Assembly (NCBI GenBank): GCA_028685755.1
Contig: JAQUDJ010000013.1
Span: forward strand, 12,673 to 56,566
Origin: Eubacteriales bacterium
GTDB taxonomy: Bacteria; Bacillota; Clostridia; Saccharofermentanales; UBA5734
DNA: 43,894 nt
Direction: 5' to 3'
In this document: positions 1-43,894 of the stretch, in pieces
How positions within the stretch are numbered: position 1 is the stretch's first letter
Layout of the letters: each line of letters opens with the position of its first letter
Translations under genes and position numbers: made by a program
Notes under the pieces: model-generated
Told to the model about the DNA's origin: nothing
The model's database searches: none
What the model saw: the letters and a program-made list of their open reading frames with translations, nothing else

Positions 1-169
<169 letters not shown>

Positions 170-202
170 TCATGAGTTGATTCAAATGAGTGGTTTTGAG
201 AC

Positions 203-850
203 TTAGTTGGCAACTTTGACGAGGGCATGGCGGATGACACGTTCGCCGCGGGTATAGCCTTTTTGGAAAACTTCAATCACCGTCGAGGCGCCAATGCTGT
301 CATCTTCGATGTGCATCACGGCTTCTTCAAGATTTGGATCGAACGTTTGGCCGAGGCAGGCGATTTCGTTGACACCTAAGCGACCCATTGCTTCGCTGGC
401 TTGCTTCTGAATCAGTTCGATTCCAGCAGCAACCGGGCGAATATCGTCAGTTGTTAATGACGTAACCGTCTGGCTGGCGCGATCGAGACTATCGAGAACG
501 GGTAGCCATTCTTTGATCACGAGTGCGACAGAATCCGTGTACAAGGTCTCTTTCTCTTTCTGGCTGCGGCGGCGAAAATTGTCATATTCAGCAGCAAGAC
601 GCAGATATTTGTCGGAGACTTCAGCGAGTTCTTTTTCGTAGATGGCTTGGTTTTCTTGATAGATGAGAGTCGGATCTGCGAGTTCTTCAGGGGTTGGGCC
701 AGGCAATTGTCCTTCTTCGGCAGCTGCTGTGGCGTTAGCTGATTGAGCTTGTGTGCCAGCAGCATCGCTCAGATCCGGATTTTGCGCCTGGGCTTCGCGG
801 ACTTTTGACTCGTCCGGCGCGGATTCGGAGTGGGCGGTCGTTTTTTTCAT
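203..850 (-). CDS. grpE: Nucleotide exchange factor GrpE
   Basis: This 215-residue protein is the co-chaperone that releases ADP from DnaK. The first 70 or so residues are acidic, rich in Ala, Gln and Glu, and probably disordered. A long charged helix follows (about 70-140, with YLRLAAEYDNFRRRSQKEKE, the typical GrpE dimer helix). The beta domain at the C terminus ends in GYTRGERVIRHALVKVAN, close to the family signature. ATG at 848-850 has GGAGGA about 11 bases upstream, within the short gap after hrcA. It lies between hrcA and dnaK and should be co-transcribed from the CIRCE-controlled promoter upstream of hrcA. Confidence 0.97.
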   Translation of the reverse strand: MKKTTAHSESAPDESKVREAQAQNPDLSDAAGTQAQSANATAAAEEGQLPGPTPEELADPTLIYQENQAIYEKELAEVSDKYLRLAAEYDNFRRRSQKEKETLYTDSVALVIKEWLPVLDSLDRASQTVTSLTTDDIRPVAAGIELIQKQASEAMGRLGVNEIACLGQTFDPNLEEAVMHIEDDSIGASTVIEVFQKGYTRGERVIRHALVKVAN

Positions 851-871
851 GTGGTCAGTATTCCTCCATTT

Positions 872-1930
872 TTAGTCAATTCCGGCGCCAAGGCGGCGGA
901 TCTGGTCGTTGAGATTCATTCGGACAAAGTTGATATTGGAGATCACCTTGGCGTAGGACATGCGGCGAGGGCCGATGACCCCAATCCGTCCGGCGACGGT
1001 ATCGCCGAACTTGTACGTCGTGGTGACGAAACTGCAATTTTCAAGGCCAGCCAGCGCGATTTCTTGGCCAATGCGGATCATATAGGTCGAGTCATCTGCT
1101 TCCTCACGTGTTTCGCTGAGATAACCTGCGACCATGCCTTCTTTCGCGAGGGTGTCGAGAGCTATCTTTGCGCGGGCGACATCTGCGAATTCTGGATAGG
1201 CGAGCAATTTGTTGCTCCCTGCCATGTAGACTTCGAGATTGTCTGCCTGCTTGATCGAGACGTAAGCCTCGTAGAGGACTTGGTTCAGCAAGGAATCCGG
1301 CAAGGGGGTGTGTTTGCCAGCGGCTGAGACCGCGACGAGGGTGATGTCATCTAAGGTCATCCCCTGCAACCCTTCTTCGATTGCCGAAGCAATCTGCATC
1401 AGTTGCGCGGAATCGAGCATTTCGGGAATGCGCACCATGCGATCTTTGACCAGTCCGGCTGAAAGGACCACGACGACCAAGGCACGCCCAGGTTCGATCA
1501 TGAGCATTTTGATCTGTTGCAAATGGTTCTTACAACATTTGGGTGAAAGAGCCAATGAGGCATATTGGGTCTGCTCGGACAACAGGCTCGAGGCACTGCG
1601 AATCAGGCCGGTGACCTCGGCCATATTGGCGCGCAGGACATCCTGAATGATCCGGGCTTCGTCATCGGGCAGGGTTTCGACTTCCATGAGCTCATCGACA
1701 TAGGTGCGGTAGCCCTTATCTGAAGGCACGCGCCCAGCAGATGTGTGGGGTTGTTCGAGGTAACCTAGCTCTTCGAGTTCTGCCATCTCGTTACGGATCG
1801 TCGCTGAGCTGACTGGCAGCTGGTGGCGGCTGACGAGGCTCTTGGAGCCAACAGGCTCAGCAGTGGCGATGTAGTCATCTACCACGGCTTTCAAGATCAT
1901 CTTCTTCCGGTCATCGAGAGTTAAGGGCAT
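872..1930 (-). CDS. hrcA: Heat-inducible transcription repressor HrcA
   Basis: This 352-residue protein is the repressor that binds CIRCE and is stabilised by GroEL. An N-terminal winged helix occupies about residues 1-75, with the family block SSATIRNEMAELEELGYLEQ followed by PHTSAGRVPSDKGYRTYVD. A GAF-like middle domain and a C-terminal region (GPRRMSYAKVISNINFV) follow, which is the normal length and layout. The ATG at 1928-1930 has a GGAG about seven bases upstream. It is the first gene of the hrcA-grpE-dnaK operon and is autoregulated through the CIRCE element 29 bp upstream of its start. Confidence 0.97.
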   Translation of the reverse strand: MPLTLDDRKKMILKAVVDDYIATAEPVGSKSLVSRHQLPVSSATIRNEMAELEELGYLEQPHTSAGRVPSDKGYRTYVDELMEVETLPDDEARIIQDVLRANMAEVTGLIRSASSLLSEQTQYASLALSPKCCKNHLQQIKMLMIEPGRALVVVVLSAGLVKDRMVRIPEMLDSAQLMQIASAIEEGLQGMTLDDITLVAVSAAGKHTPLPDSLLNQVLYEAYVSIKQADNLEVYMAGSNKLLAYPEFADVARAKIALDTLAKEGMVAGYLSETREEADDSTYMIRIGQEIALAGLENCSFVTTTYKFGDTVAGRIGVIGPRRMSYAKVISNINFVRMNLNDQIRRLGAGID

Positions 1931-1958
1931 GTGAACACTCCGAGGGCATTTTTTAGCT

Positions 1959-1985
1959 TTAGCACTCGTCGGTGTTGAGTGCTAA
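1959..1985. promoter_or_regulatory. CIRCE operator for HrcA
   Basis: A perfect 9-bp inverted repeat, TTAGCACTC - 9 nt - GAGTGCTAA, is identical to the CIRCE consensus. It sits immediately downstream of the -10 box of the hrcA promoter and covers the expected transcription start, so HrcA binding would block initiation. Confidence 0.97.
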
Positions 1986-1989
1986 AGAC

Positions 1990-2018
1990 AATTTACCACC
2001 CGTCTGCGATGCTGTCAA
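1990..2018 (-). promoter_or_regulatory. Sigma-A promoter of the hrcA-grpE-dnaK operon
   Basis: On the minus strand there is a consensus -35 TTGACA (2013-2018), a 17-bp spacer and a -10 TAAATT (1990-1995). The CIRCE element begins 4 bp downstream. It lies in the short gap between the end of hemW and hrcA. Confidence 0.88.
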
Positions 2019-2038
2019 TGAACGAAATGTGAATATCT

Positions 2039-3241
2039 TTAAACAAATTCTGCAAAAGCTTGATTCGCAAGATCTAAGCCTAAATGGGTTAATCGCATAC
2101 CAGTCGAGTCAGATGCAATCAAGCCACGCTGAATTAATCGTGCAATTTCGTGGCTAAAAATCACTCGTGCATCGCCGTTAAATCGCTCGCTAAAGGTCGC
2201 CCATCGCACGCCATCGCTTAAACGCAATCCGAGTAAGATCATTTCTTTTTGGGCTTCACTTAGATCAATTGCTTCAGCGCTGATCGCAGCTGCAAAGGGA
2301 TCGCTAACTTGTTGTTGCGCGGGCTGTTGCGCTTGGTTTGTGCTCGCAAAGGCTGCTTCATAGTCGGCCCAATTTGCGGTATTGCCACGGCGCACGCCAG
2401 CGAGATAACTATGGGCAGCCACGCCAAATCCATAGTAGGGTTCCCCCTGCCAATAGACGAGGTTATGTCGACACGTTTGGCCAGATTTGGCCGCGTTGCT
2501 GATTTCGTAGGAGTCTAGTCCAGCCGCAGCGAGGCGAGCGCGAACAGCATGGTACATCGCTCGCTCGAGAGCTTCATCAGGCAAAAGTTCCGGGTGATCA
2601 TTATATTTCGCGTAAAAGGGCGTCCCCGGTTCAATGATCAGCGAATAGTAGGAGACGTGGTCAAGGCCTAAATCAACAACGAGGTCCACACTTTCTTCTA
2701 CATCCTGCATGGTTTGACCTGGCAAACCGAGCATTAAGTCGGCGCTGATTCGCGTGAAACCAGCACGACGCGCCGCATGGACCGATTCGATAAATTCAGC
2801 GCGCGTATGGATCCGGTCGAGATTGCTTAAGAGGTGGTCTTGAGCAGCTTGAAGGCCTAAGCTGATGCGATTGAAACCAGCTTGACGAAGGACTGTCAAA
2901 TCAGGTGCACGAACCGTACCCGGATTAGCTTCAAACGTGATTTCAGCGTCATCTGCTATGCCGATTTGGGCGCGGAGCGCTTCAAGTAACGTGATTAATT
3001 GCGCCGGGGTCGCTAACGATGGTGTGCCTCCACCAAAAAAGACAGTCGTCAAGGGCGCCATAAGGCCTTGTGCTTGACTCCACCTGCCGACGCGGCTGAT
3101 TTCCTCAAGAATCAGCTCAACATAGCGGTCTGGCTGACCGCCGGGCCACGAGACAAAATCACAATACGCGCATTTATGCTGGCAAAATGGCCAATGTAAA
3201 TACGCCGCACGAACCGGAGCAGTCAACGGATTAAACAACAA
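2039..3241 (-). CDS. hemW: Radical SAM heme chaperone HemW (HemN-like)
   Basis: This 400-residue radical SAM protein carries the cluster motif CQHKCAYC at residues 20-27 (CxxxCxxC) and the GGGTPS SAM-binding motif near residue 69. The HNLVYW motif near 258 separates HemW from true coproporphyrinogen oxidase HemN. HemW is thought to deliver heme to target proteins, and its gene often lies just upstream of hrcA, as here. The only upstream in-frame initiator before the conserved YLHWPFC block is a TTG. It lies directly beside the stop of the preceding lipoprotein gene and has no strong ribosome binding site, so translation may depend on coupling. Confidence 0.93.
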   Translation of the reverse strand: MLFNPLTAPVRAAYLHWPFCQHKCAYCDFVSWPGGQPDRYVELILEEISRVGRWSQAQGLMAPLTTVFFGGGTPSLATPAQLITLLEALRAQIGIADDAEITFEANPGTVRAPDLTVLRQAGFNRISLGLQAAQDHLLSNLDRIHTRAEFIESVHAARRAGFTRISADLMLGLPGQTMQDVEESVDLVVDLGLDHVSYYSLIIEPGTPFYAKYNDHPELLPDEALERAMYHAVRARLAAAGLDSYEISNAAKSGQTCRHNLVYWQGEPYYGFGVAAHSYLAGVRRGNTANWADYEAAFASTNQAQQPAQQQVSDPFAAAISAEAIDLSEAQKEMILLGLRLSDGVRWATFSERFNGDARVIFSHEIARLIQRGLIASDSTGMRLTHLGLDLANQAFAEFV

Positions 3242-3243
3242 AA

Positions 3244-4584
3244 TTATGCTTTCGAAGTCGCGGTCGAACTGATGTCTTTGCGCTTCACCGCTTCAACAAT
3301 GATGAAGGCCGTATTGTTGATCCGCATTTCGAGACGTTCTTTAAAGACCTTTTTCTGATCTGCTTCGCGAGTGGTAACCGGATTGCTCCTAAAGAGATAT
3401 TGCAGAAAATCTGTCGAGTCGAATCGCGTATCGCGCACGGTGCCGCCAGTCGGCGAGAGTGCCGGATTCTTACTTTCTTTCATATTGTCGAGGGAATCTG
3501 TGTCGTAATCGAATGATTCAAAAAAAACTATAGGGATGCCTGCCTGATCAAATGGCGTATGATCCGAGCGGTGGAAAGTCCATTCGCGATATATTGCTAC
3601 CTGACCGTCTTCGCCCAAGTCAACATTAAGTGAAGACTGATTCGTATTTAAATTGTAGCCATTATTGGTATAGAGAGCATTTTCAAAAAAAACATCCGTT
3701 GCTTCATAAAGGCGACGGCGCAATTCGTAAATTTTTTGATTGCCTGGTAAAACGGAGTTCTGTCCAGCGTGGGCATACATATCGTCGCCGGCATAAATAC
3801 CATCAATATTGTACATGGCATCGGTAATCTGCAAATCTGCATCGCTCAAGCCTGCATTGAGATAGGCCTTCGCGCCGGCTTGGTCGGCCGTCCCCGCGCC
3901 AAAAGCAATCAATAAAACATCGTAGTCCAAATTGACTCGTTTAAGTTGGCGTGCGACCGTCAACAAAGCACCAATCCCCGAGGCGTTAGCATGAATACCA
4001 TCATAGTCAGCCAAGGTCGGATCTGGAATTTCGGCTGTTGTCTCAATCGTGTCGGCGGCAGTACCTTCAGCCGTCGATTCTGCTGTCGCTTCGGCAGCGG
4101 CTTGTGACTCAGACTCGGCTAAGGCTAAGGCCGCCGCTTCTTCAGCAGCCTTTTGAGCTTGTTCTGCCGTCACGCTGACGTCGTAGTGAGCCCCAACGAT
4201 GATTTGACGGCGTTCCGAAGTCACTTTGCCATCTGCATCGGTCACCGTTACACCATCGCCTTTAGCACGGACGATTAAATTCTGAGATGGGTGGGTCGCA
4301 CCGTCGGCATCGGTGAAAGTAAAGTCTTGCAGGATAACTTTATATCCTAAATCTTTGAATTCTTTTGCTAAAAATTCACTCGCGGCGAGTTCTTGTTCAG
4401 AACCGGGGCTGCGATTGGGAAAATCAGCAGCTAATTGGAGCGCTAGTTTTGAGCCATAGGTACCAAAATCGGCGATTGTAGAAGCTGACGAAGCACTGCC
4501 GGTGTCAGTGCAACCCGACAAGGGCACCATGAGACCAACAACGAAAGCAAGCGTCAGCGCAAGTGCAACCCGGTGGCGATTCAC
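3244..4584 (-). CDS. Lipoprotein with a degenerate M28 peptidase domain
   Basis: This 446-residue protein has a lipoprotein signal with lipobox LSGC (Cys near residue 25), so it should be anchored outside the cytoplasmic membrane. The fold matches M28 zinc aminopeptidases: GAHYD near 130, a later NASG block, NIDGIY, and SDHTPFDQAGIP near the C terminus. The usual D in the GxxDNASG block is replaced (HANASG), and the catalytic/ligand EE pair of the FGAEE block is replaced by FGAGT. Two or more metal or catalytic positions therefore look lost. A low-complexity Ala/Glu/Thr stretch of about 45 residues is inserted after the first His-Asp motif. The GTG start (4582-4584) overlaps the stop of the AroB-like gene by four bases (GTGA), so the two are probably translationally coupled. 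An inactive binding or scaffold role is inferred. Confidence 0.82.
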   Translation of the reverse strand: MNRHRVALALTLAFVVGLMVPLSGCTDTGSASSASTIADFGTYGSKLALQLAADFPNRSPGSEQELAASEFLAKEFKDLGYKVILQDFTFTDADGATHPSQNLIVRAKGDGVTVTDADGKVTSERRQIIVGAHYDVSVTAEQAQKAAEEAAALALAESESQAAAEATAESTAEGTAADTIETTAEIPDPTLADYDGIHANASGIGALLTVARQLKRVNLDYDVLLIAFGAGTADQAGAKAYLNAGLSDADLQITDAMYNIDGIYAGDDMYAHAGQNSVLPGNQKIYELRRRLYEATDVFFENALYTNNGYNLNTNQSSLNVDLGEDGQVAIYREWTFHRSDHTPFDQAGIPIVFFESFDYDTDSLDNMKESKNPALSPTGGTVRDTRFDSTDFLQYLFRSNPVTTREADQKKVFKERLEMRINNTAFIIVEAVKRKDISSTATSKA

Positions 4585-5609
4585 AAGGTCGCCTCTTTGT
4601 CAGGCGTCAGGGAGCGGATCATCTTGAGCAAAGCAGCTTCCGCAGCATCACCGGAAAGCGCAATCAGGCGAGGTCGATTCAGCTCTGGCAATTCGACAAG
4701 CGTCAAACTTTCACCTGGAGCCACGGTGCGTAAGACGCGTAATGTGATGACTTCCGGTGAAACACCCGTCAAGTCAGTGGGCAATTTCAAACTTTGTAGT
4801 AGGGATTTGAGGCGCGGCTCTGGCCAGACGGCCAACAAGCCGAGACCCAATGCTTCGCCGTGGAGATATTTAAGGAAGCGAAAATGTCCCTCAATCGCAT
4901 CGCTGATCTGTTGGCCAAAAGTCAGAAGGCGGGGATCGCGATTGAGCAAGGCTTGTTTGGCCTCGATTGATAGAGTAATGAGCGTTGCGAGATCCCACGT
5001 GCCACTTTCGAGACTTGCGACTAAGGACTCATTCTCAAGCAACCCATACAGCAAAATCCGAGCATAGCCACTCGCAAGTTGGCGCGCGGATAACGTGCCG
5101 ATTAGCTTGGGATCAACAACTACTGCAGTTGGGTAATTTTTGAGGCCTAAGCAATTCTTGCTACTGCGAATATTCAAGTGTGAAAAGGGGCAAATCGTCG
5201 AGTCAACCATCGCAAACAGCGTGGTTGGAATAATCACAAGACGAGGTTGGCCAAGAAAAGTTGCGGTCACATAACCTGCCACGTCGATGATACTGCCACC
5301 GCCAAAGGCGATCAAAACATCGGACGTTGTGGCTGACATATCGGCGAGTTCTTCACAAATAAACCGAACGGTGTCTAGGTTCTTGCCTGTTTCGGCGCCA
5401 TCGACGGTGATGACATTCGCAGTGAGTCCGACACTTTGAAGAACTTGTTGGAGACGGCCTAAATAGAGCGAGCCAACTTCACGATCTGTGACAATGACAA
5501 TGCGATGCGCCGAGCGCAGAAACGGGACCAGATTGGGCAGGTCAGCAAGGATGTCAGGTCCTATATGAATGGGAAACGACCGTTGGTGTATCTGGCCGAT
5601 AATGTGCAT
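4581..5609 (-). CDS. AroB-like protein (3-dehydroquinate synthase fold, zinc site altered)
   Basis: This 342-residue protein resembles 3-dehydroquinate synthase, the second enzyme of the shikimate pathway. It shows a GGGSIIDVAGYV nucleotide loop near 105, the IPTTLFAMVDS block, a KN-G--NYPTAVVVDP block and LHGEALGLG near 250. Of the three zinc ligands, the Glu of the usual GLAEVIKYG block is Arg here (GYARILLYG), and the His of the usual LNFGHTFGHA block is Gln (LTFGQQISDA). Only the His of LHGEA remains. The lysine after VDS is also absent. Normal shikimate activity is therefore doubtful, and a divergent sugar-phosphate cyclase or a pseudoenzyme is possible. ATG has AAGGAG upstream. No other aro genes are nearby. 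Confidence 0.8.
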   Translation of the reverse strand: MHIIGQIHQRSFPIHIGPDILADLPNLVPFLRSAHRIVIVTDREVGSLYLGRLQQVLQSVGLTANVITVDGAETGKNLDTVRFICEELADMSATTSDVLIAFGGGSIIDVAGYVTATFLGQPRLVIIPTTLFAMVDSTICPFSHLNIRSSKNCLGLKNYPTAVVVDPKLIGTLSARQLASGYARILLYGLLENESLVASLESGTWDLATLITLSIEAKQALLNRDPRLLTFGQQISDAIEGHFRFLKYLHGEALGLGLLAVWPEPRLKSLLQSLKLPTDLTGVSPEVITLRVLRTVAPGESLTLVELPELNRPRLIALSGDAAEAALLKMIRSLTPDKEATL

Positions 5610-5641
5610 GAATAAAGCTCCTTAGCGATTTTGCATCACCT

Positions 5642-5670
5642 ATCATAACACGGACAGGCGCCTTTGACCA
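5642..5670 (-). promoter_or_regulatory. Promoter of the AroB-like / M28 lipoprotein genes
   Basis: On the minus strand there is a -35 TGGTCA (5665-5670), a 17-bp spacer and a -10 TATGAT (5642-5647). A TG one base upstream of the -10 makes it an extended -10 type. It sits 33 bp upstream of the ATG. Confidence 0.7.
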
Positions 5671-5685
5671 CGAGGGAGCACGGTT

Positions 5686-5704
5686 AAAAAGGCCGGAAAC
5701 GGCC
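5686..5704 (-). terminator. Rho-independent terminator after the Rrf2 pair
   Basis: On the minus strand GGCCG-TTTC-CGGCC is followed directly by TTTTT. It lies 25 bp beyond the second Rrf2 gene and just before the AroB-like promoter. Confidence 0.8.
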
Positions 5705-5729
5705 GTGATATCAAGGGTGGTCCAGAAAT

Positions 5730-6170
5730 TTAAATAAAATACATCGGATCTTGACCATTTTCAGCCTGATGATGGGCGACCAAATCAGCAAGGGTCAGGC
5801 TGTTCATTTTGCCTTCGACCGCATGACTGAGGGGTAGCCAAACGCGGTTGATCAAATAGCGACGCAACGGGGTCTGCTGGTCTGATTGTTCTTCGATGTC
5901 GACAAGTGATAGGTCGCCTTCTAAGATCCGGATGATATCCCCAACACGAATCTGATCCGCCGGCCGTGCTAAAACATAGCCACCTTGGGCGCCCTTGATA
6001 CTGCGCACGAGCCCCGCTTTGCGCAGGGTCGCGAAATCTTGTTCAAGGTATTTGATTGATAGATTTTGGCGGCTCGCGATCTGATGCAAGGCGACCTGAC
6101 CTTGTTGACTATTAATTGCCAAATCGATCAGCGCACGCATCCCATAACGGCTTTTTGTCGATAATTTCAT
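5730..6170 (-). CDS. Rrf2-family transcriptional regulator (no Cys cluster)
   Basis: This 146-residue protein has the Rrf2 winged helix: MKLSTKSRYGMRALIDLA, then SIKYLEQDFATLRKAGLVRS and the wing GAQGGYVLARP. The three-cysteine motif found in cluster-binding members such as IscR and NsrR is absent, as in CymR-type regulators that work with a partner protein. Its ATG overlaps the TGA of the upstream Rrf2 gene (ATGA), and GGAG lies eight bases before it. Two overlapping Rrf2 genes probably make a matched pair. The neighbouring O-acetylhomoserine sulfhydrylase suggests control of sulfur amino acid or Fe-S genes, by inference. Confidence 0.9.
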   Translation of the reverse strand: MKLSTKSRYGMRALIDLAINSQQGQVALHQIASRQNLSIKYLEQDFATLRKAGLVRSIKGAQGGYVLARPADQIRVGDIIRILEGDLSLVDIEEQSDQQTPLRRYLINRVWLPLSHAVEGKMNSLTLADLVAHHQAENGQDPMYFI

Positions 6171-6613
6171 ATAAAAAACTCCGGATGATTATCTTGTCCG
6201 GATTTTTGGTAGTCCAAACATAGATCTTCCAAGGTGATACCCGTAAAAAACTGATCAATTTCTTGCCCCATCGCCTGCCAAACTGGACGTGTTAAACAAG
6301 CTTTGTAAACCTCACAAAAAACGCCGTCCTCACGCGTACAGGCAACCGGACTGAGTGAACCTTCGGCCGCACGAACAATATCACCAATTGAGATCTGTGC
6401 TGCAGGACGTGCCAAAAAATAGCCACCGCGATTGCCGCGCGTACTCGTCAGTAAACTGGATTTTTTAAGAAGGGCAAAAATCTGTTCTAGATAGCTGTCT
6501 GATAAACCAGTTAATTCGCTGATTTCGCGGACACTGACCCGTTCGTCAGCCGGGTGGCTGCCGAGTGCTAGCATTGCTTCTAGTGCATAAACCCCACGTG
6601 TAGAAATTCGCAT
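6167..6613 (-). CDS. Rrf2-family transcriptional regulator (three-Cys, IscR/CymR-like)
   Basis: This protein of about 148 residues begins MRISTRGVYALEAMLALG, the standard Rrf2 start, which is why the ATG at 6611-6613 is preferred to a TTG two codons upstream. The recognition helix is SDSYLEQIFALLKKSSLL and the wing is NRGGYFLARP. A C-x7-C-x5-C pattern (ACTREDGVFCEVYKAC, about residues 93-108) could bind an iron-sulfur cluster or sense thiols. AGGAGA precedes the start. It is the first gene of a two-gene operon with its Cys-less paralogue. Confidence 0.9.
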   Translation of the reverse strand: MRISTRGVYALEAMLALGSHPADERVSVREISELTGLSDSYLEQIFALLKKSSLLTSTRGNRGGYFLARPAAQISIGDIVRAAEGSLSPVACTREDGVFCEVYKACLTRPVWQAMGQEIDQFFTGITLEDLCLDYQKSGQDNHPEFFI

Positions 6614-6634
6614 GGTCAATGTTCTCCTGTGCGT

Positions 6635-6663
6635 AGCTTAAAATATCAAAAGAAGGACGTCAA
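6635..6663 (-). promoter_or_regulatory. Promoter of the Rrf2 pair
   Basis: On the minus strand there is a -35 TTGACG (6658-6663), a 17-bp spacer and a -10 TAAGCT (6635-6640). It starts 22 bp upstream of the ATG. Confidence 0.7.
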
Positions 6664-6676
6664 GCAACGCCCTTCT
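6651..6676. terminator. Hairpin overlapping the Rrf2 promoter; probable metY terminator
   Basis: AGAAGGACGT and ACGCCCTTCT pair at nine of ten positions around a 6-nt loop. On the minus strand the stem is followed by TTTG, so it may end metY transcripts weakly. It also covers the -35 box of the Rrf2 operon and could be an operator. Confidence 0.5.
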
Positions 6677-6702
6677 AAAGACAGGTTATCAGTAGCCTAA
6701 AT

Positions 6703-7992
6703 TTAGGCAAATTTGAGTGCTTGTTGTAAATCAGCGATCAAATCGTTGACAGCTTCGATTCCAATCGACAGGCGGATCAAATCTGGGCCAATACCAATCG
6801 CCGCTAATTCGGCATCTGACAACTGGGAATGGGTGGTACTTGCTGGGTGGATGACGAGCGATTTGGCATCCGCAACATTGGCTAGATTCGAGAAGAGTTC
6901 TAGATGATCAATCGTGCGGACAGCAGCTTCTTTCCCACCCTTGACGCCAAAGGTGAAAATCGAACCGGCACCTTTGGGCAGGTATTTCTGCGCGAGCGCA
7001 TGATACGGATTATCTGGTAATCCAGCATAATTGACCCATGCTACGTTTTGATGTTGACTCAAGAATTCGGCAACTTTCAGCGCATTGCTGACGTGTCGTT
7101 CCATGCGCAGTGACAAGGTTTCTAGACCTTGAATAAACAACCATGCGTTAAATGGACTCATGGCAGCACCGGTATCGCGCAACAGCGCCACGCGCATTCT
7201 CAAAATATACGCTAAATTGCCGAGATCACGGGCATAGGCAAGTCCGTGGTACCCCGGATCGGGCTGTGACAACAACGGGAATTTGTCGGAATTAAAGTTG
7301 AATTTTCCTGCATCGACAACAATGCCACCTATCGAGGTGCCATGTCCGCCAATAAATTTCGTCGTTGAGTGGATGACGATATCGGCTCCAAACTCGATTG
7401 GACGAATGAGATATGGCGTGCCAAACGTGTTGTCGACAATCAAGGGCACACCCTGCGCATGGGCGAGATCTGCGACTTGTTGAATATCGATTAAATTACA
7501 ATTGGGGTTACCGATTGATTCGATATACCAGGCTTTTGTGTTAGTCGTTGTCGCAGCGACGAAGGAGTCTAGATTGTCTGGATCAGCATAGGTTGTTGTA
7601 ATCCCATAATGGGGCAGCGTGTTGGAAAACAGATTCAACGTACCGCCGTAAAGCGTCTTTGCAGCTACAACATGGTCGCCCGCGCCAGCCAAATTGAGAA
7701 TCGAATAGGTAATCGCAGCTTGCCCAGATGCAACCGCCAATGCACCGACCCCACCCTCGAGGGCGGCGATGCGTTCTTCAAGGACTGCCGTTGTGGGATT
7801 CATAATGCGGGTGTATATATTGCCAGGTTTGGCTAGACTAAAGAGGTCTGCGCCATGTTGCGTGTCATCGAAAACAAAGGAAGTCGTTTGGTATAGGGGG
7901 ACGGCTCGCGATTTAGTCGTCGGATCTGGTTCCTGCCCTGCATGGACGGCTAAAGTATCAAAACTATACTTAGTTGGGTCAATTTTATTCAT
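6703..7992 (-). CDS. metY: O-acetylhomoserine sulfhydrylase (PLP-dependent)
   Basis: This 429-residue Cys/Met-metabolism PLP enzyme would convert O-acetylhomoserine and sulfide to homocysteine in the cytosol. It shows FDTLAVHAGQEPD at the N terminus, YTRIMNPTTAVLEERIAALE, ASGQAA, the VDNTFGTPYL block and the PLP lysine in HSTTKFIGGHG near residue 215. The C-terminal SLVIHPASTTHSQL block is typical of the MetY branch, as is the long length compared with cystathionine lyases. A strong promoter lies upstream, and two Rrf2 regulators follow it, which suggests sulfur-responsive control. Cystathionine gamma-synthase-type activity is less likely. Confidence 0.93.
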   Translation of the reverse strand: MNKIDPTKYSFDTLAVHAGQEPDPTTKSRAVPLYQTTSFVFDDTQHGADLFSLAKPGNIYTRIMNPTTAVLEERIAALEGGVGALAVASGQAAITYSILNLAGAGDHVVAAKTLYGGTLNLFSNTLPHYGITTTYADPDNLDSFVAATTTNTKAWYIESIGNPNCNLIDIQQVADLAHAQGVPLIVDNTFGTPYLIRPIEFGADIVIHSTTKFIGGHGTSIGGIVVDAGKFNFNSDKFPLLSQPDPGYHGLAYARDLGNLAYILRMRVALLRDTGAAMSPFNAWLFIQGLETLSLRMERHVSNALKVAEFLSQHQNVAWVNYAGLPDNPYHALAQKYLPKGAGSIFTFGVKGGKEAAVRTIDHLELFSNLANVADAKSLVIHPASTTHSQLSDAELAAIGIGPDLIRLSIGIEAVNDLIADLQQALKFA

Positions 7993-8019
7993 ACACTCGC
8001 CTCTTTATTCCTAGTATTC

Positions 8020-8045
8020 CGGTATGTATTAGTTGAATAATACCG
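8020..8045. promoter_or_regulatory. Inverted repeat overlapping the metY -10 box (candidate operator)
   Basis: CGGTAT (8020-8025) and ATACCG (8040-8045) are perfect inverted arms 14 bp apart. The right arm covers the -10 box of the metY promoter. This position fits a repressor, and the nearby Rrf2 proteins are the obvious candidates, by inference. Confidence 0.5.
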
Positions 8046-8065
8046 AGTGGTCGCTTATTTGTCAA
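8037..8065 (-). promoter_or_regulatory. Promoter of metY
   Basis: On the minus strand there is a consensus -35 TTGACA (8060-8065), a 17-bp spacer and a -10 TATTAT (8037-8042), about 45 bp upstream of the ATG. Confidence 0.88.
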
Positions 8066-8080
8066 GATCAAATTGAAAAT

Positions 8081-8114
8081 GTCTCGCTTGTGGCTGGTTG
8101 GCAGCAAGCGAGAC
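8081..8114 (-). terminator. Strong hairpin between the AraC gene and metY
   Basis: GTCTCGCTTG and CAAGCGAGAC form a perfect 10-bp stem with a 14-nt loop. On the minus strand it is followed by ATTTTCAATTT, a poor U-tract, so terminator function for the araC-type gene is plausible but not certain. Confidence 0.55.
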
Positions 8115-8130
8115 ATTGGGCAAATTGAAT

Positions 8131-8172
8131 GATTGGGGATTAGGGATTGGGGATTAGGGATTAGGGATTGGG
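8131..8172 (+). repeat. Six tandem GATTRGG heptamers (telomere-like, G4-prone)
   Basis: Six perfect copies of the 7-mer GATTGGG or GATTAGG lie head to tail (order G,A,G,A,A,G at the variable base). The plus strand has six runs of three to four Gs separated by 3-4 nt, a textbook intramolecular G-quadruplex pattern. It lies in the gap between metY's promoter and the AraC gene's 3' end. Confidence 0.9.
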
Positions 8173-8213
8173 AATCTCTCATGTAAGGGTTATGCAATTT
8201 GGCTTGAATTGCC

Positions 8214-9161
8214 TTATAGTGCTAATTCTGAATAATAGGGTGCAGCCATCGATTCTGGAAAGTGCTCAAGCGAACGCTGCTCGCTGATCATCTTCGTACG
8301 ATAGGCACTCGGCGTGATCCCGGTGTTTTGACGGAAGGCGGCTGAAAAGCGGCTGGCCGAGAAAAAACCGCACTGGACACCGATGTCGTTCGCCGAAAGC
8401 CTTGTGTGAACAAGGAGACGCTTGGCTTGAGTGATTCGCAAATCCGTCAGAAAATCGTACGGGCTCTGACCGAAGGCTTGTTTGAAAGCACGAATGAAAT
8501 GAAAGCGATTCATGCGGCTGAGGTCGGCGAGCTTTTCAATCGTCAACTTATCTTCAAGATTCTCGTGCATGTATTCGAGGACATTTTGAAAGCGGGCTTG
8601 TGGTTCAGACAGGGGTTTGTCGAACAAGCGGATCTCTTCGAGTTGGCTGATGTGATAATGGCGAATCAACTGTATAGCGAGATTCTCAGATAAGTTGTTG
8701 ATCAGTTGCGCTCGGCCGACGCGATTGTCGCGCATTTCATTGATGAGTGTCGCGATCACGTTCTGCACTTCGGAATGAAGCAGGCACTGTTCACAGAGAA
8801 ACGGGGCATTCGTCGTCCCAATAATTTCTCGAATCATATGATCGAGGTAATCTGCTTTAACATAGACCGAAATAAAACTCATGTCTTGGATACTACGTGA
8901 TACACCGTGACGGATATGGGGTTTAATAATGATCAATTGACCCGGGCGACATTCGACAGCTCGCTTGTCGATGAAAAAATGCGAAAAATGCGTAATCGGA
9001 ATTAAGAATTCATAATTGTCGTGTATGTCTTCGATGCTATTTTGAATATTGACAGGGTTCGATGTCATGAGGATCTCAACTGGGCCACCAGGCAAAGTCA
9101 CCAGGTGGTCAAAGGGTAAAACGTTGGCTAGTGCAGAAATATCATATAATTCAGGTTTCAT
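8214..9161 (-). CDS. AraC-family transcriptional regulator
   Basis: A 315-residue protein is predicted from the ATG at 9159-9161, which has GGAGGA upstream. An earlier in-frame ATG lacks a ribosome binding site. An N-terminal cupin-like sensory region (about 1-180, with SHFFIDKRAVECRPGQLIII) precedes the double helix-turn-helix domain. That domain shows KLADLSRMNRFHFIRAFKQA, GQSPYDFLTDLRI and the second motif ISANDIGV-type CGFFSASRFSAAFRQNTGITPSAYR. Ligand and targets are unknown; cupin-type AraC proteins often respond to sugars. A long inverted repeat upstream may be its own operator. Confidence 0.9.
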   Translation of the reverse strand: MKPELYDISALANVLPFDHLVTLPGGPVEILMTSNPVNIQNSIEDIHDNYEFLIPITHFSHFFIDKRAVECRPGQLIIIKPHIRHGVSRSIQDMSFISVYVKADYLDHMIREIIGTTNAPFLCEQCLLHSEVQNVIATLINEMRDNRVGRAQLINNLSENLAIQLIRHYHISQLEEIRLFDKPLSEPQARFQNVLEYMHENLEDKLTIEKLADLSRMNRFHFIRAFKQAFGQSPYDFLTDLRITQAKRLLVHTRLSANDIGVQCGFFSASRFSAAFRQNTGITPSAYRTKMISEQRSLEHFPESMAAPYYSELAL

Positions 9162-9208
9162 GGTTCCTCCGAGAATTGATTTGCAAACCAACTGTTTAGT
9201 CAGTGGAC

Positions 9209-9260
9209 ATCTTGCAAATACGGCTCAATTATAAGAAAGATTTGATGAATTTTGCAAGAT
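9209..9260. promoter_or_regulatory. Long-range inverted repeat upstream of the AraC gene (candidate operator)
   Basis: ATCTTGCAA (9209-9217) and TTGCAAGAT (9252-9260) are perfect inverted 9-mers. A third partial copy, TTGCAAAC, lies at 9181-9188. They sit in the divergent region between the AraC gene and the S11-like gene, where an AraC dimer could bind. The rest of 9162-9452 shows nothing else I can name. Confidence 0.45.
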
Positions 9261-9452
9261 AAAACTACTTGTTTTCAAACCAATTTCTCACCGAAATCTA
9301 TCAGCTACAGCGTTTTGCCGTTTTTTCGTCACGATTGATGCGCAACATTTGAACATTTTTCATAAGGACTCCATCTGCTACTTCTGTGAAACTCAGCTCT
9401 GTGTTAAGATTTTTCCAACACAGTGTTTCATTTACGTCAGGCAGGCAGATTC

Positions 9453-10874
9453 ATGGCATCGAAAAATCCAAGTCATTTTCTAAGTCCGTTGAGACGCCGA
9501 TTGATCAACACGATCATGTCGGTTGCTTTGGGGGCTTTTTTTGTGACAGGGATCATCATGAGCGGACAAGTTACAGCGGCAGCTCCGGTCTTTGCGGCTG
9601 CCGTTGATGTGCCCCTCGATGTCGAATTGAGCGGGCAGCAAGCGATTGTTCTTGAATCTGGTCGAATGCGCGTCCTCTATGAACAAAATAGTCAGTTACC
9701 CGTTTCGATTCCCGTAGCTGCGAAACTCATGACGGCAATCATTACGGCTGAACAGCTTTTGCCCGAAACGATGATCACAATCAGCAGTGTGGCGGCACAG
9801 GTCCCCGATCAAGCCAATAACATGGGGCAGCCTTTATTGCGAACGGGTGAAAAGTACAGCTATCAGTATTTGCTCTTGCGGATGTTGTTTTACGATTCAG
9901 ATGCCGCCGCCTTAGCATTAGCTGAACAAGTCAGCGGCGAAGAAGCGCTTTTTATTGATCTGATGAACGCCAAAGCGCAAAAGCTCGAGCTTTCTGAAAC
10001 ATCATTTTCACGTGTTTCTACCCTCACCGGCTCGCCGATGATCTCCACCGATGAGACTGTTGCCGACTTGAGCAAAACAGCTGGCACAAGTCTGACGGCT
10101 GTGACGAGTTTGCAGGAATTAGCCCGTCTGCTCGACGTTGCGATGCAAAACACGCTTTTAGCAGATACAATACAGCGCAGCAGTGAATACCAAGTTTTGG
10201 AAGGTCCGGTTGTGGTTTCAATGCACCATCAACTCGAATCACTTTGGACATTGTCGGACGACCGTGTACAAGGAGTAGTCTATAGTAATCGCCAAGGGGC
10301 AACCACGCTGACATTCGGCGAAGTCAATGGCATGTCCTTAATTACAGTTGTGGTCGATGGCTTGCCTAATCAAGCGATCAACGACACGCTCAAATTATAT
10401 GCAGCGATTGACCAGCATTTTGAAGTCGCCACCCTCGTAAATGCCGGGGAACATTTTTTTGGCAGCCAAGAAAAGACCCTAGACGGCGAAACATTTGGTT
10501 TGATTTATCTTAAGACCGTGACCTACACGCGCCCAATCGGGCAAGATTTTTTGAAATCCACCGTTCAATATCAGTCTTTTGGCCCGTTTTCACGGCCAAT
10601 TTTGAGTGGTGTTGTCATCGGCCAAGCGATCTTCCAGTTGCTTGATGGGACAACCGTGGCCGTCGATGTTGGTCCTGATCGCCAGATTCTGTCGAGCGTC
10701 AGTATCTATGACCGAGCCTTAAAACAGCTCCAAAAAAATCCAAACCTCACGATCATCTTGCTATTGATGTTAGTGTTGCTTGCTGTAGTCATCTTGCTCA
10801 AAATCATCTTCAGTTTTACTCGACTCTCGCGTTTAGCCAAGCTCCTCTTCTTTGAAATCCGCAGTCGCCGTTAA
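9453..10874 (+). CDS. S11 (DacA/DacF-like) peptidase homologue lacking the catalytic motifs
   Basis: A protein of about 473 residues is predicted from the ATG at 9453; a GTG at 9423 is the alternative. It has an N-terminal signal/membrane segment, an S11 D-Ala-D-Ala carboxypeptidase-like domain, and a C-terminal membrane helix (LTIILLLMLVLLAVVILL) with a short basic tail. Family blocks are clear: ESGRMRVLYEQN, KLMTAI, a LRTGEKYSYQYLL-type lead-in, DAAALALAEQVSGEEALFIDLMN. The active-site motifs are gone: SxxK reads VAAK, SxN reads YDS, and KTG is not present where NRQGATT stands. It is probably membrane-anchored outside the cell and non-catalytic, perhaps a peptidoglycan-binding protein. No operon partner is visible. 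Confidence 0.82.
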   Translation: MASKNPSHFLSPLRRRLINTIMSVALGAFFVTGIIMSGQVTAAAPVFAAAVDVPLDVELSGQQAIVLESGRMRVLYEQNSQLPVSIPVAAKLMTAIITAEQLLPETMITISSVAAQVPDQANNMGQPLLRTGEKYSYQYLLLRMLFYDSDAAALALAEQVSGEEALFIDLMNAKAQKLELSETSFSRVSTLTGSPMISTDETVADLSKTAGTSLTAVTSLQELARLLDVAMQNTLLADTIQRSSEYQVLEGPVVVSMHHQLESLWTLSDDRVQGVVYSNRQGATTLTFGEVNGMSLITVVVDGLPNQAINDTLKLYAAIDQHFEVATLVNAGEHFFGSQEKTLDGETFGLIYLKTVTYTRPIGQDFLKSTVQYQSFGPFSRPILSGVVIGQAIFQLLDGTTVAVDVGPDRQILSSVSIYDRALKQLQKNPNLTIILLLMLVLLAVVILLKIIFSFTRLSRLAKLLFFEIRSRR

Positions 10875-11069
10875 TATGCGCCTGACCTCGGGCAGTGCCC
10901 GCGCGCAAAGCGGTTCGGATCGACGTCTTTTCCTAGTATTTCTATTGGTTTAATTGATTGGTAGCCACAGCGACGGAATTCTCGTGCATTCAGGCGTAAT
11001 CTCAACTAACAAGGGTCGCTAAACGTTCCAAGCACAAGCTTGCGAATGGAGCCCTGATGGAGGAATTAA

Positions 11070-12335
11070 ATGAGTGAGTTCATCAACAATCGGTCAGCCT
11101 TGAGTGATCAGGATCGCCGTGAAGGATTAAAAAAAGTTATCCGCATGCTGCACGCGGGTGAAAGTGTCGATGCGGCAAAAGCGGAGTTTGCCCGAATTTC
11201 GGATGGGATCAGTGGCGACGAAATTGCCCGACTAGAAGGCGAACTAGTCGCAGAGGGGCTAGCTGTTTCTGAGATCCAAAGGCTCTGTGATGTTCATGCC
11301 GACGTTTTCAGAGAACAACTGATTGCTGAAGATGAATTAGAATTCGATGCAATCCCTGGCCATCCGGTGCGGACTTTGATCCGCGAAAACGAAGCAATCG
11401 CCGAGCTGATCAAGTTGACACTTGAGCCACAGACATTAGCGTTTGCAAGCAACCCCGATGCAGTAGCCGATCAATTGGCGACGACCTTAGGCCTGCTGTT
11501 TGATCTCGACAAGCATTACGCCCGTAAAGAAATGCTGATCTTCCCCTATCTTGAAAAATACAATCGTTCGGCCCCACCAAAAGTCATGTGGGGTGTCGAT
11601 GATGAAATCCGCGATGCCATTAAAGACGCCCGTAAACGGGTCATGGCGCGTGACCTTGGTGTCATTCCTGCGCTGTCTGTCCTCTATAAAAAAATCCAGG
11701 AAATGTTTTTTAAAGAAGAAAATATTCTCGTCCCCATGCTCATCGATCTTTTAACCGAGGACGAATGGCTGGCCATTGCCAAAGAAAGTCCGGAAGTGGG
11801 TTTTTGCTTGGTCGAACCCGATGGCCCATGGATTCCCAAACGCCTGCCCCTTACCGGCGAAGCATTCGTCAAAGCGATGCACGGCGAAGAAACATTACCT
11901 GCCGCCCAAACTCAACCAACCCAACCAGCTGATGGTTTGATCCGCTTTGATACCGGTGTCTTGCGACTTGATCAGCTTACTGCGTTGCTCGACAAATTGC
12001 CGATTGATATTACTTTTGTCGATGAAAATGATATCGTTCGTTACTTCTCGCGCGCCGAAGATCGCGTCTTCCCCCGTCCAAAAACGGTCATCGGGCGCCA
12101 TGTTAATAATTGTCATCCGCCGGCGAGCGTCCACGTGGTCGAACAACTGGTCAACGACTTTAAGTCCGGGGTCAAGGATTCAGAAGATTTTTGGATCAAT
12201 ATGGGCGAACTCTTTGTCTTGATTCGGTACTTTGCCGTCCGTGGAACGGAAGGTCAATATCTAGGCACTTTAGAAGTGACGCAAAACATTGCCCCGATCA
12301 AGCTGATCGAAGGACAGAAGCGACTTTTATCGTAA
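11070..12335 (+). CDS. DUF438 protein with hemerythrin and PAS domains
   Basis: This 421-residue cytosolic protein has an N-terminal DUF438 region (about 1-80), then a hemerythrin HHE-like region (about 90-240) with GHPVRTLIRENEAI, DKHYARKEMLIFPYLE and KEENILVPML. A C-terminal PAS domain covers about 290-415: LDKLPIDITFVDENDIVRYF, KTVIGRHVNNCHPP and FFV-type strands. The family is common in anaerobes and is thought to bind iron or heme and sense O2 or NO; no output domain is present. ATG has GGAGGAATTAA upstream. The 195 bp before it show no gene. It is transcribed alone and converges on the membrane protein gene. Confidence 0.9.
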   Translation: MSEFINNRSALSDQDRREGLKKVIRMLHAGESVDAAKAEFARISDGISGDEIARLEGELVAEGLAVSEIQRLCDVHADVFREQLIAEDELEFDAIPGHPVRTLIRENEAIAELIKLTLEPQTLAFASNPDAVADQLATTLGLLFDLDKHYARKEMLIFPYLEKYNRSAPPKVMWGVDDEIRDAIKDARKRVMARDLGVIPALSVLYKKIQEMFFKEENILVPMLIDLLTEDEWLAIAKESPEVGFCLVEPDGPWIPKRLPLTGEAFVKAMHGEETLPAAQTQPTQPADGLIRFDTGVLRLDQLTALLDKLPIDITFVDENDIVRYFSRAEDRVFPRPKTVIGRHVNNCHPPASVHVVEQLVNDFKSGVKDSEDFWINMGELFVLIRYFAVRGTEGQYLGTLEVTQNIAPIKLIEGQKRLLS

Positions 12336-12341
12336 AACAGC

Positions 12342-12869
12342 TTAAATTCGGTGCAGATGGCGAGCGAGCCGATCCAGATAAAATGTGATCAGCAGCGTCA
12401 ATGCATAATCATAAAATATAATCGTGATCTGTAAGATTACGATTAAAGCCGGAATATACCACCAACCCCAGACAGCCGCCTGAGCTAAAACAAGTTCACG
12501 GGCAAATAAATAGGTGGCCGCTAGCAATTGGATGTTAGCGGTCATTATTTTTGCCAATACCGCAACGGGTTTTGGCAACTTGGCTTCAAAAAAGCCTTTG
12601 CTAATCGGGAAAATGCCAAAGAAGAGTACAAATAAATAACTAAAGGCAATACCTGGGTAGGCCAAGCTAATCAGACTGACGGTTAGGTAAACGAGGCTTG
12701 CCCGTTTGTAACCGAGTTCAATGACTGCGATTGCGATCGGCAACGAGCTTAACGCCAATAGCGATAAATCGGCAGTTGGTGAGATGGCCCCAATCACGAG
12801 AAAAACGATCGATAAGGCAGCTAACAAGCCACCGAGTGAGAGTGCACGTGTCCGCGAGCGACTGTTCAT
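12342..12869 (-). CDS. Integral membrane protein of unknown function
   Basis: This 175-residue protein has about five hydrophobic segments: GGLLAALSIVFLVIGAI, LSLLALSSLPIAIAVI, ASLVYLTVSLISLAYPGIAF, the YLFVLFFGIFP segment and two near the C terminus. The layout resembles small DUF2232 or ECF S-component-like proteins, but I cannot place it firmly. It starts one base after the stop of the J-domain gene, with weak initiation signals, so it is almost certainly translated in a DUF5685 - J-protein - membrane protein operon. Its stop is six bases from the converging DUF438 gene. Confidence 0.8.
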   Translation of the reverse strand: MNSRSRTRALSLGGLLAALSIVFLVIGAISPTADLSLLALSSLPIAIAVIELGYKRASLVYLTVSLISLAYPGIAFSYLFVLFFGIFPISKGFFEAKLPKPVAVLAKIMTANIQLLAATYLFARELVLAQAAVWGWWYIPALIVILQITIIFYDYALTLLITFYLDRLARHLHRI

Positions 12870-12870
12870 T

Positions 12871-13293
12871 TTAGCAACAAGAGATTAAGTCCGAGCCACA
12901 GCATTCACAGCAGGAATCGGCACAGCACATACAGCTTAAGGTGTTACAGAGATCCCCGTTCGTATTGCGATAATACGGGCCTTGGCTACCGTAGGGGCGT
13001 TGTTGTTGTTGCTGCCATTGCTGCCACTGTTGCTGGGCGTTTTGCTGATTAGCCCCAGGTTGTCCCGGGTTGCCAGACTGGCCAGCATAAGGACCATTGG
13101 CAGCATTGCCATTGGTCAAGCGATCGTACGCTTCGTTGACTTCCTGCATTTTTTCTTTGGCAAGATCAGCCAGCGGGTGATCCGTATAATTATCCGGATG
13201 ATACTTCTTGACCATGGTCCGATAGGCCTTTTTGATTTCGTCCTGCGTAGCACCTTGGCGGACTCCGAGAACGTCGAAGGGGTTTTTGGCCAT
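12871..13293 (-). CDS. J-domain protein with a Cys-rich C-terminal tail
   Basis: This 140-residue protein has a J domain at residues 3-60 (NPFDVLGVRQGATQDEIKKA and the HPD motif in KKYHPDN), then a Gln/Gly/Pro linker, and a tail of about 25 residues holding 11 cysteines (CNTLSCMCC, CCECC and a final CC). The HPD motif means it should stimulate an Hsp70 ATPase. The tail resembles a metal-binding module. No G/F zinc-finger or substrate-binding domains of DnaJ are present. It lies between a DUF5685 gene (11 bp upstream) and a membrane protein gene, an arrangement seen in other Clostridia. The function is unknown. Confidence 0.9.
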   Translation of the reverse strand: MAKNPFDVLGVRQGATQDEIKKAYRTMVKKYHPDNYTDHPLADLAKEKMQEVNEAYDRLTNGNAANGPYAGQSGNPGQPGANQQNAQQQWQQWQQQQQRPYGSQGPYYRNTNGDLCNTLSCMCCADSCCECCGSDLISCC

Positions 13294-13304
13294 GAAGTTA
13301 CTCC

Positions 13305-14150
13305 TTAGATCTTTGTCAGGCGACGGCCCTCGAGAATGGTCTCGCGAGCAGCCATCAATCCGACAGTTACAATATTACCTAATATTCCGGCATCGCGATC
13401 ATAAGGCAGCAAGGCTGCAACGCGGTCCATTTCAGTTTCACGATAGTCGAGGAGTTCGCGGGCTTTCACCCGGGCATCGGACGGCTCGAATGTCGAAAAG
13501 GGATTCCAGCTCTCATTATTGCAGTCAGCCTCTCGATCGTCAATTGCATCGACAAGGTAGATCCACGCGCCTAAATGCTGACCGAAGCGTTCCATACCTG
13601 CTTGAATCATCAGATCTGGGGTTGCTAGGGGTGCGGCAGCAGCGAAAATTGCTGCTAACAAATCGCCAAAAATATCGGCGGCGGCAAACGATGGCGGGCC
13701 GGCTTCAAGCGCTTTTAAACGTCCCAAGTGATTTTTCAAAATGGCTTCATAGCCTGGATATTTGTGTGCAGCTTTGCGCCAGGCAGGTGTCAAGGCGAGC
13801 TGGGCCGTACGGCCCATTATCGGATGTTCATCCTGGGCATTGTCCTTGGCTTTATGGTAAGCCATTAAAATGGTCAGCGCGGCAGCTTGTTTGAGCACTT
13901 CGCCACCTTTGAGGACCGGACGCCGTTTGATCGGGTTGGAAATACAGCCTTCAAACCGTTCGTAAGTATCGTCATCAGCCATTGATAACATCAATACAGC
14001 AAACAAAGTCAAATCATAGCCTAGAAGCAAACGAGGAAACTGGCCATAATCACGGCCAATCTGCTTACAGATGCCGCAGTAAACGGATTGATAACGAGCT
14101 AGTTCTTTGACCAGAAGTTCGGGCTTATATGGGCGGACATAGCCAAACAT
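13305..14150 (-). CDS. DUF5685 family protein
   Basis: This 281-residue protein begins MFGYVRPYKPELLVKE, the family opening, followed by a YCGICKQIG Cys pair (C25, C28) that could bind metal. It is largely alpha-helical. An acidic DAIDDREADCNN block near residue 207 recalls the Asp-rich motifs of isoprenoid synthase-like folds, though no reaction is established. There is no signal peptide. AGGT lies before the ATG. It leads the three-gene operon with the J-domain and membrane proteins. A -35-like TTGACA lies at 14199-14204 on the minus strand. Confidence 0.87.
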   Translation of the reverse strand: MFGYVRPYKPELLVKELARYQSVYCGICKQIGRDYGQFPRLLLGYDLTLFAVLMLSMADDDTYERFEGCISNPIKRRPVLKGGEVLKQAAALTILMAYHKAKDNAQDEHPIMGRTAQLALTPAWRKAAHKYPGYEAILKNHLGRLKALEAGPPSFAAADIFGDLLAAIFAAAAPLATPDLMIQAGMERFGQHLGAWIYLVDAIDDREADCNNESWNPFSTFEPSDARVKARELLDYRETEMDRVAALLPYDRDAGILGNIVTVGLMAARETILEGRRLTKI

Positions 14151-14162
14151 GGCATACCTCGA

Positions 14163-14182
14163 ATTACGTGATATTACGTGAT
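14163..14182. repeat. Two tandem copies of ATTACGTGAT
   Basis: A perfect 10-bp unit is repeated twice in the divergent gap between the DUF5685 operon and gltX. It lies next to a minus-strand TTGACA (14199-14204), so it may be an operator or just leader sequence. Confidence 0.5.
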
Positions 14183-14262
14183 AGCAGGGTGTTTAAGATG
14201 TCAATCATCTAGCACCTATGGTATCATATTATGCATTCATTAAATCATAAGAAGGTTTTTCC

Positions 14263-15735
14263 ATGCATTCAAATACTGTCCGCACCCGCTATGCTCCGAG
14301 TCCGACTGGCCTGATGCATGTCGGCAATCTCCGCACCGCATTATATGAATATTTAATTGCTCGCTCCTTAGGCGGCACTTTTGTCTTGCGTATCGAAGAT
14401 ACCGATCAAGAGCGCCAAGTTGATGGCGCAATTGACGTGATTTATCGCACGTTGCAGCAGGTTGGCATGACCCATGACGAGGGGCCGGATGTCGGTGGCC
14501 CTTACGGCCCGTATGTCCAAAGTGAACGTCTCGGGCTCTATCGCCCCTATGCGGAGCAACTCGTCGTCGAGGGCAAAGCATATCATTGCTTTTGTTCAAA
14601 AGAGCGCCTTGACGCAGTCCGTCAAGCAACAGAAGCAACTGGTAATTTTGCCGGTGGTTACGATCGTCACTGCCGAGATCTTGCAGCTGTTGAAGTTGCT
14701 GCCCGCCTCGCGGCCGGTGAAACATCAGTTATTCGTCAGAAAATGCCCCTAACAGGCACAACGACCTTTCACGATGCCGTCTATGGTGAAATCTCGGTCG
14801 AAAATTCCGAGCTCGAAGATCAAGTCCTCTTAAAATCTGACAATTTTCCGACTTATAATTTTGCGAACGTAATCGATGATCATACCATGGCGATAACCCA
14901 TGTAGTGCGTGGTTCTGAATATCTGTCATCAACACCTAAATACAACTTGCTTTATGAGGCTTTTGGCTGGGACGTCCCGACCTATGTCCACCTGCCCCTG
15001 ATTCTCGGCAAGGACGGTAAAAAGCTCTCCAAACGCCACGGCGCGACGAGTTTTGAAGATCTTATCGCACAAGGTTACCTAGCAGAAGCAATCGTCAACT
15101 ACATCGCCCTCTTGGGTTGGTGCCCTAAAGATAACACCGAGGTCTTTTCGCTTGAAGATCTCGGTCGCGTTTTTGCGATCGACGGCATTAGCAAGTCCCC
15201 CTCCGTCTTTGATTATGATAAGTTGACCTGGTTCAATGCCGAATATATTCGCGCGTTGGAACCGACTCAATTCCTCGAGCTGATCAAGCCCGAGCTTGAC
15301 CGTGTTTTTGCGGGCAACCCCTATGACGCAACCATGTTAGCTGAAATTCTTCAGCCGCGGCTCACCCAATTGACTCAGGTGCCAGACATGGTCGCATTTT
15401 TGGCACAGCGCCAGGATTATTCGATCGATCTCTTCACTAACAAAAAGAGTAAAACCGACCCCGAGATCGCAGCGGCGCTCTTGCCGCAAATGCTCGACGT
15501 CTTAGAAAAACTGCCAAACTGGGAACGCCAAGCATTGCACGATCTTCTGATCAACTTTGCCATTGAAAAGGAACTCAAAAACGGGACGGTCATGTGGCCG
15601 ATCCGGATCGCGATTTCCGGCCAAGATGTAACCCCCGGTGGCGCAATCGAAATTCTAACTATTCTCGGCCGCGATGAATCCCTCGCACGTATTCGGATCG
15701 CACTTGAAAAGCTCAATACAAGGAGTGCCTTATGA
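14263..15735 (+). CDS. gltX: Glutamyl-tRNA synthetase
   Basis: This 490-residue class I synthetase charges tRNA-Glu with glutamate. The Rossmann fold carries the HIGH-like signature PSPTGLMHVGNLRTALYEY near residue 11-29 and RIEDTDQERQ. The KMSKS-equivalent is KLSKRHG near 248-254. The C-terminal helical anticodon domain is complete, which is the normal bacterial length. A glnS gene follows with a four-base ATGA overlap, so the two enzymes are coupled. GltX here is probably discriminating, as a separate GlnRS is present. The ATG has AAGAAGG upstream. Confidence 0.96.
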   Translation: MHSNTVRTRYAPSPTGLMHVGNLRTALYEYLIARSLGGTFVLRIEDTDQERQVDGAIDVIYRTLQQVGMTHDEGPDVGGPYGPYVQSERLGLYRPYAEQLVVEGKAYHCFCSKERLDAVRQATEATGNFAGGYDRHCRDLAAVEVAARLAAGETSVIRQKMPLTGTTTFHDAVYGEISVENSELEDQVLLKSDNFPTYNFANVIDDHTMAITHVVRGSEYLSSTPKYNLLYEAFGWDVPTYVHLPLILGKDGKKLSKRHGATSFEDLIAQGYLAEAIVNYIALLGWCPKDNTEVFSLEDLGRVFAIDGISKSPSVFDYDKLTWFNAEYIRALEPTQFLELIKPELDRVFAGNPYDATMLAEILQPRLTQLTQVPDMVAFLAQRQDYSIDLFTNKKSKTDPEIAAALLPQMLDVLEKLPNWERQALHDLLINFAIEKELKNGTVMWPIRIAISGQDVTPGGAIEILTILGRDESLARIRIALEKLNTRSAL

Positions 15736-17492
15736 CAGACAATGATGTTAAGCCTAACGCTTCAACCCCTGCAGCCACTGGGGGCGCTTTTGTAGACGCT
15801 TCAACAGTCGCCGCATCAGGCTCTGCCGAAGTCGAATCGAAGCACTTTATCCACGAATTTGTCGAAGCAGATATCGCGTCAGGTGGTCGTTTTGCCGGCA
15901 TGACCGTACACACTCGTTTTCCCCCCGAGCCAAACGGCTATCTGCACATCGGCCACGCTAAGGCGATCGTCATCGACTTTGGCACAGCCGAAAAATATGG
16001 TGGCGTTTGCAACCTGCGCATGGATGACACCAATCCAAGCAAAGAAGACATTGAGTATGTCGAGGCCATCCAAGACGATATCCGTTGGCTCGGCTATGAC
16101 TGGGCGGATCGTTTTTACTTCGCGTCCGACTATTTTCCGAGAATGTTTGAGTTGGCTTGCGACCTGATCCGCAAGGGTCTCGCATATGTCTGTGAACAGA
16201 CTGCCGAACACATGCGTGAAAGTCGCGGGACGTTAACGTCGCCGGGTACGCCGAGTCCGTGGCGCGATCGTCCGATCGCAGAATCCTTAGATCTATTTGC
16301 CCGCATGAAAGCTGGTGAGTTTGCTGATGGCGCGATGATCTTACGCGCCAAAATCGACATGGCCTCCGGCAATATGAATATGCGTGATCCTGCGCTCTAT
16401 CGCATATTGCGCGCCCATCACCACCGCACGGGAGATACGTGGTGCATCTATCCGATGTACGACTATGCACATCCGATCGAAGATGCGTTAGAAAACATTA
16501 CCCACTCACTGTGTTCGCTCGAATTTGAAGATCATCGCCCGCTGTATGACTGGGTTGTCAATAACTGTGATCTACCGAGCAAACCACGCCAGATCGAATT
16601 TGCCCGCCTAGGCATCAATCACACCGTGATGAGCAAGCGCAAATTGCGCCATCTTGTTGAAAACAACCTCGTCTCCGGCTGGGACGATCCGCGTTTACCG
16701 ACCTTAGGTGGTTTGCGCCGCCGGGGTTATACCCCGTTGTCGATCCGCAATTTCTGCGAACGGATCGGAGTCTCAAAGGTCAACAGCACAGTCGATTACA
16801 GCTTTCTTGAACACTGCCTGCGCGAAGACCTCAACAGTTCCGCAGCCCGTGTCATGGCTGTTCTCCGCCCGATCAAACTGATCATCGACAACTATCCTGA
16901 GGGTCAAAGCGAAATTTTTAACATCGAAAACAACCCGGAAAGACCCGAAACAGGCAGCCGTCAGATCACCTTTTCACGCGAATTGTGGATTGAGGCAGAC
17001 GATTTTATGGAAGTGCCGTTTAAAGGCTATTTCCGTCTCTTTCCCGGTAATGAAGTGCGCATAAAAACCGCCTATGTTGTTCGTTGCATCGGTTGTGACA
17101 AAGATGATGACGGCCAAATCACGGCGGTCCACGCGACTTACGACCCGGACACGCGCGGTGGCTCTACGCCGGATGGCCGCAAGGTCAAAGGGACGATCCA
17201 CTGGGTTGATAGCCAGACCGCCTTGCCCGCTGAAGTTCGCCTGTATGACAACCTCTTTGCTGTTGCCGATCCAGACGCCGCCGATCGCGACTTCCTCGAA
17301 GCGATCAATCCGGCCTCGCTAGAAATTCTCAGCAAATCCTATGTTGAAGCCTCATTAGCGACAGCCACAGCACCCACATCTTTCCAGTTCCTTCGTTTAG
17401 GCTATTTCTGCATCGACAGCGACAGCCAAGCAGGACAACTCATCTTTAACCGCTCGGTTTCTTTGAAAGACAGCTTTAAGCCAAAAACCTGA
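15732..17492 (+). CDS. glnS: Glutaminyl-tRNA synthetase
   Basis: This 586-residue class I synthetase has the GlnRS signature PPEPNGYLHIGHAKA (HIGH near 73) with NLRMDDTNPSKE, and VMSKRKL as the KMSKS-equivalent. The beta-barrel anticodon domain is present to the C terminus (FQFLRLGYFCIDSDS). An extra low-complexity N-terminal leader of about 45 residues (Ala/Ser/Thr) precedes it. Bacterial GlnRS is limited in distribution and was acquired from eukaryotes by some lineages. Many Firmicutes instead use GatCAB to make Gln-tRNA. The ATGA overlap with gltX shows one operon. Confidence 0.95.
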   Translation: MTDNDVKPNASTPAATGGAFVDASTVAASGSAEVESKHFIHEFVEADIASGGRFAGMTVHTRFPPEPNGYLHIGHAKAIVIDFGTAEKYGGVCNLRMDDTNPSKEDIEYVEAIQDDIRWLGYDWADRFYFASDYFPRMFELACDLIRKGLAYVCEQTAEHMRESRGTLTSPGTPSPWRDRPIAESLDLFARMKAGEFADGAMILRAKIDMASGNMNMRDPALYRILRAHHHRTGDTWCIYPMYDYAHPIEDALENITHSLCSLEFEDHRPLYDWVVNNCDLPSKPRQIEFARLGINHTVMSKRKLRHLVENNLVSGWDDPRLPTLGGLRRRGYTPLSIRNFCERIGVSKVNSTVDYSFLEHCLREDLNSSAARVMAVLRPIKLIIDNYPEGQSEIFNIENNPERPETGSRQITFSRELWIEADDFMEVPFKGYFRLFPGNEVRIKTAYVVRCIGCDKDDDGQITAVHATYDPDTRGGSTPDGRKVKGTIHWVDSQTALPAEVRLYDNLFAVADPDAADRDFLEAINPASLEILSKSYVEASLATATAPTSFQFLRLGYFCIDSDSQAGQLIFNRSVSLKDSFKPKT

Positions 17493-17555
17493 TTGTAATA
17501 GATGCCCGGCACCAGTGGTGCTAGGTTCCTTTTACACCTACTACGGAGAAAAGCA

Positions 17556-18752
17556 ATGCTTGATTTTGACTATTTTAGTCCAACGCGACTCATTCTCGGC
17601 AAAGGCAAAGAGCTGCAGGTCGCTGAACAAATTTTGCAATGTGGCGCCACAAAAGTCTTGATTCATTACGGATCGGGCTCGGTGGTTCGCAGTGGTTTAC
17701 TGACTCGCGTCAAAGCAACCCTTCAGCAGGCTGGGATCGCTTTTGTTGAACTCGGCGGCGTGGTCGCCAATCCGCTCGACACCCTTGTCTATCGTGGGAT
17801 TCAGCTCTGCAAAGACGAAAACGTCGACTTTGTCCTCGGGGTCGGGGGCGGTAGCGTCATCGATTCAGCCAAGGCGATCGCGATCGGCGCCTGTGATGAT
17901 GGTGATTTTTTCGATTTTTACCTCGCCAAACGCAAGCCCTTGCGCCGCTTAGGTCTTGGGACGATTATCACCCTGATGGCAACGGGCACGGAAGCGTCAA
18001 ATAGCAGTGTTATCAAACGCGAACATGAACCGCTCAAACGTGGTCTGCGCTCGGATCTTAATCGCCCAGATTTTTCAATTATCAATCCTGAGCTGACTTT
18101 CACCCTGCCGTTACCGCTCGTCGCGGCTGGTTCAGCCGATATGATGGCTCACATCATGGAACGCTATTTTACGCAAACCACAGCAGTCAGTCTGACTGAC
18201 GAACTCTGCGAAGGTGCGTTGCGTTCAATCATCTATGAAACTCCGACTGCACTCGCTAACCCAAACCATTATGACGCACGGGCTAACTTGTTCTTTGCCT
18301 CCACCGTTGCGCACGTCGGTTTGCTCGGCATGGGACGGCAGGAAGACTGGAGCATGCACGCTATCGAGGCGGAATTGGGCGGCGCCTATAACACGACACA
18401 CGGTGCCGGCCTCGCTGCGATCTATCCGGCTTGGCTCCTGCATATTTTACCGCATCAAACCATGCGAATTGCTCGTTTTGCTGATAAGGTACTCGGCATT
18501 CCACTTGATTTCACAGCACCGGAACGCTCAGCCCGCTTAGGTATACAAGCCTTGTCACGACTTTTTGTCAGCTGGGGCTTGCCACAGAATTTGCAGGCTA
18601 TGAACGTGCCTTTTGAAGACCTGCCAACGTTAACAAAACGCACCAAACGCAACCCTGACGGCACGTGTGGTTGGTTCCTACCGCTGCGTGACGCCGATAT
18701 TTTGGCGATTTACGAAAAAGCATGGGACTTTGATCCCTCATTCGACCGCTAG
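17556..18752 (+). CDS. Iron-containing alcohol dehydrogenase (YqhD/BdhA type)
   Basis: The ATG at 17556 with GGAG upstream gives a 398-residue protein; a longer in-frame extension has no ribosome site. It belongs to family III Fe-ADHs and likely reduces aldehydes with NAD(P)H in the cytosol. The cofactor loop is GVGGGSVIDSAKAIA. Fe ligands can be read in GSADMMAH (Asp, His), a His in SMHAIE and a His in NTTHGAGLA. The BdhA/YqhD-type MATGTEASNSSVI block is present. Its stop overlaps the end of galM by 15 bases (tail to tail). Substrate is not visible; butanol dehydrogenase-like activity is the best guess. Confidence 0.9.
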   Translation: MLDFDYFSPTRLILGKGKELQVAEQILQCGATKVLIHYGSGSVVRSGLLTRVKATLQQAGIAFVELGGVVANPLDTLVYRGIQLCKDENVDFVLGVGGGSVIDSAKAIAIGACDDGDFFDFYLAKRKPLRRLGLGTIITLMATGTEASNSSVIKREHEPLKRGLRSDLNRPDFSIINPELTFTLPLPLVAAGSADMMAHIMERYFTQTTAVSLTDELCEGALRSIIYETPTALANPNHYDARANLFFASTVAHVGLLGMGRQEDWSMHAIEAELGGAYNTTHGAGLAAIYPAWLLHILPHQTMRIARFADKVLGIPLDFTAPERSARLGIQALSRLFVSWGLPQNLQAMNVPFEDLPTLTKRTKRNPDGTCGWFLPLRDADILAIYEKAWDFDPSFDR

Positions 18753-19850
18753 GCGATAGATCGTCGTTTCGCGAAACACGTCGCCGGCTTGATAGATTGC
18801 GTTCGGGAAGTTCGTATGATTGACTGCGTCGGGAAAATGTTGGGTTTCGAGACAGTATGAGCCCCGCGTCAGATATGTTGCGCCGCCTTTACCGATATCG
18901 CCGGGTTTCATATTGTTAGCTGTGTAGAACTGGACACCTGGGGATGTCGTTTCCACCGTCATCTTGCGGCCAGATACCGGCTCATAAACGACAGCACAGC
19001 GTTTGAGTGTACGAGCTGGTGCCGTTGGATTGGCCCCGGAAACTATGCGGGGTTCTTCGCCACGCAACACGTAATTGAAGTCATAGCCTTTGGCAAAATG
19101 CATCTGCTCTTCGTCCGCATCAATTGCGAACCCAATCGGACGAGGGGTGCGGAAATCGAGTGCAGTGCCTTCAACTGGGCGAATTTCACCGGTTGGATAA
19201 CAATTGGCGTCGATCACGGTAAAAGCATCTGCCTCGATTTGCACAATATGCCCGTTGATGTCGGAGCGCTCATGGCCAGCTAAATTGAAGTACACGTGGT
19301 TGGTCAGATTGATTGCGGTCGCCTGGTCTGCAACCGCCTCGTAGTCAAGGCGCAGGGCGTTATCTTGCGTTAACGTATAGGTCAGGCTGACCTGCAAATT
19401 ACCTGGATAGCCTTCTTCCCCATCCGCGGAAAAAAGGCTAAAACGTACACAAGGATCTTCACCGAGGTCCTCGCCGTCACGGATGATTTCGGCAGTCCAA
19501 ATGCGCTTATCAAAACTGATAAACCCGCCATGCATGTGATGAGGGTCTTTGTTTTTTGAGAGTTCGATGATTTGGCCATTTAGATTAAATCGGCCATTCC
19601 TGACACGATTGGCAACTCGCCCGATCGTTGCCCCGTGGCGTGGATTGGTCGGACCAAGGTAGCCGTTTATGTCTTTATAGCCTAAGACAATATCTTTCAA
19701 TTGGCCAAAACGATCTGGGACTTCAAAGGATTGGATCGCGGCACCAAAGGTGATTAAGCCGACTTGGCAGCCATTGGCATTGCGCAAGCGATAGCGTTCA
19801 ATCGATTGTCCGTCAGGCATCTCACCAAATGCAAATTTCATCACAGACAT
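18738..19850 (-). CDS. galM: Aldose 1-epimerase (mutarotase)
   Basis: A 370-residue protein is predicted from the ATG at 19848-19850, with AAGGAGG upstream; a longer in-frame extension overlaps the previous gene and is unlikely. The galactose mutarotase fold interconverts alpha and beta hexoses. Signatures are NPRHGATIGRVANRV, the HMHGG block, the NLTNHVYFNLAGH block with a catalytic His, the AKGYDFNYVL region and the final Glu in SYCLETQHFPDAVN. The start overlaps the end of the preceding toroid-like gene by 10 bases, so it is in the same operon. A link between galM and the thiol/iron-sulfur genes is unexplained. Confidence 0.94.
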   Translation of the reverse strand: MSVMKFAFGEMPDGQSIERYRLRNANGCQVGLITFGAAIQSFEVPDRFGQLKDIVLGYKDINGYLGPTNPRHGATIGRVANRVRNGRFNLNGQIIELSKNKDPHHMHGGFISFDKRIWTAEIIRDGEDLGEDPCVRFSLFSADGEEGYPGNLQVSLTYTLTQDNALRLDYEAVADQATAINLTNHVYFNLAGHERSDINGHIVQIEADAFTVIDANCYPTGEIRPVEGTALDFRTPRPIGFAIDADEEQMHFAKGYDFNYVLRGEEPRIVSGANPTAPARTLKRCAVVYEPVSGRKMTVETTSPGVQFYTANNMKPGDIGKGGATYLTRGSYCLETQHFPDAVNHTNFPNAIYQAGDVFRETTIYRLAVE

Positions 19851-20839
19851 GTTGAGAGTCCTCCTTGAGTTTGTTGAATGCGTTTTTTGATTCGTTCGAT
19901 GCAAAAAGTTAGCCAGGGCGAGTGTTGCTTTTTTTGGCCAAAATCCCAGGCGCCCCAAGCTTGCCAGACAGATTCCGGTGTATACCAGCCGTCCGCATCA
20001 GCCTTACCCGTCATAATCGCCAACATGTCCTGGAGGCGAGGATCGGTCCTAGCGATCGGAAACTGGGAAAGAACATCCACGACATGGACAATATCGTACC
20101 AAATGAACGGCGCCTTGAGTTTACGAAAGTCTGTACCCATGAAAAACATATAGGGATGCTGGTTCTGGCTCTCGGCCCAAAGCCTGAGCAGGGTCTCGAC
20201 GCCGGCATGTGCCGCTGGACTAATTCGACCTGCTGGTGTGAGTGCTAAAAGTTTGAGCATGATCAAAGACGCATAGGGGCAAGGGTCAGCTTTTTTGCCA
20301 GGTCCGCGAAATCCACCTAATTCAGGTGATACAACACAGGGCCACCCATTGTCACGGACCATAGCAGCAAGGGTCTCGACCGCGCGAATGGCTAACTGAC
20401 GATCCCGGACAAGATTCATTTTCAAAGCTGAATAAAGTAACAACGGGGCGTCACAGAGCGCCCATGCATAGTCGAGCTGGCCACTTCCGCCATGAGCTTG
20501 TGAAATCAGCATGGGTAAGCGAAAAATCCCGTCCAGTGACTGCGAACGTTCGAGTGCAGCGCTCAGGATAGAGAAATCGGCATCCTCGCGCGTCAGCCCG
20601 AGATCGGCTAGGAAGGCAAGCTTGTGGTATTGTTGACCTGCACTTTTGTGACTGTTGAGCACAGTGCCTGGCCAGTCCTGCATTTCATCGATTAGTCCTG
20701 TGACCAGTGGATGAGCCAGCAAGTTTTGCCGGATTGTCTGAACCGCAGGGCTAGTTAACTCATAGCCAGCAAGATCTTGTAACGCACGAAAAGCGACCCA
20801 TGGTTCTGCGGCATTAAGCAAATGAGTGACGATCGACAT
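19841..20839 (-). CDS. Alpha-alpha-barrel-like protein of unknown function
   Basis: The ATG at 20837-20839 has GGGAGGAGGT upstream and gives a 332-residue protein. It is probably soluble, all-alpha, with repeated two-helix units (for example AVETLAAMVRDNGWPCVVSPE and YASLIMLKLLALTP), as in prenyltransferase/squalene oxidase-like or glycosyl-type toroids. No catalytic motif was recognised. It lies between a polyferredoxin (about 50 bp upstream) and galM (overlap of 10 bp) in a minus-strand run, so co-transcription is likely. Function unknown; the call rests on a fold impression only. Confidence 0.72.
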   Translation of the reverse strand: MSIVTHLLNAAEPWVAFRALQDLAGYELTSPAVQTIRQNLLAHPLVTGLIDEMQDWPGTVLNSHKSAGQQYHKLAFLADLGLTREDADFSILSAALERSQSLDGIFRLPMLISQAHGGSGQLDYAWALCDAPLLLYSALKMNLVRDRQLAIRAVETLAAMVRDNGWPCVVSPELGGFRGPGKKADPCPYASLIMLKLLALTPAGRISPAAHAGVETLLRLWAESQNQHPYMFFMGTDFRKLKAPFIWYDIVHVVDVLSQFPIARTDPRLQDMLAIMTGKADADGWYTPESVWQAWGAWDFGQKKQHSPWLTFCIERIKKRIQQTQGGLSTCL

Positions 20840-20888
20840 CCGAGTACCTCCTCCCGGTTTAGGGTGGCCGGCTATAAGCGGATCAAGA

Positions 20889-21857
20889 TTAGTCGAGGCT
20901 GTTAGCAATCCCCTCAGTCGTTTGCGGTGATTTGAACGGTGTTTGGAATGGTTGAAAACCAACTTTCAAGGAATTTGTCGGGCAAACCGCAGCACATTCA
21001 CCACATCGAATACATTCAGCGACGTTTGCGTGATGTGGAACAGCAACGGCCATAGGACATTGCTTGGTACAACGATTGCAACTGATACATGTTGACGGTT
21101 CAAAATGCACCCGGTAGGCGCTGACTTTGTTAAAAAAACCATAAATGGCGCCGAGTGGACACACGTAACGACAAAATGGACGGGGCGTCACTGTGGCTAA
21201 TGCCAAGAAGATGACGAGCAAAAGCCCTTTCCAGCCAAAAAGCCAGCCAGCTAAAGCGCGAAGTTGATCGTTAACCGACACCAGCGGAATGCCAGCAAAA
21301 AGTGTGCCGGATGGACAAATATATTTGCAAAAATAGGGGTCGCCAAACTGGCCAGTAAGCGTTGGAATAAAAGGTAAAAGAATAACGAATAAGGCCAAAA
21401 TGACATATTTGAGTTGCTTTAATGCGGTATGCAGCGCAGGAAGTTGTTTCTCGAGATAATACTTTGGCGTTTGGATTTTGTACAGCAGCTCTTGGACCCA
21501 CCCGAATGGACAAAGCCAGCCACAAACTGCCCGACCAGCAAGCGCGCCAGTCATGGTTAGAAAACCTATAACATAAAAGGAAATTTTTTGGCGCGGATCA
21601 GCTAATGCATTCTGCAACGCCCCAAGTGGACACGAACCTAAAGCTCCCGGGCAAGAGTAACAGTTCAGACCAGGCACACATGCGTTTTTGAGTGGGCCTT
21701 GATAAATCGTCCCCTTGAAAAATCCTGCCAAATAGCCATTCGTACCCAGTAAATACAACCCTTGAAACCATTTGCGCCGCTTCTGTTGCGCGGAAAGTGG
21801 CGAAAGGTGCCTAGCACGTGCCTGGCGCTTGCCAGGTGATTTTTTATCCGCAGTCAT
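20889..21857 (-). CDS. Membrane polyferredoxin of the NapH/CcoG type
   Basis: A 322-residue protein is predicted from the ATG that shares its A with the stop of the upstream micro-gene (TGATG, 21855-21859), so the two are translationally coupled. Membrane helices alternate with Cys motifs CVPGLNCYSCPGALGSCP, CGWLCPFGW, CKYICPSG and CRYVCPLGA, as in NapH/RdxA-like proteins. Two 4Fe-4S ferredoxin motifs lie near the C terminus: CISCNRCTKQCP and CIRCGECAAVCP. It should pass electrons at the membrane. Partners upstream are a CXXC micro-protein and a membrane thioredoxin. The electron donor and acceptor are unknown. Confidence 0.9.
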   Translation of the reverse strand: MTADKKSPGKRQARARHLSPLSAQQKRRKWFQGLYLLGTNGYLAGFFKGTIYQGPLKNACVPGLNCYSCPGALGSCPLGALQNALADPRQKISFYVIGFLTMTGALAGRAVCGWLCPFGWVQELLYKIQTPKYYLEKQLPALHTALKQLKYVILALFVILLPFIPTLTGQFGDPYFCKYICPSGTLFAGIPLVSVNDQLRALAGWLFGWKGLLLVIFLALATVTPRPFCRYVCPLGAIYGFFNKVSAYRVHFEPSTCISCNRCTKQCPMAVAVPHHANVAECIRCGECAAVCPTNSLKVGFQPFQTPFKSPQTTEGIANSLD

Positions 21858-21994
21858 CAGCCGATACCAATACAACCCAGACAAAGCTGGGTTGCACGTC
21901 GCCAAAGCGCAAGCATATCACCGCGGGCAATTCCGCCCACGAGCAAGACAAGGCCTAAGCCGAAAATCAAAAGGCGCGTCGTTTTAACAGTCAT
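21857..21994 (-). CDS. CD1871A-type CXXC micro-protein (45 aa)
   Basis: This small ORF was read directly from the sequence. It encodes one hydrophobic helix (RLLIFGLGLVLLVGGIARGD) followed by LWRRATQLCLGCIGIG, ending in a CLGC motif five residues from the C terminus. It matches the clostridial CD1871A-type CXXC family in size and layout. The ATG (21992-21994) has GGAGG upstream and the stop overlaps the polyferredoxin start (TGATG). Its neighbours are a membrane thioredoxin and a polyferredoxin, so a thiol/disulfide or electron relay at the membrane is inferred. Confidence 0.85.
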   Translation of the reverse strand: MTVKTTRLLIFGLGLVLLVGGIARGDMLALWRRATQLCLGCIGIG

Positions 21995-22013
21995 AGCGAG
22001 CCTCCATGGGTTG

Positions 22014-22045
22014 GGTTGGTGACTGGCACGTGCCAGTCACCAACC
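22014..22045. repeat. Perfect 32-bp palindrome between trx and the CXXC gene
   Basis: GGTTGGTGACTGGCAC is followed immediately by its exact reverse complement. It begins right after the trx stop codon. No T-run follows, so it is not a classical terminator; a REP-like or RNA-stabilising role is possible. A related, imperfect GCACGTGCC-bearing hairpin lies in the polyferredoxin gene near 21815-21840. Confidence 0.9.
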
Positions 22046-22540
22046 TTACATAACGCTGTCGAGCATGTCACTTAAAGATTGTTCGACGCCGTCTCCAAAG
22101 CCGGTCAGGGAGTTAACAACGGCGCTGTCCTGGACGATGACGAAATTGGGGATACCGGTAACACCGAAGGCTTGGGCGATTTCGCCGGCGAGGTCGGTGT
22201 TGATTTTAACGACGTGGGCTTTGCCGGCATAGGTTTCGGCTAATTTTTCGATGGTTGGGGCAGCGGCGCGACAGGGTCCGCACCATTCGGCCCAGAAATC
22301 AATGAGGATCGGTTCTTTGGTGGCGGCCATATAGGCAGTGAAATCTTCGATCACGACGTGATCATTGGTTGTCCCATTCCAGACGAGTTCATAAACTGCG
22401 TCCGTACTCGTTGCGTCAGCTGCAGGTTTTGCTGTACCTGGAAAAATCAGTGGGACAAGGACGACGGCGAGGATTGCCAGAACGGCTAAACTCACTACAG
22501 CATAGACACCAATTTTAATTTTGCTTTGATAATCAACCAT
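22046..22540 (-). CDS. Membrane-anchored thioredoxin-like protein
   Basis: This 164-residue protein has an N-terminal membrane anchor (about residues 11-35, VYAVVSLAVLAILAVVLVPL), a short linker and a thioredoxin domain. The active site WCGPC lies at 86-90 in LIDFWAEWCGPCRAAAP, and the cis-proline block is GVTGIPNFVIV. The anchor suggests the domain faces the outside. It heads the minus-strand run of CXXC micro-protein, polyferredoxin, toroid-like protein and galM. Likely role: disulfide or electron exchange with the CXXC micro-protein. Confidence 0.9.
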   Translation of the reverse strand: MVDYQSKIKIGVYAVVSLAVLAILAVVLVPLIFPGTAKPAADATSTDAVYELVWNGTTNDHVVIEDFTAYMAATKEPILIDFWAEWCGPCRAAAPTIEKLAETYAGKAHVVKINTDLAGEIAQAFGVTGIPNFVIVQDSAVVNSLTGFGDGVEQSLSDMLDSVM

Positions 22541-22605
22541 GACACGCTCCTATGGGCGACTGGTAGCCGCAAGATGACCGGATTGGCCGGTAAATTTGAA
22601 ATAGA

Positions 22606-22637
22606 TTAGCACAGTTGGTCATCGGTTGCTGTGCTAA
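22606..22637 (-). terminator. Hairpin in the gap between the acyl-CoA ligase gene and trx
   Basis: TTAGCACAG (22606-22614) and CTGTGCTAA (22629-22637) form a perfect 9-bp stem with a 14-nt loop. On the minus strand it follows the acyl-CoA ligase gene by 21 bp but lacks a clean U-tract, so the terminator function is moderate. Confidence 0.5.
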
Positions 22638-22657
22638 AAGTCACACGAGCAGGGCGT

Positions 22658-24460
22658 TTATTTGTACTGGCGCTTGATTTTTTTAGTCGTTGTTTTTTCG
22701 AATTCACTGGTCCGCAAGTCAAATTCGCGGATGTATTTATAAGTGACGGTCCCATGATTCACGTCGCGAATAATCCGGTCAATGGCTGCGCGGACAGCGT
22801 CCGAATTCAAGGCGACATCCCCGATGGATGCTTTGACTTTTTCTTCATTCGGGAAAATATCGACACGCACAACGGACTCTCCATCTGCATCAATGCGAGC
22901 GGATACGAGGCACTCAGCGATGAGCTCGTGCTGCATCAATTTGAATTCGATTTCTTCTGGGAAAATATTTTTGCCATTTTTAGCGATAATGACATTTTTT
23001 TTGCGCCCAGTAATGATCACGAAGCCATCTTTGTCAACGAATCCCAAATCACCTGTATGGAAAAAGCCGTTATCATCGATCGCTTCCTTGGTCGCTTCTT
23101 CGTTTTCGTAATAACCCATCATCACGTTCGGACCCTTGCCGATAATTTCGCCGATCCCATTCTCATCAGCATCGACGATTTTGATTTCTACACCCGGTAA
23201 AGCCAAGCCCGCTGCGCGGTCTTTGTAGTCGACATCACGATTGAGCGCGAGAATCGGGGCACATTCAGTTAGCCCATAGCCTTGGACGGTTTCGATGCCA
23301 AGATCTCGCATGCCTGATAAAATCGCCGGATCAATCGCGGCACCCCCAGCGATCAGCATCCGCAAGGATCCACCAAATGTACTGTGGACTTTTGCAAACA
23401 GCGAGCGTCGTTTGTCGACACCAACCTTGCGCAGTAGCCCGGAAATTTTTAAGCCTAAGCGGAATTTTTTAGCCAGTTTAGGGTCGGATGTGGCTGATTT
23501 GATGATGCGTTTGTAAAATAATTCCAACATCAGCGGTACGACAAGCATCATCGTGACCTTAGACTCCTGCATGTTGCGCGTAATGTGACGTAAGCCTTCA
23601 CAGACCGCTACCGTGGCGCCACGATAAACGGGGCAGAGGAAGCCGCACGTACTTTCATAGGTGTGATGGAGTGGCAGAACGGACAAGAAAACGTCCGACG
23701 GATCGACGTATAGCATCTGACACATGGCTTGTAAATTGATGCAAAGGTTGCGTTGGTTGAGCATGACGGCTTTAGACATTGCCGTGGTTCCGGACGTGAA
23801 AAGCAGCAGTGAGAGGGCTTCGGTGTCGATCGGGGCCTGGAGAAATGCTGTTTCTCCAGCTGCTAAGGCCAGATGGCCCTGCGCTAAACAATCCCAGAAA
23901 TATTGATCACCCTCAACTTTGGGTTGATCCATGCTAATAAACACTTTAACATTCGGAATCTGACTGCGGATCGCATCGACTTCTTTTTGTTTGGAATTCG
24001 CAAAAATCAAAACATCGGCATGCGAACGATTCAGCAAGTTCGCGATTTCACCTTCAGGCAATTCTTTGTCAAGTGGCACAGAAATGCCCGTGCCATTGAG
24101 GGTCGCGAGATAACTGACGTACCACTCATAGCGACTTTCGCCGAGGATCGCAATCCGGGTGTTTTGCAAACCATTAGTGAAAAAATACGTACCGAGGGCA
24201 TCAACATCTTTCGCATATTGTTGATAAGACACCGCCAAATAAGGGCTTGATTTTGCATCAGAATCTGCAGGGGGAGTGACCTGAATCGCCGCAATTATTG
24301 ACTCGGGCGTAGCCTGGACATGGTCGGCGCGATTTTCAGTGAGTGCCCGGGGGTCTTTAACCATGAAGGCTGTTTTGGCACCATATAATGTGGCACTTTG
24401 GGCGAGCATGTCCCGGAGGTCTGCGATCGGCCGGACGTCATAAAGCGGGATGTTTTTCAT
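22658..24460 (-). CDS. AMP-forming long-chain acyl-CoA synthetase (AMP-binding family)
   Basis: This 600-residue protein activates carboxylic acids with ATP and CoA, or acts as an acyl-AMP ligase. The P-loop-like motif is LLLFTSGTTAMSKAVMLNQRN near 217; other signatures are VQGYGLTECAPILA, MMGYYENEEATKEAID, the FHTGDLGFVD motif and GRKKNVIIAKNGKNIFPEE. C-terminal Lys-containing KTTTKKIKRQYK is typical of this clostridial group. It is the second gene after an alpha/beta hydrolase with a four-base ATGA overlap. Lipid or wall-acyl metabolism is inferred. Confidence 0.92.
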   Translation of the reverse strand: MKNIPLYDVRPIADLRDMLAQSATLYGAKTAFMVKDPRALTENRADHVQATPESIIAAIQVTPPADSDAKSSPYLAVSYQQYAKDVDALGTYFFTNGLQNTRIAILGESRYEWYVSYLATLNGTGISVPLDKELPEGEIANLLNRSHADVLIFANSKQKEVDAIRSQIPNVKVFISMDQPKVEGDQYFWDCLAQGHLALAAGETAFLQAPIDTEALSLLLFTSGTTAMSKAVMLNQRNLCINLQAMCQMLYVDPSDVFLSVLPLHHTYESTCGFLCPVYRGATVAVCEGLRHITRNMQESKVTMMLVVPLMLELFYKRIIKSATSDPKLAKKFRLGLKISGLLRKVGVDKRRSLFAKVHSTFGGSLRMLIAGGAAIDPAILSGMRDLGIETVQGYGLTECAPILALNRDVDYKDRAAGLALPGVEIKIVDADENGIGEIIGKGPNVMMGYYENEEATKEAIDDNGFFHTGDLGFVDKDGFVIITGRKKNVIIAKNGKNIFPEEIEFKLMQHELIAECLVSARIDADGESVVRVDIFPNEEKVKASIGDVALNSDAVRAAIDRIIRDVNHGTVTYKYIREFDLRTSEFEKTTTKKIKRQYK

Positions 24461-25458
24461 GGCAAAGTCTCCTTCAAAATTGTGATCAATGCTTCATTAA
24501 ATAGATCGGCATGGGACTCCATCGGCATATGGCCAGCGCCTGGAATCAGAACGCTCTTGATATCGGGACGGAGTTTCTGAATTTGAGCAAGAACTGACTG
24601 GGGCACCCAGGTGTCCTGCTCTCCCCAAATCGCAAAAACAGGCACTTCGAGGTCACTGAGCAGGGTCGCGGGAACGCTACCGGCGGTGCGGACAATATCG
24701 CCCAACACGCGCCCGGTGCCCTGAATCATTAAAGGTGCCTGATAATGTGCAAATTGTTCAGCGGTGGGCTGTTGTTGAAAAGCATCAGCAAGGGTCGGTT
24801 GTAACTGTGCGGGGGTCCTCAGATAAAAGTTGAAGATGACCTGAACCCAGCGATCAAGTGGTGGAAAGCGCATCAAAACCGGGACAAAGGATGGTCTGTT
24901 ATCAAATATCGCCCCATCGATGAGAATTAACTTTTGCGTGCGCTCAGGGTGTGCTATGGCCATTGCCAGCGCGGTACCGCCACCCATTGAATGCCCCGCT
25001 ATAGACCAGGATGAGTCTGCCAAATCCGCGTCAAAGCGATTCTGATCGAGGTCATCGAGTAATTGCCAGAGCCAGTCGCTGCGTTGAGCTTGGCTGTGAT
25101 CGAGTCCGGCCTTGCGGCTACTGTAGCCAAAGCCAGGCAGATCGACGGTAACCACCGTGTAGCCAGCCTGATTCAAGGCGTCGATATTCTGTTGCCAATT
25201 GTTCGTTGAACCACCGAAGCCGTGAATCAATAAGATCTTGCCGACTGGTGTCGCAGCATCCCAGATTTGGTAATGCAAATCCACGCCGGAAGCATCAAAA
25301 TGCTCGCTGTTTTCGTAAGGTTGAACGGGTAATGCAACGGAGTGCAAATCGGCAGGGATGAGATAGGGTGCAACAACCAAGATAATTAAAAGCGCGATCA
25401 AAAAAATCAGCGCCGACTTCAGCAGACGTTTCCAGAACGGATGCGTTTTCTTTAACAT
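24457..25458 (-). CDS. Membrane-anchored alpha/beta hydrolase
   Basis: This 333-residue protein has an N-terminal membrane helix (about 15-33, ALIFLIALLIILVVAPYLI) then an alpha/beta hydrolase fold. Motifs are LIHGFGGSTNNW (oxyanion HG), the nucleophile elbow AGHSMGGGTA, a probable acid Asp in EQDTW and the catalytic His in GAGHMPMES. It probably hydrolyses an ester or lipid at the membrane. The stop overlaps the acyl-CoA ligase start (ATGA). A TATAAT lies only about 9 bp before the ATG, so the transcript may be near leaderless. Confidence 0.88.
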   Translation of the reverse strand: MLKKTHPFWKRLLKSALIFLIALLIILVVAPYLIPADLHSVALPVQPYENSEHFDASGVDLHYQIWDAATPVGKILLIHGFGGSTNNWQQNIDALNQAGYTVVTVDLPGFGYSSRKAGLDHSQAQRSDWLWQLLDDLDQNRFDADLADSSWSIAGHSMGGGTALAMAIAHPERTQKLILIDGAIFDNRPSFVPVLMRFPPLDRWVQVIFNFYLRTPAQLQPTLADAFQQQPTAEQFAHYQAPLMIQGTGRVLGDIVRTAGSVPATLLSDLEVPVFAIWGEQDTWVPQSVLAQIQKLRPDIKSVLIPGAGHMPMESHADLFNEALITILKETLP

Positions 25459-25466
25459 ACTTTTTT

Positions 25467-25472
25467 ATTATA
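25467..25472 (-). promoter_or_regulatory. Consensus -10 hexamer just upstream of the hydrolase gene
   Basis: On the minus strand TATAAT lies 8 bp before the ATG. No clear -35 sits 17 bp upstream; a TTGACA is only 7 bp upstream of it. No ribosome binding site is seen, which fits leaderless initiation or a mis-set start. Confidence 0.35.
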
Positions 25473-25561
25473 CAACACTTGTCAAAAATCGCTGATCCAT
25501 CTATGCCGCATTTCACGGTATTTAATCGCTGTTTTTATCGCGATTGACCGTCAAAAAACCG

Positions 25562-25591
25562 TTGACAATGCCGCTAGCCCTAAGATAAAAT
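25562..25591 (+). promoter_or_regulatory. Promoter of the tRNA-Ala gene
   Basis: Consensus -35 TTGACA (25562-25567), 18-bp spacer, -10 TAAAAT (25586-25591), 11 bp before the tRNA. Confidence 0.8.
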
Positions 25592-25602
25592 AATCAAGCC
25601 GC

Positions 25603-25678
25603 GGGGCATTAGCGCAGCTGGGAGCGCACGACACTGGCAGTGTCGGGGTCAGGGGTTCGATCCCCCTATGCTCCACCA
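25603..25678 (+). tRNA. tRNA-Ala (anticodon GGC)
   Basis: The 76-nt sequence folds as a normal cloverleaf: acceptor GGGGCAT/ATGCTCC (one G-U), D stem GCGC/GCGC, anticodon stem CGACA/TGTCG with loop CTGGCAG (anticodon GGC at 25636-25638, reads GCC), T stem AGGGG/CCCCT with TTCGATC loop, and an encoded CCA end. Confidence 0.97.
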
Positions 25679-25682
25679 CCGG

Positions 25683-25719
25683 AAACCGCTGAGGCTGTAA
25701 GCCTTGGCGGTTTTTGTTT
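25683..25719 (+). terminator. Terminator after tRNA-Ala
   Basis: AACCGCTGAGGC-TGTAA-GCCTTGGCGGTT forms a stem with two internal mismatches, and is followed by TTTTTGTTTT. Confidence 0.85.
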
Positions 25720-25881
25720 TCGCTAAGACGGATCAGAAGATGGCCCTCATCATCATCCATATAAATTGCACGAACCACTCAAAATGATCATAATAAAATA
25801 AAGGCCTCCAAAATTTCAACGAGGGCAGTAGGTTATATCGGATAACCTCACCTGTTGAAAACCAAAGGAATGGTCAACTAC

Positions 25882-26568
25882 ATGCAATCTGATCAAACGC
25901 TTGATGAGCAGGTAATTGCTTGGCAAAGCTCCCACGATGAAATTTGGGCTGAACGTCTGATGACGAAATATCGACCCTTTATATTAAAGACGGTTGCGTC
26001 TGTTTCTGGACGCTATATCGAAATTGAAAACGACGATGAATTTAGCATCGGTCTGCAAGCGTTTTATGAAGCAATGAACCGTTTTGACCACCGTGGGAGT
26101 TTTTTAGCCTTTGCCAAGTTGGTCATTGCTAGTCGAATCAAAAGTTATTGGCAAAAGGAAAATCGCAACCAGACGGTGTGTCTCGATGAATTGGATGTAG
26201 TAGCTGACGATGTCGATCAGCTGATTAACGAGCTCAGCATGGCTCAAGATATTCAACGATTCTCGGGAGTTTTGGCCGACTATAATCTAACCTTCAGCTT
26301 ATTAGCGACCAAATCACCCAGACACCGGGATACTCGGGAAGCGGTATTGTCAATCGCGAAGCGGATTGCCGCATCCGAGCGTCTTTTAGAGATGCTCCGA
26401 AAAAAGAAGCGTTTACCAATTCGAGAAATCGTCTTGCAACTTGCGGTCAGTCCTAAAGTCGTCAAACGCAATAAAGTTTACCTATTGGCAGCCGTGTTGG
26501 TCTTCACCCAACCTGACACGGAAATGGCCGCTTGGTTACGCGCAGTAAGTGGCGATCCGGTAAGATGA
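25882..26568 (+). CDS. sigI: RNA polymerase sigma factor SigI
   Basis: This 228-residue protein from the ATG at 25882 (AAAGGA upstream) has the SigI layout. It has a sigma-70-like region 2 at about 20-110 (QVIAWQSSHDEIWAERLMTKYRPFI, the YIEIENDDEFSIGLQAF block and SRIKSYWQK), with a C-terminal SigI domain carrying LPIREIVLQLAVSPKVVKRNKVYLLA. The next gene is its anti-sigma factor RsgI, the usual pair. In cellulolytic clostridia SigI factors control carbohydrate-responsive genes. A hairpin (GGTTAT-ATCGG-ATAACC) lies in the leader. Confidence 0.93.
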   Translation: MQSDQTLDEQVIAWQSSHDEIWAERLMTKYRPFILKTVASVSGRYIEIENDDEFSIGLQAFYEAMNRFDHRGSFLAFAKLVIASRIKSYWQKENRNQTVCLDELDVVADDVDQLINELSMAQDIQRFSGVLADYNLTFSLLATKSPRHRDTREAVLSIAKRIAASERLLEMLRKKKRLPIREIVLQLAVSPKVVKRNKVYLLAAVLVFTQPDTEMAAWLRAVSGDPVR

Positions 26569-26684
26569 GCGGCCGTTTTGGAGCGTTAAAAGACTTTCGA
26601 GTGTACCGCCTAGATAAGTCCCCAAAAATAATGAAGTCCCCGTATTCTATGTTGAACTCAGGACACCAGAATGGAAGTGAAATC

Positions 26685-27734
26685 ATGAATCGCAAGGCAC
26701 TCATTTTAGAAATTCAGCACAAAACGGCTGTTATCCTCACAGAAGATCACGAATATTTAAAGATTCGTCTTCAACCGGGGTATGCAGTTGGCCAAACGAT
26801 TCAAGTTTCGCCAGAGGATTTGTTCTTGGCTGTCCGGGAAAAAGGGGGCGTTTATATGTCGAAAAAATGGATAACCGTGGTTGCTAGTTTGGTTCTAGTC
26901 GTAGCAATCGGTGTATTAGCTGTGCAGTTTGGTCAGACTCCGAATCACGACGCGGGCACGGCAGTATTATCTGGCAACACCAGTTCAACCGAAGCGGCTT
27001 CACAGCTTGAATCGGTTACAGCAACAGCACAAATTGGCAATCCGGCCGTTGCAGTCTTGGCGATTGATATCAATCCCTCCATGGAATTGCAATTGAATGC
27101 TGATGGGCTCGTCGTTGCGTGGCAGGCGATGAATCAAGATGCCGAAAAGCTGCAGTTTGGCGAGTTAGTTGGCATGCCTGCTGAACAGGCTGTCGAGAAA
27201 ATCATTTTGGCCGCACAAGCTGCCGGATTTCTTGACAGCGACACGGAAACTGATGATTTTGTTGTGTTAGCCATGGTGCCACTTGTTGAACAAGATGACG
27301 TGACCGAACCGCTCTTTACGCGACTACAGACACGATTACACGAACAAGTCCGACTTCAAATTGACTTGGAAAACGTTAACTTGGTCATGGTTCAAGCCAC
27401 GGAGCAGTTGCGTATTCAGGCACATCAGGAAGAAATTGGCTTAGGTCTACATGTGATGAATCAGAAAGCCCTTCAAGCACATTTAGATGAAGCAAAAACT
27501 GTCCGCGAGTACTTTGCCAATCAAGAACGACGTCAATTAGCTGAAGAAGCTGGCTACGTCTGGCAAAGCCAGTATGGCGGTTCTGAAGAAGGGCCCGGCC
27601 AAGGCACGCAGCAACAGTCTCGCGAATCGACTGGCAACAGTAACCAAGGGGAAACCTCCGGTTCCGGCAATGGCGCGGCGACTGACGACACAGAAGAAGT
27701 CGCACAAGCAGGGGCAAAAGGCTCGGGCGGTTAA
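26685..27734 (+). CDS. rsgI: Anti-sigma factor RsgI (no sensor domain at its C terminus)
   Basis: A 349-residue protein is predicted from the ATG at 26685; a longer in-frame ORF starts inside sigI and is unlikely. The N-terminal RsgI_N domain (about 1-50, MNRKALILEIQHKTAVILT) binds SigI inside the cell. One membrane helix follows (KWITVVASLVLVVAIGVLAV), then an external RsgI-type segment with VLAIDINPSMELQLN. The last 60 or so residues are low-complexity Gly/Ser/Gln. The carbohydrate-binding, PA14 or peptidase domains found on cellulosomal RsgI proteins are absent, so the stimulus is unclear. Confidence 0.92.
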   Translation: MNRKALILEIQHKTAVILTEDHEYLKIRLQPGYAVGQTIQVSPEDLFLAVREKGGVYMSKKWITVVASLVLVVAIGVLAVQFGQTPNHDAGTAVLSGNTSSTEAASQLESVTATAQIGNPAVAVLAIDINPSMELQLNADGLVVAWQAMNQDAEKLQFGELVGMPAEQAVEKIILAAQAAGFLDSDTETDDFVVLAMVPLVEQDDVTEPLFTRLQTRLHEQVRLQIDLENVNLVMVQATEQLRIQAHQEEIGLGLHVMNQKALQAHLDEAKTVREYFANQERRQLAEEAGYVWQSQYGGSEEGPGQGTQQQSRESTGNSNQGETSGSGNGAATDDTEEVAQAGAKGSGG

Positions 27735-27765
27735 GTAAGATCTTTGCTGTCAAACCAAATGAACA

Positions 27766-27803
27766 AGCGCTGTCTCCGGGGAATTAGGAGGCAGCGCTTT
27801 TTT
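27766..27803 (+). terminator. Terminator after sigI-rsgI
   Basis: GCGCTGTCTCC pairs with GGAGGCAGCGC (one G-U) around a 9-nt loop, followed by TTTTTT. Confidence 0.92.
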
Positions 27804-28156
27804 GTGTCCGCTTCACGTAGAAGCGGTTCAAACAGTTCCTATTAGATGCGACACATTTGCTTCATTTTTAGATTAAAATGACGTTATTTTTACATTTAAT
27901 GCTATTATTATTTACATTTTGTAATAATTAATTGTTAAACCCATAAACCCCCGGTGGTAAAATGAATTTGAGGGAGTCGGTCATCATTACAGCATGCGAA
28001 TTAGCTTATCAGCACTGCGGATTATCGTCTGATTAGACGATAACAGAATCATTTTTCAGACCGTCAATTCGGCCTTAATCTTTTTCTTGGTACAAGATCG
28101 ATCTGATCTGATTTGCAACCCAAATCAACAGACCAGACCGAGTGGAGGTTAAGTTT
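27804..28156 (+). other. Long AT-rich leader of the Big2 gene
   Basis: No gene is seen. The segment is AT-rich at first, with an ACCCCC at 27947-27952 (the -35 motif known for SigI promoters elsewhere, though I do not see a convincing matching -10). A perfect 9-bp hairpin, TTATCGTCT-GATT-AGACGATAA, lies at 28022-28043. A GGAGG ribosome binding site ends the segment. Confidence 0.6.
28022..28043. promoter_or_regulatory. Perfect hairpin in the Big2 gene leader
   Basis: Nine-base arms TTATCGTCT and AGACGATAA flank a 4-nt loop. There is no adjacent T-run, so it may be an operator or an RNA element rather than a terminator. Confidence 0.45.
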
Positions 28157-30190
28157 ATGAATGGCAACCCTAAAATCACTCAAAAATCAAAATCTTTAGT
28201 TGCTTTTATCTTGGTTCTTTCTGTTCTTGTCTTATCACCAGGCTCTATTGCCTCGGCTTCAGGTAGTGGAGGCAGCGGGGGGCTCGTAACACTCGCAGTC
28301 ACTGTTTCTGGCTTAGCAAACAATAGTGGAATAGCAATCACTGCCGAGAAAGAAATTGATGGAATTCTCACATTTTACTTCAGCACGACAAACGCCAGTG
28401 GAGTTGCAATTTTCAAAATTCCTTTCGGCGGCACTGTGCACGTCACGGGCGAACCGATCTCTGGCTACTCGACACCTTCGGCTGATGTCGTTTTGCGACA
28501 GTTGAAGGGCAATCTGAGTCTTAACTGCGAGCTTCAATATGTGATTTCAGTTGAAACAATCCCTGTCACCGGTGTATCGGTCGCACCTGAAAGCAAATCG
28601 CTTTTTATTGACCAAACAGTCCAACTAGAAACGACAATTGAGCCACTTAATGCCAGTAACCAGGCGGTGAACTGGTCTTCTGACCATCCAGCGATCGCAA
28701 CAGTTGATTTAAATGGCTTAGTGACCGCTGTTGCCGGAGGCACTGCCCAAATAACCGCAACAACGGCTGATGGCGCTTTGACAGATTCGTGTGCGATTTC
28801 TGTTTTGGTCATTGAAAGTGTGAGCACATTAACTGACATGGATGCGGCACCTGGATCGATTCTTGCACTACCACAAACAGTCATGACAAACTTGAGTAGC
28901 GGTGGAACCTATCCAGCCTTTGTTACATGGACACTACCAGCCAATGCAGAAAATGCATCGATTTCACTAGTTGAAAGTATCCAATATTTGAATCTTGAAA
29001 CAGACGCAACAGGCACTTATGCTTTGATAGGTGATGTTGAATATACGACTGACACAGCAGCCCTGAACATCAACGTCTCGACAGCACCGGTCTTACCTAT
29101 TCAGACAGCTGACCTCAGTTCGGATACACTCAGCTTGTATATCGGTCTTGATCGAGACACAGCTTTACTCACGTTGACAGTTAGACCTGAGGGCGCCGAT
29201 ACAAGTGCACTGATCTGGCGGAGTTCCAATGAATCGGCCGTCCAGATTTTTTCCGTCACTGCGGACAACAAAACGGCCACAATCAAGGGCGTAGCTCCCG
29301 GTGTAGCGACGATTAGTGTATTACTCCCCACTACGCCTGAAACAACGCTAGATACTTGTCTGGTTTCAGTCGCACCTGATCCCTTGTTGACAGACGCTGC
29401 CTTTATTGTCGCCACGTTGGCTGATGATCCAGCACCGGTCGACCAATTCGCAAAAAGAGAAGATGTCTATATTCGATGCTATGATTTACCTGATGGCGAT
29501 TATCATATCCGAGTCACCGACAAAGGTAAAAGTACACCACTTGGCACAGGCGAAGTGGTGGTGGATGGAACCGACTCAAATAACGATGGTGTGATGGAAT
29601 TTCTGTATAATCTGTTCATTGAAACTGGATTTACTTTGACCAGCAATTACTCCGTGTCCTATTTCATCGAAATGAGCACAGATGCTTCATTCCCAGCTGG
29701 TGATGATGAGGTAACGGGTCTTCCAAAGACATTTGTCGACAATTTCAAAATTACGTCACCTGTACCCACTCTACCTAAGGAATATGTCTACATCCTTGTC
29801 CAAGAAGAAATAGGAGGTCGTGAAGGATTACCTTCGGACAAGATCATTGGTCATCATGTTATCCTTTGCCGCGAAATTGATTTAGGAACAGCTGCAGAAT
29901 ATGAAGATTATATATTGCAATACGGACCAGAAGGCCACCCCGTCTTTTCAGATGAAGTCAAACTGACTGGCCATGTCGGAGAAGATGGTTGGGTCGACTG
30001 GGACATTCCGAAGGAAACGCTCAAGATTGGTGGGTATATCCTGTTGATGGAGCTACCGGGAGGATATATCTCAAATCTCAACTTGCCTAATCCTGAAACA
30101 GACGACGGTTCCTTGCTGAAGGAAATTCACATTACTAGAAACACACCTGTTTATCGGAATATTATCGTCTCCAACCAAGGAACACCGTAA
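28157..30190 (+). CDS. Secreted protein with Big2 (Ig-like) domains
   Basis: The ATG at 28157 has GGAGG upstream and gives a 677-residue protein. A Sec signal peptide (about 1-40, LVAFILVLSVLVLSPGSIASA) is followed by a Gly/Ser start. Two Big2-like Ig domains are present: one at about 140-220 (VTGVSVAPESKSLFIDQ and NWSSDHPAIATVDLNGLV) and one at about 320-410 (VRPEGADTSALIWRSSNES). A distinct C-terminal region follows. There is no LPXTG, so attachment to the cell wall is not evident. It may be an adhesin or an extracellular structural protein. It sits just downstream of sigI-rsgI. Confidence 0.85.
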   Translation: MNGNPKITQKSKSLVAFILVLSVLVLSPGSIASASGSGGSGGLVTLAVTVSGLANNSGIAITAEKEIDGILTFYFSTTNASGVAIFKIPFGGTVHVTGEPISGYSTPSADVVLRQLKGNLSLNCELQYVISVETIPVTGVSVAPESKSLFIDQTVQLETTIEPLNASNQAVNWSSDHPAIATVDLNGLVTAVAGGTAQITATTADGALTDSCAISVLVIESVSTLTDMDAAPGSILALPQTVMTNLSSGGTYPAFVTWTLPANAENASISLVESIQYLNLETDATGTYALIGDVEYTTDTAALNINVSTAPVLPIQTADLSSDTLSLYIGLDRDTALLTLTVRPEGADTSALIWRSSNESAVQIFSVTADNKTATIKGVAPGVATISVLLPTTPETTLDTCLVSVAPDPLLTDAAFIVATLADDPAPVDQFAKREDVYIRCYDLPDGDYHIRVTDKGKSTPLGTGEVVVDGTDSNNDGVMEFLYNLFIETGFTLTSNYSVSYFIEMSTDASFPAGDDEVTGLPKTFVDNFKITSPVPTLPKEYVYILVQEEIGGREGLPSDKIIGHHVILCREIDLGTAAEYEDYILQYGPEGHPVFSDEVKLTGHVGEDGWVDWDIPKETLKIGGYILLMELPGGYISNLNLPNPETDDGSLLKEIHITRNTPVYRNIIVSNQGTP

Positions 30191-30220
30191 ATCACAAACG
30201 TAACCCGAAGTCGACTATTC

Positions 30221-30256
30221 TACGAAGGGGGGGTGCGAACGAGCCCCCTCTTCGTA
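30221..30256. terminator. Hairpin after the Big2 gene
   Basis: TACGAAG plus GGGGG pairs with CCCCC and CTTCGTA, with one mismatched base, around a loop of about 10 nt. There is no U-tract. It lies between convergent genes. Confidence 0.6.
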
Positions 30257-30265
30257 TGATTATGT

Positions 30266-30290
30266 CTCTTTGGTGGCGGTAACCAAAGAG
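30266..30290. terminator. Second hairpin between the convergent Big2 and DUF2202 genes
   Basis: CTCTTTGGT pairs perfectly with ACCAAAGAG, 7-nt loop, no U-tract on either strand. It ends 8 bp from the DUF2202 stop. Confidence 0.5.
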
Positions 30291-30297
30291 GGCACGT

Positions 30298-30933
30298 TCA
30301 TCTGCGACGTAGAAAAGCTGCTTTCATTGGCCTTGAATGGGTATCTGCTTCACAGACAAACTCAAATTCTTCTGGTGTCAGATATTGGATTTCATAATCT
30401 AACCCACTTAAATTTTCATACTGATCAACAAAAGAAACTAAATGATTATATGAGCCTTCACAGATATTGACATAAACATTTTTGATCTTGGAAACTGCCG
30501 TGTGCTCAATCGCTTCCCACAAATCGCGAATATCAAATTCTTCAATAAAAGCCCCGACTTCTAAAGCTTCTAGTTCACTGGCCATGCCACGTGCAATCAA
30601 TGCATCATAAAGCTCCTGGATGTCAGGATCGCCGAAAACACCAATTTCATCGATGATCGGGTCAGCCATGTCATATCGATCGAGGATCTTTTTGATGGCA
30701 TCCATGTGTTTTTGCTCGCTGAGAGCTATTTGATCAAAAACTGGGTTGTTCCACTGTTCCCCCAACACCAAATAGACATCGCGCGCCATTTTTTCTTCTT
30801 CGCGGATGAATAGCAGATCTGCGGTTTCAATGTCACTGAGGGGGGATACTGCTAATGCAGAGACAGTACTGGGGCTGGCAATCAAAACGACCGCCAAAAT
30901 CAGACTTGTGAACATTTCTTTTCTCATTTTCAT
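30298..30933 (-). CDS. Secreted DUF2202 ferritin-like protein
   Basis: A 211-residue protein is predicted from the ATG at 30931-30933, which has AAGGATGG upstream; in-frame ATGs farther upstream lack one. An N-terminal signal peptide (FTSLILAVVLIASPSTVSALA) precedes a four-helix DUF2202 domain with the REEEKMARDVYLVLGEQW, a SEQKHMDAIKK block, and LWEAIEHTAVSK. Glu/His placement fits a ferritin-like diiron site. It is predicted to be exported. Function unknown; this family often occurs in anaerobes and archaea. Confidence 0.88.
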   Translation of the reverse strand: MKMRKEMFTSLILAVVLIASPSTVSALAVSPLSDIETADLLFIREEEKMARDVYLVLGEQWNNPVFDQIALSEQKHMDAIKKILDRYDMADPIIDEIGVFGDPDIQELYDALIARGMASELEALEVGAFIEEFDIRDLWEAIEHTAVSKIKNVYVNICEGSYNHLVSFVDQYENLSGLDYEIQYLTPEEFEFVCEADTHSRPMKAAFLRRR

Positions 30934-31248
30934 GTTGTGATCCATCCTTACTTCATAAGACATGTCTTTGAGCCTCGCTTCAAGGTATAAATACTGTGGA
31001 CTGTTGTGATTAATCAGACACTATAAAATACTGAACACCAAGCGAAATTAGAGACGATTTCAGGCGTTAAAAATCACTGAAGACCACGTCATTTTTGACG
31101 AATCGCTATTAATAAACAGTTTTTCAATGGATTCGCTGATCATTTAAGTCATCACAAATCCTTTAAAAACCTCACACTTTTTCAACACAACTCAAATCTA
31201 TGCTTAAGACATAAGACACATGCTGTGTCGGAAAGCAAGGTAAAACAT
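30934..31248. promoter_or_regulatory. Divergent regulatory gap between the DUF2202 and DUF2680 genes
   Basis: No gene is seen. The gap is AT-rich, and a small inverted repeat GACACA-TGC-TGTGTC lies at 31215-31229, about 20 bp before the DUF2680 start, next to a direct repeat of TAAGACA. No consensus promoter pair was found with confidence. Confidence 0.5.
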
Positions 31249-31791
31249 ATGAAAACACGTAAATTACTCATCGCCCTCTCACTCGTTGTAACCATTATGG
31301 TTGCATTTGCAAGCGTCTCTTTTGCCGCTTCGATCTATGGCTCCCCGGCTGAAATTATCGCAGGTCTCACTGGCAAAACAGTCGACGAAGTCAATGCAGC
31401 ACGCGAGGATGGAGAAACCTACGGGGAACAAGCTGTCGCAGCCGATGTGCTCGATCAATTCCATGCCGAACGGATTATCGTGATGGAAGATCGCTTGAAT
31501 GCATTAGTCGAAGATGGTCGCCTCACACAAGCCGATGCCGATGCCCGTTTGGCAACGATGACGGCTGCCATCGCAGACTGTGATGGTACAGGCACCGGTG
31601 TTGGCCTCTCTGGCGGCGTAGGTTTCAAAGGTGAATTGGGTGCCCGTGATGGCACAGGCTACACCGAAGATGGCGCTCGTGGTAACGGCGGCCGCAGGGG
31701 TGTTGGTATGCAAGATGGAACCGGCGCTGGGACTGGCGTGGGTGGTGGAATGATGCAAGGCAATCTTGATTGCACCGCAGATTTGACCTAA
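31249..31791 (+). CDS. Secreted DUF2680-type protein with a Gly-rich tail
   Basis: A 180-residue protein is predicted from the ATG at 31249, with AAGGT upstream. A signal peptide (LLIALSLVVTIMVAFASVSFA) precedes a helical region with a DUF2680-like pattern (LTGKTVDEVNAAREDGE, AAVADV-type and LVEDGRLTQADADARLATM). The C-terminal third is Gly/Asp/Thr-rich with three DGTG repeats. It looks exported, with a flexible tail that could bind metal or interact with a partner. No reaction can be assigned. A strong terminator follows. Confidence 0.8.
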   Translation: MKTRKLLIALSLVVTIMVAFASVSFAASIYGSPAEIIAGLTGKTVDEVNAAREDGETYGEQAVAADVLDQFHAERIIVMEDRLNALVEDGRLTQADADARLATMTAAIADCDGTGTGVGLSGGVGFKGELGARDGTGYTEDGARGNGGRRGVGMQDGTGAGTGVGGGMMQGNLDCTADLT

Positions 31792-31823
31792 GCGTTAAGA
31801 CAACCTCGTTCTACTTATTCTTG

Positions 31824-31870
31824 AAAGACCTTCAGCTTCGTCGTTAAGACGTGTGCTGAAGGTCTTTTTT
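31824..31870 (+). terminator. Terminator after the DUF2680 gene
   Basis: AAGACCTTCAGC pairs perfectly with GCTGAAGGTCTT around an 18-nt loop, followed by TTTT. Confidence 0.93.
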
Positions 31871-31978
31871 CGTTGCATATCATATTTGCCCAAGTCCACG
31901 ATAAGGGCTAATCTGCATATATACTTTCAAGTAACAGCGCGATGTTTAAATCCCGAGCAAAATCAGGGAGGTTTATCG

Positions 31979-32620
31979 ATGCCATATGAATTGATCTCGA
32001 CATTATCGACACCCAGAAACAATGATCAATCCCGCAACTATCCGGTCATTTTTGCAATTCACGGGCGTGGCAGCGATGAACAAGACATGTTACAAGCGCT
32101 GTCAACATTAAAAGATGATTGTATAATCGTCTCGATTCGCGGACCTCATGCTCAAGGCAACGGTTATTCGTTCTTTCCAATCATTCGCCTCGGTTCACCG
32201 GAAATCGACGCGTTCAATGAAATCGTCGAAGCGTTGATGAAATTTATCATGGACGCCGACAACAAATATCCGATTGATCCAACCCAAAAATATCTATTTG
32301 GTTTCAGTCAAGGTGCAATTCTCTCCATGACGCTCGCTTTAAAAATGGGCAGCCACATCCGCGGCATCGTCGCGCTCAACGGCTATATCCCCAAACACAT
32401 CCGTGAATCTCTCGAAAATAAGTCAGTCAAAGCAGTCGACATATCCATTTTTCACGGGATCGCTGATCAGATCTTTCCAGTTACGATAGGCCGTGAAAAC
32501 GCCCAGTATTTTACTGATGCTGGCGCCCAGGTCACTTACGGCGAATATGAAGTCGCCCACGATATTTCTTTTGAAGAACAGGAAGCCTTTACAAACTGGT
32601 TCCGCCAACGGTTTATTTGA
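31979..32620 (+). CDS. Carboxylesterase / phospholipase family alpha/beta hydrolase
   Basis: A 213-residue protein from the ATG at 31979 (GGGAGG upstream). It is a compact alpha/beta hydrolase: the IHGRGSDEQDM oxyanion block, the nucleophile elbow FGFSQGAILS, a likely Asp in HGIADQIFP and a His in YEVAHDIS. Such proteins are small acyl esterases of the YtpA/EstB type and act in the cytosol. It stands alone between two terminators. Confidence 0.9.
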   Translation: MPYELISTLSTPRNNDQSRNYPVIFAIHGRGSDEQDMLQALSTLKDDCIIVSIRGPHAQGNGYSFFPIIRLGSPEIDAFNEIVEALMKFIMDADNKYPIDPTQKYLFGFSQGAILSMTLALKMGSHIRGIVALNGYIPKHIRESLENKSVKAVDISIFHGIADQIFPVTIGRENAQYFTDAGAQVTYGEYEVAHDISFEEQEAFTNWFRQRFI

Positions 32621-32682
32621 TTTTGAGCGATTCATTTAATTTTGATACTCATTTTGTTGAAAATCTCTCGAGTTTCATCAAG

Positions 32683-32717
32683 CAAAAAACGCCTATCCGT
32701 TGAGGATAGGCGTTTTT
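32683..32717. terminator. Bidirectional terminator between the esterase and SHOCT genes
   Basis: AAAAACGCCTATCC-GTTGA-GGATAGGCGTTTTT: a 14-bp perfect stem with A- and T-runs on both sides. It can serve the esterase gene (plus) and the SHOCT gene (minus). Confidence 0.93.
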
Positions 32718-32788
32718 ATCATTGATGGCCGGTTATTGAATGCAGAGGAGGTGACACTCAGAAACACGGGAGGCACTAGCAGCTGATA

Positions 32789-33145
32789 TTATTCCGTTAG
32801 ATTCTTTTTGACTTTGAGGTACTCTTCTTCTGAGATTTCACCTTTGGCATAGCGATCATTTAAGAGTTTAAGCGCGGATGCAGTCTCAACATGGTAGCTG
32901 GAAGTCGAACCGAAATTGTTCTGACTAGATGAATTGCCCGCGCGTTTTGCAAGACGAATGAGCCAGACGATGAGGACAATAAAAAGGGCGAGAATAGCTA
33001 GTCCGAAAAGGCCTTGCCCGATCATCCCGACCCAACCGTAGTTACTGCCATAAAACCCATCCATCATCGATCGGCCGTCATACGAACGGCCACCAAAAGT
33101 GCGGGTGCACAGGGATGCGAGTCCTGAGATAGAATTGTTCATCAT
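32789..33145 (-). CDS. Small membrane protein with a SHOCT domain
   Basis: This 118-residue protein has a central membrane helix (MIGQGLFGLAILALFIVLIVWLI) and a C-terminal SHOCT motif (ALKLLNDRYAKGEISEEEYLKVKK). The N terminus is Gly/Tyr/Ser-rich and carries one Cys. GGAG lies eight bases before the first ATG. Small SHOCT membrane proteins are widespread with no assigned role. It is transcribed away from the pfl operon. Confidence 0.9.
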   Translation of the reverse strand: MMNNSISGLASLCTRTFGGRSYDGRSMMDGFYGSNYGWVGMIGQGLFGLAILALFIVLIVWLIRLAKRAGNSSSQNNFGSTSSYHVETASALKLLNDRYAKGEISEEEYLKVKKNLTE

Positions 33146-33286
33146 GTGATTTTCTCCTTTATTTGGGCGTCCTTCGTTTCGAATTGAAGCAAATTTGACG
33201 TCATGTGTCGTTCTATAGATTCATTGTAGGCGTCAATTGTGATGACTTTGTGATATCCGAGTGAATATATATGATTATTTTGTCAA

Positions 33287-33316
33287 TTGACGACAATCGA
33301 TTCAGATTGATATACT
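33287..33316 (+). promoter_or_regulatory. Promoter of the pfl operon
   Basis: -35 TTGACG (33287-33292), 18-bp spacer, -10 TATACT (33311-33316), followed directly by the riboswitch. Confidence 0.85.
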
Positions 33317-33320
33317 GTGG

Positions 33321-33427
33321 CCAAGACGATTCGGAACTGGCGGACAGATGTGGGATACCACAGGGGACCGAATCTTATACGTCTTGTCGACCGCCTGGGC
33401 AACAGTTATGTTGACTCAGGTTTTTTT
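33321..33427 (+). ncRNA. ZTP (pfl-motif) riboswitch with overlapping terminator
   Basis: The helices AAGACG/CGTCTT and GATTCGG/CCGAATC enclose the internal hairpin GTGGGATACCAC. The conserved CCGCCTGGGCA motif at 33391-33401 is the hallmark of the ZTP riboswitch, which senses ZMP/ZTP when 10-formyl-THF is low. CCTGGGCAACA then pairs with TGTTGACTCAGG and seven Ts follow, so the conserved motif also forms the 5' arm of a terminator. Ligand binding would therefore favour pflB expression. Confidence 0.93.
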
Positions 33428-33454
33428 GTGCTAAAAAAGCACGGGAGGTCGTAA

Positions 33455-35698
33455 ATGGATAATATTTTGCAGCAACATCGCTCGTTCAAAGTCGGTCGGT
33501 GGCTAGAGATCATTGATGTCGCTGATTTCATTGTGCAAAACTACACACCCTATACGGGCGATGAAAATTTTCTGCAACCGGCTACTGCCCGCACACAGCT
33601 GATCAACAGCAAATACAACCGCCTGCGCTCAATCGAAATCGAATTGGGCGGTGTTTTGGATATCGACACAACGACAGTGTCTTCCCTGACCAATTATCCC
33701 GCTGGTTACCTCGACAAAGATCTCGAACTGATCGTTGGATTGCAAACAGCGCGCCCGTTAAAGCGTGGGGTGAATCCATTTGGCGGTATCCGCATGGCGG
33801 AAAAAGCTTGCGAGGACTACGGTTACGCACTCTCGGATTCCGTGCGGGAACATTTTCGCTATCGGACGACACATAATGATGGGGTGTTTCGGGTTTACAC
33901 CCCTGTAATGAAAGCAGTTCGCAAAGCGGGCGTTCTGACAGGCCTGCCAGATGCTTATGGGCGCGGCCGAATAATCGGTGATTATCGCCGAGTCGCACTT
34001 TATGGTGTCAATCGTCTAATTGCGAGTAAAGAACAAGATCGCCTAGCCCTCGGCGAAGCGGATATGACCGAGGAAAATATTCGCTTACTTGAAGAACTTT
34101 ATCGCCAGATCGATTTTCTCGAAAAGCTAAAAGAAATGGCCGGCCAATACGGCTACGACATATCACTTCCAGCGACCAATGCCCATGAAGCCATTCAATG
34201 GCTCTATTTTGCATATTTAGCAGCGATCAAAGAGCAAAACGGGGCAGCCATGTCGCTCGGTCGGACGACGACATTTATCGATATATATCTTGAACGCGAC
34301 CTGGCGCAAGGCGCGCTCACAGAAAGTGGCGCCCAGGAACTAGTCGATGATTTCATTTTAAAATTACGCATGGCACGCCAGTTGCGGACTGCCGAATATA
34401 ATGAACTTTTCGCCGGCGATCCAACATGGGTCACCGAATCTGTCGGGGGGATGGGTGTTGATGGTCGGACAATGGTCACTCGGACCGCCTACCGCTATTT
34501 GCACACCTTGCGGACACTTGGCCCAGCACCGGAGCCGAACCTGACTGTGCTCTGGTCAACAGCCCTGCCGCAACCATTTCAGCGCTATTGCACCCAACTT
34601 TCAATCGAAACCGATTCGCTGCAATACGAAAATGACGACTTGATGCGGCCCCGCTACGGCGATGATTATGCAATTGCTTGCTGTGTTTCAGCTGGTCGAG
34701 TCGGCAAAGATATGCAATTCTTTGGGGCGCGCTGTAATTTAGCCAAAGTCCTTTTACTCGCGCTAAACGGTGGCCGGGACGAGGTCTCTGGGGAACAGAT
34801 CGGTCCAGTCATGGCACCTGTCGCTGCTGATCAACCGCTTGACTATGACGATGTCATGCAGCGTTTCGAATTTTATCAGCGCTGGATCAGCCGCCTTTAT
34901 GTCAACACGATGAATGTCATTCATGCGATGCACGATAAATATGCCTATGAAAAAATTCAGATGGCGTTGCATGACACGAAAGTCAATCGAGTGATGTCCT
35001 TTGGTATGGCCGGGTTGTCGGTCACCGCCGATTCGCTGAGCGCGATTCGTTTTGCGAAAGTTACCCCGATTCATGATGATCGCGGTGTGGTTACGGATTT
35101 TTCCACCGTTGGCGACTTCCCCTGTTACGGCAATGACGATGACCGCGTTGACTCGATCGCCGCTTCCCTTTGCAATAATTTCCTCGCAGACCTAAAGCGA
35201 ACCCCGTGTTATCGCGATGCCCAACACACGCTTTCGGTGCTCACTATTACCTCCAATGTCGTTTATGGCCAGAAAACTGGCGCGACACCAGATGGCCGCC
35301 TAAAGGGAGAACCATTTGCACCTGGTGCAAATCCGATGCATGGCCGGGAAAAAGCTGGCGCGTTAGCGGCTCTAAATGCGGTCGCCAAAATTCCTTATGA
35401 CAGCTGCCGTGACGGTATTTCCTGCACAATGAATTTCACGCCGTTTGCCCTTGGCAAAACGCTTGAAGAACAGGTCAGCAATCTCGTCGCGATGCTCAAT
35501 GGTTACTTTTCGCAAGAAGCCCATCATCTTAATGTTAATGTCTTAAATCGTGAATTGCTCGAGGATGCAATGGCTCATCCGGCGAAATACCCAGATCTAA
35601 CGATTCGCGTGTCCGGCTATGCTGTTCATTTTAATCGGTTGTCACCCGAGCAGCAGCGTGAAGTCCTCGACCGCACATTCCATGATCGCTTGAGTTAA
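33455..35698 (+). CDS. pflB: Formate acetyltransferase (pyruvate formate-lyase)
   Basis: This 747-residue glycyl-radical enzyme converts pyruvate and CoA to acetyl-CoA and formate in anaerobic fermentation. It has the catalytic Cys-Cys pair in [10 protein letters not shown] near residue 410 and the glycyl-radical site in [10 protein letters not shown] (Gly near 721), where a typical PFL has RVSGYAVRFN. The length is normal. GGGAGG precedes the ATG, in a short GTGCT/AGCAC hairpin. The ZTP riboswitch lies just upstream, and the activase gene follows after 7 bp. Formate feeds one-carbon/folate metabolism, which matches the ligand. Confidence 0.96.
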
Positions 35699-35705
35699 TC
35701 GCAAG

Positions 35706-36461
35706 ATGATTTTACCCAAAAGTTCTAAATCCACGTCGATCGGCTATCTCCATTCGTACGAAACACTCGGTACACAAGATGGACCAGGTTTACGGCTCGT
35801 GGTTTTTCTACAAGGATGCCCCCTGCGTTGCCAGTACTGCCATAATCCCGATACCTGGGATATTCGCGGCGGGACGCCTGTGACAACTTCCGAAATTGTT
35901 GAAAAAGCGCGGCGGATGAAGCCATATTTTGGGGCGACAGGCGGGGTGACGATTTCCGGAGGTGAACCGTTAGCCCAAGCCAATTTTCTACTTGATTTAC
36001 TTGTAGCGTTGAACCGCGAGCAGATTCATGTTGCGCTGGATACAAGCGGCTGGTTTAGTGGTCCGCATGCCTTGCTCGAAGCAATTTTGGTGCGGACTAA
36101 TTTGGTTTTACTCGATATCAAGCAACCTGATCCGCACGCATTTCGCATGTTAACCGGTCAGTCCCAGCAGCCACTACTCACACTACTGACGACTGTCGAA
36201 CGCCTGGGCACGGCCATTTGGATTCGCCAGATCATCGTCCCGGGCTTGAATGACACATCAAACGATTTGCTAGCCTTCGTTGCATTTTTGAGTCGCTGGC
36301 CAGCACTTCGAATTGCTAAATATGAGCTACTCGGATATCACACACTCGGTCTTCAGAAATACACGGCATTGGGCATTGATTATCCAATAAAGGCTATTGA
36401 TGCCTTGCCGATAGAACGTTTAAAGACTTTGCAGGCAGAACTCGATCAACTGACCCCCTGA
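35706..36461 (+). CDS. pflA: Pyruvate formate-lyase activating enzyme (radical SAM)
   Basis: This 251-residue radical SAM activase generates the glycyl radical in PflB. The cluster motif CPLRCQYC lies at residues 38-45 (CxxxCxxC), followed by HNPDTWD. SAM contacts include GGVTISGGEPL and a VALDTSGW strand. The C-terminal part has the RQIIVPGLND block of the family. It follows pflB after 7 bp, with no separate promoter seen, and both should be controlled by the ZTP riboswitch. Confidence 0.96.
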   Translation: MILPKSSKSTSIGYLHSYETLGTQDGPGLRLVVFLQGCPLRCQYCHNPDTWDIRGGTPVTTSEIVEKARRMKPYFGATGGVTISGGEPLAQANFLLDLLVALNREQIHVALDTSGWFSGPHALLEAILVRTNLVLLDIKQPDPHAFRMLTGQSQQPLLTLLTTVERLGTAIWIRQIIVPGLNDTSNDLLAFVAFLSRWPALRIAKYELLGYHTLGLQKYTALGIDYPIKAIDALPIERLKTLQAELDQLTP

Positions 36462-36506
36462 TTTTCGCAACAAAGCGGAAACCCTCTGTTCATCCCCATG
36501 CGGCTG

Positions 36507-36523
36507 CCTATACTGAGTATAGG
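36507..36523. promoter_or_regulatory. 17-bp palindrome covering the -10 and ribosome site of the LytTR gene
   Basis: CCTATACT-G-AGTATAGG is a perfect palindrome. It contains TATACT (36509-36514), which could be the -10, and its right end is the first half of AGGAGG (36521-36526), the ribosome binding site. It may be the LytTR autoregulatory site, or a hairpin hiding the SD. Confidence 0.6.
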
Positions 36524-36532
36524 AGGCTTGAG

Positions 36533-36970
36533 ATGAAAATTCGCATCGAACCATTGCCTGCAGGTAAGGAATCTGAAATCATCCTTTACTGTCATGATCA
36601 GGACAGCGAAGCTTTACGCCTACTCGATTTCTTAAATAGCACCAGACGCAAATTGATCGGTCACCGCGACAATGAACTCGTGATGATCGATCCCGAGTCT
36701 ATTTACTATTGTGAATCAGTCGATGATCATGTCTATATCTATTTAAATGACCAGGTGATCGAGTCACGCAATAAGCTCTACGAAATCGAGCGCGAGGTCT
36801 TGGAATCGCCACTTTTTCGCGCTTCACGCTCCCTAATTGTGAACAGCGCAATGATCGTTTCAGTTCGCCCGCTTTTCGATGGTCGTCTAGAAGCTCACCT
36901 GAAAAATCGAGAACGCGTCATCATCTCGCGAAATTATGTACCTGATTTAAAGCGTAAACTGGGGATTTAG
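36533..36970 (+). CDS. LytTR-type DNA-binding regulator
   Basis: This 145-residue protein consists mainly of a LytTR DNA-binding domain at about 40-145 (MIDPESIYYCESVDDHVYIY, FRASRSLIVNSAMI and RVIISRNYVPDLKRKLGI). The N-terminal 40 residues do not carry a receiver domain, so it is a stand-alone regulator. It is typically paired with a DUF3021 membrane protein that controls its activity, as here (31 bp downstream). Direct regulation by the palindrome at its start is likely, by inference. Confidence 0.9.
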   Translation: MKIRIEPLPAGKESEIILYCHDQDSEALRLLDFLNSTRRKLIGHRDNELVMIDPESIYYCESVDDHVYIYLNDQVIESRNKLYEIEREVLESPLFRASRSLIVNSAMIVSVRPLFDGRLEAHLKNRERVIISRNYVPDLKRKLGI

Positions 36971-37001
36971 TGGCGCAATTCAGGTGAACCAAGGAGTTCA
37001 T

Positions 37002-37433
37002 ATGTTGATTAAATTATTTGTAAAACAAATCTTTCGGGACACGGTCAAGGCCTGTGGATTACTGACGTTAGTGTTTGTGGTCATCTTATTCTTCAATCCG
37101 CAACTTTCTGTCAGTCGCAACACGCTGTTTCAGATTTGCTTATTGGGCTTTTCGCTAGCCTCGTTTAAATTGGCCTTTCTGGATTTTGAAGGACACGATG
37201 CAAGTAACCAGTTAAAAAGCTACATTGTCTTTTCGACAACTGGCGGATTGTCACTCTTGGCCCTCTTATTCTTTTTGACACCGGGTGGGTTTGTTAACCG
37301 GTGGGATCTGATTATTTCGATTATGATTCCAGTATTTGCTGTTAAACAAATCGCAAATTCCATGATGTACTTTTCGACGCGTAAAGATGCAATTGAGGTC
37401 AACCAAAAATTAGATTCAATTACAAAGCAATAA
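37002..37433 (+). CDS. DUF3021 membrane protein
   Basis: This 143-residue protein from the ATG at 37002 (AAGGAG upstream; an in-frame ATG farther up lies in the previous gap) has four membrane helices: ACGLLTLVFVVILFF, LFQICLLGFSLASFKLAFL, YIVFSTTGGLSLLALLFFL and WDLIISIMIPVFAVKQIA. Members of this family are encoded with LytTR regulators and form a two-gene transcription control pair. Its stop lies at the edge of IS3 debris, and the next ORF on the minus strand runs into its antisense. Confidence 0.88.
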   Translation: MLIKLFVKQIFRDTVKACGLLTLVFVVILFFNPQLSVSRNTLFQICLLGFSLASFKLAFLDFEGHDASNQLKSYIVFSTTGGLSLLALLFFLTPGGFVNRWDLIISIMIPVFAVKQIANSMMYFSTRKDAIEVNQKLDSITKQ

Positions 37434-37439
37434 ACAATC

Positions 37440-38030
37440 GCATGTTGAAACGACTTGTGAATCTGATCCAGATTTTGTTGGACAGACGCGAATGCATCGT
37501 ATACGAGCTGAACATCTTTTCTGGCTTTTGAACTGAAAACAATGATTTCACGATTGAACAGATCAAGTAAAATGCAGATATAATGCCACTTGTAATTGAC
37601 CCTGACATAGATCAAATCGCTGCCAATGACTGCATGTTGCTCCTGGCTCGCAAACTGGCGATCAAGTTCATTGGGTATCGCCGCATCATTGGTCTTTCCC
37701 TTCAGGTTCCTGAATTTGCTTTTAGTATAAGAAGATTCCAAACCTTGTTCCTTCATGATGCGGCAGATTCTACGCCGGGAAATCACCATCCCTTGTTTTG
37801 ACAGTATGGCTTTAATTTTTATGCTACCGTAGACACGTCTGTTATCAAAGTACGCCGCTTGGATTTCCGCAATGACCTTGCTGTCATCCATTCGGCCGGT
37901 TATTTCATATTCCCGCAATATCTCAGATCAAGGTTTGCCAGCGTTGTATAATTTCACAACCTGGCGTTTGAATTCATCTGTAAAGGTTCGGCGTTCTCTT
38001 TTCGATTGTCCATGCTTATTTCTCCATGCT
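37440..38030 (-). pseudogene. IS3-family (IS150-like) transposase remnant with deletion
   Basis: On the minus strand, codons of an OrfA N-terminal (ERRTFTDEFKRQVVKLYNAGKP) are read from about 38015, then a TGA stop, then SEILREYEITGRM. This joins directly to the OrfB segment (SKVIAEIQAAYFDNRRVYGSIKI and DLIYVRVNYKWHYICILLDLF). The end of OrfA and the start of OrfB are missing. The fragment stops near 37445, before the second Asp of the DDE site. The frame continues by chance into the antisense of the DUF3021 gene. It is a decayed insertion sequence, not a working gene. Confidence 0.87.
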
Positions 38031-38192
38031 CGGATAGTTTAGCATGACCTTATTTTTTCTGTTCGACTAATTGTAGCCAATCCATATAATATCTTCTGTT
38101 AAATTGTCGACATGTTTCAAATTACTTTTATTTTCTTCATGTATGTAGTTTATATGATTTCCCAAAGACTAATTGATCTAGTAGCCCTTTAA

Positions 38193-39089
38193 TCATTCCC
38201 ATGAAAGGGTTTGCGAATTCCAATCTTTATGCCAAATCTCATCTTTGGTCATCGCATCGTAAACAGGTGAAAGAAATTGTTCGATCTGATCTATCACCCG
38301 TTCAAATTGAAGAAGATCATCCCCGATTGTTTTTAGAAAATACCGCCATTTCACCTTCATTTCTGGATCAGATTTCAATTCGGTTACTCGAATGAAACTC
38401 TTATCGTCATGTGGAGTCTGTCTGGTTCGCAAAGTTTCGTGAATCGCTTTCTGCAGTTTCTCTCCAGAGAAGTTAAAGGTCTGCGCGAGATAATATATGT
38501 CATAAAAATCTTTCATACGTCCTGTCAACTCAAAGCGTTGAAGGATCGCATCTAATTTTTCTGCAATTGTACTTTCGATTGAATAGGTCATCAGGATCGG
38601 GGATTCATAATCAGCCAATTGAGTTTTAACCTGACGCTTTACTGCAGCAGGCACAATAACATCACCTACACCAATGTCGACATTGAAAGGAACTCGAACA
38701 TTTTTAATTCTACCAATGATTTGCGCACTGACTCCCTGGTATAGTCTGTGCGGCGTGATTTGTTCGGTTTTTCTTGCCTCAAGGATAACAACATCATTAT
38801 AACCGGTTGGTGTTGCCAGAATTTCAGCTAAGACTTCATCCATCCGACTCGGATCGCTTTCTATTTTTCGAAGCAAGAAGTCGATGTCGATTGTTGCCCG
38901 GCTTTCAAATCCTGTCAGCGTATAAATAAAAAGGCCTCCTTTCAGTACAAGGTTTTCCATATACCGAGACTTCGACAATCGCCTGAGAAACTCCTCCTGG
39001 AAGAAGAGTTGGAGGCAGTGCTGATAGCTAATACCTGAGTTTTTTGCTTTATTTTTTAGCTTTGCGAGGATAGATGCCCCTTGATCCAT
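38193..39089 (-). CDS. abiEii: AbiEii nucleotidyltransferase toxin
   Basis: This 298-residue protein is the toxin of a type IV toxin-antitoxin (abortive infection) system. It has a nucleotidyltransferase-like fold with NLVLKGGLFIYTL and the ATIDIDFLL motif (DxD near 70), then a Glu/Lys region with ESTIAEKLDAILQRF and KDFYDIYYLAQTF. It should act in the cytosol, and in known systems transfers nucleotides to tRNAs. It begins directly at the end of the antitoxin gene, so they form one operon. Both genes look intact among broken mobile genes. Confidence 0.93.
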   Translation of the reverse strand: MDQGASILAKLKNKAKNSGISYQHCLQLFFQEEFLRRLSKSRYMENLVLKGGLFIYTLTGFESRATIDIDFLLRKIESDPSRMDEVLAEILATPTGYNDVVILEARKTEQITPHRLYQGVSAQIIGRIKNVRVPFNVDIGVGDVIVPAAVKRQVKTQLADYESPILMTYSIESTIAEKLDAILQRFELTGRMKDFYDIYYLAQTFNFSGEKLQKAIHETLRTRQTPHDDKSFIRVTELKSDPEMKVKWRYFLKTIGDDLLQFERVIDQIEQFLSPVYDAMTKDEIWHKDWNSQTLSWE

Positions 39090-39689
39090 TTATATCCATA
39101 CTCCAATCAGATTCTTGACTCTCGCCTGAACACGAAGCAATTTTGCATATTGAATCAGGCGGTAAATATCCTTGTGAGAGTCGTCAACATAATGACGGAT
39201 TGCTTTGGTAAAGACTTCCTTATCCATTTTGTTCATGTATCTTAGGCAATCACAAATTGTTCTTTCTCTATCATAGATTTTAACGACATTTCCATCAATT
39301 TCGACTGAAGTCAGGCCCAGTTCGAGTAGACTAGGTTCGACATAGTAGGGTTTAACAAAGGGATAATCGATCTTGAATCGGGACTTTGGCGAATCTTTAC
39401 TGACGGCAATTGTCCAGCGTAATGGGGTGCGATCACTGTAACCGTAATAATGTAATGCTGAAACCAGACAAAGTATCGCATCGGGAAACAATCGTTTGAT
39501 AATAACAACCTCGCTCAGGTTGTCTTGTTCAATCCATTGATAATAACCGGTCCGGATCTTTTCGATCCGTCCCTGCTCTAAAAGCAATTGAATGTCCTTA
39601 TAGTAGATTCGGGCATGGGAAAGATCTGCCGTGCGCAGCATCCCACCATGTTCAAAAAATAGTCTCTTGATTTCCTCTACTGGTTTCAT
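39090..39689 (-). CDS. abiEi: AbiEi antitoxin
   Basis: This 199-residue protein is the antitoxin and DNA-binding repressor of the AbiE pair. The N-terminal winged helix (about 1-65) shows FEHGGMLRTADLSHARIYYK and EKIRTGYYQW, and the C-terminal region (about 70-199) carries LVSALHYYGYSDRTPL. It is first in the operon, in the normal order. AAGGAT precedes the ATG. A long inverted repeat just upstream could be its operator. Confidence 0.92.
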   Translation of the reverse strand: MKPVEEIKRLFFEHGGMLRTADLSHARIYYKDIQLLLEQGRIEKIRTGYYQWIEQDNLSEVVIIKRLFPDAILCLVSALHYYGYSDRTPLRWTIAVSKDSPKSRFKIDYPFVKPYYVEPSLLELGLTSVEIDGNVVKIYDRERTICDCLRYMNKMDKEVFTKAIRHYVDDSHKDIYRLIQYAKLLRVQARVKNLIGVWI

Positions 39690-39700
39690 TATTCATCCTT

Positions 39701-39748
39701 GTTATTAAATCACACTATTTCCAGTTATCCGGCGGACTGTTTAATAAC
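39701..39748. promoter_or_regulatory. Inverted repeat upstream of abiEi (candidate operator)
   Basis: GTTATTAAA (39701-39709) and TTTAATAAC (39740-39748) are perfect inverted 9-mers, 30 bp apart, 11 bp upstream of the abiEi start. Known AbiEi repressors bind inverted repeats in their own promoter. Confidence 0.6.
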
Positions 39749-39901
39749 AATACTAACAGAATTTGCTTGCATAATAAATACAAAAGTTGATCCATACTAA
39801 CCAACGAGCGGAGACTTTGATAATTCCTGATTGTGATTGTATCATGTCAAAATAATCCGAATCTTGTTTGATCAATTTTCTTGCTCGCCATTTGTATTTT
39901 C

Positions 39902-39959
39902 AAACGCACGCGTGTATTTATTTGATCTTAATAAACGCACGCGTGTGTTTACGTGCGTT
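39902..39959. repeat. Two direct repeats and an inverted half-copy
   Basis: AAACGCACGCGTGTATTTA (39902-39920) recurs with one change at 39933-39951, a period of 31 bp. An inverted CGTGCGTT half follows at 39952-39959. It lies in the 310-bp gap between abiEi and a small truncated ORF and is the GC-rich spot in an AT-rich stretch. An operator or an att-like site is possible; no protein is known to bind it. Confidence 0.6.
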
Positions 39960-39999
39960 CTTTGTAACTAATAGATGTTCGAAAAGGAGGATATTCTAA

Positions 40000-40101
40000 A
40001 TGCATCGATTCTTCCGCTTCTCTCGCGATCAATCAGGCGAGGTTTATGTCAATAGTATCTCCCGGGAAATACCGATGATTTTTTGGGGGAGATACTATTG
40101 A
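40000..40101 (+). pseudogene. Short plus-strand ORF with a strong RBS, probably a truncated gene
   Basis: AAAGGAGG lies nine bases before the ATG. The 33-residue product starts MHRFFRFSRDQSGEVY, then runs into the 20-bp inverted repeat and stops at a TGA (40099-40101). The start resembles small envelope or pilus-type proteins of the TadE kind, but no family can be named. It looks like the front end of a gene cut by the adjacent IS. Confidence 0.5.
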
Positions 40102-40106
40102 CATAA
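40044..40106. repeat. 63-bp element with perfect 20-bp inverted arms
   Basis: TTATGTCAATAGTATCTCCC (40044-40063) is exactly repeated in reverse at 40087-40106, with 23 nt between. It spans the point where the small plus-strand ORF and the broken IS3 OrfA meet. It could be a MITE-like remnant or a deletion scar of a transposon. Confidence 0.85.
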
Positions 40107-40432
40107 TACAATTCTTCACCGTGCACTCTGTACTTATGAACCCAGTCACGCAAGCTTCCAGGATCCTTTAAGCCGATATCCGCAGCAATGCTGCGCATGG
40201 ATTCTCCCCCCACGAGGTGGCGCTTGATGGCAGATAGTTTCATTTCTCGAGAATAGCTTTGCTGCTTTTCGGGATCGGTGAAAATACTCGGACCATGTTT
40301 TAGGAACAAATTTATGTAACACTTTACGTTCGACATATCAATGCCATATTGCTTAGACAATTCGGCAATCGTGCGACCTTCTTCAAGATGCTCCAGAACA
40401 ATTCTAAGTTTGATTTCTCTGGTCTTTTTCAT
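40049..40432 (-). pseudogene. IS3-family (IS150-like) OrfA, C-terminally truncated
   Basis: From the ATG at 40430-40432 the product reads MKKTREIKLRIVLEHLEEGR, then two helix-turn-helix units (TIAELSKQYGIDMSNVKCYI and GGESMRSIAADIGLKDPGSL) ending in DWVHKYRVHGEE, the normal IS150-type OrfA. After about codon 108 the sequence diverges into the inverted-repeat element and stops, so the C-terminal part is missing, and no OrfB follows. The start codon is set by a GGGGG run in the left flank hairpin. Confidence 0.85.
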
Positions 40433-40491
40433 AAATGAAATACCCCCGAAAATTATACCTTGCAGTACAACTTTCGGGGGTAATTTCATTT
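40433..40491. repeat. IS end region: near-perfect inverted repeat and terminal TGTACTG
   Basis: AAATGAAATACCCCCGAAA (40433-40451) pairs with TTTCGGGGGTAATTTCATTT (40472-40491), with one extra base. On the minus strand, 40483 to 40463 reads TTACCCCCGAAAGTTGTACTG, which matches the IS end at 43706-43725. TGTACTG is the tip I recall for IS150-type elements, so the element probably ends within this stretch. Confidence 0.7.
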
Positions 40492-40528
40492 CGTTTGGCG
40501 GAGAGAGTCTACCACCGGTCCTAGGCAC

Positions 40529-40815
40529 AGCGAAACAGCTATTAAACCTGGCAAGTTCAGTTGTCTCGCGAAGAGCTATTACTCAGTACAGCTATCAAAA
40601 CCTGGATTTATTGAAAACTATCATTCCATCTTTAAAGGAATATCTGCATTAATCATCATACGCAAAATTCCCAACGGGAGAAAGCCTGGAATAGCTTATG
40701 AACTTGGCGAAGCAGCCATGTTTGAGGAACAACAAACACACTAAAAACGGGATAATCTCGAGTATAATAACTGTCTTGATCGGGTTAAGGCAACCATGAA
40801 TATTCAATTGGATAA
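40529..40815. other. Gap without a recognisable gene
   Basis: Short plus-strand open segments are seen (one ending in LKTIIPSLKEYLH, another with PNGRKPGIAYELGEAAMF ending near 40744) but they lie in different frames and match no family I know. They may be the frameshifted remains of one gene lost when the IS inserted. Confidence 0.4.
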
Positions 40816-42165
40816 TCATATTTTTGCAACATAATACCTATATCTTTTTTCGCCATGGGCTTCAAGATAATCCTGCTCAACCATTTCACTCAATATTTGA
40901 CGCGTTTGAGACGCTTTCAATCCCAATATTTCCATAGCGCTGGAATTTGTAATTAGGTCGTTTGTTTTTAGATACTCAAGGACAGCCCTGTAGTTCGAAT
41001 TGTCTATCGCCGGTCTATCGCCGGTTATCGCCGGTCTATCACTAGTTATCGCTGGTTTATCTTCAAAAGTTTTACTCTGATCAGCAATCGATTCAGGATA
41101 TTCAAATGTCACACGCAAGAAATTTTGTGTGAATTTGAAAATCGACCGGTCATATTTTCTTAGAATTCTTGGAATACCAGAACCAATATGCTCAACAAGT
41201 TGGACATCTTTGAAAACTCGCATGAGCTCCCGGTTTCTTGGCGCAGAATATCCAAGGAAAAACTCTTCTTCCTGCATGTCAGGCATCAGTCCACCAGCTG
41301 AAGTGATTACAATTTTGTCAGAGTATATTTCAAAGACGGGTGGAATCTCGCGAATATAGTCATTATGGACGATCGCATTAACAATCGCTTCACGCAGAGA
41401 CACCGGATCCACTGGAAAAGTCTCTTCCCGGATCGTGCTGGTGATCCTTGTTCGGGGGACATTTTCGATATCCATCCTGTTGAGCACATTGAATGTAGCC
41501 TTGATCAGCGAACAATAACCAAATTCTTTATTCTCGATCAAATCGACTTTATCGCTGCCCCGATACCTGGCAATCTTGATTGAGATACTGTTACGGTCTG
41601 CCAGTAGATAAGCGAAGTAATTAAGGCGACCGTCTTCCGTTAATAAATCCAACGACCGGGCAAATTGCTCATTCAATTCTAAACCATTCTCTTCGTAGTA
41701 AATCCTGAGTTGGGCAAAAGTCAGGTCCTGGTGTGGAGATGGGATGTTTTTCAATGATGTTCTTGTGCGCTTGGAGAAGGCAGATTCGATCATTTCATGT
41801 GTCATTGGCTGCGTTGAACTGCCAATCCGAATGTAAGCCCCTTCAGGTGACATCCCTTTTGAACGGATATAATAAGGCTTTTCGGTTCCACTTAAAACCA
41901 TAACTTTTATGATCGTACGCTTTTCCTGTGTTTCAGTGGTGACTTCAAACAAGCCCATGGTCGGTGGAACAATATTGCTACGAATTCGATCGATAACCTT
42001 GCGCTGTACGACATCAATTTCATCAACACCGACAACTTGGCCGTCATCAGAAACACCAATATATAATATGCCACCTTCACGAGTGTTCAGGAATCCAACG
42101 ATCTCTTTTTCAAGTTGATCGGTCAGTTTCAATTTGTATTCTGTCCTGTGATCTTCCAGCTGCAT
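40816..42165 (-). CDS. Schlafen AlbA_2 / HATPase-like transcriptional regulator
   Basis: The ATG at 42163-42165 with GAGGT upstream gives a 449-residue protein. The N-terminal AlbA_2 domain (about 5-125) shows RTEYKLKLTDQLEKEIVGFL and GGILYIGVSDDGQVVG. A GHKL-like ATP-binding segment follows at about 250-350 (LREAIVNAIVHNDY, FEIYSDKIVITSAGG, HIGSGIPRIL). A linker carries repeated DRPAIT/DKPAIT units, and a C-terminal winged helix ends the protein (SAMEILGLKASQTRQILSEM). It is probably a DNA-binding regulator, common on mobile elements. Target unknown. Confidence 0.88.
   Translation of the reverse strand: MQLEDHRTEYKLKLTDQLEKEIVGFLNTREGGILYIGVSDDGQVVGVDEIDVVQRKVIDRIRSNIVPPTMGLFEVTTETQEKRTIIKVMVLSGTEKPYYIRSKGMSPEGAYIRIGSSTQPMTHEMIESAFSKRTRTSLKNIPSPHQDLTFAQLRIYYEENGLELNEQFARSLDLLTEDGRLNYFAYLLADRNSISIKIARYRGSDKVDLIENKEFGYCSLIKATFNVLNRMDIENVPRTRITSTIREETFPVDPVSLREAIVNAIVHNDYIREIPPVFEIYSDKIVITSAGGLMPDMQEEEFFLGYSAPRNRELMRVFKDVQLVEHIGSGIPRILRKYDRSIFKFTQNFLRVTFEYPESIADQSKTFEDKPAITSDRPAITGDRPAIDNSNYRAVLEYLKTNDLITNSSAMEILGLKASQTRQILSEMVEQDYLEAHGEKRYRYYVAKI
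41004..41062. repeat. Short tandem repeats encoding PAIT(S/G)DR units
   Basis: About five degenerate 10-11-bp units built on TATCGCCGGT fill this linker of the AlbA gene, forming 21-bp (7-residue) periods: DKPAITS, DRPAITG, DRPAIDN. The reading frame is kept, so length could vary between strains without loss of the frame in 21-bp steps. Confidence 0.75.
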
Positions 42166-42306
42166 GATCAAACCTCATACAAGTATTAGTGCGCAAGCTA
42201 TTGCGTGCAATATATTGCCTCATTATAGCATGGTGGAACTTGATCGCTCAGTCCCGTTCAATGATAGAGCATGCCGATTGCATGACCATTGGAACGGAGC
42301 ACAACC

Positions 42307-43542
42307 ATGGCAATTAGATCTAGAAAAGTCAAAAACAACCGATCCGAGTCTGGGGTACGGACAGGAAAAAGGGGTACTGTTTACGATGTTTTTATCAATC
42401 TCAAGACCGACACTGGATACAACATGTATTGCAAACGCGGCTTCCTTACTCGAAGTGATGCGTTCGCTCATGAGCAAGAGATTCTAGAAAATAGCATCAA
42501 TCCATTGAAGCGAAAAGCCAATCAATTATTGAGTGAATACCTCACCACATGGTTGGATAACGGATTGAAAACCGAACGCTGGTCGCGAAATACAGCAGTC
42601 GGATATAAGAATAATATTCATAGGCATATTATTCCTGTGATTGGTCATTATCATCTTTGGGACATTACTCCAGAACACTGTGACAACGTGATGCGCCGAA
42701 TGAAATTCAAATGCTACACGGATTCAGCTATTCATTATGTCAGACAGACATTGAGTGTGGCCTTCAATGATGCCTGTTCATATAGCTTGATCGATCGGAA
42801 TCCGGTCATGTATACAATCACCAAGTTCAAAGCAAGCGACTTTAAGCCACAACTCTATGATATCAACATGATTGCCCGACTCATGAATGATCTTTCTGGC
42901 TCAGACTGGGAATGCTTTGTTCTACTGACAGGACTTTATGGTCTCAGGTGATCGGAAGCAATAGGTTAGAAAATGAGCTGCATCGACTTTAGTCGAAGAT
43001 CAATTCTTATCAAAGAACAACTTTCGCCGAGGGAGCTTCGCAGAAAGGGTCAAATGACTTGTCATCTAAAAACCGTCAACAGCTTGAGAACGCTGTACTT
43101 GAGCGACCTGGCACTCGGAATATTCCTGAGACAATTGGAGCGGTTGCAACATCTTAAGACTTTGGCAAATAGCAAGACCCCTTTCGTTGATCAGGATTAT
43201 GTCATTTGCCAAACGAATGGCAACCCCTATGAAGAAACTCATATGGCTAAGAAATTTCACATGCTGACTGAACAGCTCGGTTATCCTAGATGTCGTATTC
43301 ACGATCTTCGTCACAGCACGGCATCAAACGTCTATGATTTGACAGGTGACTACCTGGCTGTTTCCAGAATCCTTGGACATACCATCAAAGGGCTTGAAAA
43401 GACCCTTGGCAGTTCAAAACTCTATGAATCAATGACTTCTCTTTACATTCATGTTCAACCTAGTCGGACGGCAGAGGCAGTAAAAATTCATCATAATGAG
43501 GTGAAAAAGCTTCAAGAAGCACTCAACAAAGGAAAGTCGTAA
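42307..43542 (+). pseudogene. int: Tyrosine integrase interrupted by two nonsense codons
   Basis: One frame runs from the ATG at 42307 to the stop at 43542 (about 411 codons) and is split by TGA at 42949-42951 (codon 215) and TAG at 42967-42969 (codon 221), with no frameshift. The N-terminal half has an AP2-like arm and core-binding domain (YLTTWLDNGLKTERWSRNTA); the catalytic half starts at LTGLYGLR with the first Arg, then HDLRHSTAS, ILGHT and the Tyr in SLYIHV. The region between LGH and Tyr is longer than usual. Both stops lie just after the first catalytic Arg, so the enzyme should be dead unless both are read through. CGA to TGA and TTG to TAG single changes would explain them. Confidence 0.9.
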
Positions 43543-43658
43543 ACATGGCAAATCTGATGTAATCGTCTTTAGATGGGCAAAGAATATTTCAAAAATATAG
43601 CAAAAACCGAGTTTTCCACAGGAAAATGGTCGGTTCATTCGAGTCTCAACAAGCAATG

Positions 43659-43701
43659 AAAAACCCTGAAACGTCCTGTTTCCAGTCATTTCGGGGTTTT
43701 T
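43659..43701. terminator. Bidirectional terminator between the integrase and the IS end
   Basis: AAAAACCCTGAAA and TTTCGGGGTTTTT (one mismatched pair) flank an inner segment of about 17 nt. Ts follow on the plus strand and Ts on the minus strand. Confidence 0.8.
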
Positions 43702-43705
43702 GTAG

Positions 43706-43725
43706 TTACCCCAAAAGTTGTACTG
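43706..43725. repeat. IS3-family terminal inverted repeat (right end)
   Basis: TTACCCCAAAAGTTGTACTG on the plus strand matches the OrfA-side end at 40463-40483 in opposite orientation, with one indel and one change. The transposase C terminus starts 9 bases further in. It marks the edge of an IS that continues beyond the window. Confidence 0.8.
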
Positions 43726-43733
43726 TGGGTTGC

Positions 43734-43894
43734 TTAACTTGCATGTATATTTTCTAACATAATTTTACGATAAGCAATCGGACTCATCTTCAGCCTGGTA
43801 ACAATTCTGTCTTCATTATAGTATTTGATGTATGAATGCAGAGCTCGCTTGAGTTCTTGGAGGGAGCTATAGGTATTTTCATTTCCGTAGTACA
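43734..43894 (-). CDS. IS3-family transposase OrfB, C-terminal part (runs off the right edge)
   Basis: Minus-strand codons give YYGNENTYSSLQELKRALHS, then YIKYYNEDRIVTRLKMSPIA and YRKIMLENIHAS, ending in TAA at 43734-43736. This is the C-terminal end of an IS150-type OrfB catalytic domain (ELKxxxxxYIxYYNxxRI and LKxxSPxxYR). The rest lies outside the window, so intactness is unknown. Whether it belongs to the same element type as the OrfA remnant at 40.4 kb is likely from the matching end repeats. Confidence 0.9.
   Translation of the reverse strand, partial: YYGNENTYSSLQELKRALHSYIKYYNEDRIVTRLKMSPIAYRKIMLENIHAS

Follow-up and report, generated by a model that had tools for sequence, protein, structure and literature searches.

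The genes described here lie on the minus strand of the window (the whole stretch of DNA that was analysed, 43,894 nucleotides). They encode a membrane-anchored, exported thioredoxin of 164 amino acids (22046..22540), a 45-residue protein of the CD1871A family (21857..21994), a NapH-like membrane polyferredoxin of 322 amino acids (20889..21857), an all-alpha protein of 332 amino acids (19841..20839) and a galM-type aldose 1-epimerase (18738..~19841). The spacing from the thioredoxin gene to galM is 51, −1, 49 and −1 nucleotides, which fits an operon. The start codon of the polyferredoxin gene and the stop codon of the 45-residue reading frame have one base in common (TGATG), and the galM start overlaps the stop of the gene for the alpha protein in the same way (also TGATG). 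The membrane thioredoxin and the polyferredoxin with its overlapping start had been recognized in an earlier reading of the letters without database searches (the sequence-only reading), and both were confirmed on the sequence. The interval marked in that reading stops where galM begins. Between the thioredoxin gene and the gene for the 45-residue protein there is a perfect 32-bp palindrome (GGTTGGTGACTGGCAC/GTGCCAGTCACCAACC; 22014..22045), which, with ≤3 mismatches allowed, occurs just 3 times in the genome. It could possibly form an RNA hairpin, or it may be an unrelated palindromic element.

The 45-residue protein has a basic N-terminus, one transmembrane helix and a C-terminal CLGCIGIG with the CXXC cysteines C38 and C41 (codons at 21872-21883). 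The CLGC motif had been called terminal; it is present, but near-terminal rather than strictly terminal because four residues come after C41. A GGAGG ribosome site is located ~7 nt upstream of the open reading frame. A chance open reading frame can be ruled out because the protein matches NF040920 (CD1871A), recurs in related genomes and has an invariant cysteine motif. The match to NF040920 is marginal (32.7 bits versus a curated cut-off of 32; 31.4 bits in a six-frame search), with residues 9-45 aligned to positions 2-38 of the 38 in the profile. Within the same bacterial family, a 45-residue protein is found at this position in 13 of 23 genomes, and within the phylum in 54 of 398; near the C-terminus, C..C-[IMV]-G is invariant in 141 sequences. 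Judged by charge, 122 of the 141 homologues are oriented N-in/C-out, and the CXXC is predicted to face outside. CD1871A, to which the protein belongs, is a family name without an assigned function, and no mention of it was found in the literature searched.

The polyferredoxin (PF12801, PF00037, PF12838; AlphaFold2 model with pLDDT 89.6 and pTM 0.84) has 18 cysteines that are conserved in 127 homologues, six of which are predicted from hydrophobicity and charge to be outside. Cysteine conservation delineates two motifs on the predicted outer face. In the first, C60-x5-C66-x2-C69-x6-C76-P (21630..21680), C66, C69 and C76 are invariant and C60 is conserved to 89% by column, the remainder being shifted by one residue; these four cysteines are a candidate [4Fe-4S] site towards the 45-residue protein. 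In the second, a CX3CP motif (C177/C181; 21315..21329), C181 is invariant and C177 is conserved to 94%, with serine only in a variant clade with CLSCIG[IV][QE], in most of whose loci no thioredoxin is seen nearby. C177/C181 is a candidate exchange partner of the CXXC. Eight further invariant cysteines belong to the C-terminal cytosolic 2[4Fe-4S] ferredoxin domain (20982..21089; Pfam and cysteine conservation).

The polyferredoxin is not NapH proper, since it stays far below the curated cut-offs of TIGR02163 (NapH/MauN; 73.9 versus 213 bits) and NF007013 (NapH; 64.5 versus 234 bits). In a scan of contiguous neighbours, the most frequent families included no nap genes. The polyferredoxin is also not a member of a flavinylated NapH-like system, since FMN_bind is absent from the window proteins and from the 25 families that are most frequent among contiguous neighbours. 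A search for structural relatives of the membrane part gave no PDB match at E ≤ 0.001. A "4Fe-4S binding protein" of C. difficile, CD17960, is the subject of PMC13260099; its link to the module is not established.

The 45-residue protein was inspected in 141 loci from Clostridia, Spirochaetes, Synergistetes and Desulfobacterota, across which it is conserved, a point on which the sequence-only reading had staked its proposal. The polyferredoxin is close by in 138 of them (one clear exception is locus L129) and an exported thioredoxin or ResA-like protein in 119, its gene standing before or after the 45-residue protein/polyferredoxin pair depending on the locus. The pairing is obligate in the other direction, too. 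Among 70 genomes scored negative for the 45-residue protein, the NapH-like subfamily was found in only 2 (279 bits; the rest ≤107), and both matches adjoin a 45-residue protein that the HMM had overlooked, so that in these supposedly negative genomes the subfamily was never seen without it. A CD1871A-type family with fixed neighbours had been suggested as something to look for, and the neighbourhood indeed proved to be fixed across phyla. All other neighbours vary, and a constant substrate gene beside the module can be rejected on this ground.

The variation includes the two genes that had been described as odd riders. Both do adjoin the module here, but only as a local association. The alpha protein, a predicted alpha/alpha toroid (AlphaFold2, pTM 0.90) without Pfam or NCBIfam match and with a weak Foldseek match to squalene-hopene cyclase (E 5e-4), is found without the module in two genomes (G002 and G011) and is missing beside most modules, and was therefore rejected as a module part. 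The same holds for galM (PF01263, 273.5 bits; PRK11055, 266 bits, over the cut-off), whose adjacency to the module is seen only inside the bacterial family.

The thioredoxin in the window has one N-terminal hydrophobic segment and the active site WCGPC (within WAEWCGPC; C87/C90, codons at 22271-22282). It scores 82.7 bits with PF00085 (gathering cut-off 23.5) and, with TIGR01068, 89.3 bits, which is under the cut-off of 96.8. By a crude test, 111 of 118 thioredoxin or ResA-like partners carry an N-terminal export signal. In 19 loci there is an in-frame TGA precisely at the first catalytic cysteine of the partner (UxxC). These U-type partners are relatives of ResA, StoA and DsbE, which are reductant proteins that elsewhere rely on CcdA/DsbD. 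Most are accompanied by a SECIS-like hairpin, which is unconvincing for three (L047, L054 and L055). Rfam SECIS models gave no match in the four U-type loci searched, and single-sequence RNA folding of the SECIS region yielded weak z-scores; the evidence for SECIS therefore rests on cross-genome conservation. SelB is found over the cut-off in 17 of 17 scanned U-type genomes as compared to 17 of 49 others (p = 1e-6), and a tRNA-Sec gene is present in locus L075. The U-type partners show what is expected of bacterial selenoproteins: TGA at the catalytic cysteine, in most a SECIS-like hairpin downstream, and SelB.

The passage of electrons through the membrane to a thioredoxin outside is usually credited to CcdA/DsbD. 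CcdA/DsbD_TM was found in 20 of 66 genomes carrying the module versus 50 of 70 others, a comparison that is not corrected for phylogeny and whose contrast is not visible in the few families containing both carriers and non-carriers (f32, f39 and f57). When DsbD_2 is counted too, 43 of the 66 carriers have neither. The genome from which the window stems has a DsbD_2-type protein (171 bits); among the window proteins the DsbD_TM domain (PF02683/PF13386) is absent.

We consider it probable that the module serves anaerobes as a transmembrane pathway for the reduction of thiols, comparable to a membrane-bound ferredoxin:thioredoxin reductase. As we infer the direction of flow and the order of the thiol relay, electrons, probably donated by ferredoxin, would be taken up by the NapH-like protein at its cytosolic 2[4Fe-4S] domain and would cross the membrane via cysteine-ligated centres formed by the inner CX3CP motifs and the outer CxxxxxCxxCxxxxxxCP cluster. 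The outward CXXC near the C-terminus of the 45-residue subunit would then be reduced, perhaps via C177/C181, and would in turn reduce the exported thioredoxin or ResA-like partner (with CxxC, in some species UxxC), from which electrons would pass to extracytoplasmic substrates. The membrane thiol and electron relay proposed in the sequence-only reading gains support from the fixed neighbours, the exported partners and the obligate pairing; its purpose, there left unassigned, can be narrowed, the evidence favouring the reduction of extracytoplasmic proteins of the thioredoxin/ResA/StoA type. A more specific proposal, which we regard as plausible rather than probable, is that this is an undescribed, iron-sulfur-wired transmembrane ferredoxin:thioredoxin reductase in which the 45-residue subunit provides the only exposed redox CXXC, and which allows reduction of exported thioredoxins and selenothioredoxins independently of CcdA/DsbD in anaerobic phyla.

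The two cysteines of the 45-residue protein could instead be ligands of an inter-subunit iron-sulfur cluster, shared with C177/C181 or with the outer CxxC set, through which the complex would pass electrons to thioredoxin or to another acceptor. Sorting the cysteines of the polyferredoxin into sets of four (4 outer, 4 inner and 8 in the ferredoxin domain) leaves C177/C181 over; two further ligands would therefore complete a cluster, and the 45-residue protein always supplies exactly two. We nevertheless think this unlikely. The grouping in fours is itself something we infer, the CLSCIG[IV][QE] clade has serine for C177 and yet keeps the CXXC, and a thiol is the more natural server of a neighbouring exported CxxC or UxxC protein.

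At about −75 mV, menaquinol is poorly suited to reducing thioredoxins (about −270 mV). For this reason among others it is improbable that the module is a quinol:thioredoxin reductase with menaquinol in place of ferredoxin as donor, as was proposed for NapGH. The proposal draws on the fact that the polyferredoxin is homologous to NapH, which has been described as a menaquinol dehydrogenase, and characterized NapH proteins do oxidize menaquinol (PMC3475470; PMC5928378). MenA or MqnA/D is matched in 30 of the 66 carriers, and the genome of the window has a MenA-like protein (99 bits, just under the cut-off of 102). The other 36 carriers have no match to MenA or MqnA/D, and quinol can therefore not be the general donor.

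It is very improbable that electrons flow in the reverse direction, from the thiols of exported proteins to cytosolic ferredoxin or another sink in a DsbA/DsbB-like formation of disulfides. The same list of parts would suffice, and anaerobes need an oxygen-free electron sink, but such electrons could not be accepted by ferredoxins, which are much too reducing, and the partners (WCGPC thioredoxins, ResA/StoA/DsbE relatives or UxxC selenoproteins) are of known reductant types. That the genes are merely co-inherited without common function is strongly disfavoured and scarcely credible: galM, an AMP ligase and the alpha protein do accompany the module only in genomes of the bacterial family, but the 45-residue protein and the polyferredoxin stay together in several phyla, with the thioredoxin on either side, while all other neighbours vary.

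Many anaerobes export thioredoxin, ResA or TlpA-like reductants without a CcdA/DsbD known to recharge them. If the module is a thiol-reducing pathway as proposed, it would explain how this recharging is achieved, would link thiol chemistry outside the cytoplasm with ferredoxin metabolism, would assign a function to an orphan family of small proteins that is widespread (CD1871A), and would place a thiol-reducing site on the outer face of a NapH-type protein. Like the proposed module, CcdA/DsbD provides exported proteins with a thioredoxin fold (ResA/StoA/DsbE type) with reducing power from the cytosol; there is, however, no homology, CcdA/DsbD using an intramembrane cysteine pair and cytosolic thioredoxin instead of an iron-sulfur protein and a 45-residue subunit. 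With NapH, NosR and PceC-type proteins the polyferredoxin shares the Fer4_5 membrane part and CX3CP motifs, and with NapH also the C-terminal 2[4Fe-4S] domain. It differs from them in having two additional motifs, CxxxxxCxxCxxxxxxCP on the outer side and a third CX3CP, and in that its partner is a thioredoxin rather than a respiratory oxidoreductase. It should be noted that the iron content of NosR speaks against the presence of clusters at the CX3CP motifs of that protein (PMC5928378). The flavinylated NapH-like clusters have an FMN-binding domain, of which none was found in the window proteins, and DUF4266 of the DsbD/flavinylation clusters is likewise a small protein with a C-terminal cysteine motif in an extracytosolic redox cluster, but it has CXC, is secreted and occurs with DsbD and DUF3570, whereas the 45-residue protein has CXXC, is anchored by a transmembrane helix and occurs with a polyferredoxin (PMC8238504). 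In proposed function the module most resembles FTR, to which the Pfam/NCBIfam scans of the window proteins gave no sequence match, and the clostridial flavin TrxB (FFTR; PMC10880999), both of which pass electrons from ferredoxin to a thioredoxin disulfide. These are soluble enzymes of the cytosol without sequence relationship to the module, which resides in the membrane and would serve an exported thioredoxin.

All genes of the sequence-only reading were found, on the minus strand throughout: a thioredoxin matching PF00085 (22046–22540), the 45-residue protein (45-mer; 21857–21994, preceded by a GGAGG ribosome site), a NapH-like polyferredoxin with Fer4_5 and ferredoxin domains (20889–21857), an alpha protein without a Pfam or NCBIfam match (19841–20839) and galM (18738–19841). 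The single base common to the 45-mer stop and the polyferredoxin start (TGATG) was borne out in the sequence, and the stop of the alpha gene and the start of galM likewise overlap by one base. An acyl-CoA-ligase-like gene (22658–24460) lies upstream of the thioredoxin gene, and a convergent Fe-alcohol dehydrogenase gene (17502–18752) ends at galM. Between the thioredoxin and 45-mer genes there is a perfect 32-bp palindrome (22014–22045) with two imperfect relatives at other genome positions (C18:8606 and C14:5125); a related stem, CACGTGCC, is located near 21809–21838, where the polyferredoxin gene starts.

The alpha protein had been called unrecognised and all-alpha, which holds: it is predicted to be an alpha/alpha toroid (terpene-cyclase/glycoside-hydrolase-like fold) and has several paralogues within the bacterial family; Pfam has no model for it. 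A tie of the alpha protein and galM to the relay is not supported. galM follows the polyferredoxin gene in two genera of the family (g1 and g3), the neighbours at other loci varying, and the alpha protein is seen in module-free genomes and in other contexts and is missing beside most modules. Both were rejected as module parts and, by their distribution, look like local neighbours.

The CD1871A module proper (thioredoxin, 45-mer, polyferredoxin) is conserved and real, and is assigned no function in the literature searched, where no mention of CD1871A was found. The 45-mer scores only just above the cut-off of NF040920, "CD1871A family CXXC motif-containing protein" (32.7 versus 32 bits); its conservation was confirmed by the family model, which matches 13 of the 23 genomes from its bacterial family and 54 of 398 from the phylum. 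Searching DNA for the C-terminal motif by a pattern extended this, among the matches listed, to Lachnospiraceae, Oscillospiraceae, Treponema and other Spirochaetes, and also to Synergistaceae, Desulfocapsa, Syntrophomonas, Geosporobacter and others. Altogether 141 loci were read, 61 obtained via the family model (the window among them) and 80 via the pattern. Because the latter were chosen by the motif itself, motif counts lean on the 61, in all of which the CXXC lies about four residues before the C-terminus. A net positive end precedes the transmembrane segment in 122 of the 141 45-mers, from which the CXXC should face outside, as the thioredoxin does.

The fixed neighbours for which a search had been suggested were found: the polyferredoxin subfamily is present beside the 45-mer in 138 of 141 loci and a Trx/ResA-like gene, upstream or downstream, in 119. 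Two loci without polyferredoxin (L138, L172) stop at contig edges. L129 is a true exception, in which 45-mer and thioredoxin are kept, followed by a radical-SAM-like frame; it is the sole locus with both genes, a continuing contig and no polyferredoxin. Conversely, among 70 genomes scored negative for the 45-mer, true subfamily members occur in only two (279 bits; next 107), and in both a 45-mer overlooked by the model (ILCLSCIGVQ, ILCLSCIGIE) adjoins the polyferredoxin. L129 excepted, 45-mer and polyferredoxin are an obligate pair.

Eighteen cysteines are common to the 127 aligned polyferredoxins: 60, 66, 69, 76, 112, 116, 177, 181, 229 and 233 (window protein, counted from M1), the remaining eight being in the ferredoxin domain at the C-terminus. 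From hydrophobicity and charge, Cys 60–76 and 177/181 are predicted at the outer face and Cys 112/116, 229/233 and the ferredoxin domain at the inner face. AlphaFold2 models the protein with confidence (pLDDT 89.6, pTM 0.84), and among solved structures the model has no relative except for its ferredoxin-like parts. The protein is not NapH proper, scoring far under the NapH cut-offs; published descriptions of NapH and PceC proteins give just two CX3CP motifs (PMC3475470, PMC5928378). In a variant clade with 45-mers ending in CLSCIG[IV][QE] or similar (L077, L079, L080, L083, L095, L097, L101, L238, L239), position 177 is Ser in the seven aligned polyferredoxins (L238 and L239 being outside the alignment), and six of these seven loci have no thioredoxin nearby. 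NF040920 gives these 45-mers low scores and missed those of L238 and L239.

An N-terminal hydrophobic or lipoprotein signal was recognised by a crude test in 111 of 118 thioredoxin partners, the seven failures being mostly wrongly picked motifs. In 19 loci (L047, L054, L055, L056, L058, L060, L061, L063–L066, L068, L069, L071, L073, L075, L100, L110, L144) a TGA breaks the frame precisely at the first Cys of CxxC (e.g., FSPGUGAC, WGTGUPSC). Most of these TGAs are followed 3' by a SECIS-like hairpin, GTGCTGCAGTTGCAGCC or the variant CCTGCGTTGCAGG, which was not found in the Cys-type homologues inspected. SelB exceeded the cut-off in 17 of 17 UxxC genomes searched versus 17 of 49 other carriers of the module (Fisher p = 1e-6), and L075 has a tRNA-Sec gene (2330–2420, minus strand) about 5.6 kb from its UxxC thioredoxin. 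The UxxC partners, which look like ResA, StoA and DsbE, are thus likely selenoproteins unannotated or truncated in these genomes. In the window's genome all SelB matches are under the cut-off, which fits its Cys-type thioredoxin. Selenoproteins of the UxxC thioredoxin-like type have been described before as a class (PMC13188914); the passages located in that paper tie them to neither a polyferredoxin nor CD1871A.

Most carriers export a thioredoxin-type protein for which they have no known recharging route. PF02683 (CcdA/DsbD_TM) was detected in 20 of 66 carriers versus 50 of 70 non-carriers (p = 3e-6; the test ignores kinship, and two of the 70 were later found to be carriers); taken together with PF13386 (DsbD_2), the figure is 23 of 66. 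Because kinship is uncorrected and the contrast is not seen within the few families having both carriers and non-carriers, this supports, and does not prove, that the module stands in for the PF02683-type route. The window's genome encodes a DsbD_2-domain protein of about 460 residues (171 bits; G000:C37:22277–22861), a possible second transmembrane redox route.

Quinol would be one conceivable donor: MenA (E < 1e-5) was found in 16 of the 66 carriers and MqnA/D in 17. Since only 30 have either, quinol is not a donor common to the carriers; the simplest candidate is ferredoxin. An exported thioredoxin with no known recharging route, quinol not being general and ferredoxin being simplest together lead us to propose that the module would be a membrane ferredoxin:thioredoxin reductase, a candidate mechanism well supported by context, in which the Cys pair of the 45-mer may serve in thiol exchange or cluster ligation. 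In the clostridial cytosol, ferredoxin-dependent reduction of thioredoxin is already known (PMC10880999).
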